This document shows positions 1-64,000 of a stretch of 64,000 nucleotides of DNA, in pieces. The position numbers and the translations under genes are program-made. The notes under the pieces were generated by a model that ran no database searches, was not told the DNA's origin, and saw only the letters and a program-made list of their open reading frames with translations. Every line of letters begins with the position of its first letter. Positions within the stretch are counted from its first letter, which is position 1. This stretch comes from Theionarchaea archaeon (GTDB taxonomy: Archaea; Methanobacteriota_B; Thermococci; Methanofastidiosales; SZ-28-30): assembly GCA_018992685.1 (NCBI GenBank), contig JACVGT010000014.1:1-64000 (forward strand). The letters are read 5' to 3'.

Positions 1-26
1 TATTTTAATATGTTTAATGGGACCGA

Positions 27-40
27 AATCTTTATATAGG
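27..40 (+). promoter_or_regulatory. TATA box of the repeat-protein operon
   Basis: A CTTTATATAG core lies about 80 bases before the first gene. Predicted transcription starts near position 60, giving a leader of roughly 55 bases that carries the AAAGGTGA ribosome site just before 118. Confidence 0.5.
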
Positions 41-117
41 GTATATTTTTCTGCTGCTTCAGATTCCCGATGTAGCCTGGATGGTGAAAGACGATCTAAC
101 GGCGAAAGGTGATAAAA

Positions 118-774
118 ATGCGTAAGGACATAGTTGTAATTGAAATTAGGACTGTCCAGGATACAGATACAGCTATCCTGGAGCTAGATGACGCAGTACG
201 TGAAAGTACTGCCGCTCTGGATTGCGCGAAGGTACGACCTTCTGCTTCCGGACTCGTAAGGAATGCCTCTGGATTGGTGAGAGATGCATCTGGATTAGTT
301 AGGGATGCTTCAGGCTTGGTGAGAGATGCATCAAGACTGGTCACAGATGATGAGACTGCTTGTTCTTACCGGGGATTAACTGAGACTGTCCAGCATCTAT
401 CAAGAGGGTCTGTCCAGTTTTCACGGTACGTGAGACGGGTCATCACATTGGCAGAGACTGCTGATCCCTCAGCACTGGTACAGGACGTATCTGGACTGGT
501 GCGAGACGCATCTGGATTAGTGAGAGATGCATCCGGCTTGATATCCAATGCCTCTGGCCTGGTGAGAGGTAATTCCACAGAGAAAATCAATGCCCACATC
601 GAAAGAGCAAACGAAATCGACAAGAGAGCTGAACAACTTGAGAAGCAGGCAGGATATGCTGAGACTAAAGACATTGTGTTGCTGGCTGGCCAGGCTTCTG
701 GTCTCGTGAGAGATGCTTCAGGCCTTGTGAGAGATGCCTCTGGACTGGTGCGCGATTCAGGGTTAATCCCTTAA
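118..774 (+). CDS. heptad-repeat (ASGLVRD) protein, function unknown
   Basis: I do not recognise a family. The 218-residue product contains thirteen copies of a seven-residue unit close to ASGLVRD in three blocks: five at residues 43-77, five at 117-151 and three at 193-213. Between the last two blocks is a charged, helix-prone stretch (152-192) resembling a coiled coil. There is no signal peptide or membrane segment, so it is probably cytoplasmic unless exported by an unusual route. I chose ATG 118 because AAAGGTGA stands 5-6 bases upstream; a GTG at 109 is in frame but overlaps that site. It heads an operon with an S-layer-like protein and a membrane protein. Hydrophobic residues at units 1 and 4 would suit an amphipathic helix or filament, but that is inference. 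Confidence 0.75.
   Translation: MRKDIVVIEIRTVQDTDTAILELDDAVRESTAALDCAKVRPSASGLVRNASGLVRDASGLVRDASGLVRDASRLVTDDETACSYRGLTETVQHLSRGSVQFSRYVRRVITLAETADPSALVQDVSGLVRDASGLVRDASGLISNASGLVRGNSTEKINAHIERANEIDKRAEQLEKQAGYAETKDIVLLAGQASGLVRDASGLVRDASGLVRDSGLIP
244..756 (+). repeat. 21-bp coding repeats (ASGLVRD heptads), three blocks
   Basis: Blocks at 244-348, 466-570 and 694-756 are built of 21-base units. Copies differ mainly at third positions (GGA/GGC/GGT, GTG/GTT/GTA, GAC/GAT) while the peptide is kept, which points to selection on the protein rather than fresh DNA amplification. Confidence 0.85.
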
Positions 775-796
775 TTCTTTTAAGGGGTGATAGTAC

Positions 797-1615
797 ATGG
801 ATGACAGAATGATTTCACTGGTACTGGTCCTTGTAGTAGTCATATCTGGGGTCAATTCAGTTGTTGTCCTGGTAGCTGTTTCGGACTATGATGTACCTGG
901 TCACATTACCGTGACTGTAGATCCTGCCACCTTGTTTTCTGAGTTACAGGAATCACCTGCACCACTGCCTGAATTCTACAGTATCGATGACTATGAATCT
1001 GAAGTTGACTATGAACTTGACATTGTTGATGCTGATAACACTGACTCTCTAAGAGAGACCTTTCACACGCTTGCCTCACTCTTCAGAAAGAATTCATACT
1101 TAATTGTGGGAGAGAAGGCTGAGACCCCTGATGTCCTGGGTGCAGCCAATATCTCCTACGCACTGGCCTGGGGTGGGTGCCAGGAAAACCCGGAGAGCAG
1201 GACTGATACGCTGTTAACGAGCGAGGAACATGATAAGGGAAATCTCATTGTTGTGGGAGGACCTGCAGTGAACGAGATAGCTGTTGAACTGGGGAGATTA
1301 CTGAGAATCACCTATGAGTACAACATCAATGAATCCTTCAAGATCAATGCTGAGTCGAAGTCCATCTACCTGGATCTAGAGAAGTACCCACAAGAGGATA
1401 TCTGCCTTGTGTACTTGAGGGAATTCAGGGGACGGAACATCCTGATGGTCTGGGGCTACGGGTGGCAGGGTACATTAGCTGGCTCGATCTTTGTGGCTAA
1501 CCCTGATACCTGGAAAGACTATGAGGACTGCCGGATGGTGTTACTGCGCTGGAAGGATCTCAATGAAGATGGGTTGATTCAGGAGTCAGAAATTGCTGTG
1601 GAGGAATCTCTATGA
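797..1615 (+). CDS. membrane-anchored S-layer-like domain protein
   Basis: The 272-residue product starts with a hydrophobic segment (about residues 5-28) that could be a signal peptide or N-terminal anchor, followed by an acidic spacer. Residues about 115-272 match the C-terminal module of the papain-like protease at 23208-25259: both contain NLIVVGGPAV, an IxLDLxxYPxxDIC stretch, VWGYGW or IWGYGW, and a closing DxNxDGLxQxxEI motif. This resembles the S-layer-like C-terminal family of methanogens and Thermococci. Likely extracellular and cell-wall associated. The ATG follows AAGGGGTGAT. It overlaps the next gene by four bases (ATGA), so the two are co-translated. The role in this operon is unknown. 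Confidence 0.75.
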   Translation: MDDRMISLVLVLVVVISGVNSVVVLVAVSDYDVPGHITVTVDPATLFSELQESPAPLPEFYSIDDYESEVDYELDIVDADNTDSLRETFHTLASLFRKNSYLIVGEKAETPDVLGAANISYALAWGGCQENPESRTDTLLTSEEHDKGNLIVVGGPAVNEIAVELGRLLRITYEYNINESFKINAESKSIYLDLEKYPQEDICLVYLREFRGRNILMVWGYGWQGTLAGSIFVANPDTWKDYEDCRMVLLRWKDLNEDGLIQESEIAVEESL

Positions 1616-2031
1616 TGAAACAGTACTTTGATCTCAATGAAAGGGTGAAAAGAGCATGGGAGAATAACAACGGTGGCTCTCTGAATAATGGCATGATACC
1701 AGCTGCACTCCAGACTGAAGAACTGGATACGCCTGAACCTGGTGCACTGCATTATCTCTCCATACTTCGCCAGGTACTCATGTATCTGGGAGCCTTCGTA
1801 GGTGTTCTGTTGAGTTCTGCTATTATGGAGTTCAGATCTGGTTCAATAGATCCAGCCATCAGTATTCCTGAAGTGATCCTCTCTGCTGCGGTTGCTTTCG
1901 TCATTATCCCCGTGGTCTACGAGAAACTAAATTTGAACCCTGACGCCCCCTTCATTGTCCAGTTCGCTCTCTTTGTCCAGAATGGGGTATTCTGGCACAT
2001 GCTCATTGACTCTATTGGGGCCATCATGTGA
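1612..2031 (+). CDS. small membrane protein, unknown function
   Basis: A 139-residue protein with a hydrophilic N-terminal 50 residues, then two clear membrane segments (about 60-80 and 87-107) and a weaker hydrophobic C-terminal stretch. It overlaps the S-layer-like gene by four bases and the next gene by four bases (ATGTGA with GTG start), so it belongs to the same operon. No family recognised. It could anchor or export its operon partners, but nothing in the sequence shows this directly. Confidence 0.65.
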   Translation: MMKQYFDLNERVKRAWENNNGGSLNNGMIPAALQTEELDTPEPGALHYLSILRQVLMYLGAFVGVLLSSAIMEFRSGSIDPAISIPEVILSAAVAFVIIPVVYEKLNLNPDAPFIVQFALFVQNGVFWHMLIDSIGAIM

Positions 2032-2327
2032 GACCAACGATGCAACATACAATTTATGGATGGGATACCATGCGCACACAACGTCTCAGTTTTGTGGTGG
2101 ATAAAGACACGGAAAAGGAATTCCGCAGGATCATGAGTCACTTCAGCACAGGGAATAAGAATCAGACCTTCATCTGGCTGGTGAAAGAATTCAGGAGAAT
2201 CCTCTTTGAGGCACAGTTGTACAGGCGTCTGGTCAAGGATGTCAAGCCCCATGAATCTCTGTGGGATAGCACTGATGATACTCAGATGACCGAATGTAAC
2301 GTCTGCCAGGATCCTGACGGGAGGTGA
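2028..2327 (+). CDS. possible ribbon-helix-helix protein
   Basis: The open frame of 99 residues begins at a GTG overlapping the previous stop. Internal ATGs at 2040 and 2070 are alternatives; the recognisable part starts at 2070. From there, RTQRLSFVVDKDTEKEF followed by two amphipathic helices has the strand-helix-helix look of a MetJ/Arc or CopG-type DNA-binding protein. If correct, it would repress the operon or act in the element. The C-terminal 25 residues are acidic and unassigned, with two cysteines (CNVC). Assignment is by pattern only and could be wrong. Confidence 0.5.
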   Translation: MRPTMQHTIYGWDTMRTQRLSFVVDKDTEKEFRRIMSHFSTGNKNQTFIWLVKEFRRILFEAQLYRRLVKDVKPHESLWDSTDDTQMTECNVCQDPDGR

Positions 2328-2331
2328 TACC

Positions 2332-2475
2332 ATGGAGTACAAGAAAGGTATGAGTATTAAGGAGTTCTACGAGGAGAACAAGGAGTGGCTCCAGAAAATC
2401 GCAATGAGTGGTGACATTGTGGTCAGGAGTATGGCTCTGGCCATAATGGAACTAGGGGCAGATCCTGAGCAGTGA
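2332..2475 (+). CDS. 47-residue protein, last gene of the operon
   Basis: A short ORF (MEYKKGMSIKEFYEE... ending MELGADPEQ) starts four bases after the previous stop and has a near-perfect GGGAGGTGAT ribosome site 4-5 bases upstream of its ATG, the best in the region. The protein is helical and amphipathic with no cysteine or signal peptide. A diverged copy of its last 16 codons occurs at 5339-5389, confirming that the 3' end is a conserved module. The function is unknown; small size and position suggest an accessory or regulatory peptide of the operon. Confidence 0.65.
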   Translation: MEYKKGMSIKEFYEENKEWLQKIAMSGDIVVRSMALAIMELGADPEQ

Positions 2476-2482
2476 TTTTACA

Positions 2483-2516
2483 GGCAGCGTATGCTGCCAT
2501 CTTTCATTTTTTTCCT
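2483..2516 (+). terminator. hairpin plus T-tract after the operon
   Basis: GGCAGC and GCTGCC form a perfect six-base-pair stem with a GTAT loop at 2483-2498, followed by a T-rich run (2503-2518). It directly follows the stop of the 47-residue gene and marks the end of the operon. Confidence 0.6.
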
Positions 2517-2613
2517 TTTGATTTCCTATCTGTTCCATGAACAAGATTCTCAACTGGGTTTCTTGGGCGTATTGATTCTACATATCATGAGAAGAATGAG
2601 AATCCACCCTAAC

Positions 2614-2623
2614 CTTTATATAC
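2614..2623 (+). promoter_or_regulatory. TATA box before the GIY-YIG gene
   Basis: CTTTATATAC predicts a start near 2645, leaving a leader of 100-170 bases before the GIY-YIG coding region. It opens a second transcription unit after the terminator at 2483. Confidence 0.45.
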
Positions 2624-2644
2624 TTGCTTTGCATAAAAGGAACA

Positions 2645-2737
2645 ACGGGGACGTTCGAGTTAAATGTAGATCCCCATGAGACCACAATAGCAAGGTTGTA
2701 GGATGAGTCCTTCGGTCTTGGATCGAAAGAATACATG
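2645..2737 (+). other. possibly structured leader or small RNA
   Basis: Between the TATA box and the GIY-YIG ORF there are several short complementary pairs: GGGGA/TCCCC, GAGACC/GGTCTT and AGGA/TCCT with small loops. This may fold as a structured leader. No known RNA family is recognised. Confidence 0.2.
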
Positions 2738-2817
2738 AGATGTCAATGATGGAGGACAAAGATGTTGAGACCGAAAAGGCAAGTGGAAACCTTAGAAGGA
2801 ACATTAGAGGTGTTATA

Positions 2818-3066
2818 ATGAATAAAAGAGATTCTTGGAGATATGAACTAAGACATGGGCATGAAATTGTATATATTGGCATAACAAATGATCCAGAGAG
2901 ACGTGAAACTGAACATAAAAGTGAAAGAAAGAGATTCACTAACATGAATATTGTTGGACCTTCAGTAACAAGAAAGACTGCGGAGAAGTGGGAAGAAGAA
3001 AGACTCAGGACTTATCGAAGAAATCACAGGAAGAAGAGCCCAAAATACAATAAGACAGATAGATAG
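2818..3066 (+). CDS. GIY-YIG nuclease-fold protein
   Basis: The 82-residue product begins with YELRHGHEIVYIGITNDPERRETEH, in which VYIG corresponds to the YIG half of GIY-YIG, with the arginine and H/E residues following as in Slx4/UvrC-type small domains. It is then rich in K and R with an EE pair (EKWEEER) that could supply the metal-binding Glu. I chose ATG 2818 because GAGGTG lies 6 bases upstream; the frame stays open to ATG 2740, adding 26 hydrophilic residues. No other domain is present, so this is a solo nuclease module. It precedes the KTSC and OLD genes and may act with them, or be a homing-type endonuclease of the element. Confidence 0.65.
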   Translation: MNKRDSWRYELRHGHEIVYIGITNDPERRETEHKSERKRFTNMNIVGPSVTRKTAEKWEEERLRTYRRNHRKKSPKYNKTDR

Positions 3067-3146
3067 GGATTAACCAGATTAGCAAGGAAGGGGAGAGGAA
3101 TGAAAACACTGTTCATTCCTACCCAAAACAACGAGGAGGTCAAAAT

Positions 3147-3359
3147 GTGATTCGAAAGCCTGTCAGTTCAAGCAACTTGAGATCAGTTGGTTACGATTCC
3201 GAATCTAGAATCTTGGAAGTTGAATTTCAGGGTGGTGGCATTTATCAATACTTTGATGTTCCTGAATCTACGTACGATGCATTAATGTCTGCACCTTCTC
3301 ATGGTTCATACTTCCATCGTCACGTTAGAAACAGATATCAGTATAGAAAGATGCAATAG
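3147..3359 (+). CDS. KTSC domain protein
   Basis: This 70-residue protein is almost entirely a KTSC domain: an N-terminal S-S-N-L-x-S-V-G-Y-D stretch, L-E-V-E-F-x-G-G-x-Y-x-Y-F-D-V-P, then helical Y-D-x-L-M-x-A-x-S-x-G-S-Y-F and a basic end. KTSC domains occur alone or fused to lysyl-tRNA synthetase-like, phage and nuclease-related proteins and probably bind nucleic acid. The start is GTG 3147, since the overlapping ATG runs straight into a stop; a GAGGAGGTC ribosome site lies just upstream. It ends seven bases before the OLD gene start, so the two are probably co-transcribed. Confidence 0.75.
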   Translation: MIRKPVSSSNLRSVGYDSESRILEVEFQGGGIYQYFDVPESTYDALMSAPSHGSYFHRHVRNRYQYRKMQ

Positions 3360-3366
3360 TGGTAGA

Positions 3367-5316
3367 ATGAGAATCAAGGATGTCCATGTCCAGAATTTCC
3401 GGTGTATTAAGGATCAAGTACTACCTTGCGAGCAGCTGACAACGCTCATCGGACCTAATAGCTCTGGGAAGTCATCCTTCCTAAGGGCTTTGGATATGTT
3501 CTATACATCAAATGCAAAGTATACCGAAGAAGATTTCTATAACAAAGATGCCTCGCAGGAAATCAGAATTAAGATTACATTTACAGATCTAACAATAGAG
3601 GAGATGAAAAATTTCCAAAAATATGTAGAAAGTGGAGATTTGACTGTTGAAAAGGTGATGAGCTGGCCCCCAGGAAAAACAAGTCAGAAATACTACGGAA
3701 ATCACCTTCAGAATCCTGACTTTGATTCTTTTCGCTCAGCGGGTGGAACCAGTCTGAGAGCAGAATACAGTAGATTACATGAAAATGGATATCCAGACTT
3801 TCCTCCTTATACGAACAAAGATGATGCTGAAGGAATATTACAAGAGTGGGAAGAATCTCATCCTAACAAGTGTGTTCAGGTCCGGGATGATGGCCAGTTC
3901 TTTGGGTTCAAGGAAGTCGGGAGAGCTCATCTTGAACGCTGTACACGATTCATCTTAGTTCCTGCTGTTCGTGATGCGTCTGAAGATGCTATGGAAGGAA
4001 GAGGTGCGCCTTTGACAGAAATCATGGATGTGGTTGTGAGAAGCGTTCTCTCACAACGAAATGACTTGGTTGAGTTACAAGAAACAACTCGGGAGCAGTA
4101 CAAGAGGATTTTAGATCCTGACAGTCTCTCAGAATTGCAGAGACTCCAACAGGACCTGAGCGCTACACTTCAAGTCTATATTCCAAATGTTGGAGTCCAG
4201 TTAGAATGGGAAACTGTTGACGTCTTTGATATTCCAATGCCAAGAGCCAATGTTAGGCTCATAGAAGATAAATATCCTTCATCTGTGGAAAGAACTGGTC
4301 ACGGCCTGCAGCGTGCTTTCATCATGACCATGCTCCAGTATCTCGCTCTTGCACAATCAAGGACAAGTGAAGACATCGAACCGTCTTCAGGAATGTTAAG
4401 TCTAATCATAGGCATAGAGGAACCAGAGCTTTATCAGCATCCTAATAGACAACGCCATCTTTCCAAGGTGCTCTTGAGACTTGTGGATGAGGGTATAAGA
4501 GGAGTTGCGAAGTCCACACAAATCATCTACACAACACACTCCCCTTTGTTTGTCGATATGGGCCGCTTTGGCAGCGTACGAAGACTGTGTAAGCTTCAAG
4601 GAGAATCCGACACATCTAGCATGCCAAAGCAAACTAGAGTATTCCACACAACACTTGATGAAGTTGCTAAGGCAATCGAAAAAATCGATGAGAAACCAGA
4701 GGGCACCTATACCGGGGCCACGTTAGAACCTCGGCTTTGGACGCTGATGACCCCGTGGATGAACGAAGGATTCTTTGCTGATGTTGCTGTGCTAGTTGAA
4801 GGAGAAGAAGATCGAGCCGCAATATTGGGCATGGCTACGGCAATGGGATATGATTTGGAGAGCATTGGAATCTCTGTTATCCCCTGCATGGGAAAAAGAA
4901 ATCTTGATAGACCCACAGTAATCTTTTCAAAATTAGGAATTCCTGTTTATGGCATTTGGGATAGCGATTATGAGGGGAATAATTCCAAACCGGAAGAAAA
5001 TCACAGATTATTAAGACTCTTTGACCAATCCTGTAAGGAAGATTGGCCTGAGAAGGTAACAGATCACTTTGCCTGTTTCAAATATTCTCTTAATAGGACC
5101 TTGTCCGCCGAAATCGGTTATGATTTATTCAGAAACATTCTAGATTCACTTTGTAAGAAATACAATATAGAAAGAATAAAAAACGCAAAAAAAAATCCTT
5201 TAATTGTACAGAAGACTATCATCAGAGCGCAAGAAAAAAGAAAGTCAAGCAAAACTCTTGAAGATATCGTTTCAAAGATAATTTCGCTCAAACAAGGAAC
5301 CGATCTTGTTGAATGA
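3367..5316 (+). CDS. OLD-family ATPase with TOPRIM nuclease domain
   Basis: The product (650 residues from ATG 3367; the frame is open further upstream inside the KTSC gene) has an SMC/RecF-like ATPase: Walker A GPNSSGKSS near residue 29, signature-like RTGHGLQRA near 309 and Walker B IIGIEEPELYQHP near 345. A TOPRIM domain follows, with VLVEGEEDRAAI near residue 475 and a downstream DSD motif. This is the layout of overcoming-lysogenisation-defect nucleases, which cut DNA and act in phage or plasmid defence. No UvrD-like helicase is adjacent, so it is not a Gabija pair. The last 80 codons are noticeably more A-rich. A stand-alone class 1 OLD or a new set with the KTSC and GIY-YIG proteins are both possible. 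Confidence 0.85.
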   Translation: MRIKDVHVQNFRCIKDQVLPCEQLTTLIGPNSSGKSSFLRALDMFYTSNAKYTEEDFYNKDASQEIRIKITFTDLTIEEMKNFQKYVESGDLTVEKVMSWPPGKTSQKYYGNHLQNPDFDSFRSAGGTSLRAEYSRLHENGYPDFPPYTNKDDAEGILQEWEESHPNKCVQVRDDGQFFGFKEVGRAHLERCTRFILVPAVRDASEDAMEGRGAPLTEIMDVVVRSVLSQRNDLVELQETTREQYKRILDPDSLSELQRLQQDLSATLQVYIPNVGVQLEWETVDVFDIPMPRANVRLIEDKYPSSVERTGHGLQRAFIMTMLQYLALAQSRTSEDIEPSSGMLSLIIGIEEPELYQHPNRQRHLSKVLLRLVDEGIRGVAKSTQIIYTTHSPLFVDMGRFGSVRRLCKLQGESDTSSMPKQTRVFHTTLDEVAKAIEKIDEKPEGTYTGATLEPRLWTLMTPWMNEGFFADVAVLVEGEEDRAAILGMATAMGYDLESIGISVIPCMGKRNLDRPTVIFSKLGIPVYGIWDSDYEGNNSKPEENHRLLRLFDQSCKEDWPEKVTDHFACFKYSLNRTLSAEIGYDLFRNILDSLCKKYNIERIKNAKKNPLIVQKTIIRAQEKRKSSKTLEDIVSKIISLKQGTDLVE

Positions 5317-5338
5317 GCGTGTTGGACAATCTTGAATC

Positions 5339-5389
5339 TGGAGTTTAACCTCAGCTATAATGGAATTAGAAGCAGATCCTGAGAAGTAG
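5339..5389 (+). pseudogene. degenerate 3' copy of the 47-residue gene
   Basis: The final 11 codons here read IMELEADPEK and stop, against IMELGADPEQ and stop at 2443-2475; about 30 of 35 bases match, and weaker similarity extends about six codons upstream. An in-frame stop at 5333-5335 removes the rest. It lies just after the OLD gene, so the GIY-YIG, KTSC and OLD block is bracketed by an intact copy and a remnant in the same orientation. Confidence 0.65.
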
Positions 5390-5495
5390 TCCGATAAATA
5401 GCTTATGTTGTCTATCCTAGAAATGTGTATGAAAAGCAGTTAATCCACCATGTTCTCTTTTTCACCAAGAAAGAGAAAAGAGAAATATCATTTGT

Positions 5496-6716
5496 TCATG
5501 TCTCTTCCACCATTGCTCTCATTTTCTTCAACAGCTCCGGATGCTTCTCAAGCAATTCAAGCATATCTCTGAACTTCTTCATTTCCTCGAGTACTCCAAT
5601 GTCCTCAACGCCGAGATCCGGGAAACCTTTTGTTAGCTCCCTGCTCTCCATCTCCAGTTTCATCCTTTCCTTCTCATCAAGGACTGTCCCACATCTGCCA
5701 CAGTAGCTGCTCAAAGGTGAATTGATGTACTTGCACCGGGGGCACACCTGGGGTTTCAACTTCTCCTTTCCTTCTTTATTTCTGGGTTTCAACCCATGGA
5801 TCTGCAGGATCTTATCATCAACATCTCTCCCACTCAAGTGGACATACGTACCTGGCATATCACTGCCCTGAACCCACCCGAAATACACGTTCATCTCAGC
5901 TTCTGTCAACTCCTTGGCCAGATGGGTGGCCCTGGAATGCCTGAATAAATGCAGGTTAATCTTCTTCTTTATCCCTGCCTTCTTGGCAATTCTCTTGACA
6001 TTCTGGGCTATCCCTTCGTACCGAATCCCTTCTTTTTTATAGTTCGTTGAGAGATTTATCCACAGAGGTGCCTCTGGGTCAGCTCTCCGAGGGTGCATTT
6101 CCATCCAGTTAGAGAGAGTGGAAGCAAAGCTGACTATTCTGACCCTTCTTTCTCCTGTTTTGCCTCTTACTCTTATAGCTGCCCCGTTGTCATCAAATTC
6201 AACACTCTTCATTTTCAAAGAAGCAAGTTCCCCAATTCTTAACCCCCCTTCGTACAGGAGTCCTATCATGGCTTTGTTTCTGGGGTGATCTGCTGCCTCG
6301 ATTAGGTTTTCAATTTCAGATTTTGTCAGGATTTCGCCAGGGAGCTTTGTTCTTCTTTTCCTCAGCGCGATGCTCACATCCTTAACCAGTTCATCTCTAC
6401 CCAGGTAGCGGAAAAACCGCCTCAGTACTACTCTATAATCCTTCTTGGTGTGTTCTGAAAAATCTGATTTCTCCAGGTTGGAGAGAAATCGCGTAATATC
6501 TTCCTCATCCACCTCCAGAAAGCTCTTGCCCATTCTCTCAGACATCTTCTTCAGGTGATCTGCGTACTTTACCACCCTGGGTCTTGATATCCCTTCCGAA
6601 AACAGCTTTTCCAGGAATTTTAGAATAAGTTCTGGGTTGTCTCTTTCCTTCAGTCCCTTCACTCTCTTCTCAACACTTGCCAATCGGTAGTTATAATCGT
6701 ACAGCATGAGGCACAT
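5496..6716 (-). CDS. tyrosine recombinase with C-terminal zinc ribbon
   Basis: A 406-residue phage-type integrase. Residues about 28-120 form the SAM-like core-binding domain. The catalytic domain shows Arg160 (EGGLRIGEL), Lys186, the HLFRHSR box with His256 and Arg259, Trp281 and the nucleophile Tyr291 (GTYVHLSG). A C-terminal ribbon has CPRC and CGRC pairs (325/328 and 339/342), followed by a coiled tail. Such zinc-ribbon integrases are common in euryarchaeal mobile elements. It points back at the accessory region, so it may have mobilised 1-6.7 kb. A TATA box at 6725-6735 suggests a leaderless or very short leader; ATG 6707 is an alternative start. No attachment repeats could be identified. 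Confidence 0.9.
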   Translation of the reverse strand: MCLMLYDYNYRLASVEKRVKGLKERDNPELILKFLEKLFSEGISRPRVVKYADHLKKMSERMGKSFLEVDEEDITRFLSNLEKSDFSEHTKKDYRVVLRRFFRYLGRDELVKDVSIALRKRRTKLPGEILTKSEIENLIEAADHPRNKAMIGLLYEGGLRIGELASLKMKSVEFDDNGAAIRVRGKTGERRVRIVSFASTLSNWMEMHPRRADPEAPLWINLSTNYKKEGIRYEGIAQNVKRIAKKAGIKKKINLHLFRHSRATHLAKELTEAEMNVYFGWVQGSDMPGTYVHLSGRDVDDKILQIHGLKPRNKEGKEKLKPQVCPRCKYINSPLSSYCGRCGTVLDEKERMKLEMESRELTKGFPDLGVEDIGVLEEMKKFRDMLELLEKHPELLKKMRAMVEET

Positions 6717-6724
6717 TTCCCTCC

Positions 6725-6735
6725 CTCTTTATAAA
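6725..6735 (-). promoter_or_regulatory. TATA box of the integrase gene
   Basis: On the minus strand the sequence reads GTTTATAAAG, centred 14 bases from ATG 6716 and 23 bases from ATG 6707. The spacing favours initiation near 6705. Confidence 0.5.
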
Positions 6736-6939
6736 CATTTTGGATGGGCATCAAACCCTCACATATTATGCTCGGCAGGGGCGTGAATCTACTTTTTTGA
6801 TCCCTAGTAGCCTTTTCTCTTTTCATTCCTACTTAGAAGTACAGGAGACTCTCTGTTATGAGAAGGAGTGGCTGTTGCTGAAAAAGAGATAGCTCCAGGC
6901 TCCCCTTTCATCTGATTCCACATATTCACTTTGGCTTCT

Positions 6940-7254
6940 TCAGGACAACAGGTGGTTTATGAGATAGGTGACTATCCAGATTGCAATCAAGAAAACCACA
7001 GAGGCAACGAATGCCTTTGGCCATGTGGTGAAATATGCTAACCTGACCAAAACCATGACGACAACAAACACAATCACTAACCCTGCAAGAGGAATCCAAC
7101 CCAGAAGTATGCCCACAAATGAGCCGACTAAGGCCACGAAGAATGCCTTCTTCAAACTAGCATTCTTGATCCCGGCGAAAGACACACTCAGGTGCACTAT
7201 GATTGTGCCGATGACCACCATAGTGATCAAACTTGCCAGCTCTGCAAAAACCAT
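6940..7254 (-). CDS. small multi-pass membrane protein
   Basis: The 104-residue protein is almost wholly hydrophobic with three to four membrane segments (about 2-27, 35-72 as a pair, and 78-102). No catalytic motif is visible. Its ATG has a GAGGTG ribosome site nine bases upstream and a TATA-like sequence at 7287-7300 on the minus strand. It is monocistronic and lies between the integrase and the next plus-strand gene, so it may be chromosomal flank rather than part of the element. Function unknown. Confidence 0.65.
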   Translation of the reverse strand: MVFAELASLITMVVIGTIIVHLSVSFAGIKNASLKKAFFVALVGSFVGILLGWIPLAGLVIVFVVVMVLVRLAYFTTWPKAFVASVVFLIAIWIVTYLINHLLS

Positions 7255-7517
7255 TTTTCAACACCTCAACTCCTTTTTCAGGCTATCCTTAAAAAAGTAT
7301 CTTCTCAGCTAGATCAGGTCTCCTGGGGCTTCTGCCTACAAGAAAAAGCGGTCGCATGATCTTGAGAATGGGAAATTCCTTTTGGAACCAGGAAATCATT
7401 GGGAATCCGAGCAATGAGGTTACTTGCTGACTCCTGTGTCTTACAGAAGGAATGGTGCTACTATCGTTCTGGAAGCATTAAAACCGTGTTCACATGCACT
7501 ACAGGTGCAATACAGAA

Positions 7518-7530
7518 CCTTTTTAAGTAT
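7518..7530 (+). promoter_or_regulatory. TATA box, leaderless start at 7549
   Basis: CCTTTTTAAGTAT is centred about 25 bases before ATG 7549, so transcription should begin at the start codon itself. Confidence 0.55.
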
Positions 7531-7548
7531 CTCACCCGAATTCTTCCC

Positions 7549-8934
7549 ATGAAAGTGTGCCTTCTAGTTCTACTGATGCTGGGCTTGCAGGGGTCTGTCC
7601 TGGTCAATGAGGATATGAGTGTCTACCAATATCTTGAATACACTGTTCTTGCTACAGATACGCTTCCTGAAGATCTTTCCCCCTATGACATCATCGTCAT
7701 TTCAACTCCCACCAGACTGTACGAAGATGATGAGATTCAGACCATCAGAACGTTTGTGGAATCTGGAGGAGGACTCCTCCTCTTAGCAGAAGAAAACAAT
7801 AAAGACGGCACAACCTTGGTGATAAATCAGATAGCCCAGGAATTTTCGATAACCTTCAACGTCGACAGAATATTTGATGAACAACACTACCTTCAGCACA
7901 CTGCCTGGATCACCCTCACCGCCTTTCCAGAACATTCAATCTTCGAAGGTGTCAAGACAGTGGTGTACACGTCAGGGTGCACGCTGGTATCTGACGGTGG
8001 CACCCTTTTGCAGACTACAGATTCTGCCTACGCCCAGAAATATGATGGACTAGCTACGTATGAGAAAGGAGAAGCTCCCAGCTGCATGGTAATAAAAGAA
8101 GTAGGAGAAGGAAGAGTCATTGCGTGTGGGGATAAAGAACTATTTGATGCCTATTCACCTCTCGGAGATAACACATTGTTTGCCCTGAATGTCATTGACT
8201 GGCTGGCAGGCAATGCGCCGCGAATCAGGGAACGGTTGCTGTACAGACAGGAAGCAGCTGAGCTCATCCCAGAAGCGAAGCTGGCTGTAGAAGCGGCAAA
8301 GGAAAAGGGGCTGCAGGAGGTATTCCCCCATTCTGTAGAAATGGCTGAAACTCTCATAGTGGAGGCTGAAATATTATTTAGTGCGTATGACTACTTTGGG
8401 TCTCATCAGAAGGCGATGCAGGCCAGAGATTTCATTCTGGATGGTGAAGAGCAGGCTGAGATTCTGGTGAACCAGAAGACAGACCACGCTCAAGCCTGCC
8501 TTGATGCTATTGAAGCGGGGGCGCGTCAGTATTTGCCCTCTCAGTTTGAGGCGGCCCAGTATTATCTCCAGGAAATAGATTCTCAGACCACATACAGGCA
8601 AAAGACAGAAAAAGCAGATGAGGCATTGAGTCGATGCGAGGAAATTCGGTCTGAACTGCGTGGAGCTGCAGATAAAGAGATTGCAGCAGCAGAAGAGAAG
8701 ATAAAATCATACAGAGGACTCTTTGGCAGAACACTGCACCATTCTGCTCGTGTTCATCTGGAGAATGCCACGGACAGCTATGAAAAGGAAGCGTTTGGCG
8801 ACGCTATTCTCATGGCAAGGCAATCTCAGGAATTCTCAGATCAGGCGGCAGAGGAGCAGAAAAAAGACTACATCCTGCTGGTTGGTGTGGTACTGGTGGC
8901 AATACTGGGGCTGTACATATACCTGAGAAAATGA
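7549..8934 (+). CDS. secreted GATase-like/DUF4350-type protein with C-terminal anchor
   Basis: From ATG 7549 the protein has 461 residues: a short signal-like segment, then a Rossmann-type domain with LSPYDIIVIS, the FVESGGGLLLLAE loop and a GRVIACGDKELF strand, as in DUF4350 or ABC-associated GATase-like proteins. Residues about 240-430 are charged, Ala- and Glu-rich helices, probably coiled coil, and the last 20 residues are a membrane anchor ending YLRK. The upstream open frame to 7399 is discarded because of the promoter spacing. It overlaps the GT4 gene by four bases (ATGA). It probably sits on the outer face of the membrane; a role in surface glycan or lipoprotein handling is inferred only from its neighbour. 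Confidence 0.7.
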   Translation: MKVCLLVLLMLGLQGSVLVNEDMSVYQYLEYTVLATDTLPEDLSPYDIIVISTPTRLYEDDEIQTIRTFVESGGGLLLLAEENNKDGTTLVINQIAQEFSITFNVDRIFDEQHYLQHTAWITLTAFPEHSIFEGVKTVVYTSGCTLVSDGGTLLQTTDSAYAQKYDGLATYEKGEAPSCMVIKEVGEGRVIACGDKELFDAYSPLGDNTLFALNVIDWLAGNAPRIRERLLYRQEAAELIPEAKLAVEAAKEKGLQEVFPHSVEMAETLIVEAEILFSAYDYFGSHQKAMQARDFILDGEEQAEILVNQKTDHAQACLDAIEAGARQYLPSQFEAAQYYLQEIDSQTTYRQKTEKADEALSRCEEIRSELRGAADKEIAAAEEKIKSYRGLFGRTLHHSARVHLENATDSYEKEAFGDAILMARQSQEFSDQAAEEQKKDYILLVGVVLVAILGLYIYLRK

Positions 8935-10007
8935 AGGTCGTCATGGTTGGGTTATACCCGCCCCACATTGGAGGGATTGCTTCCTATACCTACAATCTGA
9001 GGGAAGCATTGATCAGGCTGGGAGTGACAGTTTATGTAGTTACGTACGGGAAGGTGGACGAAAACGACACCCCGCAAGGGAGCAAAAAGGAGGAGACTGC
9101 AACCTCTGATCCAGAAGTGTTTGGTACTCTCGTGTCACGCAGGGTTAGAGGAGGTTCCTTTCTAGTCTCGGGAACGATTGAGACATGCAGGGTTATCAAA
9201 GAGAATAACATTGATATAATCCATGCCCATTATCTCGTCCCCCCGGGACTGGTGGGCGTTCTTGCAAAAAAAATGTGCAGAGTCCCTCTTGTGGTGACTT
9301 GTCACGGAAGTGATGTCTTTGTCTTCTCCAGGGGGTGGAAAACGCTCATTTCAAGAACTGTGGCTAAGAATGCTGATTCTGTTTCCTGCAACAGCCGGGC
9401 CACAGCCCGTGCATTGCTCAGAACAACGGGAGTCCAACCCACATACATTCCCTCGGGAGTGGATACAACAAAGTTTACTCCCCTTCACATGGAAAGGGAA
9501 GCTGTGACCTATGTGGGCGCTTTAACCCCAGTAAAGGGAGTTGATACCTTTTTAAGGGCAATGAAAGGGATCAATGAGAAAGTGTGGATTGTAGGAGATG
9601 GTCCTGAACGTCCGTATCTCGAATCTCTGGCCCACACATTGGGACTGGATTGCACTTTCTGGGGATTCAGAAGGGACACTCCTCAATTCATGAACAGATC
9701 TAAAATCCTGGTTTTGCCCTCACGACATGAAGGACTTGGACTGACTCTTCTGGAAGCCATGGCCTGTAAGACACCTGTCATCGGAAGAAATACTGGCGGA
9801 ATTCCAGAGCTCCTGACAGGAGAAAATGGCCTCTTATTTGATACAGAAGAAGAACTTCATGACAACATCAAGAGCCTTCTGGAAAATGACGGATTCAGGG
9901 AAAGAATTAGTACAGAAGGATTCAAGACAGCCTCGCAATGGAGTTGGGAGAACACAGCCAGAGAGTTTCTGGAAATGTATAACCGGGCTATTCCCTGTGT
10001 CTCATGA
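8931..10007 (+). CDS. glycosyltransferase family 4 (GT-B fold)
   Basis: The 358-residue cytoplasmic enzyme transfers sugars from nucleotide donors. It begins GLYPPHIGGIASYTYNLREAL, the acceptor-site loop of GT4 proteins, has HGSDVF in the N-terminal half, and the EGLGLTLLEAMACKTPVI donor-site motif with the EX7E pattern, followed by GGIPELL. Full family length. It is translationally coupled to the DUF4350-type membrane gene, suggesting joint work on surface polysaccharide or glycoprotein. Its 3' end overlaps the convergent eS17 gene by 20 bases. The acceptor cannot be predicted. Confidence 0.9.
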   Translation: MKVVMVGLYPPHIGGIASYTYNLREALIRLGVTVYVVTYGKVDENDTPQGSKKEETATSDPEVFGTLVSRRVRGGSFLVSGTIETCRVIKENNIDIIHAHYLVPPGLVGVLAKKMCRVPLVVTCHGSDVFVFSRGWKTLISRTVAKNADSVSCNSRATARALLRTTGVQPTYIPSGVDTTKFTPLHMEREAVTYVGALTPVKGVDTFLRAMKGINEKVWIVGDGPERPYLESLAHTLGLDCTFWGFRRDTPQFMNRSKILVLPSRHEGLGLTLLEAMACKTPVIGRNTGGIPELLTGENGLLFDTEEELHDNIKSLLENDGFRERISTEGFKTASQWSWENTAREFLEMYNRAIPCVS

Positions 10008-10176
10008 GTGTTGTCACATATCCTGCGACCCTGTTCCTCAGCTTATCATTGGAGAACCGGACCACTGTCTCCAGAAAATTCCGATTTTCATAGTAATCAG
10101 TACCGAGCTGATCCTTGTATCTCTTGATGGATTCTCTGGCAATTCGTTTGATGAAATTTGATCGAATTCTACCCAA
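9988..10176 (-). CDS. rps17e: ribosomal protein eS17
   Basis: A 62-residue protein matching eS17 end to end: GRIRSNFIKRIARE at the N-terminus, then the KLRNRVAGYVTTL motif. It is a small-subunit ribosomal protein found in archaea and eukaryotes. The start is a TTG at 10176 preceded by GAGGTGAG five bases away; no ATG fits. It has its own TATA box upstream rather than reading from pcc1, and its end overlaps the convergent GT4 gene. Confidence 0.92.
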   Translation of the reverse strand: MGRIRSNFIKRIARESIKRYKDQLGTDYYENRNFLETVVRFSNDKLRNRVAGYVTTLMRHRE

Positions 10177-10207
10177 CTTCTCACCTCAGCATGTTTTCTT
10201 AAGAGGG

Positions 10208-10218
10208 CTTTATAAACG
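10208..10218 (-). promoter_or_regulatory. TATA box of rps17e
   Basis: Minus-strand GTTTATAAAG lies 37 bases before the TTG start, leaving a leader of about 10 bases containing the ribosome site. Confidence 0.55.
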
Positions 10219-10261
10219 TTGGTATTTGTGCGAACTCTCTCTTGAGAACTCTCTGGAACGC

Positions 10262-10495
10262 TCACAGTGAAAGGCTATCCAATATGGTCATCAACCAGTT
10301 CATACAGGAGTTGAATGTTCCCCGTAGCGCTCGGATATCCCCGGAAGAAATGGTCACTGTCACCGTATTCTCATCTGCAGAAAGAGTAGTCTCAGTTTTC
10401 TGATGGGGTGCCGACGTAATTTCTGTCTCGATTGCCTCTCTAACAATAGCTGCCTGAGGGGTGCGAACGTCAATTGTTAGGTGCATGGCCTGCAT
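10262..10495 (-). CDS. KEOPS complex subunit Pcc1
   Basis: A 77-residue Pcc1 homologue, dimerisation subunit of the KEOPS complex that makes t6A on tRNAs. The family hallmark is the C-terminal half: SSGDIRALRGTFNSCMNWL, with the R-G-T-x-N-S core. ATG 10495 is preferred (AGGT 5 bases upstream); a TTG at 10501 is less likely. It overlaps the end of the Brix gene and is the last gene of the long information-processing operon. Confidence 0.88.
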   Translation of the reverse strand: MQAMHLTIDVRTPQAAIVREAIETEITSAPHQKTETTLSADENTVTVTISSGDIRALRGTFNSCMNWLMTILDSLSL

Positions 10496-10988
10496 ATTCA
10501 ACCTCTCTCACAAGTATCCGAGGACCTACAGGTTCATCAGAAGTGTCGAGCCGGTAAAAGTCGAGAATATTCCGGTGATAGTGGAGACACACAGCCAGAT
10601 CCTCGTGGGACCTGCAGTCTATTTCCTTGAATTCTGCACCAAAGAGGCTGGCAATGTCCTTCCCTCCTGGATCTGACGACGTCAATAAGAAGGGAAGATC
10701 CTCCTGGATGGGCTTCACCCTGCCGATACCAAGTTCTTTCCGCAGGATTGTAGAACACTTCATTGATCCCAGAAGATTCCATTCCTCGTAGAATAGGAGT
10801 GTGCACATATCACCTACAGCATGCACAACCAAAATTCTGTCTGCCCCTTTCTCCACAGCCGACTGGATAAGTTCCCTCATCCCCTTCTTTCCTCTGACAA
10901 TATACCGAGACAGAGGTATAACGTCCTTCAGTTCCTTGCATACATTCCTGCTCCTGGTGGTGGGACGTCTTGATGTGGTAATAATCAT
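10470..10988 (-). CDS. Brix domain (Imp4-like) ribosome biogenesis protein
   Basis: The 172-residue protein opens with IITTSRRPTTRSRNVCKEL, the sigma70-like Brix motif start, and continues through the two-fold Brix fold (VVHAVGD, ILVREV). Archaeal Brix proteins are single-domain relatives of Imp4/Rpf1 and act in rRNA processing. Its ATG overlaps the rpoP stop (ATGA). Length is typical of archaeal members. Confidence 0.9.
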   Translation of the reverse strand: MIITTSRRPTTRSRNVCKELKDVIPLSRYIVRGKKGMRELIQSAVEKGADRILVVHAVGDMCTLLFYEEWNLLGSMKCSTILRKELGIGRVKPIQEDLPFLLTSSDPGGKDIASLFGAEFKEIDCRSHEDLAVCLHYHRNILDFYRLDTSDEPVGPRILVREVEYAGHAPNN

Positions 10989-11125
10989 CGAGCTTCCACT
11001 TTCTTTGACCAGTCAGGTCGGGCTTTCCTGAACACTTTTCCGTTACAATAGGGGCACTTTACACCATGGGGCATCTCGATTTCTTCTCTGGACATGAGCT
11101 TCCCACAGGTAACGCAGATATACAT
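10985..11125 (-). CDS. rpoP: DNA-directed RNA polymerase subunit P
   Basis: A 46-residue zinc-ribbon protein, MYICVTCGKL at the start and VKCPYCNGKVF later, which gives the CxxC and CxxC pairs of RpoP/Rpb12. The end (ARPDWSKKVEAR) is basic. It fits exactly between eL43 and the Brix gene, its stop overlapping the Brix ATG, the standard archaeal order. It was found by reading the gap between the two neighbours. Confidence 0.93.
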   Translation of the reverse strand: MYICVTCGKLMSREEIEMPHGVKCPYCNGKVFRKARPDWSKKVEAR

Positions 11126-11368
11126 CTATGCACCCTCGCTGAGCCTTTTTATAGTTCGTTTGACAATCTTGCCCGTTGGTGTCTCAGGGAGGTAGGCGCC
11201 TCCCGTGAACGTCGTTCCACACTTTGAACATTCCCAGATGCTGGTGGAGGTACGTCTGACAGCATTTCTCCCACATTGGGGACATTTATGCTTCTTCTTC
11301 ATTTTTTTTTCTATTTCCTCCACTCTCTTTCTCAGCTTCCGCCCGTATCTTGCTCCAAACCTGCTCAT
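11126..11368 (-). CDS. rpl37ae: ribosomal protein eL43 (L37Ae)
   Basis: The 80-residue product is a canonical L37Ae: [13 protein letters not shown] at the start, a zinc ribbon made of CPQCGRNAV and CSKCGTTF, and the conserved TGGAY motif. A large-subunit protein. Its start overlaps the rrp42 stop by four bases and its stop abuts the rpoP start. Confidence 0.95.
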
Positions 11369-12156
11369 TTGATCGCCTCTCTAATCGCTGCCCTGATTTC
11401 CTCGCCTTTGACAGTGGCTATTCTCACAGCGTGCTTGATCTCGTCCAGACTGAATCCACCGATGTTACTCTTCTGCATGGCACAGACATGGTGCTCCTGA
11501 TCAGTTGCCACAGTAATGCGGGAGTCGAGAGCTCTCTCTTCATCCAGAGAAGGGTCCACCAGCAAGGAATTTCCCAGTTTGACGAAGGTACAGGGTACGG
11601 CCAGATCACGTACTGGTAGGGGCAGCTTCTCTTCTGTGGGTTTATCGTTCTCATCCAGGACAGGCATCTGACTGGTGGCTAGAGCTGTCATGGCTGCAAC
11701 TCCGCAGGCATCAATCAGGTTACCATCGTAATCCATGACGTGCAGGTCCACGAACACCAATCTCACCAGCTCATTCTCTCTGACACAGAGAGCTTTGGTG
11801 TCCAGTGCCTTGGACTCCCTGATACCTCGGTCTACCACTCGGGCCACTTCTACTGCCTCCTCACCTGGAGGGCCTGCCTCAAAATCAGGTGCTGCCATGG
11901 GGATCAGTTCAGCCCCTGTGATCATCACTCCATCATCTGGAGTATCTGGATAGGGTTCACCTGCATCCACCTTCACTCCTGCGAATACCATGGTACCTCC
12001 CAGGGACACAAGAGCGGACCCTTCAGCCTTGTCCACGACATTGGCCCGAATGTCCAGGGAACGATATTCATCGAGGGCACGCCCGTCTTCCCGTTTTCCT
12101 TCGTTAGCCAGACTTATCAGGTATTCCTTCCTGATTAGCGGTAGAATCTCACTCAT
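11365..12156 (-). CDS. rrp42: exosome subunit Rrp42
   Basis: A 263-residue RNase PH-fold protein, the non-catalytic partner of Rrp41 in the archaeal exosome ring. Visible hallmarks are [13 protein letters not shown] at the N-terminus, [17 protein letters not shown] and the PDDGVM loop. ATG 12156 is chosen: AGGTGCT precedes it and it overlaps the rrp41 end by eight bases; upstream in-frame ATGs lie deeper in rrp41. Confidence 0.95.
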
Positions 12157-12841
12157 ATTCAGCACCTGCATATTTTTTTCGCAATGCATCAATCTGCATT
12201 TGATATACCTGCTGACATCCCTGCATGGCTAAAGCAACTGCCTGTTCCACTTCCTGCTCAGCAAGCTTTCCATCCATTTGCAGCAGTGTAATCTGGTTAA
12301 GTCGGGGAATTATGGCTACTGGCATATCTGCCTCTCCCAAGTTATCTTCTTCCTTGGCCAGATCCAGAATTATCTGACCATCAACCTTCCCCGCAGCACA
12401 GGCAGGAACCAGGTCGCGCATGGGGATTCCCGCATCTGCCAATGCTACAGAAACAGCTGTTATTCCAGCACATCGAGTTCCTGCATTGGCCTGCACAACC
12501 TCAACAGAGATCTCAATCATTGATTTTGGATAGTAATGCACGAGAATAGCGGGTTCCAAGGCACCCTGCATAACTTTTCCTATTTCAACTGCTCTGCGAT
12601 CAGGACCAGGCCTCTTCCTCTCTTCAACAGAAAAAGGGGCCATATTATATCTGCAGCGCAAAATGGCCCGATCGTCTTTTTCCAGGTGTCTTGGCAGAAC
12701 CTTTTTTGGGCCGTATACTGCCGCATATATCTTGTTCCTACCCCATTCAATGTAGCAAGATCCATCTGCTCGTTTCAGCACTCCTGCCTCTATCTTTATT
12801 GGACGCAGTTCATCAAAGCGTCTTCCATCAACACGTTCCAT
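12149..12841 (-). CDS. rrp41: exosome subunit Rrp41
   Basis: The 230-residue catalytic RNase PH subunit of the exosome, which degrades or tails RNA using phosphate or NDP. It shows [23 protein letters not shown], the phosphate-binding [13 protein letters not shown] stretch, and the acidic [17 protein letters not shown] loop holding catalytic aspartates. AGGTGATTAA precedes its ATG. It sits between rrp4 and rrp42, the usual order. Confidence 0.96.
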
Positions 12842-12845
12842 TTAA

Positions 12846-13484
12846 TCACCTACTCAGAAATCCACTGACCCTGTCTGTCAATCCGGGAATATGTGCTTCT
12901 CTGTCTACCATTTGACAGGCTTGTGCTGCTAGCCCTTCGTTTCCTCCTCTGATCCAGACCAGACCGTTCTGGCCCACCGATATGATACTCCCCGTCTTCT
13001 CCTTTATCAGCTTTATCATGCTGCCTCTTCTTCCAATCAGTCGGGGGACTCTGGAGGAATGAATTTCCACAAGTATACCCTCATTCAATCTCCCATGGGG
13101 TCTCTTGGCATAAAGAGAAATTTCGAAAGTCTCAGTGACTCTTACGATCTTGGCAGAGACCAGGTCCCCTACCCTGAGCGTATCGAACCTGCCAACGTGA
13201 ATATCTCTCTGGCTCAGACTCGCAAAATATGGTGAATTAATATCCACAGTCCATCCACTGAGTCTCTCTCCAGTGACAACCCCAATAATGGTGTCTCCTG
13301 ATTTTGGTATGTATTTTCCTTCAAGAGCGACCACACGGATCTTCCGGTGGTCAACATAACAGATACCCACAACACTTGCATAAATCTGTCCTTTGTCTTT
13401 ATGGGTTCCATCTTCATTGATGTAGTCGCCCTCTGCCAGCAACATGCCCGGTACTACCAGATCTTTATTGTTCGCATATATCAT
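12846..13484 (-). CDS. rrp4: exosome RNA-binding cap subunit Rrp4
   Basis: From ATG 13484 the protein has 212 residues: N-terminal beta domain (VVPGMLLAEGDY), an S1 domain (LRVGDLVSAKIVRV) and a KH domain ending with the RLIGRRGSMIKLIKEKTG loop. It forms the RNA-entry cap on the Rrp41-Rrp42 ring; Csl4, the alternative cap, is encoded at 62196-62765. A TTG at 13490 is also in frame but GAGGGTTG better serves the ATG. Confidence 0.95.
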   Translation of the reverse strand: MIYANNKDLVVPGMLLAEGDYINEDGTHKDKGQIYASVVGICYVDHRKIRVVALEGKYIPKSGDTIIGVVTGERLSGWTVDINSPYFASLSQRDIHVGRFDTLRVGDLVSAKIVRVTETFEISLYAKRPHGRLNEGILVEIHSSRVPRLIGRRGSMIKLIKEKTGSIISVGQNGLVWIRGGNEGLAAQACQMVDREAHIPGLTDRVSGFLSR

Positions 13485-13493
13485 GGACAACCC

Positions 13494-14168
13494 TCATAAC
13501 AACTTGGTTTCAGCTTCTCCTTTTGTTATAGCATTGATTCTTTCATAGAACTCCTCTTCCATGCCTCCTGGGATTTCCAGGACAGCAATGTATGATCCAT
13601 CCTTCTGCCACTCCTCTCTCATTACCTTGCCGAATTCCTTCACCTGGTAGTACTTCCCTGTGTGGGCAGCAGGTATCTTAACAGCTACCCTCTTTGTTTC
13701 CACGCGAAGAGGCAGGAGCGGTCGCAGTTCCTTGATAATCCCTGTTACTTGTTCTTCTGCACTGCTCATGAGATCAATGTGTATTCGCGCCTGCTCCATG
13801 GCATTTTCAATGCGGTGAGGAGGGTGAGGAGATCTTGTTCGAGGATCTACGGCATTCCTTGCAATCAGCTGCACGATTTTCCTTCGCTTTTCTTCCAGCA
13901 TGGCTTTTCTCTGTTCTGTGGTCAGTTGAATTTCGCCTTTCTTGATTATTGTCCTGGCAATCTCCAGAACATTGGTAGTATTGAACACTTTGGTGAGACT
14001 TTCATGAGAAGCTCTGTCTCCCGTGCCTGCGTCTGAGAATACAAATTCAGCCGCTAGAGCCTCCTCTAGAGGGATGTCCTCGTTTACAATACGGGGATCC
14101 ACCAGAATCTCGAATTTTTCACCATGTGACTTCAACCGTGCTATCACTGCTTCATCCACAGAAACCAT
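13494..14168 (-). CDS. SBDS/Sdo1 ribosome maturation protein
   Basis: The 224-residue protein matches archaeal Shwachman-Bodian-Diamond homologues: MVSVDEAVIARLKSHGEKFEILVDP at the start, the FSDAGTGDRAS loop, TTEQRKAML, and PPHRIENAM, followed by the C-terminal ferredoxin-like domain. It acts in late 60S-type subunit maturation with EF-2-like GTPase. ATG 14168 follows AGGTG by five bases; ATG 14192 would overlap rnp2. Its place between RNase P and exosome genes is conserved in archaea. Confidence 0.95.
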   Translation of the reverse strand: MVSVDEAVIARLKSHGEKFEILVDPRIVNEDIPLEEALAAEFVFSDAGTGDRASHESLTKVFNTTNVLEIARTIIKKGEIQLTTEQRKAMLEEKRRKIVQLIARNAVDPRTRSPHPPHRIENAMEQARIHIDLMSSAEEQVTGIIKELRPLLPLRVETKRVAVKIPAAHTGKYYQVKEFGKVMREEWQKDGSYIAVLEIPGGMEEEFYERINAITKGEAETKLL

Positions 14169-14176
14169 ACTCACAC

Positions 14177-14488
14177 CTACTGTTTCAAACATCTTATTGT
14201 TCCTGACACACCTTTGATTCGAAGACGCGCTTCTTTTCTGTCAATGTCTTGTATTAGTGAAAGACACATAATAACTTCATCTACACTGCGGGTATTGCAG
14301 GAGACAATCCCTTGATTATTCTCATACTCGTGTACCCACAGAGATGTCTTTGACGCACCACATTCTCCTAGGAATTCAAGACAGGAATTCCATATACCTG
14401 TAACAATTTCTCCCCTTTTAAAGCTTTCCTCAGAGGTCAGTTCAAACAGAATGTAGCGTCTCTTCTCCCGCAACGTCTTTTTTACCAT
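14177..14488 (-). CDS. rnp2: RNase P protein component 2 (Pop5)
   Basis: A 103-residue Pop5/Rpp14-family protein: LREKRRYILFEL at the N-terminus, GASKTSLWV, and a C-terminal VSGTIRCLK. It pairs with Rpp30 (encoded next to it, overlapping by seven bases) to support the catalytic RNA of RNase P in tRNA 5' processing. Confidence 0.92.
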   Translation of the reverse strand: MVKKTLREKRRYILFELTSEESFKRGEIVTGIWNSCLEFLGECGASKTSLWVHEYENNQGIVSCNTRSVDEVIMCLSLIQDIDRKEARLRIKGVSGTIRCLKQ

Positions 14489-15048
14489 TCAAATCCCTCA
14501 AGTACCTTCTTTGGGATATTCCAGATGGATGCCTTAGCTTCGTCGAATTCCATTCCCAGAATGCGGCCAAAAGCAACGAGGGTCCTGGGTGCAACTACCT
14601 CTCTTTCACAGGAAGCGCCACTAGTGAGGATGAGAGGGGCATGATACTTCTTGGCCAGGGAAACCGTGGTGGAAAGTCGCTTCAGTACTTTGGCTCGGAA
14701 ATACCCTGTATTAAAGAGAACATCAGCAAAACACAATTCCACAGCAATGTGATTCTCTGCTGCCAGCCGTGCCTGAAAAGAATCAAAAGGATAGGGATGG
14801 GACAAGACATCAACTTTCTGTGTTTTCAGAAAGGTGCGATTCTTGTGTGTTGTTCCTCCACTGGCAAATACCAGTATACTGCCGGAGATTCCTTTCAACT
14901 GCGATACAGTTTCCACCTCAACTCCCTGCATTGCCTCTGAACGTTGAGAGTCTCCCATGAAGTCCTCTGCAGGCACCACCTGGCACACCTTCTGGTACCA
15001 TGGTGAGGGGTAACCCCTTAAATCAATGGCCAAATATGTCCTCGGCAT
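14482..15048 (-). CDS. rnp3: RNase P protein component 3 (Rpp30)
   Basis: A PHP-like TIM-barrel protein of about 188 residues with VDVLSHPYPF, IAVELCFADVLF and LILTSGASCEREVVAPRTLVAF, typical of archaeal Rpp30. The start may be 15048 or 15060; the latter has GGAGG directly abutting. It partners Pop5 in RNase P. It overlaps the upstream COG1325 gene. Confidence 0.92.
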   Translation of the reverse strand: MPRTYLAIDLRGYPSPWYQKVCQVVPAEDFMGDSQRSEAMQGVEVETVSQLKGISGSILVFASGGTTHKNRTFLKTQKVDVLSHPYPFDSFQARLAAENHIAVELCFADVLFNTGYFRAKVLKRLSTTVSLAKKYHAPLILTSGASCEREVVAPRTLVAFGRILGMEFDEAKASIWNIPKKVLEGFEW

Positions 15049-15433
15049 ATTGGATCGCATCCTCCAGTCTGAAAGGGTAGCTCTGTATGCGGATTGTTAT
15101 TTTAACATCTCCCCTGTCCTCCACCACCAGGTTCCTGCGGGCAAGCTCCTGCTTGTCCACTCTGATGTACAGGTTCCCCTTTCTGTCAATTCGCCTCCGC
15201 ATGTTTTTCTCCAGTTGTGGAGCGAGTTCCTTCTTTATCAAGGATAGTAGATCCCTTATTTCCCTTTTCCTGTTGATTTGAGCTTCAAAAATGTAGATGG
15301 GATTCCCAAAGTGACCGGTTGCTTCCCGTCTCCTAAAGTGGGGATAGAGTACATGCAGAGCTTCCAGCACTTTGTCCTCGCTCTCTGTGGCATGACACAG
15401 GGCCTGCAGTGTAATGTGGTCGATTTCTATCAT
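15023..15433 (-). CDS. COG1325-type RNA-binding protein
   Basis: The 136-residue protein ([46 protein letters not shown]) belongs to the predicted exosome-associated RNA-binding family found next to RNase P genes in euryarchaea. It starts on an ATGA overlap with eL15 and overlaps rnp3. No catalytic residues are evident; a ferredoxin-like RNA-binding role is the family expectation. Confidence 0.85.
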
Positions 15434-15990
15434 CGCAGTTTGTGAGGTCTGTTCCGCTCAGAACCCTTTCCTTTGGTACGAAGTCCGCGGCTCTTCTTGG
15501 CAGCACTCGTCTTTCCTCTCAGAGCCCTGTCTGTCTGATTCTGTAACCAGGAGAGTTCAGCATCATTCTGTATAGCAGGGTGATTTGGATCAACAAGAAT
15601 GACCTCGAAGTACTTGTGCCTTCCGTCCTGACCTACCCAGTACGAGTTCAGAACTTCCATGTTGGGGTATTTCTTGGCCACCCGCTCCTCAGCCATCCAC
15701 CTGATACTCTTACGCATGGTGATTTTTCGCACACCCATGCCGGTGGGTTTTCGATGTGAGTTCGGTCTTGATTTTCTCCTCCCACCCCGGCGCACCCTTG
15801 CCCTCACCACGATGAATCCGGGCTTGGCTTTGTATCCTAGTGTACGTGCTCGGTCAGGTCTGGTTGGTCTTTCTATTCGGGTAATGACATTCTCTCGTCT
15901 CCATTCCGGCATTCGCTGCCACATCAAACTCTTTACGTATGATTTCTCAGGAGATTTCCATGCTTCTCTCACATATTTGTAGTATCCCAT
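15430..15990 (-). CDS. rpl15e: ribosomal protein eL15
   Basis: The 186-residue product matches L15e along its length: [17 protein letters not shown], the [14 protein letters not shown] basic core and the [18 protein letters not shown]-like tail. ATG 15990 follows GGAGGTATTAAC. It is the promoter-proximal gene of a twelve-gene operon running to pcc1, which couples ribosomal protein supply with RNA processing machinery. Confidence 0.96.
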
Positions 15991-16056
15991 GTTAATACCT
16001 CCATTACGTTCAGCTGTAAAGCCACATCCTTGGAAGTAGTGTAGAATACTCATGAG

Positions 16057-16066
16057 CTTTATAAAC
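16057..16066 (-). promoter_or_regulatory. TATA box of the eL15-exosome operon
   Basis: Minus-strand TTTATAAAGC predicts a start near 16036 and a leader of about 45 bases before ATG 15990. It is the only clear promoter for the twelve genes that follow. Confidence 0.6.
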
Positions 16067-16348
16067 ATTTACCTTCTCCATGCCCGTTGGCACTGCTGTT
16101 CTCCTGAGATGACCAGGAGGAGAGATGTACCGCCAATTACCATGGAAGTACACATGGGTATAGAACCTGATTCGCTGATTTTGGGAAATGTATCCATTGA
16201 TTTATAGGTGTACAGTACTTTGTCAAGTGAATTGCCACAAACTGTATGAGGACGAGTTTTCTGAAATGAGGAGACGTAGTCAGAATGCACCAACCAAAAG
16301 GACGAGTTGGACAGAACCCCAGGAAGGAAGAGAGTATGTACGTGAAAC
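16067..16348 (+). other. intergenic, nothing convincing
   Basis: This stretch between the eL15 and HAD promoters holds no recognised RNA or conserved ORF. A minus-strand frame (16069-16422) is open and ends with a hydrophobic segment and RAWRR, but it starts inside the HAD gene and has no ribosome site; it could be the decayed tail of a surface protein. Confidence 0.4.
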
Positions 16349-16359
16349 CTATTTATAGG
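16349..16359 (+). promoter_or_regulatory. TATA box, leaderless GTG start at 16379
   Basis: CTATTTATAGG, itself nearly palindromic, is centred 25 bases before the GTG at 16379. Confidence 0.55.
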
Positions 16360-16378
16360 TACTCGCCAGGATGGTGTT

Positions 16379-17047
16379 GTGAAATGTATACTCTTTGACG
16401 CGGACGGGACTCTTTTCGACACCGCAGAAGCGATAAGGAAAGCGGTCAGAGAAACAAAAAGAGAATTCGATTTGGAAATTGATGTGGATCATGTTATCAA
16501 CGATACTCTCAATATGCTCGGGGGGAGAAAAAGCAGGCTCAATTTCCTGATTATTGCATTTCATTATGGATTCCTGAGCTGGAGAAATCCCTTGAGGATT
16601 TTGAGAATCAAGGAATTCTTTGAAAAGCGTTTTGCCCAGTACACTGAAGAAAGCGTATTGGTGCCGGGAGTCAGAGAAGCCCTTGAAACGCTTCAAAGGT
16701 TCAGACTTGCCGTGGTGACAGCCAGAGGGCGACAATGGACAGAAGAATCTCTCGAGAAAGAAGGCATATCCAGGTATTTTGAGGTGGTGGTTACCACAGA
16801 TGAAGTTACCAGGGAGAAGCCTGATCCAGCTTCCATCAACCGGGCAGTTGACCTTCTGGGAGCTAATGCCCGGGAGTGTCTGTATGTAGGAGATTTGCCT
16901 TCGGACATCAGAGCTGGGAAAAGGGCAGGAGTCAACACGGCTGGCGTTTTGTGTGGATTATCCAGCAGGAGCAGGTTAGAAGCTGAAAATCCCGATTATA
17001 TTTTTCTGGATGTGACAGATCTGGCATCACAGATTCACCGGCTTTGA
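16379..17047 (+). CDS. HAD-superfamily phosphatase
   Basis: A 222-residue phosphoglycolate-phosphatase-like hydrolase. Motif I is FDADGTLFDT (nucleophile Asp6 and acid Asp8), the helical cap follows, motif II is AVVTARG, the Lys of motif III is in REKPDP and motif IV is YVGDLPSDI. The GTG start is inferred from promoter spacing; there is no SD. Substrate cannot be told from sequence; phosphoglycolate or a sugar phosphate is usual. Confidence 0.88.
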   Translation: MKCILFDADGTLFDTAEAIRKAVRETKREFDLEIDVDHVINDTLNMLGGRKSRLNFLIIAFHYGFLSWRNPLRILRIKEFFEKRFAQYTEESVLVPGVREALETLQRFRLAVVTARGRQWTEESLEKEGISRYFEVVVTTDEVTREKPDPASINRAVDLLGANARECLYVGDLPSDIRAGKRAGVNTAGVLCGLSSRSRLEAENPDYIFLDVTDLASQIHRL

Positions 17048-17079
17048 ATGAAATGCACGCCAGAGCCTGAAGCCAAAAC

Positions 17080-17088
17080 ATATAAAAG
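17080..17088 (+). promoter_or_regulatory. TATA box of small membrane gene
   Basis: ATATAAAAG lies 34 bases before ATG 17118, leaving a short leader with GGTGAT. Confidence 0.5.
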
Positions 17089-17117
17089 GTCACTCCAGAA
17101 TGGGATGTGGTGATTAC

Positions 17118-17387
17118 ATGGTCAGCTGGGGTCGCGCGTTCAAAGGCGCGGCCGGAATCGTAGGATTTTCAATCATATGGTGGATTGTTGGAGGAATCCT
17201 GGTAGGTCTTGGCATGTTCGTAGCAGGGATTGGATTCTCTTTCTCGTATACAGGAACATCCTTTCTAGGGATGATCCTCGGCGCAGTATTGATGTTCGTT
17301 GGCTCTGTTATCGGAATGCTTGGAACAGTCGCTTCCTTCCTCAAGGTTCTTCCAGAAATGATAGTTGAGGAAATCAAGAAAGCGTAG
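17118..17387 (+). CDS. small glycine-rich membrane protein
   Basis: From ATG 17118 the protein has 89 residues with two to three membrane segments rich in Gly, Ile and Phe and a charged tail VEEIKKA. GGTGAT stands 5-6 bases upstream; an in-frame ATG at 17100 lies before that site. Monocistronic, followed by a T-rich run (17388-17408) that likely ends transcription. Unknown function. Confidence 0.65.
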   Translation: MVSWGRAFKGAAGIVGFSIIWWIVGGILVGLGMFVAGIGFSFSYTGTSFLGMILGAVLMFVGSVIGMLGTVASFLKVLPEMIVEEIKKA

Positions 17388-17462
17388 ACTTTTTTTCTTT
17401 TTCTTTTGACCCTTGGATTACGTTTCGTAGCTGTAATGCGGTCCCCGAGGGGGGGGCCAGTA

Positions 17463-18923
17463 TCAGATTTTCCCTTGAGTCTTCAATCCCTGTACTGAAT
17501 GTTTGATTTTTTCCTCTTCAGTACCAGGACAGTAGAACCTTGCGGGCACATACAGGGGGTTCCTCTTTGCGATTTCTGAGTTCTCCTCGAACATTTCGGT
17601 TAGAACCTTTCCCCTCATGGTGTCAGGTACTGGTAGCCTCAGTACATGAAGTAATGTGGGACTGATATCATAGATGCTGCAATCAAGCCTTGAACCTTTC
17701 TTAATATTCTTACCGTGTGCAAGGAATATTGCCCTCAAGTCATGAACCCACCGAGACTCATATGAGACCTCTTTCAAGGACGGCTTCACAGAAATGGGAA
17801 AGCGTGATTCTAAAATGGCAGAAGGTCCGTATTCTGCACAGTCTACCTCCCGGATGCTCAGTATATTTTCATTTCTTCTCAATGCTTCAATAATCTCTTC
17901 TTTCCTGTTCTTATCCACAATATAGAGAGGGCAGAAATGTGTTGGAGCAGCTGAGAATGCAAAGGCAGCATTCTCTCCCATGTTCAGCCTTTCCTGCACA
18001 AAAATACTTTTTCCTCTAAAGTAGATACTCAAGAATTTCTCGAAAATAGAATTTGTCTTATGAACCCCCACAATACTGTCAAGAACAAGCTTCAGGCAGG
18101 CAAGAATACAAAGCGTTAAGGCGGGTCTAGAATAGTCCAGTTTTTCTAGATATCTGTTCACATAGAAAATCCTGTCTGCTTTCCTGATTCCATGGTCGCT
18201 CACCAGGAAGAGATAATCATATTCAATCGAATCTATTACCGTTCTCAACATGGTATCCATCAATTCGTGGCACTTTTCCATTTCCTCTTCTTGTATTGAC
18301 CGATGAGAAACATGATCTGGTATTCCAAATCGAACAAAAATAACATCGTAGGAATAATTGCGAGAAAAGGAGGTCAAAATCTTTAGAATTGCGTTTTCTT
18401 CCTTCCTTATGGCTTCTAGGGCAATTTCCTCTTTTTCCTTAAGCAATTTCTGGTTTTCCTTGATCCCGGTGAGATCATGTTCTGTTTCCAGTATTTCTTC
18501 TAGGTCCTCGGGATAGGTACAGTTCTCCATGGGAGTATAATCCAGACCAATGAGATGCCCTTCAATCGGATAGGGTGGAAAGATCCCCGGTATATTAAGG
18601 ATGAGACTCTTAGAGTTTTCTTTTGACAGAAAATCCCAGATAAGTTTTCCTTTTGAATCATTTGAGTTGAAGATACGTGATTCAACAGTCTTACCCTTAA
18701 GCACAATCTTGTTCAGGTCAAACATGCACATTTGTTCTGGATGTAGCCCAGAGAACAAGGAAATCCATGCAGGTATGGTCATGGGAGGCACTGTGCTCTC
18801 CATGTATCCCCAGGTGCTTTTCTCCATGAGGTTCTCAAAGGTGGGGAGTGCATGCTTTGCCACGAGAGGGGTGATAATATCCCAGGTTGCTCCGTCAAAT
18901 CCCACTACCAGGATTCTTGTCAT
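17463..18923 (-). CDS. type I phosphodiesterase/alkaline phosphatase superfamily protein
   Basis: A 486-residue metal-dependent hydrolase. VVGFDGATWDIITPL at the N-terminus supplies the first metal Asp; TVPPMTIPAWISLFSG carries the likely nucleophile Thr; VRFGIPDHVSH and LVSDHGI give further metal-binding Asp/His residues. Members cleave phosphodiesters or transfer phospho-groups on nucleotides, lipids or glycans. No signal peptide is seen, so cytoplasmic. ATG 18923 is placed by a TATA box at 18945-18955; the longer frame to 19052 is discarded. It is divergent from the SplB-like gene, with overlapping promoter regions. Confidence 0.88.
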   Translation of the reverse strand: MTRILVVGFDGATWDIITPLVAKHALPTFENLMEKSTWGYMESTVPPMTIPAWISLFSGLHPEQMCMFDLNKIVLKGKTVESRIFNSNDSKGKLIWDFLSKENSKSLILNIPGIFPPYPIEGHLIGLDYTPMENCTYPEDLEEILETEHDLTGIKENQKLLKEKEEIALEAIRKEENAILKILTSFSRNYSYDVIFVRFGIPDHVSHRSIQEEEMEKCHELMDTMLRTVIDSIEYDYLFLVSDHGIRKADRIFYVNRYLEKLDYSRPALTLCILACLKLVLDSIVGVHKTNSIFEKFLSIYFRGKSIFVQERLNMGENAAFAFSAAPTHFCPLYIVDKNRKEEIIEALRRNENILSIREVDCAEYGPSAILESRFPISVKPSLKEVSYESRWVHDLRAIFLAHGKNIKKGSRLDCSIYDISPTLLHVLRLPVPDTMRGKVLTEMFEENSEIAKRNPLYVPARFYCPGTEEEKIKHSVQGLKTQGKI

Positions 18924-18944
18924 GAGTAGCCAGAATCGGAATAG

Positions 18945-18955
18945 ACTTAAAAACC
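18945..18955 (-). promoter_or_regulatory. TATA box, leaderless start at 18923
   Basis: Minus-strand GGTTTTTAAG is centred 27 bases from ATG 18923, so the mRNA should start at or next to the ATG. Confidence 0.5.
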
Positions 18956-19091
18956 TTTTTATTCTGACATCTTCATAGAAATTCGCAAAATATGTATCTG
19001 TGTCTGGATATACATGAGTCATCTGTGGACAATTCCCGGCCCCGGGGTACACGTAAAAAAGACTTTTAAGCTTAAGGTCCTATTCAACGTG

Positions 19092-19886
19092 ATGAAGATA
19101 TCGGAAGTTGCCTGCAAATCTATACTGGTGAAATCACGCATTTATGGGGTCGATTACGCCGTTAATCCCTATACTGGATGCCAGCACAACTGTGCTTACT
19201 GTTATGCCACATTCATGAAAAGATATACCAGCCACAAAGAGCCGTGGGGGCAGTTTGTGGATGTAAAACTCAATGCACCCTCAATATTGAAAACCCAATT
19301 GAAGACAATAAAGAAAGGGAGAATACTCTTTTCCAGTGTCACAGATGCCTACCAACCAGTTGAGGCACAGTATGAGATAACCAGGAAGTGTCTCACACAG
19401 CTGAAGAATGCTTCCTTTTACGTGTCCGTACTTACTAAGTCGGCATTGGTGACCAGAGATATTGATATTCTCAAAGAATTATCCTGTGAAGTAGGGTTCA
19501 CCTTCACCACTCTGGATGAAGCAGTGCGCGGCCAGTTTGAATCTGGGAGCTCCTCTCTTCGGGAGAGACTGCAGGCCTTGAAGGAGGTCAGTCAAGCTGG
19601 CATAAGGACATATGCTTTTTTTGGACCTATTCTGCCATTCATTTCAGACTCTTCTCAGGCTATCAGTGAAATGTTCACCGTTCTGGAAGAATATGTTTCT
19701 TACGTTATTGTAGACAGGATGAATCTGTACAATACATCATGGGAGAGAATACGTTCTGTTCTCAGCAGCTGGAACCCAGAGTTAATCCCCAAGTATGCTG
19801 CTCTCAGGGCGAAAACCGATTACGACTTTGTTCTGAGGAAAAGAATTGCAGAGATTGCTACAGTGCCTGTAGAGTACTGCTTCTGA
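19092..19886 (+). CDS. SplB-like radical SAM protein
   Basis: The 264-residue protein has the radical SAM cluster motif C30-QHN-C34-AY-C37 (CX3CX2C) after NPYTGCQHNCAYCYA, then VDVKLNAP and SVTDAYQPVEAQYEITR, all typical of COG1533 proteins related to spore photoproduct lyase. It binds a 4Fe-4S cluster and SAM and makes a 5'-deoxyadenosyl radical; DNA repair or another radical reaction is possible, and archaeal members are uncharacterised. ATG 19092 (or GTG 19089) sits 25 bases after a TTTTAAG box at 19062-19071. Confidence 0.88.
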   Translation: MKISEVACKSILVKSRIYGVDYAVNPYTGCQHNCAYCYATFMKRYTSHKEPWGQFVDVKLNAPSILKTQLKTIKKGRILFSSVTDAYQPVEAQYEITRKCLTQLKNASFYVSVLTKSALVTRDIDILKELSCEVGFTFTTLDEAVRGQFESGSSSLRERLQALKEVSQAGIRTYAFFGPILPFISDSSQAISEMFTVLEEYVSYVIVDRMNLYNTSWERIRSVLSSWNPELIPKYAALRAKTDYDFVLRKRIAEIATVPVEYCF

Positions 19887-19989
19887 CTGTGTCATGACCT
19901 TCATGTCTCCCAAGAAGCCCGGACCGTGGGTGATGCTACAGGAGAAGTGAAGGCACAACCCTTAAAACAGCAACGGTGCAAGAGGAAAT

Positions 19990-21996
19990 ATGCCAGCTAA
20001 AAACCGGTTCATTACAGCAGAAGATCTCTACGACATCAACCTCATTTCTGATTGCCAGATTTCGCCTGATGGAACTCATGTGGCATATGCTATGCAGCGA
20101 ATTGACAGAAAAACGGAGAAAAAATACACCAACCTGTGGATTGTTCCCACTGGGGGAGGTAACCCTCACCAGTTCACTTCTGGCGACCACTCGGATTCCA
20201 CTCCTCGCTGGTCACCAGATGGCTCCCGGATCGCCTTTCTTTCAAACAGAGACGATGAGAAGCAACCCCAAATCTACATCATTCCCTTTACAGGAGGGGA
20301 AGCCCGAAAATTGACTGATTTCAAGGGTACTATTGGCAGTTTCGAATGGTCTCCACAAGGGACAGAATTCATTTGTTGTTTTCAGAAGAAGGATCAAGAA
20401 GAGATTGAACGAGAAGAAGACGAACAGAAAAAGAAATTAGGAATAGTAAGTCGCCATATAACCCGTGTTTTCTACAAAGAAGATGGAAAGGGATTCTCGC
20501 CAAGGGAACGCTTCCATCTCTGGGTTGTTGATGCTGAAACAGGGGAGGCAACCCAGATAACAGATCATGAAGTCTTTGACGAGGAGGAGCCCACCTGGTC
20601 TCCCGATGGGAATTATGTTGTCTTCAGATCTAACCACGCAGACGACCCTGATCTCGACCCTGACGCGATAGACATGTTCGTCATACCAAAAAAAGGTGGA
20701 GACATCCGGAAGGTCAATACACCACCGGGGCCAAAGAACAGCCCCCGAATCTCCCCTGACGGGAAGTGGATTGCCTACTACGGATGGGAAGGAAAAGAGA
20801 TGCCCTGGAAATCGACTCATCTATGGGTCGTACCTTTTGACGGATCAGCCACTGCTCAAGACCTAACTGGTGAACATGATTTCAACGTTGCCTCATGGAC
20901 TATCAATGATCTCCCTGGTTCACCGTCCCAGATGCCCCCCACCTGGTCACATGATTCCACGAAGATATTCTTCCAAGTGGCACACCATGGGAACACTGTC
21001 CTCCGAGCAATAACTCTGGACAACCGTTTGGAATCTATGATTGAAGATATTGGTGTTGTAGGATCTTTCACCCTAGATAGATCTCAGACTATTCTGGCCT
21101 ACTTCCACGGTGACATGAAAGACCCGGGACAGATTTGGGTTCTTGACCTGAAGAAGGGGACCAAGACTCAGGTAACACATGTCAGTGAAGTCCTGTTCCA
21201 ATCGCTGACCCTGGGAGAAGTTGAAGAGGTCTGGTTCAAAGGTGCTGCGGGTAATGATCTCCAGGGGTGGATTTTGAAACCCCCCGACTTTGATCCATCG
21301 AGGAAATATCCATCCATACTTGAGATCCATGGGGGTCCCAGGGTGCAATATGGCAATTTCTTCATGCACGAGTTCTTTTTTCTGGCAGCCCAGGGATATG
21401 TGGTGTATTTCTGTAATCCCAGAGGTGGCCAGGGCTATGGAGAAGCACACTCAAAGAGCATATGGAACGCATGGGGCACAGTCGACTATGATGATCTCAT
21501 GGCCTGGACAGACTACGTGGAGAGGAAACCGTACATTGACCAGAATAGAATGGGTGTTACCGGGGGCAGCTACGGTGGATACATGACAAACTGGATCATT
21601 GGACACACGCAACGGTTCAAAGCTGCTGTCACCCAGCGGAGTGTCAGTAATTTAACCAGCATGTACGGGTCCAGTGACTTCAACTGGGCATTCCAGGATG
21701 AATTTGGCAATGAGACCCCCTGGGAGAATATTGAAAATTACTGGAAGCAGTCTCCCATGAAGTACATCGGGAATGCCAAAACACCTACTCAGGTCATTCA
21801 CAGCGAAAACGACCTGCGTGCTAATATTGAACAGGGATTTCAGGTTTTTGTGGCATTGAAACGCCTTGGCGTGGACACGGAACTGGTACTGTTCCCTGAT
21901 GAGCCCCACGGTCTTTCACGAGGAGGGAGAACCGACCGCCGTATCGCACGGTTGAACCACATAAAACGCTGGTTTGACACGTATTTGAAGGGCTGA
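19990..21996 (+). CDS. S9 prolyl oligopeptidase / acylaminoacyl-peptidase
   Basis: A 668-residue peptidase with an N-terminal beta-propeller (WD40-like PD repeats such as SPDGTHVAYA, WSPDGSRIAFLS, SPDGKWIAYYG) and a C-terminal alpha/beta hydrolase domain. The catalytic triad is visible: Ser527 in GGSYGGYM, Asp608 in HSENDLRANIEQ and His640 in DEPHGLS. It removes acylated or proline-containing short peptides in the cytoplasm. No signal peptide. A CTTAAAA box at 19961-19969 implies a leaderless start at ATG 19990. Full length for the family. Confidence 0.95.
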   Translation: MPAKNRFITAEDLYDINLISDCQISPDGTHVAYAMQRIDRKTEKKYTNLWIVPTGGGNPHQFTSGDHSDSTPRWSPDGSRIAFLSNRDDEKQPQIYIIPFTGGEARKLTDFKGTIGSFEWSPQGTEFICCFQKKDQEEIEREEDEQKKKLGIVSRHITRVFYKEDGKGFSPRERFHLWVVDAETGEATQITDHEVFDEEEPTWSPDGNYVVFRSNHADDPDLDPDAIDMFVIPKKGGDIRKVNTPPGPKNSPRISPDGKWIAYYGWEGKEMPWKSTHLWVVPFDGSATAQDLTGEHDFNVASWTINDLPGSPSQMPPTWSHDSTKIFFQVAHHGNTVLRAITLDNRLESMIEDIGVVGSFTLDRSQTILAYFHGDMKDPGQIWVLDLKKGTKTQVTHVSEVLFQSLTLGEVEEVWFKGAAGNDLQGWILKPPDFDPSRKYPSILEIHGGPRVQYGNFFMHEFFFLAAQGYVVYFCNPRGGQGYGEAHSKSIWNAWGTVDYDDLMAWTDYVERKPYIDQNRMGVTGGSYGGYMTNWIIGHTQRFKAAVTQRSVSNLTSMYGSSDFNWAFQDEFGNETPWENIENYWKQSPMKYIGNAKTPTQVIHSENDLRANIEQGFQVFVALKRLGVDTELVLFPDEPHGLSRGGRTDRRIARLNHIKRWFDTYLKG

Positions 21997-22041
21997 ACAG
22001 GAGGTTCGAGAACAGTCCGACTGGACGCATCAAAGTGAAAA

Positions 22042-22052
22042 CCTTTATATAA
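22042..22052 (+). promoter_or_regulatory. TATA box, leaderless start at 22073
   Basis: CCTTTATATAAG is centred 26 bases before ATG 22073, a textbook archaeal arrangement. Confidence 0.65.
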
Positions 22053-22072
22053 GTCTCTTTCTCTTTTCTTTC

Positions 22073-22384
22073 ATGGAATATTCTTTTGTTTATTTCACCT
22101 CCGGCTCTGAAGAAGAAGCACGCGCCATAGCAACGCGATTGCTGGAAGAGAGATTCATTGCCTGTGCCAACCTCTTTCCCATATCTTCACTGTACATATG
22201 GGAAGAGAACCTGGAGGAAGCCAGGGAATATGCTGCTCTGATCAAGACTGAAAGAAGGAAAGTGGGTCGGGTAATCGAAGAAGTTAAAAGGATGCACTCC
22301 TATGACGTGCCAGATGTCGTGGAAATCCCCGTGGGAGAAGGGTTCAGCCCATTCTTTGCCTGGATTTCCGAAGTGGTCAGATGA
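22073..22384 (+). CDS. cutA: CutA1 divalent-cation tolerance protein
   Basis: The 103-residue trimeric ferredoxin-like protein shows GSEEEARAIATRLLEERFIACANLFPISSLYIWE and the E-Y-A-A-L-I-K-T strand followed by PVGEGFSPFFAWI near the end, all family hallmarks. CutA binds copper and other metals; its exact role is unsettled. It overlaps the following nucleotidyltransferase gene by four bases (ATGA). Confidence 0.95.
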   Translation: MEYSFVYFTSGSEEEARAIATRLLEERFIACANLFPISSLYIWEENLEEAREYAALIKTERRKVGRVIEEVKRMHSYDVPDVVEIPVGEGFSPFFAWISEVVR

Positions 22385-23064
22385 GGAAGCAAACCAAACG
22401 ATTCCACCTCCAGGAGGTCGTATATGAGGAATCTCACTGGGATCTCCTGCGTAAACTGCGAGGGCAGGCCGTAGAGCTAATGGAATGCCTCAGAGAGTTT
22501 TCTCCCCTGGTCTATGGGAGTCTAGCCAGGGGTGATGTCCATAAGGATTCTGATGTCGATATTGTTATTCCCTATGTGATTCCCTCGTGTCTTTTAGAAA
22601 TCTGGTTGGAAAGCTTTGCTGTGGTGGAACGCAGGATCAGTCAGGCTACTCCCTGGCACCTGATAAAAGGAGTGGTAGAATTAGCAGACGCTTCCATAAC
22701 ATTTCCTCTGGTCCAGCCCACGCGCATAGAGCACGAGTTCTACCGATTTGGTGGATTTCTGGCACTGGAGCAGCTTCTTGATGAGGGCAGAGTGCCTGGA
22801 GTGGACAAACGACTCGTGTTGATAGACCCAACGGAAGCAGGACACCATGAACTGTCTGTTTTAGGAAGAGAACATGAAGTGGCCAAACGGTTGGAGGTGT
22901 CCATCAATATCATAGCAGAACGGGTCAAAGTGCTGCAGAGACGGGATAAGGTGGGGCGAACAGGAGTGTTCTTGAATAAGACACTCTCACCTGATGAGAG
23001 TTTTGAGATGGTGTTGAGAACGCTGGCCTCTTCCAATACACAGTTAAGAAGACGTGCAGAATAG
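22381..23064 (+). CDS. COG2413-type nucleotidyltransferase
   Basis: A 227-residue protein with the polymerase-beta nucleotidyltransferase core: LVYGSLARGDVHKDSDVDIVI gives the GS motif and the D-x-D metal pair. The C-terminal half is helical and may hold a DNA- or RNA-binding region (HEVAKRLEVSINIIAERVKVL looks helix-turn-helix-like). This is the layout of COG2413 archaeal proteins. Substrate unknown. Co-translated with cutA. Confidence 0.85.
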   Translation: MRKQTKRFHLQEVVYEESHWDLLRKLRGQAVELMECLREFSPLVYGSLARGDVHKDSDVDIVIPYVIPSCLLEIWLESFAVVERRISQATPWHLIKGVVELADASITFPLVQPTRIEHEFYRFGGFLALEQLLDEGRVPGVDKRLVLIDPTEAGHHELSVLGREHEVAKRLEVSINIIAERVKVLQRRDKVGRTGVFLNKTLSPDESFEMVLRTLASSNTQLRRRAE

Positions 23065-23120
23065 GAGTTAACCCCCTCACATGCCTTCAATTTCACGTAT
23101 TTCGCAATGATGACAAGTAG

Positions 23121-23130
23121 GTTTATATAG
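23121..23130 (+). promoter_or_regulatory. TATA box of the S-layer protease gene
   Basis: GTTTATATAG predicts a start near 23152 and a 56-base leader with GAGGAAGTG before ATG 23208. Confidence 0.55.
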
Positions 23131-23207
23131 TGGCGGTTCCATAGAAGGGATACGCTATCTGCCTGAAAAGAGGTGCGTTTGAGAAAGAGAAGAGGAAGTG
23201 AAAACAT

Positions 23208-25259
23208 ATGAGAAAGAATGTGTTCACAAAAATGAAGGTCTGGATTCTATTCTTCATGGTCATTTTTTTCTGTACAGCAATTCCTGTAGGTGCCCCTGGT
23301 CAGCCACTGCAGAGGGCACCAGATAGACCCCCGCAACCTGCAGCTCCCATGGTTTCCATGACGTTGGAGGAGATCAGGGAAATGATACGAGTCAACAACT
23401 ATGGATATACAGTCGGTGATACATGGGTCTATGAGTTACCACTCACAGAAAGGGCCAATCTCCTGGGATATCGTCCATCCCGTCAAGACTTGAGTCATCT
23501 GACGATATCTGGGGGGAATCTTCCTCAGGGCTATGTTCCTCGTGCACTCCCTTCTATCTTTGACTACCGGACATTAGGGAAGGTCACGTCCCCTAAGAAT
23601 CAGGGAAGCTGTGGAAGCTGCTGGGCCTTTGCCACTGTGGGCTCACTAGAATCCAAGATTCTACTTGAGGGAGGCGCTTCGTACAACCTTTCAGAAGAAA
23701 ACGTGCTTTCCTGTAATGTGTATAATGCAGGGTGCTCGGGAGGAAATGATTTTATTGCTGTCAATTACCTCACCAAGTATGGTGCATCTCTAGAAACCTG
23801 CGCTCCCTATGATGCTACGGATGGGACATTGTGCAAATCGTGTGACTACGTGAGAAAATTGAGCGGTTGGAAAATTATTGGAGAGAATTTGGATAGCGAA
23901 AATTCAGCTATTATTGATGTGGTAAAACAGGCTCTTTCGGACTATGGGCCCCTCATTGTGACCATGGATGCATCAGGGCCAGGATTTTCTGCCTATACTG
24001 GGGGTGTGTATGAATGGTGGACTCCCTCTTCAGAAAACCATGGTGTTCTCCTGATTGGATGGAACGATACTCTGACCCACTCTCACGGAACAGGTGCATG
24101 GATTGTCAAGAATTCTTGGGGGACTTCATGGGGAGAAGGTGGGTATTTTGCCATCGCCTATGGCTCTGCCATGATCTGCCAGAGTGTTTCTGCAATATCA
24201 TTAAGCAGGAATTTCGACACAACCGAGAGTCTCGTGTATTATGACGAATATGGAGGGGACGGTTCATTTGGGGGCGGCACGAACACATGGTGGGGTGCAG
24301 TCAGGATTACGCCTCCTGCAGGCGGGATTCTCAAACGTGTGGAGTTCTGGTCCACCAACAGCACGGTAAACTACCAGATTTACGTATATGACGATGTTTC
24401 GGGAAGTGGGCCATATAACTTCAGCACATTATTGACCTCCCAATCGGGTACAACCACTAGGGCAGGATATTGTTCTGTACGGCTCGCATCTCCCCCGCAA
24501 GTATCGTCAGGAAATGATGTTTTTGTTGCGATTCGATTCAACACTCCTGGATTCAACTATCCTGTACCTATTGATGACCACACTCCCATTACCCAAAGGT
24601 CATATGATAGTCTCGATGGAATGACCTGGTACAATCTGGTCCAAGACGGATACAACTGGGACATCGGCATCAGAGCGGTCATTGGCAATCCTCCGGCTGT
24701 GACCTTCACAGACTACCCAGGGTTATTTAGCACGAATTCCTTTTTCGTGGTGGGAGACACAGCCTACTGTACCGATGTTCTGGGGACTGGTAAGATTTCC
24801 TACGGGCTAGCTGTGGGCGGACTGACGGAAAACCCCGAAGGACGAACTGATTTGATTATAACCCAGATAGAGCACGATACAGGTAACCTCATTGTCGTGG
24901 GAGGTCCTGCCGTCAGCCCTGTGGCTGATGAATTGGACAACAAACTGGGTATCACCTACAATTATAACCCCGGTGTGGAGTTTGACATCTTCTGCGAGGG
25001 AGAGTCCATTCACCTGGATCTGACCCAGTATCCCTCTCAGGACATCTGTGTGGTGTACCTCGGAGTGGAGAACGGAAGAAACGTTATGGTAATTTGGGGT
25101 TATGGCTGGGAGGGGACCTATGCGGGGTCTGTCCTTGTGGGAGATCCCAACTTCTGGACAACCTACCAGAACAACTATGTGATGTTTGTCAGATGGATTG
25201 ATGGAAATGTTGATGGTCTCGTCCAGGCAGGAGAGATCACGGTAGAAACCTCTGTCTAG
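23208..25259 (+). CDS. secreted papain-like (C1A) protease with lectin-like and S-layer domains
   Basis: The 683-residue protein has a signal peptide (1-27), a pro-region, and a C1A peptidase: Gln132 and Cys138 in NQGSCGSCWAF, His278 in ENHGVLLIGW and Asn302 in VKNSWGTSWGEGGYF. Residues about 337-495 resemble the lectin-like domain often found after archaeal C1A domains. From about 498 to the end lies the same S-layer-like module as in the protein at 797-1615, which would hold the enzyme at the cell surface. A complete catalytic set suggests active extracellular proteolysis, for feeding on proteins or maturing surface proteins. Its 3' end overlaps the convergent MBL gene by four bases. Confidence 0.93.
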   Translation: MRKNVFTKMKVWILFFMVIFFCTAIPVGAPGQPLQRAPDRPPQPAAPMVSMTLEEIREMIRVNNYGYTVGDTWVYELPLTERANLLGYRPSRQDLSHLTISGGNLPQGYVPRALPSIFDYRTLGKVTSPKNQGSCGSCWAFATVGSLESKILLEGGASYNLSEENVLSCNVYNAGCSGGNDFIAVNYLTKYGASLETCAPYDATDGTLCKSCDYVRKLSGWKIIGENLDSENSAIIDVVKQALSDYGPLIVTMDASGPGFSAYTGGVYEWWTPSSENHGVLLIGWNDTLTHSHGTGAWIVKNSWGTSWGEGGYFAIAYGSAMICQSVSAISLSRNFDTTESLVYYDEYGGDGSFGGGTNTWWGAVRITPPAGGILKRVEFWSTNSTVNYQIYVYDDVSGSGPYNFSTLLTSQSGTTTRAGYCSVRLASPPQVSSGNDVFVAIRFNTPGFNYPVPIDDHTPITQRSYDSLDGMTWYNLVQDGYNWDIGIRAVIGNPPAVTFTDYPGLFSTNSFFVVGDTAYCTDVLGTGKISYGLAVGGLTENPEGRTDLIITQIEHDTGNLIVVGGPAVSPVADELDNKLGITYNYNPGVEFDIFCEGESIHLDLTQYPSQDICVVYLGVENGRNVMVIWGYGWEGTYAGSVLVGDPNFWTTYQNNYVMFVRWIDGNVDGLVQAGEITVETSV

Positions 25260-25861
25260 AAGAAGAATTCCAGACCCGTGCGGATGCTGTCCTTTGTGCC
25301 AATGCCGCCATGACCAGCGTAGATCGTTTCAATGTCCAAGGTGAGGAGTCTCTTTAGAGATTTTTTCATGTCTTCTGCGTTTCCAGTAGGGAAGTCCATC
25401 CTCCCAATACCCATATCAAACACACAGTCACCTGAAAACAGGACTCCTGTGTCTTCTTCATAGAGTGACATGCTCCCTTCTGTGTGGCCAGGAGTGTGAA
25501 TTACGCTCAAATTGTGATTACCTGTGTTGATGATATCTCCTTCCTTCAGTACTTTTGACACAGGAAACTTGAAGGGCCTCTCAAACCCGAAGTGCCACAG
25601 TGTCTTCTGTGAGCCTGCTTCAATATCAGGAGCATCCAGTTCATGCGCGTAGATCTTTGCGTGAGGAAAGAGTCCGTTCCCACCAGTATGGTCGACGTGA
25701 CAGTGTGTATTAACAAGAACGTCAATGGTCAATCCTTTCTCTTCTACATAGTCTGTAACTCTTCGTGATAATCCCATTCCTGCATCCACCATGACTGTAA
25801 TATCATCTTCAAGAATGAAAACATTTGAGGCCATAGTAAAACTCATGAGCTGGTGTATCAT
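25256..25861 (-). CDS. metallo-beta-lactamase fold hydrolase
   Basis: The 201-residue enzyme has the binuclear metal site: NTHCHVDHTGGN (HxHxDH), HTPGHTEGS, FSGDCVF and a final AGHGG histidine. This is a glyoxalase II-like MBL protein; the substrate may be a thioester or other small ester. ATG 25861 is chosen because a TTTAATAG box at 25886-25894 lies about 28 bases upstream; the frame runs on to a GTG at 25882. Confidence 0.88.
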   Translation of the reverse strand: MIHQLMSFTMASNVFILEDDITVMVDAGMGLSRRVTDYVEEKGLTIDVLVNTHCHVDHTGGNGLFPHAKIYAHELDAPDIEAGSQKTLWHFGFERPFKFPVSKVLKEGDIINTGNHNLSVIHTPGHTEGSMSLYEEDTGVLFSGDCVFDMGIGRMDFPTGNAEDMKKSLKRLLTLDIETIYAGHGGIGTKDSIRTGLEFFF

Positions 25862-26037
25862 GCCTGTGGTACTTCCTGTCACTATTAAAGGTTACTCATA
25901 GAGGCACAGTGGTGGTTACAAATAGAACAAATCTAACCCAAAATGGTGTGTTGTACTCATGGAAAGGTCAGTAGGACGCTTGCACGTACTGTAGCAGAGA
26001 GTATCCTCGACCCAACTGATGAATGACCACCGACGAA

Positions 26038-26047
26038 AACTATTTAA
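26038..26047 (+). promoter_or_regulatory. TATA box, leaderless start at 26069
   Basis: ACTATTTAAT is centred 26 bases before the AOR start codon. Confidence 0.55.
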
Positions 26048-26068
26048 TCACGGAGAGAATATCACCCC

Positions 26069-27826
26069 ATGATTCACGGAAAAGGAGTCACCATAGATCT
26101 TTCCACGAAGAAAACTTCTTATGAACTTATAGAAAAAGATATTTCAAGTCAATTCTTGGGAGGAAATGGCACAGGAGCGTGTATCCTCTATCAAAAAATG
26201 AAACAAACCCAACCATTCTCTTCACAAAGTTGGATCATCTTTACGCCGGGTGTTCTAAATGGAAGTACCTTCCCCATGACTTCAAAGTGCGGTTTTTTTG
26301 GGCTATCTCCTCTTACGGGCGCCTTTGCAGAAAGCTACTTCGGAGCATCATTGGGCGTCTCTGTGAAATCACACGGGCTGGACTACATAGCCATCACTGG
26401 AAGGTCGGAGACCCTCTCCTACCTATTGATTGATCAGGATGTATCTATCGTGGAAGATCAGACCCTTAAGGGCGTACTAACCTCAGAATGCCAACACATA
26501 CTGAAAGAAAGACACCATGGCTCCTGCGCGTGTATTGGCCCTGCAGGTGAAAACCTGGTGAAATTCGCTGCCATTGTTGGAGACAAGAGGCAGGCAGGCA
26601 GAACTGGGCTCGGAGCTGTTCTGGGCAGCAAGAACCTCAAGGCAATAGTTGTAGTCCCGCGGAAGATTGAGTATGATCACCAGAGAGTAAAGGAAGTGAG
26701 AAAAAAGTGTGTCAAAGGATTTCTGGAGGGAGAAGGATACCCTGCCTATCAGGGATACCATTCTCTGGGAACAGGTAAATCCATTAACCCTTTTTCAGAT
26801 CTATGGGGCATTCTACCCACAGAGAATTTTGAACAGAGCCAGTTCGACAGGGCCTCCAAGATTGACACAACTGGCTGGATCAAGGAAGTAACTAAAAGCA
26901 CGGGGTGTCACGGGTGTATGATTGCCTGTGGAAAAGTATTCAAAGGGGTATCTGATCCTGAATTAGAAACATTGTTTGCTCTGGGATCAAATTTGCTCTG
27001 TGACGATGTGGATGTCATAGCAGAGGCTACCAGACTTTGTGACGAGTACGGGATGGACACGATTTCCATGGGAGGCGTTCTGGGATACATGATGAGCCTC
27101 TCAAAGGAGGGTGTAATTACAGAGAATATCCCGTTTGGTGATGGCGACACCATCCTTTCGTTGATCAAGAAGACCGCTGCCAGGGAAGGGCTGGGAAATG
27201 ACCTGGCAGAGGGAGTGCGTACTCTCAGTGACATCTACAGGAATCAATATCACGCCATTCATGTACTGGGGTTAGAACCCCCAGCCTATGATGTCAGAGG
27301 CATAAAGGGGATGGCCCTGTCTTTTATGACCTCTCCCAGGGGTGCATGCCACTTGCGATCTAGTGCGTACACGGTGGAATTCTCCGGTGTCTGGAAGCAG
27401 TTCACTACTGACCGCTTCTCTTCTGAGGATAAGGGATATGTAGCGTGGATGGAGAATTTGATGGCTGTCCATGATATTCTGGGAACCTGCAAATTCACCA
27501 GAGATTTCTATTTGCCTGGTATTATGAGTGAAATGCTGGAGGCCTACACAGGAATCAATCTCAGGCCTGAAGAACTCATTACCATCGGAGAGAGAACCTT
27601 CAATGTTGAATGGATGTTCAATATTCGAAATGGCGTCGTAATGGACAGGTTGCCTGTGAAATTTGGGACACCCATTGCGGAGGGACCTTCGAAGGGTGCT
27701 TTCATATCAGAAGAAGATGTAGCCCGGATGAAGAGAGATTACTTCAAGGCACGAGGTTGGGATGATGATGGGATACCGACAGAGAAGACGAAACAGAGGT
27801 TGGGGTTAACCTTCCTTTCTGCATAG
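26069..27826 (+). CDS. aor: tungsten-dependent aldehyde:ferredoxin oxidoreductase
   Basis: A 585-residue AOR-family enzyme that oxidises aldehydes to acids (or runs in reverse) with ferredoxin. It shows the N-terminal pterin-binding domain (TPGVLNGSTFPMTSKCGFFGLSP), GLDYIAITG, and the cluster ligands CHGCMIAC (CX2CX3C) with the distant Cys in LGTCKFTRDF. Length is close to the Pyrococcus enzyme. The tungstopterin cofactor is a family property. It may feed acids to the PaaK-like ligase nearby or detoxify aldehydes from peptide fermentation. Monocistronic. Confidence 0.93.
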   Translation: MIHGKGVTIDLSTKKTSYELIEKDISSQFLGGNGTGACILYQKMKQTQPFSSQSWIIFTPGVLNGSTFPMTSKCGFFGLSPLTGAFAESYFGASLGVSVKSHGLDYIAITGRSETLSYLLIDQDVSIVEDQTLKGVLTSECQHILKERHHGSCACIGPAGENLVKFAAIVGDKRQAGRTGLGAVLGSKNLKAIVVVPRKIEYDHQRVKEVRKKCVKGFLEGEGYPAYQGYHSLGTGKSINPFSDLWGILPTENFEQSQFDRASKIDTTGWIKEVTKSTGCHGCMIACGKVFKGVSDPELETLFALGSNLLCDDVDVIAEATRLCDEYGMDTISMGGVLGYMMSLSKEGVITENIPFGDGDTILSLIKKTAAREGLGNDLAEGVRTLSDIYRNQYHAIHVLGLEPPAYDVRGIKGMALSFMTSPRGACHLRSSAYTVEFSGVWKQFTTDRFSSEDKGYVAWMENLMAVHDILGTCKFTRDFYLPGIMSEMLEAYTGINLRPEELITIGERTFNVEWMFNIRNGVVMDRLPVKFGTPIAEGPSKGAFISEEDVARMKRDYFKARGWDDDGIPTEKTKQRLGLTFLSA

Positions 27827-27827
27827 C

Positions 27828-28202
27828 CTAGAGAATACCCAATTTCCTTCGATTTTCTTCTGTATCTCCATATACTCTCCACTGCGACACCAGCCCACTG
27901 CGAATAGTGGCAGTCCAGATGGCAGGTCCATCTAAAACCTTTTCTAAGCATTCAGAATGTCCAACCATTATCACCAGGTCATCCCTGGATTCTACTCTTG
28001 AAAACACGTTGCGATAGTCCGGATATCGGTGAAAGAACGTCTTCCAACCCTGTGTCATCTCTTCCTTTCCAGATACTGTCTCCCCTGAAGCATCAATAAA
28101 GGTGTGGTCTTCTGTCATCAACTCACTGAGGTTCTTGAGATCCTGACTATTTATATACTCATTGAATAAGAGTGCTACTGTTTTGGGGTCTGAGAATTTC
28201 AT
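27828..28202 (-). CDS. SnoaL-like / NTF2-fold protein
   Basis: The 124-residue protein has the cone-shaped NTF2-like pattern: an N-terminal helix pair (VALLFNEYINSQDLKNLSELMTEDHTFID), GKEEMTQGWKTFFHRYPDY, and C-terminal strands ending WRVYGDTEENRRKLG. Such proteins are ligand-binding or polyketide-cyclase-like; the function is not predictable. ATG 28202 is served by a CTTAAG box about 28 bases upstream. It converges with aor, with one base between the stops. Confidence 0.8.
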   Translation of the reverse strand: MKFSDPKTVALLFNEYINSQDLKNLSELMTEDHTFIDASGETVSGKEEMTQGWKTFFHRYPDYRNVFSRVESRDDLVIMVGHSECLEKVLDGPAIWTATIRSGLVSQWRVYGDTEENRRKLGIL

Positions 28203-28276
28203 GGGTATGGATGACTCCCTGTCTTCTTAAGTGCTTGGCCTGTGAACCAGTTCAGACTTTATCATTTATCACAAAA

Positions 28277-28288
28277 TCTTTTTAAGTC
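28277..28288 (+). promoter_or_regulatory. TATA box of the PaaK-like gene
   Basis: TCTTTTTAAGTC predicts a start near 28309, which leaves about 20 bases with GAGGTGA before ATG 28329 and argues against the in-frame ATGs at 28242 and 28299. Confidence 0.5.
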
Positions 28289-28328
28289 ACAGGAAAAAAT
28301 GAACAAGATTGACGAAAGAGGTGACTCA

Positions 28329-29597
28329 ATGTGGAAAGCCTTCTATTACCTGCCTGCAGCGTACAGGAATCAATTTCTAACTCCCAAGGCCTTGAAAGCC
28401 CTGCAGGAAAAACGGCTGAAATACCTGGTTGACCTTGCATATAGAAATACGTCTTTGTACAGATCAAAATTCAAGGCCGCTGGCATAACTCCCTCAGACA
28501 TTACTACCCTTGATGATATCACAAAAATCCCACTAGTTAGAAAACAAGAAATAAAGGCGTCCTTTCCGGAGGGAATGGTCACGCCTGGATTCTCAGAAGC
28601 CAACTGTAAGGTGGGAACAACGTCAGGAACTTCCGGCAATATTCTAAGGATTCTCTTTGATTATGAAGCCTGGAGCCGCCTCAACGCTGTAGCCTTGAGG
28701 AACTACTTCGCTCACGGGGTCAGGCCATGGCATAGATTCTGTATAGTGTGTAGCTCTCCTGCTGAGTACGAGAGTGTTTCTGCATCACCATTCTCCAGAA
28801 CTGTTGGTATACTTGAAAAGGAGCCTGAATCGCTGGCGGAAGATATCCGTATCATAAATCCTTTTGTAGTGGGAGCACATCCCACGACGCTCGTTGGACT
28901 ATGCAAAGCAATTGAAAAAACCGATATCTCAGGGATTCAACCAGGTATCGTCCTGATCGGTGGAGAGGTAGCCTACCCCTCCTGGAGAGAATACATAGAG
29001 AAGACACTCAAAACTACAACAATAAACAAATATGGGGCTACGGAGGTGAATTCCATTGCGTGGGAATGCAGTCACGGTAGCATGCATCTAGATGCAGATT
29101 CTGTCATTGTAGAATTCATAAAAGAGGGTGAACAGGTGGCCCCTGGTGAGCTAGGAGAAGTGGTGGTAACAAACTTGTGGAATGTGGCCATGCCCTTCAT
29201 CAGATACCGGCTGGGCGACGTTGCTGTACCTTTGGACGAACTCTGTTCGTGCGGCCGAGGTCTGCCTATCATTAAAGAACTTGAAGGAAGACTTGATGAT
29301 GTCATTGTATTGCCTTCCAAGGAACTGGTACCTAGTACCAGGATATGTCCACTGTTTCATAGGATACCTCAAGTGGCAGAATTCGGCATAGTCCAGGATA
29401 GCATCTCTCATGTTGCCATACGGATTGTCCCCCATGGTGAGTTCACGGAACATGCGGAGAGCACCCTGCGGACCAGAATACAGAATGTTCTCGGCAGCTC
29501 CGTGGACATCGATATCACAGTTGTGGATCAGCTGGAACGTACCACAAGCAGCAAATTCAAAAGAATTCGACGCACCTTTGATGTGCAGGTCTTGTGA
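28329..29597 (+). CDS. phenylacetate-CoA ligase/F390 synthetase-like adenylate-forming enzyme
   Basis: A 422-residue ANL-superfamily protein: the AMP-binding loop GTTSGTSGN, YGATE, and the RYRLGD motif are all present, with the compact C-terminal domain of PaaK-type enzymes. PaaK relatives activate aryl acids to CoA thioesters, or adenylylate F420 to F390 in methanogens; the sequence alone does not decide. A GAGGTGA site 6 bases before ATG 28329 supports that start. The neighbouring aor gene, on the same strand 0.5 kb upstream, could supply an acid substrate, but they are separate units. Confidence 0.9.
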   Translation: MWKAFYYLPAAYRNQFLTPKALKALQEKRLKYLVDLAYRNTSLYRSKFKAAGITPSDITTLDDITKIPLVRKQEIKASFPEGMVTPGFSEANCKVGTTSGTSGNILRILFDYEAWSRLNAVALRNYFAHGVRPWHRFCIVCSSPAEYESVSASPFSRTVGILEKEPESLAEDIRIINPFVVGAHPTTLVGLCKAIEKTDISGIQPGIVLIGGEVAYPSWREYIEKTLKTTTINKYGATEVNSIAWECSHGSMHLDADSVIVEFIKEGEQVAPGELGEVVVTNLWNVAMPFIRYRLGDVAVPLDELCSCGRGLPIIKELEGRLDDVIVLPSKELVPSTRICPLFHRIPQVAEFGIVQDSISHVAIRIVPHGEFTEHAESTLRTRIQNVLGSSVDIDITVVDQLERTTSSKFKRIRRTFDVQVL

Positions 29598-29721
29598 GGG
29601 TCTCCCCTTTGACGATGGAGACATCGCAGAAGTACAGTCATTGTAGGGCTTTGCGGGTTAGAGGAAGAAATATGGGAGCCAGCGGGTGTGTCAGTATCAA
29701 GTAAGACCTGAAAGAACCAAA

Positions 29722-29731
29722 GTTTTTAAAA
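29722..29731 (+). promoter_or_regulatory. TATA box, leaderless GTG start at 29754
   Basis: GTTTTTAAAA is centred 27 bases before GTG 29754. Confidence 0.5.
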
Positions 29732-29753
29732 GACACCAATACCAGGTGGCAAG

Positions 29754-32264
29754 GTGACATTCCTGAAGAGAGCACATGCAATCCCCTTGCGCACAGGTAC
29801 AGCAGTGGTAGCAGCTGCACTAGTTGCAGCAATAGTTGTAGGATTGAATGAACCTCTCATTGCTGGACTCTCCTGGCTGAGAATGCAGGTCTATGAGAAC
29901 TCTTTGGGGTTTCTGGGAATCCTGGTGCTCGTAGTGGTAATCGGCGTGATCCTTTCTCTCAAATCACGGAAAGTCTTGCCCATTGTACTGTCTGCGTTCA
30001 TCACATTCTGTGTGGTGTTCAATGCCTTTGCCAGCTACCAGGAAGTTCTCAAGTTCGGGATTAACCAAGATGTCTTTACCGGGCTGGTCAGCATTCTGCT
30101 CCATTCTGCTGCCTTTCCTCTCCTCATACTACAGGTAGACATTACTCTGTCTGCACTTCTGGGATTGGCGGCTATTGGAATCATGGTGATAAAGGGGTTC
30201 ATCATAACTAGGAAGTGGATAGAAACCTCTCTTCTGCAACAAGGTATCCTCAGCTTTGCCTTCGGCTTCGGGGTGACAGCTTTTTCGACGTTTCTCCTGG
30301 CAGCTCTCCAGTTGTTAACAGTACGGAATGTCTTGTTATGTGACGCAGCCTTCTTTTGCGCGGTTGCTCTGATTCCATCCCGGAGGTTCAGGCTTCCAGA
30401 CATAGAACCACCTCTATTAGACCATGAAAAGAAGTGGTGGAGGATCATTGGAATCGTCCTGGTGGCTGGGCTGCTATATGCTGTATTGTTTCCCCCATTG
30501 GAATGGGATTCTCTTGCCTATCAGGCCTATTACTCACGGTTGGTGTATCAACACGGGGGCCTTCCGGTAATCTTTGGTCCCTCAATTGGGATCGAAATGA
30601 GTGCCGCATATCCGCCTGCATACCAGATGCTGGGATGTTACACCTACATCTTTTCAGGAGAACCCAGCGCCCAGCTCTTGAGTGTTCTCGGCTACACAGC
30701 AGGAATCCTGAGCCTGCTGGTAACATTCTTGTTCTCCAGCCTGGTTCTTCCTTCACACAGGATCTATGCGGTTCTTGCTGCTGTGGCAGTGCCCTTCTTT
30801 CTTGGATTCTCTGCCTCCCCTCACTATATGACTCTGCTAATTTTCTTCAATGGGCTCTTTTTGTTTTATGTAACGAGTTATGTCCTGACCAGGAATGTGA
30901 CTTCTTTATATCTGAGCGTCATTTTTCTGGGAGCAGCCTGTCTCACCAGCTATCTGGCCCTGGCCTCAGTTTTGATTCTGGTCATTGCATACATAAGGCG
31001 AAAATTCCCTCTGAAAGCTTTCTTTTTGCCTGCTGTAATCGGCTCACCCCCCTTGCTGAGAAATTTCTACTATACTGGAAATCCTCTGTTCCCCCTTTTC
31101 GGACTGGGGCGCCAGCTGCAGAATCCGTTGTGGGAATCCAATACGAGTCATTTTCAGACCCAGACGATTTATGCGGGATTAGATGTGTTGTCACCCTTTT
31201 CTATTCTGGATTTTCTCATGAACAGAATTAGTTCAGTCCGCCCTCTACTCCCCCTAGTCATCGTGGTTGGTGTGATATTCCTCGTTCTTGTCAGGCCCAA
31301 GACAGAGGAAAAGAAATGGCTTGTAGTGTGGTTTCTGGCCTGCATTGTAATCTTTCTGGTGAGACCCACCTTTGATCGGTACTTGCTGGTGTACATCCCC
31401 GTGTATGCGACGTTCTTTGCCTGGCTCATCTACAAGTGTGAAGTCCTTTCTTTCAGAACACTGAAGTACTCTCTCCAGTTTGCGCTGGCAGTCTCGTTAT
31501 GTATTGTCGCCCTGGGAATAGCTATTACAGGTCCTTTGATGGTAGCGTCTCATGTAAAGCAATTCCCTGATCAACCCCTTGATGATTGGGCATACGTACG
31601 ACAGTTCTACCCCCATGATACGCCCTGCTGGCGTTACCTCAACGAGAACACTCCCCCAGGGATGTATGTGGCAACCTATGATATTAGATACTACTACATT
31701 GATCAGGAAATATTTCCCCTGGATGGGCTGAAATCTCTTCCCTTGTATGATATGGACTACCAGGAGGCTCTTACCTTTCTGGAAGAACATGGCGTGGCAT
31801 ACTGGTTCAGCTCGCGGTGGACATCTCCAGCAGATGAGACATGTCCCCACGCGTACTACGATAATCCATTGACTCCCTATCTCGGGAGCGATGTGCTTCC
31901 TTTGGTATTCGTCTCTGGTCAGTCAGCAGTGTATAATGTAGGAAAGAAACGAATTGACTACCAGGAACTCTTGACCACGGAGAATGTGTTGTACCCTGTA
32001 TTTGGATATGAATATAGATTTAGTCAGGGAAATATGGTATACTTTGACATTCCTGGAGATTTTCAGGGAAAAGTGATAGTCCTTCGCTTCTCCACAGGTG
32101 TAAGGGCATCATTGCATGGAGGTCACGCAGCCTCCCCCTTGCTCCTCGGAGATACACTTTACAGGACAGAAGGCGAATCCATGGTCTTCATCGCATATTC
32201 TGGGAAATATACTCTGTACCTCGAATCTGAGGGACCCTTCACTGTGCTGGTTTCTATCACCTAG
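29754..32264 (+). CDS. ArnT/PMT-like membrane glycosyltransferase
   Basis: The 836-residue protein has about 13 membrane segments spread through residues 15-600 and a soluble C-terminal domain of about 230 residues outside the membrane. The loop LEWDSLAYQAYYSRLVYQHG carries the acidic residue typical of family 39/ArnT-type GT-C transferases, which use lipid-linked sugars. It probably glycosylates surface proteins or lipids. The GTG start is placed by the TATA box; there is no SD. Acceptor unknown. Confidence 0.8.
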   Translation: MTFLKRAHAIPLRTGTAVVAAALVAAIVVGLNEPLIAGLSWLRMQVYENSLGFLGILVLVVVIGVILSLKSRKVLPIVLSAFITFCVVFNAFASYQEVLKFGINQDVFTGLVSILLHSAAFPLLILQVDITLSALLGLAAIGIMVIKGFIITRKWIETSLLQQGILSFAFGFGVTAFSTFLLAALQLLTVRNVLLCDAAFFCAVALIPSRRFRLPDIEPPLLDHEKKWWRIIGIVLVAGLLYAVLFPPLEWDSLAYQAYYSRLVYQHGGLPVIFGPSIGIEMSAAYPPAYQMLGCYTYIFSGEPSAQLLSVLGYTAGILSLLVTFLFSSLVLPSHRIYAVLAAVAVPFFLGFSASPHYMTLLIFFNGLFLFYVTSYVLTRNVTSLYLSVIFLGAACLTSYLALASVLILVIAYIRRKFPLKAFFLPAVIGSPPLLRNFYYTGNPLFPLFGLGRQLQNPLWESNTSHFQTQTIYAGLDVLSPFSILDFLMNRISSVRPLLPLVIVVGVIFLVLVRPKTEEKKWLVVWFLACIVIFLVRPTFDRYLLVYIPVYATFFAWLIYKCEVLSFRTLKYSLQFALAVSLCIVALGIAITGPLMVASHVKQFPDQPLDDWAYVRQFYPHDTPCWRYLNENTPPGMYVATYDIRYYYIDQEIFPLDGLKSLPLYDMDYQEALTFLEEHGVAYWFSSRWTSPADETCPHAYYDNPLTPYLGSDVLPLVFVSGQSAVYNVGKKRIDYQELLTTENVLYPVFGYEYRFSQGNMVYFDIPGDFQGKVIVLRFSTGVRASLHGGHAASPLLLGDTLYRTEGESMVFIAYSGKYTLYLESEGPFTVLVSIT

Positions 32265-32322
32265 CTTCAGGAATCGGTCCTGGTATGGAGCTTTCAAGAT
32301 TCTCTGTGGCATTCATGAAAAG

Positions 32323-32333
32323 ACTTATATAAG
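32323..32333 (+). promoter_or_regulatory. TATA box of the tldD-tldE operon
   Basis: ACTTATATAAG lies about 34 bases before ATG 32362, within the short gap after the ArnT-like gene. Confidence 0.55.
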
Positions 32334-32361
32334 GGACTGCCTGTTTCAAATCTGTGATTCC

Positions 32362-33768
32362 ATGGATGAAGATTGTGCAGAGTTTGCCGTGGATGCAGCC
32401 TCCACTCTAGGAGCCTCATTTGCTGATGCCAGGTTTGAACGCCAGGAAAGAACTGATATTGTGCTCAAGAACGGTGGGCTCGATGCTGTATCTACTATCG
32501 TCAGCGAAGGCATTGGGATCAGGGTTATCACTTCGAGGGGAATTGGATTCTCCTCAACCAATGACCTGAGCAAAGTGAGTGTACGCAGGACGGTGAAGGA
32601 GGCATTCAGGCAGGCGGAATCCTGCAGGAGAAAGACTCCTCCTCGGCTTTCAGATGAGAAGAGAGCCACTGCAACATGGGAAGTCCCTCAGAAAGAGAAC
32701 CTCTCTGACATCGATGTCCAGGAAAAGGTAGCCCGCCTCATAGAGGAGGATGAAACGATCTCTTCATCAGGAGATATCCCTGCCAGGATGCTTATTTTTG
32801 CTGATAGACAGCTTGAGAAGGTTACTGTAACTTCTGAAGGGACAAGGATTACCGGGATTCTGCCTGTGCTGCTCTGTTCATACTTTCTCACAGTGAAATG
32901 CGGCAACCAAGTGGAGCAGAGTGTGAGACGGTTTGGCTATACAGGGGGATGGGAAGGGTTTAGCCAGTTTGACATAGCAGAAGATGGGCTACACGAAGTG
33001 GAGATTCTGCAGAGGCTCATGAAGGAAGGGAAGAAATCTCCCCGTGGTACCATGGACCTGGTTGTTGGACCTGACGTCATCGGTATTATCTGTCATGAGA
33101 GCTGCGGCCATCCCATGGAGGCAGATCGGATCCTGGGTAGGGAAGCTTCTCAGGCAGGAGCATCTTTCATGAACCAGCAGCTTCTGGGAACCCGTGTTGG
33201 CTCAGATGAGGTAACAGTTGCAGAAGATCCCACCATTGAACACAGCTTCGGCTACTATGCGTATGACGATGAAGGTGTAAAATCCAGGAGACGTTTCCTC
33301 TACAAGGATGGGATAATCAACCAGTTCTTGCACAACAGGGAATCTGCAGCACGAATGGGGACTACCAGCAATGGAGCAGCCAGGAGTTCAGGGTACAACA
33401 GAGAGGCAATCGTGAGAATGGCCAATACATATCTGCTTCCTGGAGAGTACAGTCAGGAAGAACTGATTGAGGGCATCAACCATGGAATATACATGAAATC
33501 GTATACTGAGTGGAATATAGATGACAAACGGTATAATCAGAGATACATAGGAAGAGAGGCATACTGTATTGAACATGGTGAGATAACACATATGGTGAAA
33601 AGGCCAACCCTGGAGATCACCACTCCCGGATTTTGGAAGGCTGTGGATGCTCGAGGGAATGACCTCGTGTTCAGGGCGGGGAATTGTGGAAAAGGAGATC
33701 CTATCCAGGAGATGGATGTGCTGTACGGTGGACCCACTACCAGGCTGCGAGGAGTTTTCATGAGGTGA
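32362..33768 (+). CDS. tldD: TldD metalloprotease subunit
   Basis: The 468-residue protein carries the zinc site HESCGH (His245, Glu246, His250) in IICHESCGHPMEAD and conserved GTTSNGAARSSGYNREAIVRMANTY-like sequence near residue 340. TldD works with TldE to cleave small peptides; in bacteria the pair processes microcin B17 and CcdA. The longer frame back to 32116 lies inside the preceding gene and before the promoter, so ATG 32362 is chosen. Stop and the tldE start are four bases apart. Confidence 0.94.
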   Translation: MDEDCAEFAVDAASTLGASFADARFERQERTDIVLKNGGLDAVSTIVSEGIGIRVITSRGIGFSSTNDLSKVSVRRTVKEAFRQAESCRRKTPPRLSDEKRATATWEVPQKENLSDIDVQEKVARLIEEDETISSSGDIPARMLIFADRQLEKVTVTSEGTRITGILPVLLCSYFLTVKCGNQVEQSVRRFGYTGGWEGFSQFDIAEDGLHEVEILQRLMKEGKKSPRGTMDLVVGPDVIGIICHESCGHPMEADRILGREASQAGASFMNQQLLGTRVGSDEVTVAEDPTIEHSFGYYAYDDEGVKSRRRFLYKDGIINQFLHNRESAARMGTTSNGAARSSGYNREAIVRMANTYLLPGEYSQEELIEGINHGIYMKSYTEWNIDDKRYNQRYIGREAYCIEHGEITHMVKRPTLEITTPGFWKAVDARGNDLVFRAGNCGKGDPIQEMDVLYGGPTTRLRGVFMR

Positions 33769-33772
33769 TGTG

Positions 33773-35095
33773 ATGACGGACCATACGAGATGTGCAGTGA
33801 AAAAAGCGCTTGAACACGGAGCAACAGATGTCATTGCCAAGGAAATTACGCGCCGTAACCAGCAGGTGCGATTCTCCAATAATGAGATCGACATAGCCAA
33901 GACGTGGTATGAGACCGTGCTGAAGATATTTCTTGTGCATGAGAAAAGAGTTGTACTCACAGAAATCAGTAATTTTGACACTCTTGATGAGACGCTGAGC
34001 CGGGCACTAAGACTGGCCAGAATCAGTAGGGAAAATCCGGAATACAGGGGAATTGCTGAAGGTCCCTTTGAGTATCCAGAGACCAAGAGCGATTCCAGAT
34101 TGAAGAAGATCACAGATCACACAGATTACATCATGGCTGCCATTAACAAAGCTATTGAGCAGGCTGAGACTACGTTTGGCACTCTGCAGATAATAAATGA
34201 GACTATGGCACTGTCAACCTCACGGAATGTGGAAGTTCACGATGAGAAGGCGTCCATTGAGCTTTCTATCCGGGCATTCTCTCAGAAGGAGGCTTCTGGG
34301 CATAGCGTGACCTGTTCTTCTACACTCAAAGGATTCAATCCTGAGAAAGCGGGGGAAGAAGCAGGTGAGTATGCCCGCCTTGCCAGAAATCCTGAACAGG
34401 GAAAAGAAGGTACATACGATGTTGTGTTCTCCCCTCTCTTTGTGGGATCTATTTTGAACTACTCCACTGACATGATTTCTGCATTCAGCGTCTTGGCAGG
34501 ACGCTCCATGTACGGGGGGAAAATCGGGGAGAAGGTTGCCTCGGAGGCCGTCACTGTTGTGGATACGCCCGCAGGATTCAACAGAGTGATGGTTGATGAT
34601 GAAGGAGTTCCAACCAGAGACACTATTCTGATTGACAAGGGAGAACTGAGAACCTATCTTCACAATACGTCAACAGCTAGAGCGATGAACACAGAAACCA
34701 CAGCCAATGCCGGATTGGTAAAGCCAGAACCGCTGAATATCTGGATGCATCCGGGAGGGTATAGCAGTGAGGCACTTTTCCAGAGTGTCGAGAATGGGTT
34801 GTATCTCACAAATACCTGGTACACTCGGTTCCAGAACATGCAGACTGGAGACTTCTCCACCATACCGCGTGATGCTATCCTCGTTATTAAGAAAGGAGAA
34901 ATCGCCGGGTCTATAAAGAATATTAGGGTTTCAGACAATATGCTGCAGCTTTATCTGAACATGGAAGCTGTGGGGAAGGAACAAAAGGTGGTTCACTGGT
35001 GGGCTGAAGTGCAATTCCCGTGTTTTGCGTCTCATGTACTGGTCCGAAACGTCCACATTACTCGATCGACAGAATCAACGAGTCCATCACAGTAG
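33773..35095 (+). CDS. pmbA: TldE/PmbA, partner of TldD
   Basis: A 440-residue TldE-type protein: shared fold with TldD (ARRNQQVRFSNNEID-like N-terminus, VDDEGVPTRDTILIDKGELRTYLHNTSTARAMN near 300), but no HExxxH, as usual for TldE. It is the non-metal-binding partner in the heterodimer. ATG 33773 follows GAGGTGAT; a GTG at 33770 is in frame. The pair could mature a ribosomally made peptide, but the tandem peptide ORF at 45759 is 10 kb away and no link is visible. Confidence 0.92.
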   Translation: MTDHTRCAVKKALEHGATDVIAKEITRRNQQVRFSNNEIDIAKTWYETVLKIFLVHEKRVVLTEISNFDTLDETLSRALRLARISRENPEYRGIAEGPFEYPETKSDSRLKKITDHTDYIMAAINKAIEQAETTFGTLQIINETMALSTSRNVEVHDEKASIELSIRAFSQKEASGHSVTCSSTLKGFNPEKAGEEAGEYARLARNPEQGKEGTYDVVFSPLFVGSILNYSTDMISAFSVLAGRSMYGGKIGEKVASEAVTVVDTPAGFNRVMVDDEGVPTRDTILIDKGELRTYLHNTSTARAMNTETTANAGLVKPEPLNIWMHPGGYSSEALFQSVENGLYLTNTWYTRFQNMQTGDFSTIPRDAILVIKKGEIAGSIKNIRVSDNMLQLYLNMEAVGKEQKVVHWWAEVQFPCFASHVLVRNVHITRSTESTSPSQ

Positions 35096-35108
35096 CTGAA
35101 TGTTGACC

Positions 35109-35663
35109 TCACGTCGAGTTGTCCAAGTCATCGTCAAGAACCAGAACTCTGTCTCTTGTTGCTCCAGGAGGAATTTCAAACTGAGGTGTCAGGGTTCTGA
35201 TAACCTTTGCAGGGACTCCGGCAGCCAGTACATGGTCGGGAATGTCTCCCGTCACTACCGCTCCCGCTCCTATTACTGCGTATTCTCCCACAGTTACTCC
35301 GGGGAGGAGTGTGGCTCCTGTTCCAATCCAGCTGCCCTTTTTTATCAGCACTGGGTTCACAACTCTGGGGCCCAGATACTCGTACAGGGGCAACGTAGGG
35401 TTACTGTGGGCAAAAATAGTTGCTCTCGGGCTTATCGTTACATCATCTTCGAGAATGACACTGTGAGGTTCCACTGGATCTATCAAAACATCATGGGCGA
35501 TCTTGACCCTGTTCCCTACAACTACTCCTCGTAGACGATGAAGGAAAGCATTGACTCCGACAAAGGGAGAAATCATGGCCAGCCTCAGCAGAAAATAAGT
35601 GTACAGCATGTGCTTGTGCTTCCAGGCGTATCGGGCCAGCCGTTTCCTATCTGTAGAGTTCAT
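35109..35663 (-). CDS. left-handed beta-helix acyltransferase
   Basis: The 184-residue protein has hexapeptide repeats across its C-terminal half (VLIKKGSWIGTGATLLPGVTVGEYAVIGAGAVVTGDI), with the likely catalytic His in TIFAHSNP and the closing GVPAKVIR, as in maltose or galactoside O-acetyltransferases. It probably acetylates a sugar. The start ATG 35663 lies 17 bases inside the end of the deacetylase gene, so the two are one operon. Confidence 0.88.
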   Translation of the reverse strand: MNSTDRKRLARYAWKHKHMLYTYFLLRLAMISPFVGVNAFLHRLRGVVVGNRVKIAHDVLIDPVEPHSVILEDDVTISPRATIFAHSNPTLPLYEYLGPRVVNPVLIKKGSWIGTGATLLPGVTVGEYAVIGAGAVVTGDIPDHVLAAGVPAKVIRTLTPQFEIPPGATRDRVLVLDDDLDNST

Positions 35664-36402
35664 AGACCTGCTCCATAGTAATAAAATCAACATTCAGCTC
35701 TCTAAGAAATTTAAGATATCTTTTCACCTTTTTTATGAACGCAGCCCCTGCATTCTTGGTGACGTAAAAAGGAACTGGGACCTCTGGAGGGACAAATGAA
35801 AACTCCCAAGGATGGAAGTTCACTACCAGATACCCATCGCGCTTCAGAGTGTACAGGGCCATTATCTTGGCCAGTGACAAGGGGCACATCCGCAAGACCA
35901 TGCTGGTTAGGGGTACAATACCCACAGTTGATATTGGTATCTCCATTAATGATTCCGAAAGCATATACACATTGAGGAATCTGTCCATTCTTGATGCGCT
36001 CCTTACGGGTATCTGGGAGCTGTCGTACACAAAATAGGGCTCCAAGTACTTGACCATCAACCTGCTGAACCCATAATATGGAGCTCGAAATCCTCTGGCC
36101 GAGAAGAGACGATTACAGTGGGATAGCTCTTCCTCCAATGCGATAGGTGATAATGAACGCAAATCCAGGTGTGTATACCCATGAGATGCTATTTCATGGC
36201 CATTTTCACGCACGATGTCTAGAATGGTAGGAGTACTCTCCACATATCTACCCAGCATGAACAACGTCGAAGGTACGTCTTCTTCACAGAAAATATCAAG
36301 AAGGGCTCTCAGCCCATGATAATCATTCACCGAACAGGATACCCCATACTTGGCAATGGCATCTGAAAACTTCTCAATATCTGCAGTCACACATACGTGC
36401 AT
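35647..36402 (-). CDS. polysaccharide deacetylase (NodB-type, CE4)
   Basis: A 251-residue hydrolase: TADIEKF holds the first metal Asp pair, SHGYTHLDL the metal histidines (HxxxH), and RAPYYGF the conserved Arg-Pro loop, ending with VNFHPWEF that supplies the late His. It removes acetyl groups from amino sugars of a surface glycan. No signal peptide. A TATA-like box at 36424-36433 sits 27 bases before ATG 36402, so the mRNA is probably leaderless. Confidence 0.88.
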   Translation of the reverse strand: MHVCVTADIEKFSDAIAKYGVSCSVNDYHGLRALLDIFCEEDVPSTLFMLGRYVESTPTILDIVRENGHEIASHGYTHLDLRSLSPIALEEELSHCNRLFSARGFRAPYYGFSRLMVKYLEPYFVYDSSQIPVRSASRMDRFLNVYMLSESLMEIPISTVGIVPLTSMVLRMCPLSLAKIMALYTLKRDGYLVVNFHPWEFSFVPPEVPVPFYVTKNAGAAFIKKVKRYLKFLRELNVDFITMEQVYELYR

Positions 36403-36643
36403 GTAGACACTATGATCCTCAATGTTTTAAGATTATCTTTGGAGAGAGATGCATCAGAACTGTCCATTTTTCCTTGATGAAATATAGCCAACCTGAGAGC
36501 ATCTTGGTGTCTTCATGGAGACACGGTGAGATCCTGTATTCTGCAACTCTGCAGAATCCCCAACCAACCTCACGTGGAGGAGTTGCATCTGGCAGAGACT
36601 CCACGGTTATACCCGTTCCCCACCCGTAGTGAGGCGATGAAAC

Positions 36644-36653
36644 CTTTTTAAAA
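36644..36653 (+). promoter_or_regulatory. TATA box, leaderless start at 36673
   Basis: CTTTTTAAAA is centred 25 bases before ATG 36673 of the CoA-binding protein gene. Confidence 0.55.
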
Positions 36654-36672
36654 CATACAGAGTAACCAGTAC

Positions 36673-37071
36673 ATGAGAAGAGATCTTTCGTGGGTGTTCT
36701 CCTTGAAGACAATTGCCGTCGTGGGAGCTTCTACAAATGTGAATAAACCTGCCCACAGTGTGCCTCAGTATCTGAAAGAGAAAGGGTACACCATCATCCC
36801 CGTTAATCCCAATGCAGACCAGATATTTGGTGAGAAGTGCTACAGTAACTTGAGAGACATTCCCGGCAGCATTGATATTGTCCAGATGTTTCGACCCTCT
36901 GAAGAAATAACGAATTTTATGGCAGATATTCTGGCAGTATCCCCCACGGTCTTGTGGATGCAACTAGGAATAGAAAGTGAAGAAGCAAGGAAGGAGGCTG
37001 AGGCCCATGGAATCTTTGTGGTTATGAACAGGTGTATGATGGTGGAGCACAGGATACTGGTTGGTGATTGA
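36673..37071 (+). CDS. CoA-binding (Rossmann) protein, COG1832 type
   Basis: The 132-residue single-domain protein matches the CoA-binding family: IAVVGASTNVNKPAHSVPQYL, GYTIIPVNPNA, IDIVQMFRPSEEI, VLWMQLGI and the final VMNRCMMVEH. These are the CoA-binding loops of succinyl-CoA synthetase-like proteins. Its regulatory or metabolic role is not established. The thioredoxin reductase gene starts on the very next base after its stop, so they form an operon and may share a redox/thiol role. Confidence 0.93.
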   Translation: MRRDLSWVFSLKTIAVVGASTNVNKPAHSVPQYLKEKGYTIIPVNPNADQIFGEKCYSNLRDIPGSIDIVQMFRPSEEITNFMADILAVSPTVLWMQLGIESEEARKEAEAHGIFVVMNRCMMVEHRILVGD

Positions 37072-37971
37072 ATGTATGACGTGGTCATCGTAGGAGGAGG
37101 TCCTGCAGGGCTGACGGCGGGAATTTATGCTGCCAGGGCTCGCCTGGAAACAGCCATTCTGGAGCGGTTGATGCCGGGGGGGCAGGCTGCAGTAACAGAT
37201 TATATTGAAAACTATCCTGGGTACCCTGAAGGCGTAGCAGGGCACGAACTGGTGGCAAGAATGCAGGAACAGGCAGAGAAATTTGGATGTCAGATACGGT
37301 CAGACGAGGTTGAAGCAGTAGACCTAGGAAAGAGAACAGTGATCACAGGGTCTGAGAGCTATCTGTGGAAAGCATTGATAATCGCAACAGGAGCAGATCC
37401 CAGGACACTAGATGTTCCCGGATGCGCAGCCCTCAAGGGGAGAGGAATAAGTTTCTGCGCCACCTGTGATGGAGCTCTCTTTTCTGGAAGGCACGTTGCG
37501 GTGGTGGGAGGGGGAGATTCCGCTGTGAAAGAGGCCATGTACCTGACCAAGTTTGCCTCCGAGGTTTTTGTCATCCACAGGAGAGACAAGTTGCGGGCAG
37601 AAGGAATTATCCAGGAAAAAGCTTTCAACAATGAAAAAATTACCTTTGTATGGGATTCAATAGTCACAGAGATCAAGGGGAACCAGCAGGTAGAGGGAGT
37701 TCACATTAAGAATGTGAAAACGGGTGAAGGAAAAGACCTGGCCGTGAGTGGAGTTTTTGTGTATATTGGCAGGATACCCAATACAGCTATGGTTAATGTT
37801 GAAAAAGACAAAGCAGGATACATTATTACAGATTCTGACATGCGCACATCAGTCGAGGGAGTATTTGCGGCAGGTGACTGCAGATCAAAAGAGCATCGTC
37901 AGGTGGCGACAGCAGTAGGAGATGGAGCTGCAGCAGCCATGTCGGCAGAAGAGTATATTGCCGGCTTTTGA
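37072..37971 (+). CDS. trxB: thioredoxin reductase
   Basis: A 299-residue FAD flavoprotein: GGGPAGLTAGIYAARARLE for FAD, the redox pair CATC in SFCATCDG, GGGDSAVKEA for NADPH-like cofactor, and FAAGDCR near the end. It reduces thioredoxin or glutaredoxin-like proteins in the cytoplasm; archaeal members may use F420H2 instead of NADPH. Full length. It is the second gene with the CoA-binding protein. Confidence 0.95.
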   Translation: MYDVVIVGGGPAGLTAGIYAARARLETAILERLMPGGQAAVTDYIENYPGYPEGVAGHELVARMQEQAEKFGCQIRSDEVEAVDLGKRTVITGSESYLWKALIIATGADPRTLDVPGCAALKGRGISFCATCDGALFSGRHVAVVGGGDSAVKEAMYLTKFASEVFVIHRRDKLRAEGIIQEKAFNNEKITFVWDSIVTEIKGNQQVEGVHIKNVKTGEGKDLAVSGVFVYIGRIPNTAMVNVEKDKAGYIITDSDMRTSVEGVFAAGDCRSKEHRQVATAVGDGAAAAMSAEEYIAGF

Positions 37972-38192
37972 GGATTCTGGTCAGATCTCCTGATTGGCTT
38001 GGCCTGCATCAACATACTTTCCCAGGTACGTTCATGGCAAAAGAAAGGAGGAAGCCCCGAAGGCAATGACAAACGATGCAGGAAGAGAGAACTGTAAGGG
38101 ATGCGGATGGTCAATATGTGGTTGTGACCGGACTCTTGTCTGTGAGAATTCGAGAAGATTTCGGAATTGCTGCTTTGACATGATTTCAGTGA

Positions 38193-38423
38193 CTATCCTC
38201 CAACTACTGGGGGGAAAACGGCCACTTCGTCACGTTCTGAGAGAAGTTCCGTGCTTGACACCGTCTTTCGATTAACGGTCACCAAGAATCCTGTATCCAG
38301 GCCGTAGGTATCCCTTAGAACCTGCATCAGATCATCGACAGTTTCAACATCTTTTTCCACGTACTCCTCTCTCTTTCCTATCTTCTGTCTGAGTACTCCA
38401 AAGTACTTGACATGAACACGCAT
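38193..38423 (-). CDS. MoaD/ThiS-family ubiquitin-like protein
   Basis: The 76-residue beta-grasp protein ends in PPVVGG, the diglycine tail needed for activation by an E1-like enzyme. It could be molybdopterin (tungstopterin) synthase small subunit, a ThiS-like sulfur carrier or an archaeal SAMP protein modifier. ATG 38423 follows AGGAGGG; a TTG at 38429 is also in frame. The start is 12 bases after the permease gene on the same strand, probably co-transcribed. Tungstopterin supply for the AOR enzyme is one possible use. Confidence 0.85.
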   Translation of the reverse strand: MRVHVKYFGVLRQKIGKREEYVEKDVETVDDLMQVLRDTYGLDTGFLVTVNRKTVSSTELLSERDEVAVFPPVVGG

Positions 38424-38435
38424 GATCAAACCCTC

Positions 38436-39239
38436 CTAGTAGTATGCCAAGGTTCCTTCCTTTCGAGCTCTGTTCAACCCCTTCTTGAATAGAAGCACTC
38501 CCAGGGACAGAGCTACCAGTGCCAGAACCAAGAGCATCCAGAAGTATCCCATGATCTGGTCCATGGTAGCTTGATCAGAAAGGGCCAGCCGCAGCCCGAT
38601 AATGGAATAATACATGGGCAGTATTTTTCCTACTGGCTGAAGAATCTCTGGCAGGACATCAAGTGGGAAATATACACCGCACAGGAAAATTGCGATTCCC
38701 TGTACCACAGAAACCAGAGACCCTACTTGCTTCAGGAACACATTCAATCCCGCTACCATGAGTCCGAACCCTACCATCATCAGAACAGACAGCCCCATCA
38801 AGACAATGCCCATGGCGACATTTCCTGTAATTGATACATCAAACACAGTGATGCCAAAAAACAGAAAGATTACCATGGATATCGTTCCCATAAACAGTCC
38901 CCAAACAGTGTAGGCTATCACAATAACAAAGGGGGACGTGGGAGTGAGAAAAATAGGTTCAAACGTTCCTCTCATCATTTCCTGCTGTATAGATCCTGAT
39001 GCAGCTCCCATTGCGCTCCACAAATACCCCCACCCTATGGAGCCCACCAGAATATACTGGATGTAATCTCCCCCAAAAGGAGCAAGGATGGTCAGCATCC
39101 GATCACCAAACATCTCTGCAAAGAGAACGAACAAGAACAGGTTCATGACCATCTGTGCATAGTTAAAGACCATGGCAAATTTATACGTGAACATCATGAG
39201 GAAGTCCCTTTTGACAAATACATACAGTTTTCGTAACAT
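38436..39239 (-). CDS. ABC-2 type transporter permease
   Basis: From ATG 39239 the 267-residue protein has six membrane segments and the ABC-2 signature region (IQQEMMRGTFEPIFLTPTSPF in the first cytoplasmic loop, YFPLDVLPEILQPVGKILPMYY near segment 5). It is the membrane part of an exporter for drugs or polysaccharides. No ATP-binding subunit is encoded nearby, so the partner must lie elsewhere. GGTGAAG precedes the ATG and a TTTTTAAC box lies at 39281-39291. Confidence 0.9.
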   Translation of the reverse strand: MLRKLYVFVKRDFLMMFTYKFAMVFNYAQMVMNLFLFVLFAEMFGDRMLTILAPFGGDYIQYILVGSIGWGYLWSAMGAASGSIQQEMMRGTFEPIFLTPTSPFVIVIAYTVWGLFMGTISMVIFLFFGITVFDVSITGNVAMGIVLMGLSVLMMVGFGLMVAGLNVFLKQVGSLVSVVQGIAIFLCGVYFPLDVLPEILQPVGKILPMYYSIIGLRLALSDQATMDQIMGYFWMLLVLALVALSLGVLLFKKGLNRARKEGTLAYY

Positions 39240-39352
39240 GGCGTCTTCACCACTTTGCTTTCTGGGGTATGTTAGCATAGGAGTTAAAAAGGTTTTGGAA
39301 GGTCGAAAGAAGATGCAAGAAGGATAGTCGAGTCTTCAGCAGTCACCACCAA

Positions 39353-39363
39353 TCTTTATAATA
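39353..39363 (+). promoter_or_regulatory. TATA box, leaderless start at 39384
   Basis: TCTTTATAATA is centred 26 bases before ATG 39384. Confidence 0.6.
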
Positions 39364-39383
39364 TCTCAGGGTCTCCTCATACC

Positions 39384-39923
39384 ATGGAACCCATCAAGCA
39401 GCTGGTTGAAGCTGTCCTCTTCGTCAGTGGCAAGCCAGTGAGCCTGGGCAGTCTGGCCCAATCTCTCAATACACCGGGGGGGCAGATCAAGGAACTCATA
39501 GCAGAGCTCCAGAAGGCCTACCAGGAACGAGATTCTGCTGTCGAAATTGTGGAGACCGTGGACAAGAAATTCGTGATGCAGTTAAGACCAGAGCTTTCTG
39601 AGACTGTCATGGATTATGCTCCCGAGTCTGGAGAATCCAAAGCATTGCTCAAGACATTATCCCTCATTGCGTACTTGCAGCCTGTTCTCCAGTCAGATGT
39701 GGTTAAGTACAGGGGAACGGGCGCATACCAGCACATCAAACAGCTGGAAGACCACGGACTGATTGAGAGGAGACCCAAAGAAAGGACCTATCTACTGAAG
39801 ACAACTCCCAAGTTTGCAGAATTCTACGGACTGAAATCTGATTCTCCTGAAGACATCAAGAAATTCGTAGAACAGCATGTAGAAGTCATGAAACTGGAAA
39901 AGAATGGGGCACAGGCCCGGTGA
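39384..39923 (+). CDS. scpB: segregation and condensation protein ScpB
   Basis: A 179-residue ScpB: two winged-helix domains, with KQLVEAVLFVSGKPVSLGSLAQ at the start, the LKTLSLIAYLQPVLQSDVVKYRGT loop in the second, and GLIERRPKERTYLLKTTPKFAEFYGL, the hallmark end. It is a kleisin-associated subunit of SMC complexes in chromosome organisation. No ScpA or SMC gene is in the window. Its stop faces the convergent secreted TIM-barrel gene three bases away. Confidence 0.92.
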   Translation: MEPIKQLVEAVLFVSGKPVSLGSLAQSLNTPGGQIKELIAELQKAYQERDSAVEIVETVDKKFVMQLRPELSETVMDYAPESGESKALLKTLSLIAYLQPVLQSDVVKYRGTGAYQHIKQLEDHGLIERRPKERTYLLKTTPKFAEFYGLKSDSPEDIKKFVEQHVEVMKLEKNGAQAR

Positions 39924-39926
39924 AAG

Positions 39927-42323
39927 CTACTTGCGCCTCATCTTGAACCGCACATACATTATGATCAGCAAGAACACCACGAGAATGAGTACACCCGAGG
40001 AGACTCTCCTCACCCTCTCCTGTTCAACTTGATTTTGAATCCGTGCACTGAGGGTCTCAAATTCTATAATAGTCGTTTTGGCTTTATCTTCAGCTTCCTG
40101 GTATTTCCCTTCAATAAAAAGGGCTCTGGCTTCTGCCAGCAATTCAAGGGCTTGATCTATCTCCTCTTCAAGTGCTGTGGTGTTAACATTCAGTTGTTGG
40201 GCCTCTTCCAGAGCCAGGGGGATTTTTGAGTAGCTTCTCTTGGCCTCAGCGATACTCTGCCTGGCTGTCTCCCTGTTCTGCATTTCTTTTTCTGCTCGTT
40301 CCTGTTCCAGCAAATAATAGGTTGAAATGACTGCAGCATTATCCCCCATGTTGTAAATTTCTGTGAGCAGCTCGTCAGTGAGAGCCAGTCGGTAGGTATA
40401 CGCAATATAGAATCCTCCCCACAAGGAATTGTCGAGCGATGACTGAGGATACGCACCCACACTGGTGATCCCATTGTTATAAGCAACAATTAAGGAATTA
40501 ATTAAGTTCTCCCGGGCTGGAGGTGCAGGAGATTCAACGTAAAAACTCAGGATGTACTTTGAGGGAGTAGGGAGGCTCTTTACTATGTATTCTACGCGAG
40601 GTGGGTTTTGAAGACCGATGTTGATCAGGACAATCCGGTCAACGATATCTTCCACCTCTGGGAGGTACAACCCGTACTCAGAAGAAGCAAGTTCCAAGTT
40701 GGCAGAAACTGGGACCTCCACCCACAATTCCTTGTTGGAATCGCGTATAAGTTCCCTGAGGTCCCGCAGAAACTGGGAAAGCAGACTGGTCTTCCATTCT
40801 CTCACGGTTGGATCATAAATATTGATGCTGCCATCTGTCCTGGGCCAGTCTTCTACAGGGACACCTTTCTGAGCCATGTAATCAATATAGGATTGCAGGC
40901 AATCAATACAGAAACAGTCTTCCAGATAGTACAGTTGAGTAACAAGGATTGCTTCTGCATCATAATTGTTTGCTAGATACGTGACCATTTCAAAGAATTC
41001 TGTTTTATAAGGGTCCTGGATGAGTGCTGTGAGACATATTCTCTTTCTCAGGACTCCCCACTCAAACGTTACAGAAGCTGAATCTTTATATCTGGTTGCA
41101 AATTCCTCGGACTGGGCATTGACCTGCAGGACACCGTACAGATTGGCATTCCGTGCCTTGGAGATCATCTCATCAACATAATCTCGATCATATTTCTGTA
41201 TGTAGGCACTCCACTTGTCGGGATAGGGCCAATACTTGAAGTATGTTGAGAACACGTGACCTGCCGGCAGAACAGCTGTGTTGACCTCGTAGCTTCTCCA
41301 CTCTTCCATATTGTACTGATTGTTAAAGAACTCAATAAAGGTCAATCGAGTCATCCGAATGTCTTCAAAGGGAATTTGAGCCTTCTTTATGCGTTCGAAG
41401 TCCTTTCTCTGCCAGGCATCAGAATCAAAGATGAGCATATCTGCATACGTACTCTCAGCCACCTGAGCTCTGGCATTGCTGACGTAGTCATCAGGAATGA
41501 TGACGTACACTCCTGCTTTGGTCAACAACGTCAGCCTGTTGATGAGCGGAGTCGGGTTAGCCTCAGTCTGAACAGCCACAAAGGTAGCTACTCCCGGAGG
41601 CACATACTCTGCATCCTGATCTTGCAGTTCTTCAGGGATGACTGTCACACCCACAGGCAGGTCTTGAGGCATAATGTCACGCAGAAAGTCAGAAAGGACT
41701 TCATTCCGGTAGGAGAGCCAGTCATACCAGAGGGGGGTATTGCGTTCTTTTTCAAGCGATAGGTCAATGGAACCCATGTTATACCCGTATCGCTGCCCAA
41801 AATTGGCCTTTAATTCATCACTGGCAGCAAAATCATCAGGAAACCACAGATAATCGAAAAGTATCCCATCAATTGGATATGCTGTTACCTCATTCATCAT
41901 GATTGTGTAGTACTGTCTCGATTTCAGAGGAGAGATCCAGTATTCTTTTGTGGCCATGTTCTGTTCCGCAAGCCACCTGTCATACAAGAGAGGAATCCAC
42001 GCATACACCTTGATATTCTGATCATGTGCCTTCTTCAGAGTCTCATCAAGCACATCAAACTCGGACTTAACAAGGCTCCTGGGACTATTGTAGTACACCA
42101 GTCCTGAATCTGGTCCAGTGTCCTGCTTTATCATGAGAAAAATGTAGGAAACTCCATATTCTGCGCACAAATTCACAATAGAATCTATGTCTGCCTTTGT
42201 CTGTATAATATCATGGGGACGCACAAAGATCGCCAGAGGTAGATCAGTTGGTAATGATGCCGAAGGTGTGGGAATCATGGCAAGGCCCAATACAATGAGG
42301 AAGAGTACTGCAGCTCGATTCAT
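39927..42323 (-). CDS. secreted TIM-barrel (glycosidase-like) protein with membrane anchor
   Basis: The 798-residue protein has a signal peptide (1-24), two successive TIM-barrel-like regions (about 28-320 and 345-640), a charged helical segment (about 655-770) and a C-terminal membrane anchor followed by RFKMRRK. The first barrel resembles GH-like10/DUF4015 glycosidase domains: VYAWIPLLYDRW and IDGILFDYLWFPDDF, the latter with the acidic loop expected at a sugar site. It acts outside the cell. The second barrel (WGVLRKRICLTALIQD, DAEAILVTQLYYLEDCFC) is less clear. A CTTTTTAAAC box at 42345-42355 suggests a leaderless start. Confidence 0.75.
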   Translation of the reverse strand: MNRAAVLFLIVLGLAMIPTPSASLPTDLPLAIFVRPHDIIQTKADIDSIVNLCAEYGVSYIFLMIKQDTGPDSGLVYYNSPRSLVKSEFDVLDETLKKAHDQNIKVYAWIPLLYDRWLAEQNMATKEYWISPLKSRQYYTIMMNEVTAYPIDGILFDYLWFPDDFAASDELKANFGQRYGYNMGSIDLSLEKERNTPLWYDWLSYRNEVLSDFLRDIMPQDLPVGVTVIPEELQDQDAEYVPPGVATFVAVQTEANPTPLINRLTLLTKAGVYVIIPDDYVSNARAQVAESTYADMLIFDSDAWQRKDFERIKKAQIPFEDIRMTRLTFIEFFNNQYNMEEWRSYEVNTAVLPAGHVFSTYFKYWPYPDKWSAYIQKYDRDYVDEMISKARNANLYGVLQVNAQSEEFATRYKDSASVTFEWGVLRKRICLTALIQDPYKTEFFEMVTYLANNYDAEAILVTQLYYLEDCFCIDCLQSYIDYMAQKGVPVEDWPRTDGSINIYDPTVREWKTSLLSQFLRDLRELIRDSNKELWVEVPVSANLELASSEYGLYLPEVEDIVDRIVLINIGLQNPPRVEYIVKSLPTPSKYILSFYVESPAPPARENLINSLIVAYNNGITSVGAYPQSSLDNSLWGGFYIAYTYRLALTDELLTEIYNMGDNAAVISTYYLLEQERAEKEMQNRETARQSIAEAKRSYSKIPLALEEAQQLNVNTTALEEEIDQALELLAEARALFIEGKYQEAEDKAKTTIIEFETLSARIQNQVEQERVRRVSSGVLILVVFLLIIMYVRFKMRRK

Positions 42324-42479
42324 TGTATCAATGTTCCAGACAGTGTTTAAAAAGGTTTTTCAAACTATCAACTGGTGCTCTCCAAGGAAAGCATTCATGC
42401 CGTGATGTTAACACTGAAAAAAGAGAGAACTGAATCACCAGCGCTCTGCGTACCGCATGACTGGATGCTGGATGACAAC

Positions 42480-42488
42480 ACATATAAA
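42480..42488 (+). promoter_or_regulatory. TATA box, leaderless start at 42510
   Basis: ACATATAAAG is centred 26 bases before ATG 42510 and rules out the longer frame from 42375. Confidence 0.6.
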
Positions 42489-42509
42489 GCGGAGACAGCA
42501 CGTTCTCTC

Positions 42510-43025
42510 ATGCTTTGTGTTGTGGGAATGCCAGGCTGCGGGAAGAGCATCTTCCTCACAACGGCTTCAAATCTAGGTTACTCTATTGTGTCCATGGGAG
42601 ATGCTGTGCGAGAGGAAACTGAAAAAAGAGGGCTCCCCCCTGACAGGCATGGAGAGGTTGCTCAGCTTCTGAGAGAAGAACGAGGATTGGCTGCAGTAGC
42701 CCATCTGGTAGCGGAAAAGGTTGCTCCAGATTGCATTGTGGACGGCGTGAGGGGATTGGCCGAAATTGAGGTGTTCAAGAAGAAGCATTCTGTAGGCATT
42801 GTGGCCGTTCATGCTTCTCCCAGAACTCGGTTCTCCAGGGTTCAGAAAAGACAGAGGCCCGGAGATCCCCTGTCCTGGGATGAGTTTACAGAAAGAGATG
42901 CCCGTGAGCTGAAATTTGGCATAGGAGACGTGCTGGCTTTAGCCGACTGCATGCTGGTCAATGAATCCACCCTAGAGCACTTTAGGGGGGAGTGCAGGAG
43001 ATTTCTCAAGAGGAGATGCTTGTGA
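42510..43025 (+). CDS. UPF0200-type P-loop kinase (dephospho-CoA kinase-like)
   Basis: A 171-residue NMP-kinase fold protein: Walker A VGMPGCGKSIF at the N-terminus, VSMGDAVREETEKRG, a short lid and KRQRPGDPLSWDEFTERDARE. This is the archaeal UPF0200 family, once thought to be a dephospho-CoA kinase. Substrate uncertain. The end overlaps the next gene by four bases (GTGA). Confidence 0.88.
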   Translation: MLCVVGMPGCGKSIFLTTASNLGYSIVSMGDAVREETEKRGLPPDRHGEVAQLLREERGLAAVAHLVAEKVAPDCIVDGVRGLAEIEVFKKKHSVGIVAVHASPRTRFSRVQKRQRPGDPLSWDEFTERDARELKFGIGDVLALADCMLVNESTLEHFRGECRRFLKRRCL

Positions 43026-43405
43026 AAGTAGCTGTCAGAATATCAACTCCCGTTCATTTAACAGAATCAGAGTCGAAGGTCAGGAAGGCCTTAGAGTACA
43101 TTTTTCCTTCCGTGTGTTTCTTCTTGGATGGAACTGTCTTCAAGGGGGAATCGGAAGAACTGACATCACTTGAACATTTCAGGGAACTCTTGAAATCTCA
43201 GAAGATTCGCTCCACTGCTGATAGAATATTGAGGAATTCTCTATATGGTAGCGAACTGACATTTTACCTGAACAAACAAGCAGCGTATGTGGGGAAGGTG
43301 AATTTCTCAGAAGAAAGTCCCCTTGGCCCGATTACCATCACACTGTCCTGTGAGAATTTCGATGAGTTGATCACCTACCTCTCTTCTCCCCCACCCGAAA
43401 TGTAA
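43022..43405 (+). CDS. UPF0201/COG1931 RNA-binding-like protein
   Basis: The 127-residue protein matches the family that follows UPF0200 in many archaea: a V-x-V-R-I-S-T-P-V-x-x-T-E strand start, PTES-like KVRKALEYIFP, and SLEHFRELLKSQKIRSTADRILRNS. A ribosomal L5-like or RRM-like fold has been suggested. GTG 43022 is preferred because AGAGGAG is 6 bases upstream; ATG 43016 abuts that site. Confidence 0.85.
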   Translation: MKVAVRISTPVHLTESESKVRKALEYIFPSVCFFLDGTVFKGESEELTSLEHFRELLKSQKIRSTADRILRNSLYGSELTFYLNKQAAYVGKVNFSEESPLGPITITLSCENFDELITYLSSPPPEM

Positions 43406-43504
43406 ACTGCTTGGAGTTTGCGAAATTTTGCCCCCTCACAAAGGACCAGCTTTCCAATTGCAGGTTACAAGCAGTGGGTTTACCGAAAAACTTATAAAGG
43501 AAGA

Positions 43505-43519
43505 CTTTTATTATAAAAG
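43505..43519 (+). promoter_or_regulatory. promoter of the histone gene
   Basis: A strong AT-rich TATA region (CTTTTATTATAAAAG) predicts initiation near 43540 and a 50-base leader ending in AAAAGGAGGTAT, a strong ribosome site expected for an abundant protein. Confidence 0.6.
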
Positions 43520-43590
43520 GTGGCTTTTCAAGCCATTAAAATTGACATAGAATAGGAGCAAAATTCATCGACTTAAAAGGAGGTATCACG

Positions 43591-43800
43591 ATGGCATTAC
43601 CACTAGCATCTGTTGACAAGTTGATTCGAAAGGCCGGTGCTCACCGTGTGTCAGAAGACGCGGCTAAGGAACTTGCAGCTCATCTGCAGGAGACAGCTAT
43701 CGAGGTTGCCCGCGAAGCCATAACACTGGCAGACCACGCAGGGAGAAAGACGGTCAAGGCCGAGGACATTGCGCTGGCCAAGAAGCGAATGTTTGAGTGA
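43591..43800 (+). CDS. archaeal histone
   Basis: A 69-residue single-fold histone: PLASVDKLIRKAGAHRVSEDAAKELAAHLQ, the central long helix, and the KTVKAEDIALAKKR end all match the HMf family. It forms dimers that wrap DNA. No tail. The strong promoter and AAGGAGG site fit high expression. A T-rich run follows the stop. Confidence 0.97.
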   Translation: MALPLASVDKLIRKAGAHRVSEDAAKELAAHLQETAIEVAREAITLADHAGRKTVKAEDIALAKKRMFE

Positions 43801-43825
43801 TCCTTTTCACTCCTTTTTTTATATT
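43800..43825 (+). terminator. T-rich terminator after histone
   Basis: A CTTTTCACTCC stretch followed by eight Ts lies between the convergent histone and HD genes. It suits an archaeal T-tract terminator; no hairpin is seen. Confidence 0.4.
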
Positions 43826-44579
43826 ATAGTGTGATGGGCAGGGTCTTGTTTCTGTGAATGCCCACAATCTCTAGATAGTCCATGAGCCCAGACGTCCTGG
43901 CCTTTGCTCCCAAGACTTCCTGAATCTGGAAAATGCCTGCCTGACTATCCATGCGTACTTCAATCTTCAATGGCTTCTTCACACCAGGAGAAAGGGTGAC
44001 TTTCTTTATGGAGAGAGCTGAAACAGAGTGAATATCGACTTTACCTCGATGATACGGTATTCTAGCTCTGCCCTCCGCCATGTCGCATCCATCTGCCACC
44101 TTGACAATGCCTGCTTCTGTGGTGAGACAGTGAGTATCCTCATGGTGGGAGTACACACAGTGGAGAATTTCAGAGAGCATCTGGACAGGTCGGGCCGTGA
44201 AATCTGGAAGTACCGGGTGGAGAAGCTGGGCGGTCAAATAGCAGCTGTGCATGATGTGTTCTTTTCTGTGAACCATGTTTCCCACATCATGGAGAAAGGC
44301 TCCTGCCATCACCACAAGCTGAACATCACCATAGGTTCCCAGGTTCTCTTTGACAATGTTGAGAGGTACTTTCTCTTTGAGAATATCCAAAATATGCAAT
44401 GCATACAGGGTGATAATCTTTGAGTGAATTAGCCCGTGATCATTATACCCCATGCGGATAATGACCATCTGGTTTGATGCGTCTAGAAATGGAGAGAACT
44501 CCAGCAGCCTCCGGTAAAACTTGCGACCATCTGCAGACAGAAAAGATTCAATGTCAGCATCCAGCCTTTTCAGGTTCAT
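43824..44579 (-). CDS. HD-domain phosphohydrolase
   Basis: The 251-residue protein has the HD metal site: His in LIHSKIITLYA, the HD pair in AFLHDVGNMVH, further histidines (RKEHIMHS, YSHHEDTH) and a late Asp in VKVADGCDMAEG. It is likely a nucleotide phosphohydrolase or related. The C-terminal 80 residues are beta-rich. It starts on an ATGA overlap with the asparaginase gene. Confidence 0.88.
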   Translation of the reverse strand: MNLKRLDADIESFLSADGRKFYRRLLEFSPFLDASNQMVIIRMGYNDHGLIHSKIITLYALHILDILKEKVPLNIVKENLGTYGDVQLVVMAGAFLHDVGNMVHRKEHIMHSCYLTAQLLHPVLPDFTARPVQMLSEILHCVYSHHEDTHCLTTEAGIVKVADGCDMAEGRARIPYHRGKVDIHSVSALSIKKVTLSPGVKKPLKIEVRMDSQAGIFQIQEVLGAKARTSGLMDYLEIVGIHRNKTLPITL

Positions 44580-45448
44580 ATGTCTACCTCAAAGCTCAAC
44601 ACAGTTCCCTGATCGCACAGAGCCCAGGCCATATTGTTGGTGTTGAAGGCGTATTCTACATTTCCGTGAAAATCTATGGCAATTGCCCCTGTTTCCGGTG
44701 AACTGGTGAGCATGGTTTGCAGAGCTTCCTTGAGAGAACAGGTTGGCAAGAGATCGTGAACGGACTTTGAGAATACTGATCTAATAATATTTTCGCCGAT
44801 TCCTGTGGCAGAAAGGGCTGCCTTCTCCCCTGCATACGTCCCACACCCTGCCAGCGGCGAATCGCCAACCCTGCCTTTTAGCTTCAGCCAAATTCCGCCT
44901 GTGGAAGTCGCGGCTGCCAGATCTCCATCAAAGGCAACAGCTCCCACAGTTCCATGCTGGGCGTACAAGTTCACATTCTTTTTCCACCTGGTATCGCCTT
45001 TCAGAAACTGAGATCTCAGCTCTTCAAATTTCTTCCTACGCTCGTTTGTCACAGGGTCATAGTGATCAAACCAATGTCTCCCAAAAGAATATGCACCCTC
45101 TCCCACCAGAAAGACATGGTCAGTCCTCTCCATAACCAGGCGAGCCACCTGCACAGGGTTTTTCATGTTTCTCAGAGCCCCAACAGCACCCACATGTCCT
45201 TTGAACATGACCATAGCGTCAGCTTCCACCTCTCCTTCAATATTAAGGACTGCCCCGGTACCTGCATTGAATAGAGGGTTGTCCTCAAGCGAGGACACAG
45301 CCTGAATGACTGCATCCAGGGCGTTGCCTGTGGCCAGTGCATCGTAACCTGCCTGGGCCGCATTCTCGACACCCTCTTTGTATTCAGCAATATCATGGTC
45401 AGCCTTGGAGAAGTCTCCAGCTCCTCCGTGAACGATGACTTTCTTCAT
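44576..45448 (-). CDS. isoaspartyl peptidase / type-III L-asparaginase
   Basis: A 290-residue Ntn-hydrolase: VIVHGGAGDFS at the N-terminus, GVENAAQAGYDALATGNALDAV, and the autocleavage site before Thr in QHGTVGAVAFD, which becomes the catalytic N-terminal threonine. A SPLAGCGTYAG loop follows. It removes isoaspartyl or hydrolyses asparagine. ATG 45448 lies 28 bases from a TTTTAAAAT box; an upstream ATG at 45463 lies too close to it. Confidence 0.93.
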   Translation of the reverse strand: MKKVIVHGGAGDFSKADHDIAEYKEGVENAAQAGYDALATGNALDAVIQAVSSLEDNPLFNAGTGAVLNIEGEVEADAMVMFKGHVGAVGALRNMKNPVQVARLVMERTDHVFLVGEGAYSFGRHWFDHYDPVTNERRKKFEELRSQFLKGDTRWKKNVNLYAQHGTVGAVAFDGDLAAATSTGGIWLKLKGRVGDSPLAGCGTYAGEKAALSATGIGENIIRSVFSKSVHDLLPTCSLKEALQTMLTSSPETGAIAIDFHGNVEYAFNTNNMAWALCDQGTVLSFEVDI

Positions 45449-45702
45449 GAGAGCTATTCGCATACAGGATTTTAAAACTTTTCCGGAAGAACCGCAGCCA
45501 GCCTATGATTCATCAAAGAATGACTAGTGGGGGTTCTGCCAACCATCACATTCTGGCAGTACAAAGGTATATAGTACTGATTACGAATCTTTACAGATTT
45601 ACAATGCGTTGAGAAAGCTTGGAATACACAGCTTGATAAGAACAGGCTGCTGTGAAACCAACTAGCTAGCCCCACAACACTCGCGAAATCTGCGAAAAAT
45701 CG
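45449..45702 (+). other. non-coding stretch with candidate promoter
   Basis: The stretch holds the asparaginase promoter (minus strand, about 45472-45481) and a GGTATATAGTA box at 45566-45577 facing right, which could start a transcript near 45598 through the small peptide ORF at 45759. No tRNA or conserved ORF seen. Confidence 0.4.
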
Positions 45703-45771
45703 ATGAGTGACAGAAAACTTCTAAAGGTGGAACTCACAAATGAGTTAGAGGTGAGAAAATGGACTGCATAA
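45703..45771 (+). CDS. possible 22-residue leader peptide
   Basis: MSDRKLLKVELTNELEVRKWTA ends inside the next small ORF, overlapping it in another frame by 13 bases. It has no clear ribosome site, so coding is doubtful; ribosomes leaving it would pass the GAGGTGA site of the tandem peptide, which would fit translational coupling. Confidence 0.2.
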   Translation: MSDRKLLKVELTNELEVRKWTA

Positions 45772-45842
45772 GGAAACTCGGTGGAGGACCAGGTGTCCCC
45801 ACGAAATTGGGTGGAGGACCAGGTGTCCCGACATCCAACTGA
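45759..45842 (+). CDS. 27-residue tandem KLGGGPGVPT peptide
   Basis: The ORF encodes MDCIR, then KLGGGPGVPT twice, then SN and stop. GAGGTGA ends four bases before the ATG, a strong ribosome site. The two 30-base repeats differ at four bases (CTC/TTG, CCC/CCG, ACG/ACA) and every difference is silent, so both decapeptides are identical. This pattern argues that the peptide itself is under selection. The peptide is Gly/Pro-rich with one cysteine near the N-terminus; it might be a secreted or modified peptide, a metal-binding tag or a regulatory peptide. No modifying enzyme or exporter lies next to it. Function unknown. Confidence 0.55.
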   Translation: MDCIRKLGGGPGVPTKLGGGPGVPTSN

Positions 45843-45870
45843 ATAATTCACTCGTTCAAGGTAACTTCCG

Positions 45871-45930
45871 TGATCCATCACAGGATCAGGGTTATTCTTC
45901 TCATATTGGGTAATGGATCTTTTTTCTTTT
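45871..45930 (+). terminator. hairpin and T-tract after the tandem peptide
   Basis: TGATCC and GGATCA pair around a six-base loop (45871-45888), and a T-rich run follows at 45915-45928. Together they could end the small transcript. The separation of about 28 bases makes the link uncertain. Confidence 0.35.
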
Positions 45931-45981
45931 TCGTCCCTTCCCTACTCTTCTGGCCTAGCCGTGCTCATCCTTCAAGAAGCA

Positions 45982-46941
45982 TCATTCCACAAGACTCTGT
46001 TCTTCCTCACCCTCAATGTAGTGAAGGACGCCAATGGCCTGACTAAATTTGTCTATCATGCCGCTGGTTTTCATGAATTGAAGCGTTGCTGAAAGATCAG
46101 TGAAGGTGAGATCTGACTTGATGCTCAGCCACACCAGCAACCCTTCCTCGGTATGGGTACAGACAGTACTGGTAGGAAGGTTTGAGAGGAGTGCAATTAC
46201 TGCGTCAGTGTATCCAGTTCTGAGGAGGAACACAAAGTGAGTGTAGTTGAGATAGCCATCAGGGTAGAACCTCATGAGGACAGTCGTATGGTTACAGACA
46301 GTTTCTAGCCACTGGTAAAACTTGTCAGATGAGATCAAATGTTTTCTCAACGCAGGAGTGACTTTCTTTCTGAAATCATATTCATATTCATAAAACAGTT
46401 TCCATTCTTCTTCATCCCAGGAGGGAGGTTCATGGACAGGCAACCCCACCTTTTCAAGACCATTGGGCTCAAACTCGTGTGCCTGACTCTTCATTCGCTT
46501 GAAAGCTGGAATCCAATCAGTGAGAGGGACCCGGGGAGTAGTGATGTCTCCTCGTACTCCCTGGAACAATAAGTATTCAAATCCTTCAATGTGAGAGGGG
46601 TCATATTTCCCGTCTGAAATGTACATGATGTTCCAGTCTCCTAGGAACAAGCTACAATAGTCGATCTGAGGAATCTCTCTTAGCTGTTCAAATGCATTGT
46701 TTGGATCATCAAACTTGACGAGATGAAAGTATTTATTTAGTCCGGGATAGTATTCAAGTCTCAATTCTGGTCCAAACAGTATCTGAGAATCATACATATG
46801 ATCTAAATAGCTGGAAACTGTATTTCGTGCCATTTTAACATTCTTAGAAATCTCATGAACGTGTACTCTGGGATTTACATATATTTGATTATATATAGCA
46901 TGGTATCTTCTCAATTTCTCCTTTCTTGTAAGTTTGCTCAT
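45982..46941 (-). CDS. HTH transcription regulator, divergent from the Hdr operon
   Basis: The 319-residue protein begins with a winged helix-turn-helix (LRRYHAIYNQIYVNPRVHVHEISKNVKMARNTVSSYLDHMYDSQILFGPELR), Lrp-like in pattern, followed by about 240 residues of a mostly unique ligand or effector region (FLGDWNIMYISDGKYD, WLETVCNHTTVLMRFYPDG). There is no phosphorylation or metal motif. A TATA box at 46960-46970 places the start near ATG 46941; an ATG at 46950 is also in frame. Its position, facing the hdrC promoter across 470 bases with inverted repeats, makes it a candidate regulator of the Hdr-Mvh operon. Confidence 0.7.
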   Translation of the reverse strand: MSKLTRKEKLRRYHAIYNQIYVNPRVHVHEISKNVKMARNTVSSYLDHMYDSQILFGPELRLEYYPGLNKYFHLVKFDDPNNAFEQLREIPQIDYCSLFLGDWNIMYISDGKYDPSHIEGFEYLLFQGVRGDITTPRVPLTDWIPAFKRMKSQAHEFEPNGLEKVGLPVHEPPSWDEEEWKLFYEYEYDFRKKVTPALRKHLISSDKFYQWLETVCNHTTVLMRFYPDGYLNYTHFVFLLRTGYTDAVIALLSNLPTSTVCTHTEEGLLVWLSIKSDLTFTDLSATLQFMKTSGMIDKFSQAIGVLHYIEGEEEQSLVE

Positions 46942-46959
46942 ATAACTCATCCCAACATT

Positions 46960-46970
46960 AATATAGTACT
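46960..46970 (-). promoter_or_regulatory. TATA box of the HTH regulator gene
   Basis: Minus-strand ACTATATTAAT is centred about 25 bases from ATG 46941. Confidence 0.5.
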
Positions 46971-46987
46971 TCTTCGTAGCTATGTAC

Positions 46988-47006
46988 GTCCATATCGCAT
47001 ATGGAC
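46988..47006. repeat. perfect 8-bp inverted repeat (operator-like)
   Basis: GTCCATAT and ATATGGAC flank a CGC spacer. It lies just upstream of the regulator's TATA box and could be a binding site for that regulator's dimer. Confidence 0.5.
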
Positions 47007-47028
47007 CGATGTATAGGCTATGTCCCTA

Positions 47029-47038
47029 AGCTATAAAT
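47029..47038 (+). promoter_or_regulatory. candidate promoter ahead of the 12-bp hairpin
   Basis: GCTATAAATA lies before the inverted repeat at 47069. A transcript from here would begin near 47060 and fold almost at once. Confidence 0.35.
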
Positions 47039-47068
47039 ACCTTTCGGCACGGATCTTTCACCCCCTTC

Positions 47069-47095
47069 GAGACCGGTTGTTCTACAACCGGTCTC
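47069..47095. repeat. perfect 12-bp inverted repeat with 3-base loop
   Basis: GAGACCGGTTGT and ACAACCGGTCTC flank TCT. It is the strongest hairpin in the window. T-rich runs follow from 47115, so it may be a terminator or small RNA; as DNA it could be an operator. Confidence 0.7.
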
Positions 47096-47097
47096 CC

Positions 47098-47127
47098 AAA
47101 CACGACAAACACGCTTTTTTAAACACG
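47098..47127. repeat. three direct AAACACG repeats
   Basis: AAACACG occurs at 47098-47104, 47107-47113 and 47121-47127, right after the long inverted repeat. Such iterated heptamers are typical of regulator-binding sites. Confidence 0.45.
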
Positions 47128-47313
47128 TTTTTCTTTCCTTTTTCTAATCAACTCAACATGTCCACTCTTTCGTGATAATATTTTATTAGGTTCCTTCTGG
47201 ACGCCTCCAGAGGGTGTTCTCCTGACCTTTCCAGATAGTGCACACCGTTTCAATGTCTTCCCTATGTCTCGACTACCTTCTCGAAATATATTTACACATT
47301 TTCTACAGAAAAA

Positions 47314-47345
47314 ACTATATAAACTAAAAGGCTAAGATTTATAAA
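47314..47345 (+). promoter_or_regulatory. tandem TATA boxes of the Hdr-Mvh operon
   Basis: ACTATATAAA (about 47314-47323) and ATTTATAAAT (about 47335-47344) predict starts near 47345 and 47366, giving leaders of 50-70 bases with AAGGAG before ATG 47416. Two promoters would allow two inputs. Confidence 0.5.
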
Positions 47346-47415
47346 TGTAAAGGAAGACTAAACCTTTGACCTCAAAGCCAAAGAAAAAGAAAAATGTACT
47401 TGAAGGAGCGAGAGA

Positions 47416-47919
47416 ATGAAAAAGAAGGAAATTATCAACATGGACGAACTGGATCCCCAATTCAAGTATGAGATCGCTTCCCAACCAGGAGGAGAGCACA
47501 TACTGAAATGTGTGCAGTGTGCTACTTGTTCCTCTGGTTGTCCTGTGGCTTCTGTGAGTGACAGATTCAACCCACGGAAAATTATCCGAATGGCAGTCCT
47601 GGGACTGAAGGATACAGTCCTGAGAGAGGATTTTGTCTGGTACTGTGCTGCCTGTTACACATGCTCTGAACGCTGTCCCCAGGACGTGAGAATTCCTGAC
47701 CTCATGGCGGCTGTCAGGAACATCGCAGTCAAAGAGGGATGCATTCACCCTGCCTACAAAGAACAGGGGCGATTAATAGGGGAACTGGGACGATTGTATG
47801 AAGTGACTGAATTTGAGAATGAGAAAAGGGAGAAGCTTGGCCTTCCCAAAGTGAGAGAGAAGAATGAAGAAATAGCTGAAATTTACAGCTGCACTGGTGT
47901 AGGAAAGGTGGTGCTGTGA
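47416..47919 (+). CDS. hdrC: heterodisulfide reductase-type subunit HdrC
   Basis: The 167-residue iron-sulfur protein has two 4Fe-4S binding sets: CVQCATCSSGCP and CAACYTCSERCP. HdrC passes electrons from HdrA to HdrB in the cytoplasmic Hdr complex. It begins after AAGGAG, and its stop overlaps the hdrB start (GTGA). Without mcr genes nearby, the final acceptor may not be CoM-S-S-CoB. Confidence 0.93.
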   Translation: MKKKEIINMDELDPQFKYEIASQPGGEHILKCVQCATCSSGCPVASVSDRFNPRKIIRMAVLGLKDTVLREDFVWYCAACYTCSERCPQDVRIPDLMAAVRNIAVKEGCIHPAYKEQGRLIGELGRLYEVTEFENEKREKLGLPKVREKNEEIAEIYSCTGVGKVVL

Positions 47920-48791
47920 AGTATGCATTGTTTTTAGGTTGTACTGTTCCAGTGAGAACCATGGCGTACGAAATTTCCACCAGAAATGTCATGAAAAAAC
48001 TGGGGATCTCTCTTGCAGACTTGGAAGATTTCGGCTGCTGCGGATTTCCTTTAGAATCTATTGATCATACTACCTATTTGTCAGTGGCTGCGAGAAATCT
48101 GGCCGTTGCAGAAGCTGCCAACCTGCCTGTGATGACCATGTGCAGTGCCTGCAATGGGTCTCTCCTCAAAGCCAACCTGGCCATGCAGGACAAGAATACA
48201 CGAGATGAAATAAATGCCAACCTAAAGCCCATTAATCGGCAGTACAAGGGGACTACGGTTGTAAAGCATGCGGCCAGGGTACTATATGAGACCATGGACA
48301 CCATAAAGGAGATGGCACATCCCCTGAACCTGAAGGTTGCTGCTCACTATGGATGCCATTACACTAAACCCTCCGAAATATATGCGGATTTCGAAGACCC
48401 CGAAGTCCCCTACAGTCTGGAGGAGCTCATCTCTGCAGTCGGAGCAACACCTATTCCGTACGAGAATAAAAAACAGTGCTGTGGAGGGTCTGTCATGGGA
48501 ATTGATGAGAGTGTTTCTCTGGAGATGGTACGAGAGAAACTATCTCACATCAAGAAAGCAGGAGCAGATGCCATGGTCCTGGTATGCCCGTTCTGTGATG
48601 TCATGTATGACATAAATCAGAAACGGATTGAAAATCAGGCTGGAGAACAATTCGGTATTCCTGTGCTGTTCCTGCCCCAGCTGATAGGACTGGCCCTTGG
48701 ACTGACACCTGACGAATTAGGGCTGAAAATGAACAGAGTATCAGTGCGCAATCTGCTGAAGACCCTGGGTGACGGCAATGAGCAAAAGTGA
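47916..48791 (+). CDS. hdrB: heterodisulfide reductase-type subunit HdrB
   Basis: A 291-residue protein with two CCG domains, each of the CX(n)CCGX(n)CXXC type: GCTVPV, FGCCGFP and CSAC in the first, GCHYT, CCGGS and CPFC in the second. These bind the two non-cubane 4Fe-4S clusters where the disulfide is reduced in methanogens. Both sets look complete, so the subunit should be catalytic. GTG start. The hdrA start lies inside its end. Confidence 0.93.
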   Translation: MKYALFLGCTVPVRTMAYEISTRNVMKKLGISLADLEDFGCCGFPLESIDHTTYLSVAARNLAVAEAANLPVMTMCSACNGSLLKANLAMQDKNTRDEINANLKPINRQYKGTTVVKHAARVLYETMDTIKEMAHPLNLKVAAHYGCHYTKPSEIYADFEDPEVPYSLEELISAVGATPIPYENKKQCCGGSVMGIDESVSLEMVREKLSHIKKAGADAMVLVCPFCDVMYDINQKRIENQAGEQFGIPVLFLPQLIGLALGLTPDELGLKMNRVSVRNLLKTLGDGNEQK

Positions 48792-50760
48792 ACCTCGAAT
48801 CGGAGTGTATGTGTGCCATTGCGGCTTGAACATTGGTGCAGTTGTGGATGTTGCTGCTGTGGCTCAATATGCCCAGACGCTTCCTGGCGTGGTGGTTTCA
48901 AGAGAATCAACCTACACATGCAGCGACAATGGTCAGAGATCTATCCAGGAAGACATCGAGAACCACAACCTGAGTCGGGTGGTGGTGGCTTCCTGCAGTC
49001 CGCGCATGCATGGCGATACCTTCATGAAGACCTGTGAGACTGCAGGGCTGAACCCGTACCTTTTTGAGATGGTCAATATCAGAGAGCAATGTTCATGGGT
49101 GCACACTGATAAAGAACAGGCCACAGAGAAGGCCAAAGACTTGGTGAGAATGGCAGTTGCCAAAGTACGATTACTGGAACCCTTAGAAAAGCAGAAATCT
49201 GCCGTCAACAAGGCTGCACTGGTGATTGGAGGAGGAGTGGCCGGTATTTTCTCTGCTTTGTACCTGGCAAATGCAGGAATTAAAACATACGTTGTTGAGA
49301 AAAAGCCGTCTATTGGAGGACACATGGCTCAACTGGACAAGACATTCCCCACCCTGGACTGTAGTCTGTGCATTCTTTCTCCAAGAATGGCAGATATAGG
49401 AAAACATGAAAATATCGAACTCATTACCTATGCAGATATTGAGAATATTTCAGGATACGCGGGGAATTTTCAGGTTACGGTGAAAAGCAACCCACGCTAT
49501 GTCATAAAGGAGAACTGCCGACTGTGCGGTGTGTGTGCGGAAAAATGTCCTATCTCGCTGCCCGATGAGTTCAACATGGGATTGAAGAAAAGGAAAGCAG
49601 TGTACATACCTTTCCCGCAGGCAGTTCCGAATTACTACCTCATCGATGCTGGTCACTGTTTACACATTACCAAGGGAGGATGCATGCTGTGCCAGAAAAA
49701 CTGTCCCAATGATGCCATTGATTTTGAAGAGACAGAAGCAGTGAGAGAGCTCAATGTGGGCGCCATCATTGTGGCCACGGGATTTGAGCTGTATGATGCT
49801 ACCCAGAAGAAGGAGTACGGATACGGGAGGTATCCCAATGTCATCACCAACATGGACTTCGAAAGGTGGGTGAGTGCAGATGGCCCTACCCACGGCAAGG
49901 TTGTGAGGCCTTCAGACGGAGCCCCCCCTCAGAGGATTGGGTTCATCCAGTGTGTCGGATCCCGAGACGAGAAGGAGGGAGCAGTCTACTGCTCTCGTAT
50001 CTGCTGCATGGCAACGGTAAAGCAGGCCACGATGCTCAGGGAGAAGTACCCCTCAGCTGAAATATATGTGTACTACACTGACATGCGAACTCCTGGCAAA
50101 GGGTTTGAAGAATTTTACCAGAGAGGACGTGAGCATGGGATTGTATTCATCAGAGGAAAGCCAGGGGAAATTGAAGAAGATGACAATCACAATCTCCTTA
50201 TCGTGTCAGAGGACACCGATTCCGGGCTCATCCTGCGCAACACCTTGGACCTTGTGGTGTTGGCATGTGGACTTCGGCCACCTGAGGCGTTGGAAGAACT
50301 TGCACAGAAGTTGCATTTATCGCGAAGCCCTGACGGATTCATTATGGAGGCGCATCCCAAATTGCGTCCTGCAGAAACAAGTATCTCTGGAGTATTCCTG
50401 ACTGGATGTGTTCAATTCCCCAAAGATATTCCAGATACGGTGGCACAATCAGGAGGAGCCGCCGCTATGGCCGCGGCCCTGTTGACGAAAGATGAGATCG
50501 AACTTGAGCCAGTAAGGGCAGCGGTGGACGAAGAACTGTGTATCGGGTGTGGATTGTGCGAGGAAAACTGCGACTATGGGGCCATTGAGGTAAAGAAAAC
50601 AGAAGAAGGAATGAAGGCCCAGGTCATTGAAGTAGCCTGCCAGGGATGCGGTGTCTGTGCAGCCAGCTGTCCTCAGAAAGCAGTGACAGTCCGTCACTTC
50701 ACAGATGGTCAGCTGCTGGCCCAGGTCACTGCTGCTCTAGAACCTGAGGTGATCGTGTGA
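48778..50760 (+). CDS. hdrA: HdrA flavin subunit (electron bifurcation)
   Basis: A full HdrA of 660 residues: N-terminal domain (GVYVCHCGLNIG, CSWVH), FAD-binding GGGVAGIFSALYLANAG, DCSLCILSPRM, an inserted ferredoxin domain (CRLCGVCAEKCP and CMLCQKNCP) and a C-terminal two-cluster ferredoxin (CIGCGLCEENC and CQGCGVCAASCP). It splits hydride-derived electron pairs between ferredoxin and the HdrBC branch. ATG 48778 is preferred over GTG 48769; GGGTGA precedes it. It overlaps the MvhD-like gene by four bases. Confidence 0.93.
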   Translation: MSKSEPRIGVYVCHCGLNIGAVVDVAAVAQYAQTLPGVVVSRESTYTCSDNGQRSIQEDIENHNLSRVVVASCSPRMHGDTFMKTCETAGLNPYLFEMVNIREQCSWVHTDKEQATEKAKDLVRMAVAKVRLLEPLEKQKSAVNKAALVIGGGVAGIFSALYLANAGIKTYVVEKKPSIGGHMAQLDKTFPTLDCSLCILSPRMADIGKHENIELITYADIENISGYAGNFQVTVKSNPRYVIKENCRLCGVCAEKCPISLPDEFNMGLKKRKAVYIPFPQAVPNYYLIDAGHCLHITKGGCMLCQKNCPNDAIDFEETEAVRELNVGAIIVATGFELYDATQKKEYGYGRYPNVITNMDFERWVSADGPTHGKVVRPSDGAPPQRIGFIQCVGSRDEKEGAVYCSRICCMATVKQATMLREKYPSAEIYVYYTDMRTPGKGFEEFYQRGREHGIVFIRGKPGEIEEDDNHNLLIVSEDTDSGLILRNTLDLVVLACGLRPPEALEELAQKLHLSRSPDGFIMEAHPKLRPAETSISGVFLTGCVQFPKDIPDTVAQSGGAAAMAAALLTKDEIELEPVRAAVDEELCIGCGLCEENCDYGAIEVKKTEEGMKAQVIEVACQGCGVCAASCPQKAVTVRHFTDGQLLAQVTAALEPEVIV

Positions 50761-51497
50761 CATTTTCTCCTAGGATTGTAGGGTTCATGTGTAACTGGTG
50801 TTCGTATGCAGGAGCTGATCTGGCTGGAATTTCGAGGATAAAATATGCTCCCAATCTGAGGATTATCAGAGTGCTGTGTTCCGGGCGAGTTGACCCTTAC
50901 GTAGTTCTGACCGCATTCCAAAAGGGTGCAGACGGCGTTCTGGTTGCAGGGTGCCACCCTGGAGACTGCCACTACATATCAGGGAACTACCAGGCAGAAA
51001 AGAAAATGAAAGCGACATGGAAGATATTGAGCAAAGCAGGGATTGATCAAGAAAGACTGGGACTGGAATGGATTTCTGCAGCAGAAGGTCAGCGATTTGC
51101 TGACGTTGTCAACTCGTTTACTCAACTGATTACTGAGTTGGGACCGCTTCAGGCTGATCCGCAGAAGATTGCCTCGGCCAAGGAAGAGACTGCAGATTTC
51201 AGAATTAGGTGGCTGGTGGGAAGAGAAAAAGACTTGCTGGAAGAGGGAAATGTGTTTGGCGAACCTGTAGAAGAAGCAGTGTTTGAGACCCTTCTGGATG
51301 ATGTTGTTTCTGCCCAATACATCAGGAATTCTATTCTCACCGTGCTCAAGGAACAGTCTATGTCAGCCAAAGAACTGGCAGAAACTCTTGAAATTCCTTC
51401 TCACGTGGTTGTGGAGCATTTGATTCACCTGCGGAGAGGGCAGAAGGTGCACATGGTTGAAGGTCATCCCATTCGGTACGAGGTGAGCGCATGGTAG
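50757..51497 (+). CDS. mvhD: MvhD-like 2Fe-2S protein with C-terminal winged-helix-like domain
   Basis: Residues 1-135 match MvhD: FMCNWCSYAGADLAG, CSGRVDP and GCHPGDCHYISGNY carry the five cysteines of the cluster that links hydrogenase to HdrA. A spacer then leads to about 75 residues (SILTVLKEQSMSAKELAETLEIPSHVVVEHLIHLRRGQKV) that read as a helix-turn-helix or winged helix. Plain MvhD, as in the second copy at 54463, has about 136 residues. GTG start overlapping hdrA, seven-base overlap with the next gene. The extra domain might dock partners rather than bind DNA. Confidence 0.85.
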   Translation: MTFSPRIVGFMCNWCSYAGADLAGISRIKYAPNLRIIRVLCSGRVDPYVVLTAFQKGADGVLVAGCHPGDCHYISGNYQAEKKMKATWKILSKAGIDQERLGLEWISAAEGQRFADVVNSFTQLITELGPLQADPQKIASAKEETADFRIRWLVGREKDLLEEGNVFGEPVEEAVFETLLDDVVSAQYIRNSILTVLKEQSMSAKELAETLEIPSHVVVEHLIHLRRGQKVHMVEGHPIRYEVSAW

Positions 51498-54460
51498 GTT
51501 CCATAATGGTTGTAGGAGGAGGAATTGCAGGAATGCAGGCCTCCCTGGATCTGGCAGATTCTGGATTTCGAGTATACCTGGTGGATAAAGCACCCACTAT
51601 TGGTGGAGTGATGGCTCAGCTGGACAAAACCTTCCCCACACTGGACTGCTCCATGTGTATCATGGCTCCCAAGCTCGTGGCCACCGGGAGGCACCACAAT
51701 ATCCATCTGCTTACCAATGCAGTGATCACCAATGTGGAGGGAACCCCAGGCAACTTCACCGTAACGGTGACAATGAAGCCCCGTTACGTAAACGCGGAGA
51801 AATGCACAGGATGCGGACTGTGTGCCCAGTACTGCCCTGTAGAAGCAGTAAATGAATATGATGAACGACTGACGTTGCGCAGAGGTATCTACGTGGACTA
51901 TCCTCAGGCAGTCCCGTTGGTATATGCGATAGACAGAGAGAAGTGCATTGGATGCGGATTGTGTGAGAATATTTGCCAGGCTGAAGCCATTGAATATCAT
52001 CAGACTCCTGAAGAAGAACAGGTGAATGTAGGTGCCATTATTCTGGCGGCAGGATTTGACGAATTTGAACCTGATACCAAGAAGGAATATGGGTACGGCA
52101 GGTTCAAGAATGTGGTGACTGCCACTGAATTCGAGCGCATCCTCAGTGCTTCAGGTCCCTTTGCAGGACACGTGGTGAGGCCTTCTGATGGTGAAGTCCC
52201 GGGGAGAATAGCATTCTTGCAGTGCGTGGGGTCCAGAGATGAAAACAGCAACAAGTATTGCTCTGCCGTGTGCTGCATGTATGCCACAAAGGAAGCTATT
52301 ATTGCCAAAGAACACAACCCCGACCTTGAGGCAACAATCTTTTTCATGGACATGCGTACCTACGGGAAAGGGTTTGAACAGTTCTACAAGAGAGCCCAGT
52401 CTGAATACGGTCTCAGATACACGAGAAGCCGCGTCCCCTGTATTGAAGCAGACCCCGAAACTCAAAACCTCCTTCTTACCTATGAAACAGAAGATGGTAC
52501 CATAACTAAAGAAGAATTTGACATGGTGGTCCTCTCAGTGGGGTTGGAGCCGCCAAAATCCAATCAAGAGCTGAGCAGCATTTTCGGTGTTCCTCTGAAT
52601 GAATATGGGTTCCTAGACTGGAAAATATTTGAACCCCTCAAGGCAAAGGACGGCATATATGCATGCGGAGCCTTCTCTGGACCAAAAGACATTCCTGATA
52701 CTGTGGCGCAGGCATCAGGAGCAGCAGCTATGGCATCAGGCGTAGTCTCCGGAGAACGGGGCACTCTCGTGGAAGAAAAGGTCTATCCTGAGGAGCTGGA
52801 CGTTGCGGAACAGCCGCCCCGAATTGGTGTTTTCGTGTGCTGGTGCGGTATCAATATAGGTGGCATTGTCAATGTGCCCGAGGTGATGGAGTATGCCTCC
52901 ACCCTCCCCAATGTGGTGTTCGTCGACCAGAATCTGTATACATGTTCACAGGATACGCAGGAGAAGATCAAACAGGCAGTGGAAGAGCACAGCCTGAACC
53001 GTGTGGTTGTTGCGTCCTGTACACCGCGAACACACGAACCGCTGTTCCAGAGCACTATTCGGGAAGCTGGGCTGAACCCGTATCTCTTTGAGATGACAAA
53101 CATTAGAGACCAATGTTCCTGGGTTCACATGCACACTCCAGAAGAAGCTACAGAAAAGGCAAAGGACCTGGTGAGAATGGCGGTAGCCAAATCCAATCTA
53201 CTGGAGCCATTGAAGAGTTCGTCAGTTGAGGTCACTCAGTCTGGACTGGTCATTGGAGGCGGTATTGCGGGAATGACAGCAGCTCTGGGCCTGGCTCAAC
53301 AGGGATTCACTGTCCACCTGGTAGAAAAGGAGGATCATCTGGGAGGGCTGCTGCGTGACATACGCTACACGGTGAGCGGGGAAGACCCCCAGGAGTATTT
53401 GACAGGTCTGGAACAGAGTCTCAGAGATCATCCCAATGTCACCATCCACACACAAGCAGTTGTGGAGAAAGTTGAGGGATATGTGGGGAACTTCACCACC
53501 ACACTGTCCTCAGGAGAGGAAATCAACCATGGAATCTGCGTTATAGCTGTAGGAGGGCAAGAGCACAAGCCCACCAGTTATCTGTATGGCGAGGACAAGA
53601 GAGTCATCACCCAGCTGGAATTTGAGGATATGCTCTCCAAAGGAGTGAAGGCCAAGACTGTGGTGATGATAAATTGTGTGGAATCCAGAGATGACACCAA
53701 GGAATACTGCTCCAGGGTATGCTGTTCAGAAGCTGTGAAAAATGCTTTACAGCTGAGAGAACAGAATCCAGACGCAACCATATATATTCTGTACAGGGAC
53801 ATGAGAACCTACGCGTTCAGAGAGCAGTACTATGACAAGGCACGGGAAGCAGGTGTCGTATTCATGAGGTATGATCCAGAGACAAAACCTCGACTGGAAA
53901 AGAAAGACAAATCGTTGGTGTTATACGCGCACGATTCTGCTCTGGATCTTGACTTTGAACTGCATCCCGACCTGGTTGTACTGTCTACAGGAGTATCTCC
54001 CTATGACAACTCAGCGCTCTCTCAGATGCTCAAAGTCCCTCTTGACAGAGACGGGTTCTTCTTGGAAGCCCACATGAAACTGCGCCCGGTGGATTTTGCC
54101 ACAGACGGGGTATTCATGGCAGGGCTGGCACATTCTCCCAAGTTCATTGATGAGACGATTTCTCAGGCTTTTGGAACAGTTGCCCGGGCTTGTACCATCG
54201 TCTCAAAAGAGAGAATAGAGACAGAGCCAATCATTGCAGAAGTTGATGAAGAACTCTGCTGCGGGTGCCAGGTATGTATACCAATGTGCCCGTATAATGC
54301 ACGTGAATTAGATGAGGAGGAGAAGATAGTCAAGGTCAACGAAGTGCTCTGCAAAGGGTGCGGTTCGTGTGTTGCTGCATGTCCCTCCAAGGCAGCTCAG
54401 CAGAGACACTTCCGTGACAGCCAATTAAGTTCCATGATTGAGGCCTTTGTGAGGCGATAA
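51491..54460 (+). CDS. double HdrA fusion (HdrA-HdrA)
   Basis: The 989-residue protein holds two HdrA units. The first (about 1-425) has the FAD loop GGGIAGMQASLDLADSG, DCSMCIMAPKL and an inserted ferredoxin (CTGCGLCAQYCP and CIGCGLCENIC) but lacks the N-terminal HdrA domain. The second (about 440-989) has that domain (VFVCWCGINIGG), FAD loop GGGIAGMTAALGLAQQG, no inserted ferredoxin, and a C-terminal ferredoxin (CCGCQVCIPMCP and CKGCGSCVAACP). So the fusion carries two flavins and four clusters. Such fusions occur in sulfate reducers and some archaea. It is followed two bases later by mvhD. Confidence 0.92.
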   Translation: MVGSIMVVGGGIAGMQASLDLADSGFRVYLVDKAPTIGGVMAQLDKTFPTLDCSMCIMAPKLVATGRHHNIHLLTNAVITNVEGTPGNFTVTVTMKPRYVNAEKCTGCGLCAQYCPVEAVNEYDERLTLRRGIYVDYPQAVPLVYAIDREKCIGCGLCENICQAEAIEYHQTPEEEQVNVGAIILAAGFDEFEPDTKKEYGYGRFKNVVTATEFERILSASGPFAGHVVRPSDGEVPGRIAFLQCVGSRDENSNKYCSAVCCMYATKEAIIAKEHNPDLEATIFFMDMRTYGKGFEQFYKRAQSEYGLRYTRSRVPCIEADPETQNLLLTYETEDGTITKEEFDMVVLSVGLEPPKSNQELSSIFGVPLNEYGFLDWKIFEPLKAKDGIYACGAFSGPKDIPDTVAQASGAAAMASGVVSGERGTLVEEKVYPEELDVAEQPPRIGVFVCWCGINIGGIVNVPEVMEYASTLPNVVFVDQNLYTCSQDTQEKIKQAVEEHSLNRVVVASCTPRTHEPLFQSTIREAGLNPYLFEMTNIRDQCSWVHMHTPEEATEKAKDLVRMAVAKSNLLEPLKSSSVEVTQSGLVIGGGIAGMTAALGLAQQGFTVHLVEKEDHLGGLLRDIRYTVSGEDPQEYLTGLEQSLRDHPNVTIHTQAVVEKVEGYVGNFTTTLSSGEEINHGICVIAVGGQEHKPTSYLYGEDKRVITQLEFEDMLSKGVKAKTVVMINCVESRDDTKEYCSRVCCSEAVKNALQLREQNPDATIYILYRDMRTYAFREQYYDKAREAGVVFMRYDPETKPRLEKKDKSLVLYAHDSALDLDFELHPDLVVLSTGVSPYDNSALSQMLKVPLDRDGFFLEAHMKLRPVDFATDGVFMAGLAHSPKFIDETISQAFGTVARACTIVSKERIETEPIIAEVDEELCCGCQVCIPMCPYNARELDEEEKIVKVNEVLCKGCGSCVAACPSKAAQQRHFRDSQLSSMIEAFVRR

Positions 54461-54462
54461 CC

Positions 54463-54873
54463 ATGTATGAACCAAAAATTATCGGATTCTTGTGTAACTG
54501 GTGTTCATATGCAGCTGCAGATCTGGCGGGGACTTCCAGGATACAGTATCCATCCAACATGAGAGCGATCCGGGTTATGTGTTCCAGCAGGGTGGACCCT
54601 GAACATGTGCTGCGGGCATTTGTCAACGGCGCAGACGGCGTTCTGATTGCAGGATGTCACCCCGGTGACTGCCACTACATCTCAGGTAACTACAAAACAG
54701 AAAGGAAATATGTGCTGCTGCGCGAGATGTTGGAGCAGTTCGGCATTGACCCACGCAGGCTGAGGCTGGAGTGGTGTTCTTCTGCTGAAGGTGGAAAGTT
54801 CGCGCAGGTAGTGACGGAGATGACTGAAGAACTGAAAACTCTTGGACCAATAGAACTGGGAGCTGGTGATTGA
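54463..54873 (+). CDS. mvhD: F420-non-reducing hydrogenase subunit MvhD
   Basis: A 136-residue protein matching MvhD end to end: FLCNWCSYAAADLAG, CSSRVDP, GCHPGDCHYISGNY, and EWCSSAEGGKFA. It holds a 2Fe-2S cluster and bridges the hydrogenase and HdrA. It is the second MvhD in the operon and lacks the extra domain of the first. The mvhG start follows directly after its stop. Confidence 0.93.
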   Translation: MYEPKIIGFLCNWCSYAAADLAGTSRIQYPSNMRAIRVMCSSRVDPEHVLRAFVNGADGVLIAGCHPGDCHYISGNYKTERKYVLLREMLEQFGIDPRRLRLEWCSSAEGGKFAQVVTEMTEELKTLGPIELGAGD

Positions 54874-55848
54874 ATGGATAAGCTAAAGTTTGCTTTCTAT
54901 TGGGCCGCCTCTTGCGGCGGCTGTGAAATCGCTGTTCTGGATATTGATGAGAAGATACTGAATGTCGTTGAAAAAGCAGACATTGTCTTCTGGCCAGTGG
55001 CACTTGACACCAAGTACAAAGATGTAGAGGCATTCCAAGACAAGTACATTGATGTGTGTTTCTTCAATGGTGCTATTAGAACCAGCGAACATGAGGAAAT
55101 GGCCCATCTGCTCCGTGCGAAATCCAAGACATTGGTTGCATTTGGAGCCTGTGCCTGTTTTGGAGGAATACCAGGGCTGGCCAATGTTTCTGACAGAGAC
55201 GAGATCTTTGATCTGGTATACAGAGAGTTACCGTCCGTATCCAACCCGGACAAGACGACACCTCAGCTCACCTACACAGCTCCCGAGGGGGAGTTGACTC
55301 TCCCACAATTCTTCGATACAGTCAAGGCTCTACACCAGGTCTGTGACGTAGATTACTTTTTGCCTGGGTGTCCTCCCACCCCGGAGATGATCGAACAGGC
55401 GGTTACTGCGATTTTTGAGGGAACTCTACCTTCAAAAGGAAGTACCTTAGCACCTGAAAAAGCGTTGTGTGAAGAGTGCCCCTTGGAAATCCAAGAGAAA
55501 AAAATCCCTTTTATCAAGCGCCCCTACCAGGTCACACCTGATGGAAAAAGGTGCCTGTTGGAACAGGGTGTCATTTGTATGGGCATCAATACCAGAGCAG
55601 GGTGTGGAGCCAGGTGCATCAAAGCCAACATGCCGTGCAGAGGATGCATGGGTCCGACTCCTGAGGTGGCTGATCAGGGAGCAAAACTGGTATCTGCCAT
55701 TGCTTCCATTCTGGGTGTGGAAGGAGAAGAACGCATGACGGAAAAGGAAATTGAAGCCCTGATAGCCCAGATAAAGGATCCACTCGGAACATTCTACCGG
55801 TACACCTTACCAATTTCTCTGTTAAGAAGAAAGGTGATAAAAAAATGA
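54874..55848 (+). CDS. mvhG: NiFe hydrogenase small subunit MvhG
   Basis: The 324-residue protein has the small-subunit cysteines: AASCGGCE for the proximal cluster, GACACFGGIPG, PGCPPTPE, and a C-terminal cysteine-rich domain (CEECP, CGARCIKANMPCRGCMGP) for two more clusters. It relays electrons from the NiFe site to MvhD. No twin-arginine signal is present, so the enzyme is cytoplasmic, as for group 3c hydrogenases. It overlaps mvhA by four bases. Confidence 0.95.
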   Translation: MDKLKFAFYWAASCGGCEIAVLDIDEKILNVVEKADIVFWPVALDTKYKDVEAFQDKYIDVCFFNGAIRTSEHEEMAHLLRAKSKTLVAFGACACFGGIPGLANVSDRDEIFDLVYRELPSVSNPDKTTPQLTYTAPEGELTLPQFFDTVKALHQVCDVDYFLPGCPPTPEMIEQAVTAIFEGTLPSKGSTLAPEKALCEECPLEIQEKKIPFIKRPYQVTPDGKRCLLEQGVICMGINTRAGCGARCIKANMPCRGCMGPTPEVADQGAKLVSAIASILGVEGEERMTEKEIEALIAQIKDPLGTFYRYTLPISLLRRKVIKK

Positions 55849-57299
55849 ATCGAGTTACCATTAATCCTATCACTCGCCTGGAAGGGCATGGTAAAATTGA
55901 GATATTCCTTGATAGCAAGGGAAATGTGGAGAATGCCTATCTGCAGATTCCTGAATTGCGCGGATTTGAACGGTTCTGCCAAGGAAGGCCTGGGGAGGAA
56001 CTGCCCAGAATTACTCCTCGAATCTGTGGTGTGTGTCCCACTGCTCATCACATGGCATCTGCAAAAGCACTGGATGCAGCCTTTAATGTGGAGCCGACAC
56101 CCACTGCTAAGAAATTGAGAGAACTCATGTATGCAGGATACTATGTATATGATCACACTCTTCACTTCTACTATCTGGGTGGTCCTGACTTCATTGTGGG
56201 GCCTCAAGCCCCGGCTGCAGAACGAAATATTCTTGGCGTTATCAACAAGGTGGGACTTGACATTGCAAAAGAAGTGATCAAGCACAGAAGCTACGGACAA
56301 AAAGTCATTGAAATCCTGGGAGGAAAAGCCACTCATCCTGTTTCAGCACTCCCGGGAGGGATATCTAAAGGGCTGACAGAAGAGGAAAGGGCCAGCATTG
56401 AAGAAATGGCCAGGTCTTCTGTCAAGTTTGCAGCGTTTTCTCTAGAAACCTTTGACAACATTGTCCTCAAGAACAAGGAATATGTTGATTTGATTACTTC
56501 AGATGCCTATACCATGAGAACATATTACATGGGGCTTGTTGACGAGAACAACAAGGTCAACTTCTACGATGGAAAGATAAGAGTTGTGGATCCCACTGGG
56601 AAGGAGTACATCAAGTTTGATGCTTCAGACTACCTCACACACATTGCAGAACATGTGGAACCCTGGTCGTACATCAAATTCCCTTACCTGAAAGGGGTAG
56701 GATGGAAAGGGTTTGTAGATGGCGTAGACTCTGGAGTGTACCGGGTTGCCCCATTGGCAAGACTCAATGCTGCACAGGGAATGGCCACACCATTGGCCCA
56801 GGAAGCATATGAGAAGATGATGGAAACGCTGGGTTCCCCTGTCCACCATACGCTTGCCACACACTGGGCCCGCCTCATTGAGCTTCAATATGCAGCAGAA
56901 CGCCTGCTGGAGTTGGCCCAGGATGAAGACATCACTTCCAAAGACATACGAGCTGAGCCGGGAGAACCCGGTGAAGGAGTGGGGGTTGTCGAAGCAGCTC
57001 GTGGAACCTTATTCCATCATTACAAGCTGGACAAAGACGGGCTCGCCGAAAGTGTCAACCTCATAGTTGCCACCGTAAACAATGGACCCGCCATAAACAT
57101 GTCAGTAAGAGATGCAGCAAAAGGACTCATAAAAGAGGGTAAGGTATCTGATGGGTTGCTGAACATGGTAGAAATGGCCTTCAGGTCATATGACCCCTGC
57201 TTTGGCTGTGCTACCCATTTCCTCCCTGGAGAAATGCCACTACAGGTGAGAATTCACAGAATCGACGGAACAGTTCAAACTCTTGAACGGAATCTCTAA
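55845..57299 (+). CDS. mvhA: NiFe hydrogenase large subunit MvhA
   Basis: The 484-residue catalytic subunit carries both NiFe ligand motifs: RICGVCPTAHHMA near residue 60 and DPCFGCATH near the C-terminus, giving the four cysteines. All are intact, so it should oxidise or evolve H2. After DPCFGCATH come about 30 further residues; the usual maturation site (His/Arg after CxxCxxH) lies here, so C-terminal processing may be absent or short. Length is typical for MvhA. It closes the operon. Confidence 0.95.
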   Translation: MNRVTINPITRLEGHGKIEIFLDSKGNVENAYLQIPELRGFERFCQGRPGEELPRITPRICGVCPTAHHMASAKALDAAFNVEPTPTAKKLRELMYAGYYVYDHTLHFYYLGGPDFIVGPQAPAAERNILGVINKVGLDIAKEVIKHRSYGQKVIEILGGKATHPVSALPGGISKGLTEEERASIEEMARSSVKFAAFSLETFDNIVLKNKEYVDLITSDAYTMRTYYMGLVDENNKVNFYDGKIRVVDPTGKEYIKFDASDYLTHIAEHVEPWSYIKFPYLKGVGWKGFVDGVDSGVYRVAPLARLNAAQGMATPLAQEAYEKMMETLGSPVHHTLATHWARLIELQYAAERLLELAQDEDITSKDIRAEPGEPGEGVGVVEAARGTLFHHYKLDKDGLAESVNLIVATVNNGPAINMSVRDAAKGLIKEGKVSDGLLNMVEMAFRSYDPCFGCATHFLPGEMPLQVRIHRIDGTVQTLERNL

Positions 57300-57330
57300 T
57301 CTCTTTTTTCCTCTGTTTTCTTATTCAATC
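57299..57330 (+). terminator. T-rich terminator of the Hdr-Mvh operon
   Basis: The run ATCTCTTTTTTCCTCTGTTTTC directly after mvhA is the kind of pyrimidine tract that ends archaeal transcripts. Confidence 0.4.
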
Positions 57331-57405
57331 TCTCGGATGGCTCGTCTCTTGTTCTACATGAACCTGTGAGACACAGGCAAATTTCGTAAGTTTGACAATG
57401 TGGTA

Positions 57406-57415
57406 AAGTTTATAT
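57406..57415 (+). promoter_or_regulatory. TATA box, leaderless start at 57438
   Basis: AGTTTATATG is centred about 27 bases before ATG 57438. Confidence 0.55.
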
Positions 57416-57437
57416 GGTACAAAAACACTGGACAGCG

Positions 57438-57815
57438 ATGTTTCGATGGCATGAATTCAGACCAGATGAGAAGGGAATTGAGAAGGTGTTGAGCCCTCTG
57501 GAATCTGAGATCATGCAGATTATGTGGGATGAGAAGATATCTGTGGCTCGGGATATCTATGAGATCATGAAAAAAAAGGAAAAGAAGACCCGCAGATCTA
57601 CAATCAGCATCATGATGAACCGGCTGCGCGAACGGGGGCTTCTGGAGAGACAGCCGGAGACAGGAAAAGGGGGAGAACGATATGTCTACACCGTCAGAGT
57701 AACACGGGAAGAGTTTTCCCGTGCAGTGGTGGAAAAGGTAATGAGCAGTCTCACAGAAGCGTTCCAGGATGCCACGGTGAGGTATGTGAGAAACCATCTT
57801 TCTGATAAGATTTAA
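57438..57815 (+). CDS. BlaI/MecI/CopY-family regulator
   Basis: The 125-residue protein has the family winged helix: LSPLESEIMQIMWDEKISVARDIYEIM, RRSTISIMMNRLRERGLLER, then a dimerisation tail with ATVRYVRNHLSDKI. BlaI relatives are repressors, often inactivated by a partner protease, but no BlaR-like gene is adjacent. ATG 57438 is chosen from the promoter; an ATG at 57414 overlaps the TATA box. It may respond to a metal or surface stress, but this is speculative. Confidence 0.88.
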   Translation: MFRWHEFRPDEKGIEKVLSPLESEIMQIMWDEKISVARDIYEIMKKKEKKTRRSTISIMMNRLRERGLLERQPETGKGGERYVYTVRVTREEFSRAVVEKVMSSLTEAFQDATVRYVRNHLSDKI

Positions 57816-57943
57816 GGCACAAACTCAAGGAGAAAAAAAGGGTGGGTCTGCAGGAATCTCAGGTTTAGTCGACATGGGGTTTGGATCCACAATCGAAATG
57901 CGGTTAACTGCTAGCAAAAGTGCTTTAGAATGAGGAGACTCTA

Positions 57944-58753
57944 ATGAATTGTGTTGTGATAAGATATGGAGAGATAGGCACCAAGTCGAGGCGGACTCGC
58001 AGGCGATGGGAAAGCATATTCATGAAGAATATTAGGAGCGCATTGGAAGCAAACAATGTTGAATTCAGCTCCATTGAAAACCCCAGAGGCAGAATCATCG
58101 TTGCCACCAGAGATCCGAGGGCAGTCGACGTGATAAAGGATGTCTTTGGAATTTCGTCAATTTCGTTTGCCACACGAGGGAGTCTTGATCTGAAAGACAT
58201 GAAAGAAAAAGCGTGGGAGTTCTACAGGAGGTTCGGAAAAGGAGGTACCTTCCGCATTTCTACACAGAGGCTGGACAAGCAGTTTCCCCTAACATCCCAG
58301 GAGGTTAGTGCAGAAGTGGGAGCCTTTATTGCCTGCAGGCATGTCTCTGTTGACCTCACAAATGCTGATGTTGACATTGGCATCGAGATCCTGAGTGATG
58401 CTGCCTACTTTTTTGTGGATCGTATTTCAGCTTACGGAGGAATTCCGGTGGGAATACAGGGGAAAGTGTTAATTCATCTCACAGACAGGAGATCTGCAGT
58501 GGCTGCATGGATGATGTTGAAGCGGGGATGTGGGCTGGTGGTACACGGAGATGAGGAGATCGGTTTCCGCCTTGGACGATTTTCATACGGGTGTCCTATC
58601 ACCAAGCTTCTGGACTCACAGAAAGCAAAGAGTGTTCTTGCTGTGGTCTTTTCTGAGTTCCATCCAGAGAAAAGAGACATTCCAAGTTTCTATCCACTTC
58701 TAGGACTGAAAGAAAGCCAGATACAAGAAATTTCGGAAGACATTTTTAGATAG
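57944..58753 (+). CDS. ThiI-like THUMP protein with degenerate PP-loop
   Basis: A 269-residue protein with the NFLD-THUMP half of tRNA 4-thiouridine synthetase: VVIRYGEIGTKSRRTRRRWE, TFRISTQRLDKQFPLTSQEVSAEVGAFI and DLTNADVDIGIEI. After GIPVGIQGKVLIHLT, the place where ThiI has the SGGIDS ATP loop reads DRRSAVAAWMML. So the ATP-binding residues are lost, and the adenylation domain is cut to about 90 residues, against about 200 in full ThiI. It probably binds tRNA but cannot activate it alone. GAGGAGACTC precedes ATG 57944. Confidence 0.8.
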   Translation: MNCVVIRYGEIGTKSRRTRRRWESIFMKNIRSALEANNVEFSSIENPRGRIIVATRDPRAVDVIKDVFGISSISFATRGSLDLKDMKEKAWEFYRRFGKGGTFRISTQRLDKQFPLTSQEVSAEVGAFIACRHVSVDLTNADVDIGIEILSDAAYFFVDRISAYGGIPVGIQGKVLIHLTDRRSAVAAWMMLKRGCGLVVHGDEEIGFRLGRFSYGCPITKLLDSQKAKSVLAVVFSEFHPEKRDIPSFYPLLGLKESQIQEISEDIFR

Positions 58754-58833
58754 AAGAATCGACACATGAACAGCTCATGTGGGATTTCACTGAAAAACAA
58801 ATAAAAAGTAGAAAAGGAAAATTGAGAGTTAAA

Positions 58834-59664
58834 CTACGGTTTCTTGCCTTTTCCTTTGCTCTTACCCTTGTTCTTGTCTTTTCCCTTTCCTTTGCCGTTG
58901 TTGTTGCTGTCGCTTTCACTGTCCTCATCGTCTTTGTTGTTGCCATTTCCCTGATTCCCAAGAGAATTCTTCTCTCTGTTCTGTTCTCTGTTCTGTTCCT
59001 GGTTTTCATCCTCGCCTTCGTTCTGTTCTTCGTTCTGTTCTTCGTTTTCCTCTCCGTCCTCTCCGTTGTCTCTCTCGTACTTGCTCAGAGCATTCCCGGA
59101 GGTGTGGAGTGCAGCATTTGAAAGACCCTTTGCAGCACCAAGTTTTCCCTCTGCTGCCTTTTCAGCTGCCTTCTGCAGCAATTTAACAGCTACATTGTAT
59201 AGGGTCTCCACGGCCTGAGAAACTTCTCCCTCGCCTTCTTCGTCTTCTTCATCGTCGCCTATTTCATCGTCTCCGTCATCTTCGCCTTCTCCGTCATCTT
59301 CGCCTTCTCCGTCATCTTCGCCTTCTCCGTCATCTTCGCCTTCTCCGTCATCTTCGCCTTCTCCGTCATCTTCGCCTTCTCCGTCATCTTCGCCTTCTCC
59401 GTCATCGCCGTTAAGCAGCTCTTCAAGTTCTTTTATGTTATTGGCAGCATCAATGAACTGCTGTACCAGCGCTTCTGACATACCTTCGTTGTCGGCATCG
59501 TCAGGGAAGGGATCAAATTGATCAGGAATTCCATCGCCGTCAGAGTCAGCCCACGGATCAGTCTCTTCATCTTCTTCCGGAGGATCCTCTGAGTCTTCTG
59601 CAAGGATTGGATAGAGGTTTCCGATAAGCATCATGAGCATCAAGATCGCAATCAGCTTTTTCAT
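58834..59664 (-). CDS. secreted acidic repeat protein
   Basis: The 276-residue protein has a signal peptide (1-21), a calcium-binding thrombospondin-type-3 stretch (DSDGDGIPDQFDPFPDD), seven tandem GEGEDD hexapeptides, a helical Ala-rich core (VETLYNVAVKLLQKAAEKAAEG), a Gln/Glu/Asn-rich part and a basic GKGKGKDKNKGKSKGKGKK tail. The charge runs from strongly negative to strongly positive. This suggests an extracellular calcium-binding or scaffold protein. ATG 59664 follows AGGTGA; TATA-like GCTTATAAAG lies at 59695-59704. No family assigned. Confidence 0.7.
   Translation of the reverse strand: MKKLIAILMLMMLIGNLYPILAEDSEDPPEEDEETDPWADSDGDGIPDQFDPFPDDADNEGMSEALVQQFIDAANNIKELEELLNGDDGEGEDDGEGEDDGEGEDDGEGEDDGEGEDDGEGEDDGEGEDDGDDEIGDDEEDEEGEGEVSQAVETLYNVAVKLLQKAAEKAAEGKLGAAKGLSNAALHTSGNALSKYERDNGEDGEENEEQNEEQNEGEDENQEQNREQNREKNSLGNQGNGNNKDDEDSESDSNNNGKGKGKDKNKGKSKGKGKKP
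59270..59410 (-). repeat. 18-bp minisatellite coding for GEGEDD
   Basis: Seven nearly perfect 18-base copies plus a partial one, starting at 59270 on the plus strand. Copies are identical at the DNA level, so the array is young or kept homogeneous; length variation between strains is likely. Confidence 0.9.
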
Positions 59665-59838
59665 GTAGTTCACCTAATCCTCTTAGGCACGATCCTTTAT
59701 AAGCTTTTCGCCGAGTAGTCAGAATATTTTCAATCTTTTTAAGAAATTTCTTAAGTCTTTTGCGAAATATACAATACATGACAGTACTGTGTGTTATTGC
59801 GAAGGGAAACCCCCTGGAAAGATGCAGTCCTGCGCAAT

Positions 59839-59848
59839 GTTTATAACT
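59839..59848 (+). promoter_or_regulatory. TATA box, leaderless start at 59870
   Basis: TGTTTATAAC is centred 27 bases before ATG 59870 of the lipoprotein gene and supports that start over the long upstream frame. Confidence 0.5.
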
Positions 59849-59869
59849 GACAATGGACTTTTGTTTTCC

Positions 59870-60361
59870 ATGAGATATGCAGCGATATTTCTGATCTTGT
59901 TGACTGCAGCGTGCATAGGTCAAGAATCTGAACAGCCCCAGGTGATGGCCACTCCTGAGGAAATCATAACCTCGTACGTTGAGGGTCTGAATCAGAGAAA
60001 TTTGGCTGAAATAGAGGACCTGACCCACCCCTACTTCGTCAATGATGCAGAACAGCTCCTGGACTTCGTCACAAATGAGAAGCTGAGATTCGAGATAGCA
60101 GGAATATCTCTTGTGATGGAAGAAGAAGAGTTCAGGGAAATGACAAAGGGACTCTCTGACGCCGAATTTGCCGAACAAATTGGAAAGAGAGGAAGGTCCT
60201 ATGAGGTCATAGTCACCGTCACCACTTCAGACACTTCTTATGAGGAGATTCTCCTGTTTATTGAATTGGGAGAAACTGAGGAAGGATGGAAAGTCATTGA
60301 ACCCAATGTGCTCCAGTTGCTGATTGAAACCTCATTGGAAGTCGCACAGGCAGAAGGTTAA
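59870..60361 (+). CDS. lipoprotein, unknown function
   Basis: From ATG 59870 the product has 163 residues. The N-terminus MRYAAIFLILLTAACIG carries a lipobox-like LTAAC, so it is probably lipid-anchored outside the cell. The mature part has a helix-rich start (TPEEIITSYVEGLNQRNLAEIEDLTHPYF) and strands typical of NTF2-like or DUF4878-type lipoproteins. The family match is weak. It is divergent from the acidic repeat protein. Confidence 0.65.
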   Translation: MRYAAIFLILLTAACIGQESEQPQVMATPEEIITSYVEGLNQRNLAEIEDLTHPYFVNDAEQLLDFVTNEKLRFEIAGISLVMEEEEFREMTKGLSDAEFAEQIGKRGRSYEVIVTVTTSDTSYEEILLFIELGETEEGWKVIEPNVLQLLIETSLEVAQAEG

Positions 60362-60629
60362 GAAAGCAGCCCGATAACCGTGTGTGTCTTCCTGAACCAG
60401 TATGTTCAGTAGCTACTGATTTCTGGATTTATCACTACCTACACATGAATAATGATCACATGCTGGGACAGAACGTTTGACTGAACGGTTTACACTGTGA
60501 TATTTGAAGCCGCATTGCGTGAAGAAACTCATCAGTTTACGAACAGTGATCCTGTCACACAGAGAGGATCAATGACTGGTGAGGTCCACTCTTTCAACAT
60601 ATCCTTGAGTAGGTCCTCGTGCAGGGATT
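60362..60629 (+). other. intergenic, nothing recognised
   Basis: The stretch between the lipoprotein and dph2 has no good ORF, no tRNA-like fold that I can see, and no repeats. The dph2 promoter follows. Confidence 0.4.
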
Positions 60630-60640
60630 AACTTATTTAT
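60630..60640 (+). promoter_or_regulatory. TATA box, leaderless start at 60662
   Basis: AACTTATTTAT is centred 27 bases before ATG 60662. Confidence 0.5.
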
Positions 60641-60661
60641 GTCGTGTTTCCATGGAAGTAT

Positions 60662-61594
60662 ATGCTCATAATCAATGAACAATCTGTTCTTGACTGCATT
60701 ACAGCATGTTCTGAAGTAAAGAATATCGCGGTACAGGCTCCAGCAGGACTGAGGAAGAAAGCCTTGGAACTCAGCACCTTTCTGGAAAATGCAGGGTACA
60801 CAGTTTTTATTTCAGCTGCCCCCTGTTATGGTGCCTGTGATCTGGAGGAATTTGGAGATCTTCTGGTTCATGTTGGACACACTGAAATCTACTCTGCCAA
60901 GATACCCGTAGTCTACGCGGAGGTTATTGATGATTTTGACTTTATTCCCACGTTAGAAGAGAACTTGAATAAGATACCGGCGCGAGTTGGGCTCCTCACT
61001 ACTGCCCAGCACAAGCTCGAACTGGAGAGAGTTCAGAGGTATCTGAACACCAACCGAATTGAAACTCACACAGGTCTCGGATCAAGAACTGAATTCGAAG
61101 GTCAGATACTGGGCTGTGATCTCATGGCAGCAGTCAGCGTTTTGGAGGCAGTGGACGCTTTTCTCTACTTGGGAACAGGCGACTTTCATCCTCTGGGTGC
61201 AGCCATTGCCACGGGAAAGCCTGTATTCCGAGTATACGATACGTTTGAGATTGTAGATTTCGAGAAATTGTTGAGAAAGAGACATGCTCTCATCTTTGAA
61301 GCTTCCCGGAGATCAACCTTTGGCATCGTCATTAGCACAAGAAAAGGCCAGAACAGAATGAGTGAGGCCTTGGCCATTAAGTCCTACTTGAGAGAAAGAG
61401 GGAAGAACACTTTCCTTTTCGTGTGCAACGAAATCAGACCAGAGGTTCTGTATGGGTGCGATGCATATGTTATCTGCGCCTGTCCCAGGATTGCTTTGGA
61501 TGATGCTGCGCTGTATGATGCTCCTGTCCTGACCTGCACGGAAGTTCCCTTGATGTTTGAGGAAAGGGAGTATACTATGGATATGATCATATGA
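60662..61594 (+). CDS. dph2: diphthamide biosynthesis protein Dph2
   Basis: A 310-residue non-canonical radical SAM enzyme that adds the 3-amino-3-carboxypropyl group from SAM to a histidine of EF-2. The three conserved cysteines for its 4Fe-4S cluster are visible: Cys59 in PCYGACD, Cys152 in ILGCDLM and Cys274 in CACPRIA. YLGTGDFHPLGAA is the family hallmark. It is the first gene of an operon that continues with the methylase and csl4. Overlap of four bases with the next gene (ATGA). Confidence 0.94.
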   Translation: MLIINEQSVLDCITACSEVKNIAVQAPAGLRKKALELSTFLENAGYTVFISAAPCYGACDLEEFGDLLVHVGHTEIYSAKIPVVYAEVIDDFDFIPTLEENLNKIPARVGLLTTAQHKLELERVQRYLNTNRIETHTGLGSRTEFEGQILGCDLMAAVSVLEAVDAFLYLGTGDFHPLGAAIATGKPVFRVYDTFEIVDFEKLLRKRHALIFEASRRSTFGIVISTRKGQNRMSEALAIKSYLRERGKNTFLFVCNEIRPEVLYGCDAYVICACPRIALDDAALYDAPVLTCTEVPLMFEEREYTMDMII

Positions 61595-62199
61595 AAAAAA
61601 AGACCCTGGCAATGATGCTATCTTCCCTAGAGACCGTTCATTCCTCCGCCTCCTTGGAACAGTACACCTTGTCAGGTGACGTGGCTGCAGATATCCTGAT
61701 CTATGCCTACGACTTTGAAGACGTATGCTCCAGGGCAGTGGCTGATCTGGGATGCGGGTCTGGAATTCTGGGAATTGGAGCTCTCCTCTTGGGAGCTGCA
61801 GGTGTTACTTTTGTGGACTGCGACTCCCGCGCAATTGAGATGGCACGGACAAACCTGATTACAGCAACAAAAGATTTAAAAGTGGGTAAAATAATTTTTG
61901 AATGTGGTAATATTCAAAATATTACACTCACCGCCGATACTGTGGTGCAGAACCCTCCTTTCGGGACGAAAAGGAAGGGTGCAGATGTGCAATTTCTGAA
62001 AAAAGCAACGGAAATTGCCCCAGTAGTATATTCGCTACACAAGAAGGGAAATGCAGGCTTCCTTTCACAGCAAACGCACCACACACTCACGCATGTAAAG
62101 GATATGACACTGCCATTATACAGGAATTATCCTTTTCACACAAAACGGGTGGTTAATGTAGAAGCAGAACTATTGCGGTTTGAAAAGGTGAAAATATGA
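61591..62199 (+). CDS. METTL5-like RNA adenine methyltransferase (COG2263)
   Basis: The 202-residue Rossmann methyltransferase has the SAM loop VADLGCGSGILGIGALLLGA and the catalytic NPPFG motif, which marks N6-adenine methylases. YTLSGDVAADIL and SLHKKGN are typical of archaeal COG2263/METTL5 proteins, which methylate small-subunit rRNA. It overlaps csl4 by four bases (ATGA). Confidence 0.92.
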   Translation: MKKKTLAMMLSSLETVHSSASLEQYTLSGDVAADILIYAYDFEDVCSRAVADLGCGSGILGIGALLLGAAGVTFVDCDSRAIEMARTNLITATKDLKVGKIIFECGNIQNITLTADTVVQNPPFGTKRKGADVQFLKKATEIAPVVYSLHKKGNAGFLSQQTHHTLTHVKDMTLPLYRNYPFHTKRVVNVEAELLRFEKVKI

Positions 62200-62765
62200 A
62201 GGACGGAGAATTAGTCATGCCTGGCTCCTTTCTAGGAGTTGCAGAAGAATTCTTGCCGGGTAGAGGTGCGTTTGAAGAAGATGGAAAAATCTATGCCTCC
62301 ACCATTGGCATTGCTCGATATGATATGAAAGGAAGGAAAGCAGAAGTCAAACCAATGGTGAAACAGCCTCCAACCCCAACTTCAGGAGATATTGTCATTT
62401 GCCAGGTTGAACTCATGAGAGAAAAGATGGCATTGGTGGAAATCTTAGCACTGGAAGGATATGAAGATAGAGAGGTGACAGGCTCCACCAAGGCACGGAT
62501 CTATATCTCTCAAACTGCCCAGAGATATGTAAAGGATCTGGCGACTCAATTCCATGTTAATGATACTGTACGGGCCAAAGTAAGGAAAGCGCAGAGGGAG
62601 CCCTATGAGCTCTCTACAGCAGGCAATGATCTGGGAGTGGTCAGAGCTCTCTGTTCGAAGTGCCGCACTGTGCTGAAGCGCAAGGGCAATGTACTTGAAT
62701 GCCCTGAATGTGGGAACATCGAGATGAGAAAGCTGGCCTCTGACTATGGAAAAGGCCGGGTGTGA
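62196..62765 (+). CDS. csl4: exosome cap subunit Csl4
   Basis: A 189-residue Csl4: N-terminal domain VMPGSFLGVAEEFLPGRGAFEEDGKIYAS, S1 domain, and the C-terminal zinc ribbon CSKCRTVLKRKGNVLECPECGN. It caps the Rrp41-Rrp42 ring as an alternative to Rrp4 and helps recruit substrates. Family length. The usual archaeal neighbour order dph2-methylase-csl4-rpoL is kept. Confidence 0.95.
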   Translation: MKDGELVMPGSFLGVAEEFLPGRGAFEEDGKIYASTIGIARYDMKGRKAEVKPMVKQPPTPTSGDIVICQVELMREKMALVEILALEGYEDREVTGSTKARIYISQTAQRYVKDLATQFHVNDTVRAKVRKAQREPYELSTAGNDLGVVRALCSKCRTVLKRKGNVLECPECGNIEMRKLASDYGKGRV

Positions 62766-62769
62766 TAGT

Positions 62770-63039
62770 GTGGAACTTGAAATTCTAACCCATGAGAAAA
62801 CCAGACTGGAAGCTGCTCTGAAGGGAGAAGATCATACTTTTGCCAACCTGCTTCGGCAGACGCTGAAAGAAGATACTCATGTTGTTTCTGCAGCGTACAA
62901 GGTGGGCCACCCCTTGCTTGACAAGGAGCGTCCAGTCCTTTTTTTGGAAACAGACGGCAAGGAAAGTCCCAAGGAAGCTCTGACCAAGGCTGCTCGCAAG
63001 ATAAAGGAGCAGATAAATGAATTTGGAGCAAAACTTTAA
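62770..63039 (+). CDS. rpoL: DNA-directed RNA polymerase subunit L
   Basis: From GTG 62770 the product has 89 residues: ELEILTHEKTRLEAALKGEDHTFANLLRQTLKED, VVSAAYKVGHPLLDKERPVLFLET, the RpoL/Rpb11 dimerisation fold. It pairs with RpoD in the polymerase core. The GTG lies four bases after the csl4 stop and has GGGTGTGA upstream; ATG 62746 is in frame within csl4 but gives an extended N-terminus unlike the family. Confidence 0.94.
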   Translation: MELEILTHEKTRLEAALKGEDHTFANLLRQTLKEDTHVVSAAYKVGHPLLDKERPVLFLETDGKESPKEALTKAARKIKEQINEFGAKL

Positions 63040-63421
63040 GGGATTTGGCGATGCTCTTATTAATTTCCTGTACTCGCTGGCTAAGTCCAAAGCAACGGGC
63101 ACCTGGACAGGGGAGAAAGTATCCAATTACGTTCTTTCACAGGCGCTGATTTTCTCAGAAATTAGTAATCCTGGAGGGATGGATAAGCACGAAAAGGGAG
63201 ACTATGTGGAAAGCTTCATCGCTCAAGCATGGGTTGACCGTGTCGTGAACACTGAGGAAGCTGTGGACGTGCTGGTAGGAGTCCTGAAAACCTACAATCT
63301 GGAAGAAGAAGAACAGAAAGCCATGACTGATGCTTTTCGCCATCTCCTGGATTACATACAAGAGAAACACAGGAAGTCGTTGAAGAAACCTTTGCGGAGA
63401 TTCCTGGGACTGATCACATGA
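63017..63421 (+). CDS. archaeal ribonuclease III family-like protein
   Basis: The 134-residue protein, all-helical in look, begins EQNFKGFGDALINFLYSLAKS, where FGDAL resembles the GDAVLE region of RNase III/Mini-III. NYVLSQALIFSEISN and DYVESFIAQAWVD fit further helices of that fold, but the full acidic set is not certain, so activity is unproven. It overlaps the rpoL end by 23 bases, has AAGGAG 8 bases before ATG, and overlaps the DUF99 gene by four bases. Confidence 0.6.
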   Translation: MNLEQNFKGFGDALINFLYSLAKSKATGTWTGEKVSNYVLSQALIFSEISNPGGMDKHEKGDYVESFIAQAWVDRVVNTEEAVDVLVGVLKTYNLEEEEQKAMTDAFRHLLDYIQEKHRKSLKKPLRRFLGLIT

Positions 63422-63987
63422 AGATTAAGCCTCAAATTCGCATTCTAGGAGTGGACGATGGTTCACTGTGTGGTCAGCGAATTCTGTTGGTTGGAGTAGT
63501 ATTTCGAGGAGGATTCTGGATTGATGGGCTCTTGAGTTGTGAAATCCAGCGAGATGGTACTGATGCTACAGAGAAGATCATCTCAATGGTGAGCAACACA
63601 AGACATGAAGACCTCAGGATTATTATGACAGATGGTATTACTTTTGCAGGGTTCAACACCATTGACATCAAGGCCATCTCTCAACAAACAGGGCTGGGGA
63701 TCATCCCTGTCATGAGGAGGATGCCGGATTTCCAGAAGATCTCCAGGGCACTGGAGAATTTTCCTGATAGAGATAAGAGATGGGAGTGTATTGAGAAAGC
63801 AGGACCGGTGTTCTCTGTCAAGGTTGGCCAGGGGGAGCTCTTTTACCAGGTTGCAGGACTCGAAAGAGAAGAAGCAGAGAAAGTAATTTCGCTAACCTGC
63901 ATGCACTCTCACCTGCCTGAACCCGTGAGGGTCGCACACATCATCGCCACAGGGGTTGTGCGAGGAGAAGCCTCCAAGAAACCATAG
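63418..63987 (+). CDS. DUF99 (endonuclease V-like) protein
   Basis: A 189-residue protein of the archaeal DUF99 family: QIRILGVDDGSL at the start, LLVGVVFRGGFWIDG, RIIMTDGITFAGFNTIDI and the IPVMRRMPDF motif. The fold is related to endonuclease V, with the D-D and D-G acidic residues at matching places. Function unknown; DNA or RNA repair is the family guess. It ends 13 bases before the window edge. Confidence 0.9.
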   Translation: MKIKPQIRILGVDDGSLCGQRILLVGVVFRGGFWIDGLLSCEIQRDGTDATEKIISMVSNTRHEDLRIIMTDGITFAGFNTIDIKAISQQTGLGIIPVMRRMPDFQKISRALENFPDRDKRWECIEKAGPVFSVKVGQGELFYQVAGLEREEAEKVISLTCMHSHLPEPVRVAHIIATGVVRGEASKKP

Positions 63988-64000
63988 ACTTCCCGTGGAT

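Follow-up and report, generated by a model that had tools for sequence, protein, structure and literature searches.

Two Theionarchaea species, one of them the uncultured sediment archaeon studied here, carry a family of micropeptide genes with Gly/Pro-rich C-terminal ends, most of which lie tail-to-tail with genes for Lrp/AsnC-like regulators. The pairing is far above background and involves paralogous families in both species. We put the probability at roughly 55% that these are Theionarchaea-specific two-gene modules consisting of a micropeptide ligand and the regulator facing it, with a 27-codon micro-ORF as a two-core member. That micro-ORF is located in the window, the 64,000-nucleotide stretch of DNA analysed here, and was first noticed by eye. 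It is coding, is under purifying selection and has the promoter and Shine-Dalgarno geometry of the family. Feature coordinates are collected in Table 1.

Table 1. Features of the micro-ORF and of the facing regulator gene in the window
Feature	Position	Strand	Basis or remark
Micropeptide gene MDCIRKLGGGPGVPTKLGGGPGVPTSN, 27 aa, ATG...TGA	45759-45842	+	ORF; all-silent divergence in sister species
KLGGGPGVPT unit 1	45774-45803	+	direct repeat
KLGGGPGVPT unit 2	45804-45833	+	direct repeat; 4 silent differences from unit 1
Shine-Dalgarno GAGGTGA, at -11	45748-45754	+	window sequence; GAGGTG recurs in most micro-ORFs of the family (-11 to -13)
BRE/TATA-like promoter GAAAACTTCTAAAGG	45713-45727	+	conserved in sister species; same motif before histone gene
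TATA core	45718-45725	+	41 nt before ATG
Conserved element CTCGCGAAATCTGCGAAAAAT... upstream of promoter, possibly bound by regulator	45683-45712	+	near-identical in sister species
Conserved CATATTGGGTAATGG(A/G)TCTTTTTTCTTTTT, probable T-rich terminator	45902-45931	+	conservation; position of T-run
Candidate cognate regulator, 322-aa winged-helix protein, N-terminal half Lrp/AsnC-like	45982-46950	-	paralog family; profile matches
Ultra-conserved regulator promoter region	46951-47150	-	near-identity with sister species
27-bp palindrome GAGACCGGTTGTTCTACAACCGGTCTC	47069-47095		in regulator promoter region
GGGGGTGAAAGAT box	47053-47065		in regulator promoter region
TATA of regulator	about 47031-47040		in regulator promoter region
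Hairpin GTCCATAT..ATATGGAC	about 46988-47006		in regulator promoter region

Coding capacity and conservation of the micro-ORF

The initial annotation, made from the window DNA only, had described a 27-residue ORF with a GAGGTGA site and two identical decapeptides; coordinates, site and repeats all agree with the sequence. The intergenic gap housing the ORF measures 518 bp (45464-45981), rather than the 530 bases given there. The peptide ends in SN and contains neither a signal peptide nor the LKGWPFEP leader described below. Aligned in codon register, the two 30-nt repeat units differ at CTC/TTG (two changes), CCC/CCG and ACG/ACA, and recounting returned the same four silent differences. If four random substitutions were placed in the repeat unit, all would be silent with a probability of about 0.006, a value that is suggestive, though short of decisive, for a feature picked by eye.

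An independent test was provided by the single same-genus genome (G001, contig JACVGW010000005.1, 'Theionarchaea archaeon isolate SZ_28-30'), hereafter referred to as the sister species. A 4.5-kb region around the micro-ORF is syntenic at 82% identity; identity is about 85-95% for the micro-ORF and the block upstream of it, and only about 60-70% for the spacer beside the asparaginase gene. The sister micro-ORF encodes the identical 27-residue peptide with six nucleotide differences (AAA>AAG, CCA>CCT twice, ACG>ACA, TTG>CTG and TGA>TAA), all six of them silent (P = 3.6e-4 by chance), in what is a single comparison of two species, since only these two hold the family. Among 586 alignable small ORFs of 20-80 aa, taken in all frames within the window, just two display zero amino-acid change without an indel, namely the micro-ORF and the archaeal histone gene at 43591-43800 (19 changes, all silent). 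Competing frames fail the same comparison: the minus-strand frame (LDVGTPGPPP..., collagen-like) has two amino-acid changes and no Shine-Dalgarno sequence was seen before its TTG start, while the upstream overlapping frame (SMSDRKLLKVEL...) has several non-silent changes. Because the peptide is identical in the sister species with every change silent, because it is one of only two unchanged ORFs among 586 and because the minus-strand frame fails, translation and purifying selection of the micro-ORF can be considered about as firmly established as is feasible from sequence alone. The initial claim that the peptide is translated and selected is thereby sustained, the sister homolog carrying neither a frameshift nor a non-silent change. 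A role as leader peptide of a downstream gene was rejected, the next plus-strand gene lying 1.5 kb away, beyond the T-run.

The proposal that the ORF has its own promoter and terminator likewise stands, as GAAAACTTCTAAAGG and the T-run (45920-45931, within the terminator candidate CATATTGGGTAATGGRTCTTTTTTCTTTTT) are conserved in the sister species. The sequence preceding the histone gene, AAAAACTTATAAAGG, resembles this promoter. From general archaeal promoter spacing, transcription would start near 45745, giving a leader of roughly 14 nt that includes GAGGTGA. Separately, in the segment 43411-43540, which separates the histone gene from that of an RNA-binding protein, high conservation between the species is not confined to the promoter; the segment is possibly a structured histone mRNA leader.

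Both species retain, copy by copy, the differences between CTC and YTG and between CCC and CCG, and the duplication of the repeat is therefore, judging from this pattern, older than the species split. The core Pro codon, on the other hand, is CCA in one species and CCT in the other, the same in both copies within each species, so that the 20-nt repeat core GGTGGAGGACC[A/T]GGTGTCCC is identical between copies and has changed from A to T in parallel. This parallel change suggests gene conversion of the core; alternatively, the core may have an added nucleic-acid function. Carried to its extreme, the latter idea would make the locus a DNA or RNA element (tandem hairpins or binding sites, with a GGAC..GTCC stem) in which the open frame is incidental, and the co-changing core, whose variable base would sit in the hairpin loop, fits such an element. 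We regard it as highly improbable nonetheless: all 10 of the 10 observed changes are silent, stop-to-stop included, the Shine-Dalgarno sequence and start are conserved, the fold z-score is only -1.6, no Rfam family matches the locus, and what the paralogous genes have in common are peptide features, not the DNA of the window. Nor is the repeat dispersed, only its two copies occurring in the genome at up to three mismatches, as opposed to the recurrence elsewhere that the initial annotation had named as contrary evidence.

The DNA of the micro-ORF was not found outside the genus in the 61 genomes searched, and a search of 115 genomes of the phylum with the GGGPGVP codon pattern did not recover the gene outside the genus either. 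Scanning genome contigs for KLGGGPGVPT returned only the sister species and an ORF from Comamonadaceae that is about 380 codons long. GGGPGVP-type patterns in other genomes of the phylum, one Comamonadaceae contig and 11 viral contigs were set aside as chance occurrences, being mostly in long unrelated ORFs and never tandem. The search in related genomes for repeats of variable copy number, as had been recommended, thus yielded the same ORF in the sister species with an invariant number of two. The 27-mer has no match in PDB, Pfam or NCBIfam, in line with the earlier remark that no described family was known.

Convergent Lrp/AsnC-like regulators and the micropeptide family

Downstream, the micro-ORF is faced by a convergent regulator gene with a stop-to-stop gap of 139 bp and the terminator in between. 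The encoded protein is matched by no Pfam family at E 0.001, and it belongs to a family with about 20 paralogs in the window genome and 18 matches in the sister species. This family is held by 2 of the 115 genomes of the phylum and is absent from the remaining 113; no relatives were found in phages. A profile was built from 29 full-length members, and its first 127 positions (9-127) align to Lrp/AsnC PDB chains (7fby, E 8e-7; 1i1g, E 2e-5) over the winged-helix HTH followed by the RAM ligand domain that characterize Lrp/AsnC proteins. Pfam searches with the 29 members identified HTH_24 in 24 and an HTH_AsnC-type domain in 11, with no TPR family among the matches listed (25 of 34 Pfam families). 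At about 308-348 aa, the regulators are about twice the length of the single HTH-RAM unit of Lrp/AsnC (about 150 aa). Comparison of the two halves (hhalign, P 7e-5, probability 63%) hints weakly that the second half might be a diverged repeat, i.e., a tandem HTH-RAM duplication. An AlphaFold model made from two close sequences had a mean pLDDT of 34.

Upstream of the regulator, about 220 bp (46930-47150) contain about 6 changes between the species; nearby genes are 82-85% identical. The region, which has no Rfam match, is a candidate operator or structured leader. Its GGGGGTGAAAGAT box recurs in the promoters of the regulator paralogs L075, L089, L101, L102 and L114.

The 3' flank of every regulator paralog was inspected for convergent micro-ORFs led by a Shine-Dalgarno sequence. 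Such micro-ORFs are present at 16 of the 38 regulator family matches in the two species, as compared with 7 of 311 control genes (Fisher 2e-12), and if a Gly/Pro end is demanded as well, at 16/38 as compared with 1/311, the one control being only vaguely Gly/Pro (Fisher 2e-16); both P values are overstated, because orthologs and tandem duplicates are non-independent and because the peptides of L075 and L102 terminate in WPNSGEEG and WPNGGGGG instead of PG. These matches represent 14 distinct micropeptide-regulator pairs, and in most of them the stop codon of the micro-ORF overlaps or abuts that of the regulator. For over half of the regulator paralogs, no micropeptide was detectable. Examples are the peptides of L081 (MNVLKGYPFEPLKDLSLGGGDGDGPFPG, whose stop overlaps that of the regulator by 4 nt), L088 (MNFLKGWPFEPLDMIQGNVTTSGESGGGSPG), L093 (MISGEWLFETFDGTLTANGGPGAGSGNPT) and L090 (MNKNILAIVFAALILLGGVSDLLAETPNNPTENSCGIVVSLASLLDYPLTLLGIGNGGGNPG); L087, L108 and L109 have hydrophobic N-terminal signals and the tails GGGAPG, GSAPIPG and GGGAPG, respectively. 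Profile searches added L132, L134/L135, L139 (the ortholog of L093), L144 and L146/L141. Gly/Pro-ending micropeptide genes number about two dozen, most of them tail-to-tail with an Lrp-like regulator.

Two of these additions are arranged differently. L134 (1498-1689, minus strand) and L135 (1501-1692, plus strand) are an orphan micropeptide of secreted type (..GGPGGGAGPIPG), present in both species without an adjacent regulator and adjoining a cation-efflux-like gene. L144 (1501-1596, plus strand) is a micropeptide of the LKGWPFEP class beside an apparently decayed regulator 3' end.

Most family micro-ORFs, including that of the window, are preceded by GAGGTG at -11 to -13 and by a TATA-like box between -40 and -42, a joint geometry found in none of 141 control genes. 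On the basis of this shared control geometry, of its convergent placement and of its Gly/Pro core, we place the window micropeptide in the family despite its missing both leader types and its 139-bp distance from the regulator. It would be an atypical short two-core variant, its core likeness to the other members being short and compositional. The initial annotation was right about the gene, its selection, its promoter and its terminator and overlooked the multigene family convergent with Lrp/AsnC-like regulators, including the partner gene 139 bp downstream.

Peptide architecture and possible modes of action

Family micropeptides are 27-68 aa long. The long class carries a hydrophobic N-terminal stretch (mean hydropathy 2.5-3.3) and the short class an LKGWPFEP leader without a signal peptide; overall, about half of the family has a clear N-terminal hydrophobic export-type signal. 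Tails are Gly-rich (GGGNPG, GGGAPG, GGSPG, GGPGAGSGNPT, GDGPGSGMPC; GGGPGVPT in the window) and finish mostly in PG, PT or PC. In the ortholog pair L090/L114, one non-synonymous codon falls in the last 12 residues and 15 elsewhere; L081/L107 retains GGGDGDGPFPG, and L075/L102 retains GDGGGGGWPN with altered last residues. Judged from these alignments, the pattern is that of a propeptide whose C-terminal core is under selection. Mapped on the regulator tree, all four peptide class labels require 8 changes, compared with a mean of 12.8 after shuffling (none of 200 shuffles as low), and the LKG class requires 2 (as low in 1 of 500), a clustering as expected if the pairs are inherited together.

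From this architecture we infer ligand binding, export and signalling. The Gly/Pro-rich C-terminal segment would be the active ligand, which in the long class would be freed from a precursor of Sec type, leave the cell and probably be taken up again; re-import is possible because the genome has six matches to the oligopeptide-binding family SBP_bac_5. The short classes, including the window member, might act inside the cell or leave it via another exporter, as their export signal is absent. The peptide would then bind to the facing regulator at its ligand-sensing half, altering the DNA binding of that protein. Two GGGPGVPT cores per precursor could double the yield of ligand, or allow one peptide to bridge two dimer subunits. 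The initial guess of a signal or processed peptide was a fair one in this respect, with the ligand or signalling role itself a prediction from sequence. Extended to the whole genome, the ligand-receptor reading would give Theionarchaea around a dozen parallel peptide-signalling channels, each a secreted or cytoplasmic Gly/Pro-core micropeptide with its own tandem Lrp-like receptor and the window gene a two-core precursor; this extension we offer tentatively, as a possibility short of even odds.

The same pairing and selection evidence would also be obtained if the pair operated inside the cell without any cell-to-cell communication, the peptide tethering, inhibiting or stabilizing the regulator and the two cores serving as two binding motifs. 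The missing signal peptide of the window member and of the LKGWPFEP class agrees with such an arrangement. About half of the family, however, has both an export-type signal and a Gly/Pro tail of the same kind, pointing to export of those members, and we consider a purely intracellular role unlikely. Still more doubtful is a reading in which the micropeptides serve as precursors for antimicrobial or modified peptides that the cell secretes (archaeocin or RiPP-like), under control of the neighbouring regulator. A leader followed by a variable Gly-rich tail, the signal peptides and the diversification of the family are features that such precursors would have, but the final 12 residues show strong conservation rather than diversification (L090/L114 and the window orthologs), and tails rich in Gly, Pro and Asn are poor membrane-active sequences. 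Moreover, no RiPP-modifying enzyme, immunity gene or dedicated exporter was recognised among the neighbouring genes scanned in the window, from 33.8 to 59.7 kb. The TldD/E protease proposed earlier as a conserved neighbour is a TldD/PmbA family metallopeptidase gene at 33770-35095; it is 10 kb away with unrelated genes between and has no evident link to the micropeptide, and processing by it was rejected.

Three other features were recorded in the same part of the window. A 989-aa protein (51491-54460) in an Hdr-Vhu cluster matches HdrA2 in several stretches and is apparently a fused or duplicated HdrA. The VhuA-like hydrogenase large subunit encoded at 55845-57299 matches the selenoprotein subunit VhuU in its C-terminal part (438-460), an apparent fusion. 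An 18-bp tandem repeat (59236-59406) within the minus-strand ORF 58834-59673 includes 7.6 copies that are 100% identical (59270-59406), and 110 bp of it (59297-59406) match the sister species at 100%.

Relation to known systems and significance

Peptide communication is well described for Firmicutes and their phages. The RRNPP (or RRNPPA) systems of Firmicutes, e.g., PlcR-PapR, Rgg-SHP, ComR-ComS and AimR-AimP (PMC10075063, PMC9765709), are defined by a propeptide of 10-100 aa, Sec export (PptAB in Rgg/PrgX), a receptor of 250-500 aa with HTH and TPR, adjacency of the two genes, and binding of the peptide to the receptor with a change in target expression (PMC10075063). Likenesses are the adjacent genes for a small propeptide and an HTH receptor, the many putative Sec-type signals, the C-terminal core and the several paralogous pairs per genome; both sizes (27-68 aa, and about 308-348 aa with HTH_24 in 24/29) and the convergent adjacency (16/38 versus 7/311) fall within the definition. 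As to export, a hydrophobic N-terminal signal that may serve it is present in the long class and absent from the LKGWPFEP class and the window member. The receptor, in contrast, is Lrp/AsnC-like by its profile, with no TPR among the matches listed, and for that reason the Theionarchaea pairs are not RRNPP systems. They further differ in their convergent orientation with often overlapping stops and in having Gly/Pro-rich tails in place of the usual signals of 5-8 residues. The two kinds of pairs would be analogous, not homologous, and may work alike.

For the short form in the window, the nearest parallel is found in the leaderless communication peptides (LCPs) acting with RopB (PMC10518010), where a very short peptide gene without a secretion signal likewise lies beside the receptor gene. 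The described LCPs are hydrophobic, about 8-9 aa long, and transcribed divergently from an Rgg/RopB-type receptor (PMC10518010), whereas the window peptide has 27 aa, convergent transcription and an Lrp/AsnC-like receptor candidate. With Lrp/AsnC (feast/famine) proteins, the regulators share the N-terminal winged helix and the following ligand-domain region, and differ in their roughly doubled length and possibly repeated second half. Known ligands of Lrp proteins are amino acids, and to our knowledge no gene-encoded peptide ligand has been described for them.

Within the archaea, the small proteins of the Methanosarcina mazei Ribo-seq set (PMC11456600) resemble the micro-ORF in being stand-alone intergenic sORFs with their own promoter and Shine-Dalgarno sequence; they are mostly single uncharacterised genes, as opposed to paralogous peptides beside paralogous regulators. 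As far as a 2025 study on archaeal quorum sensing was available to us, it lists three true cases, with filI the only gene tested, and signals that are carboxy-AHL or otherwise unidentified or small-molecule, with no named peptide signal in that part (PMC12240190). The Theionarchaea pairs would resemble these cases in being density or peptide signalling in archaea. Our literature search, partial in coverage, did not find an archaeal peptide-signal/receptor pair, and novelty is accordingly provisional.

Micro-ORFs down to 27 codons can be recognised with confidence from two genomes by silent-only divergence and shared promoter geometry. The micropeptide/Lrp-like pairs look like an archaeal family of peptide signals and receptors that has so far gone undescribed. 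If this is true, they would constitute the first archaeal communication system based on peptides, with Lrp/AsnC-like regulators used as peptide receptors, and such lineage-specific pairs would show that gene-encoded peptide ligands have arisen with a different receptor fold.
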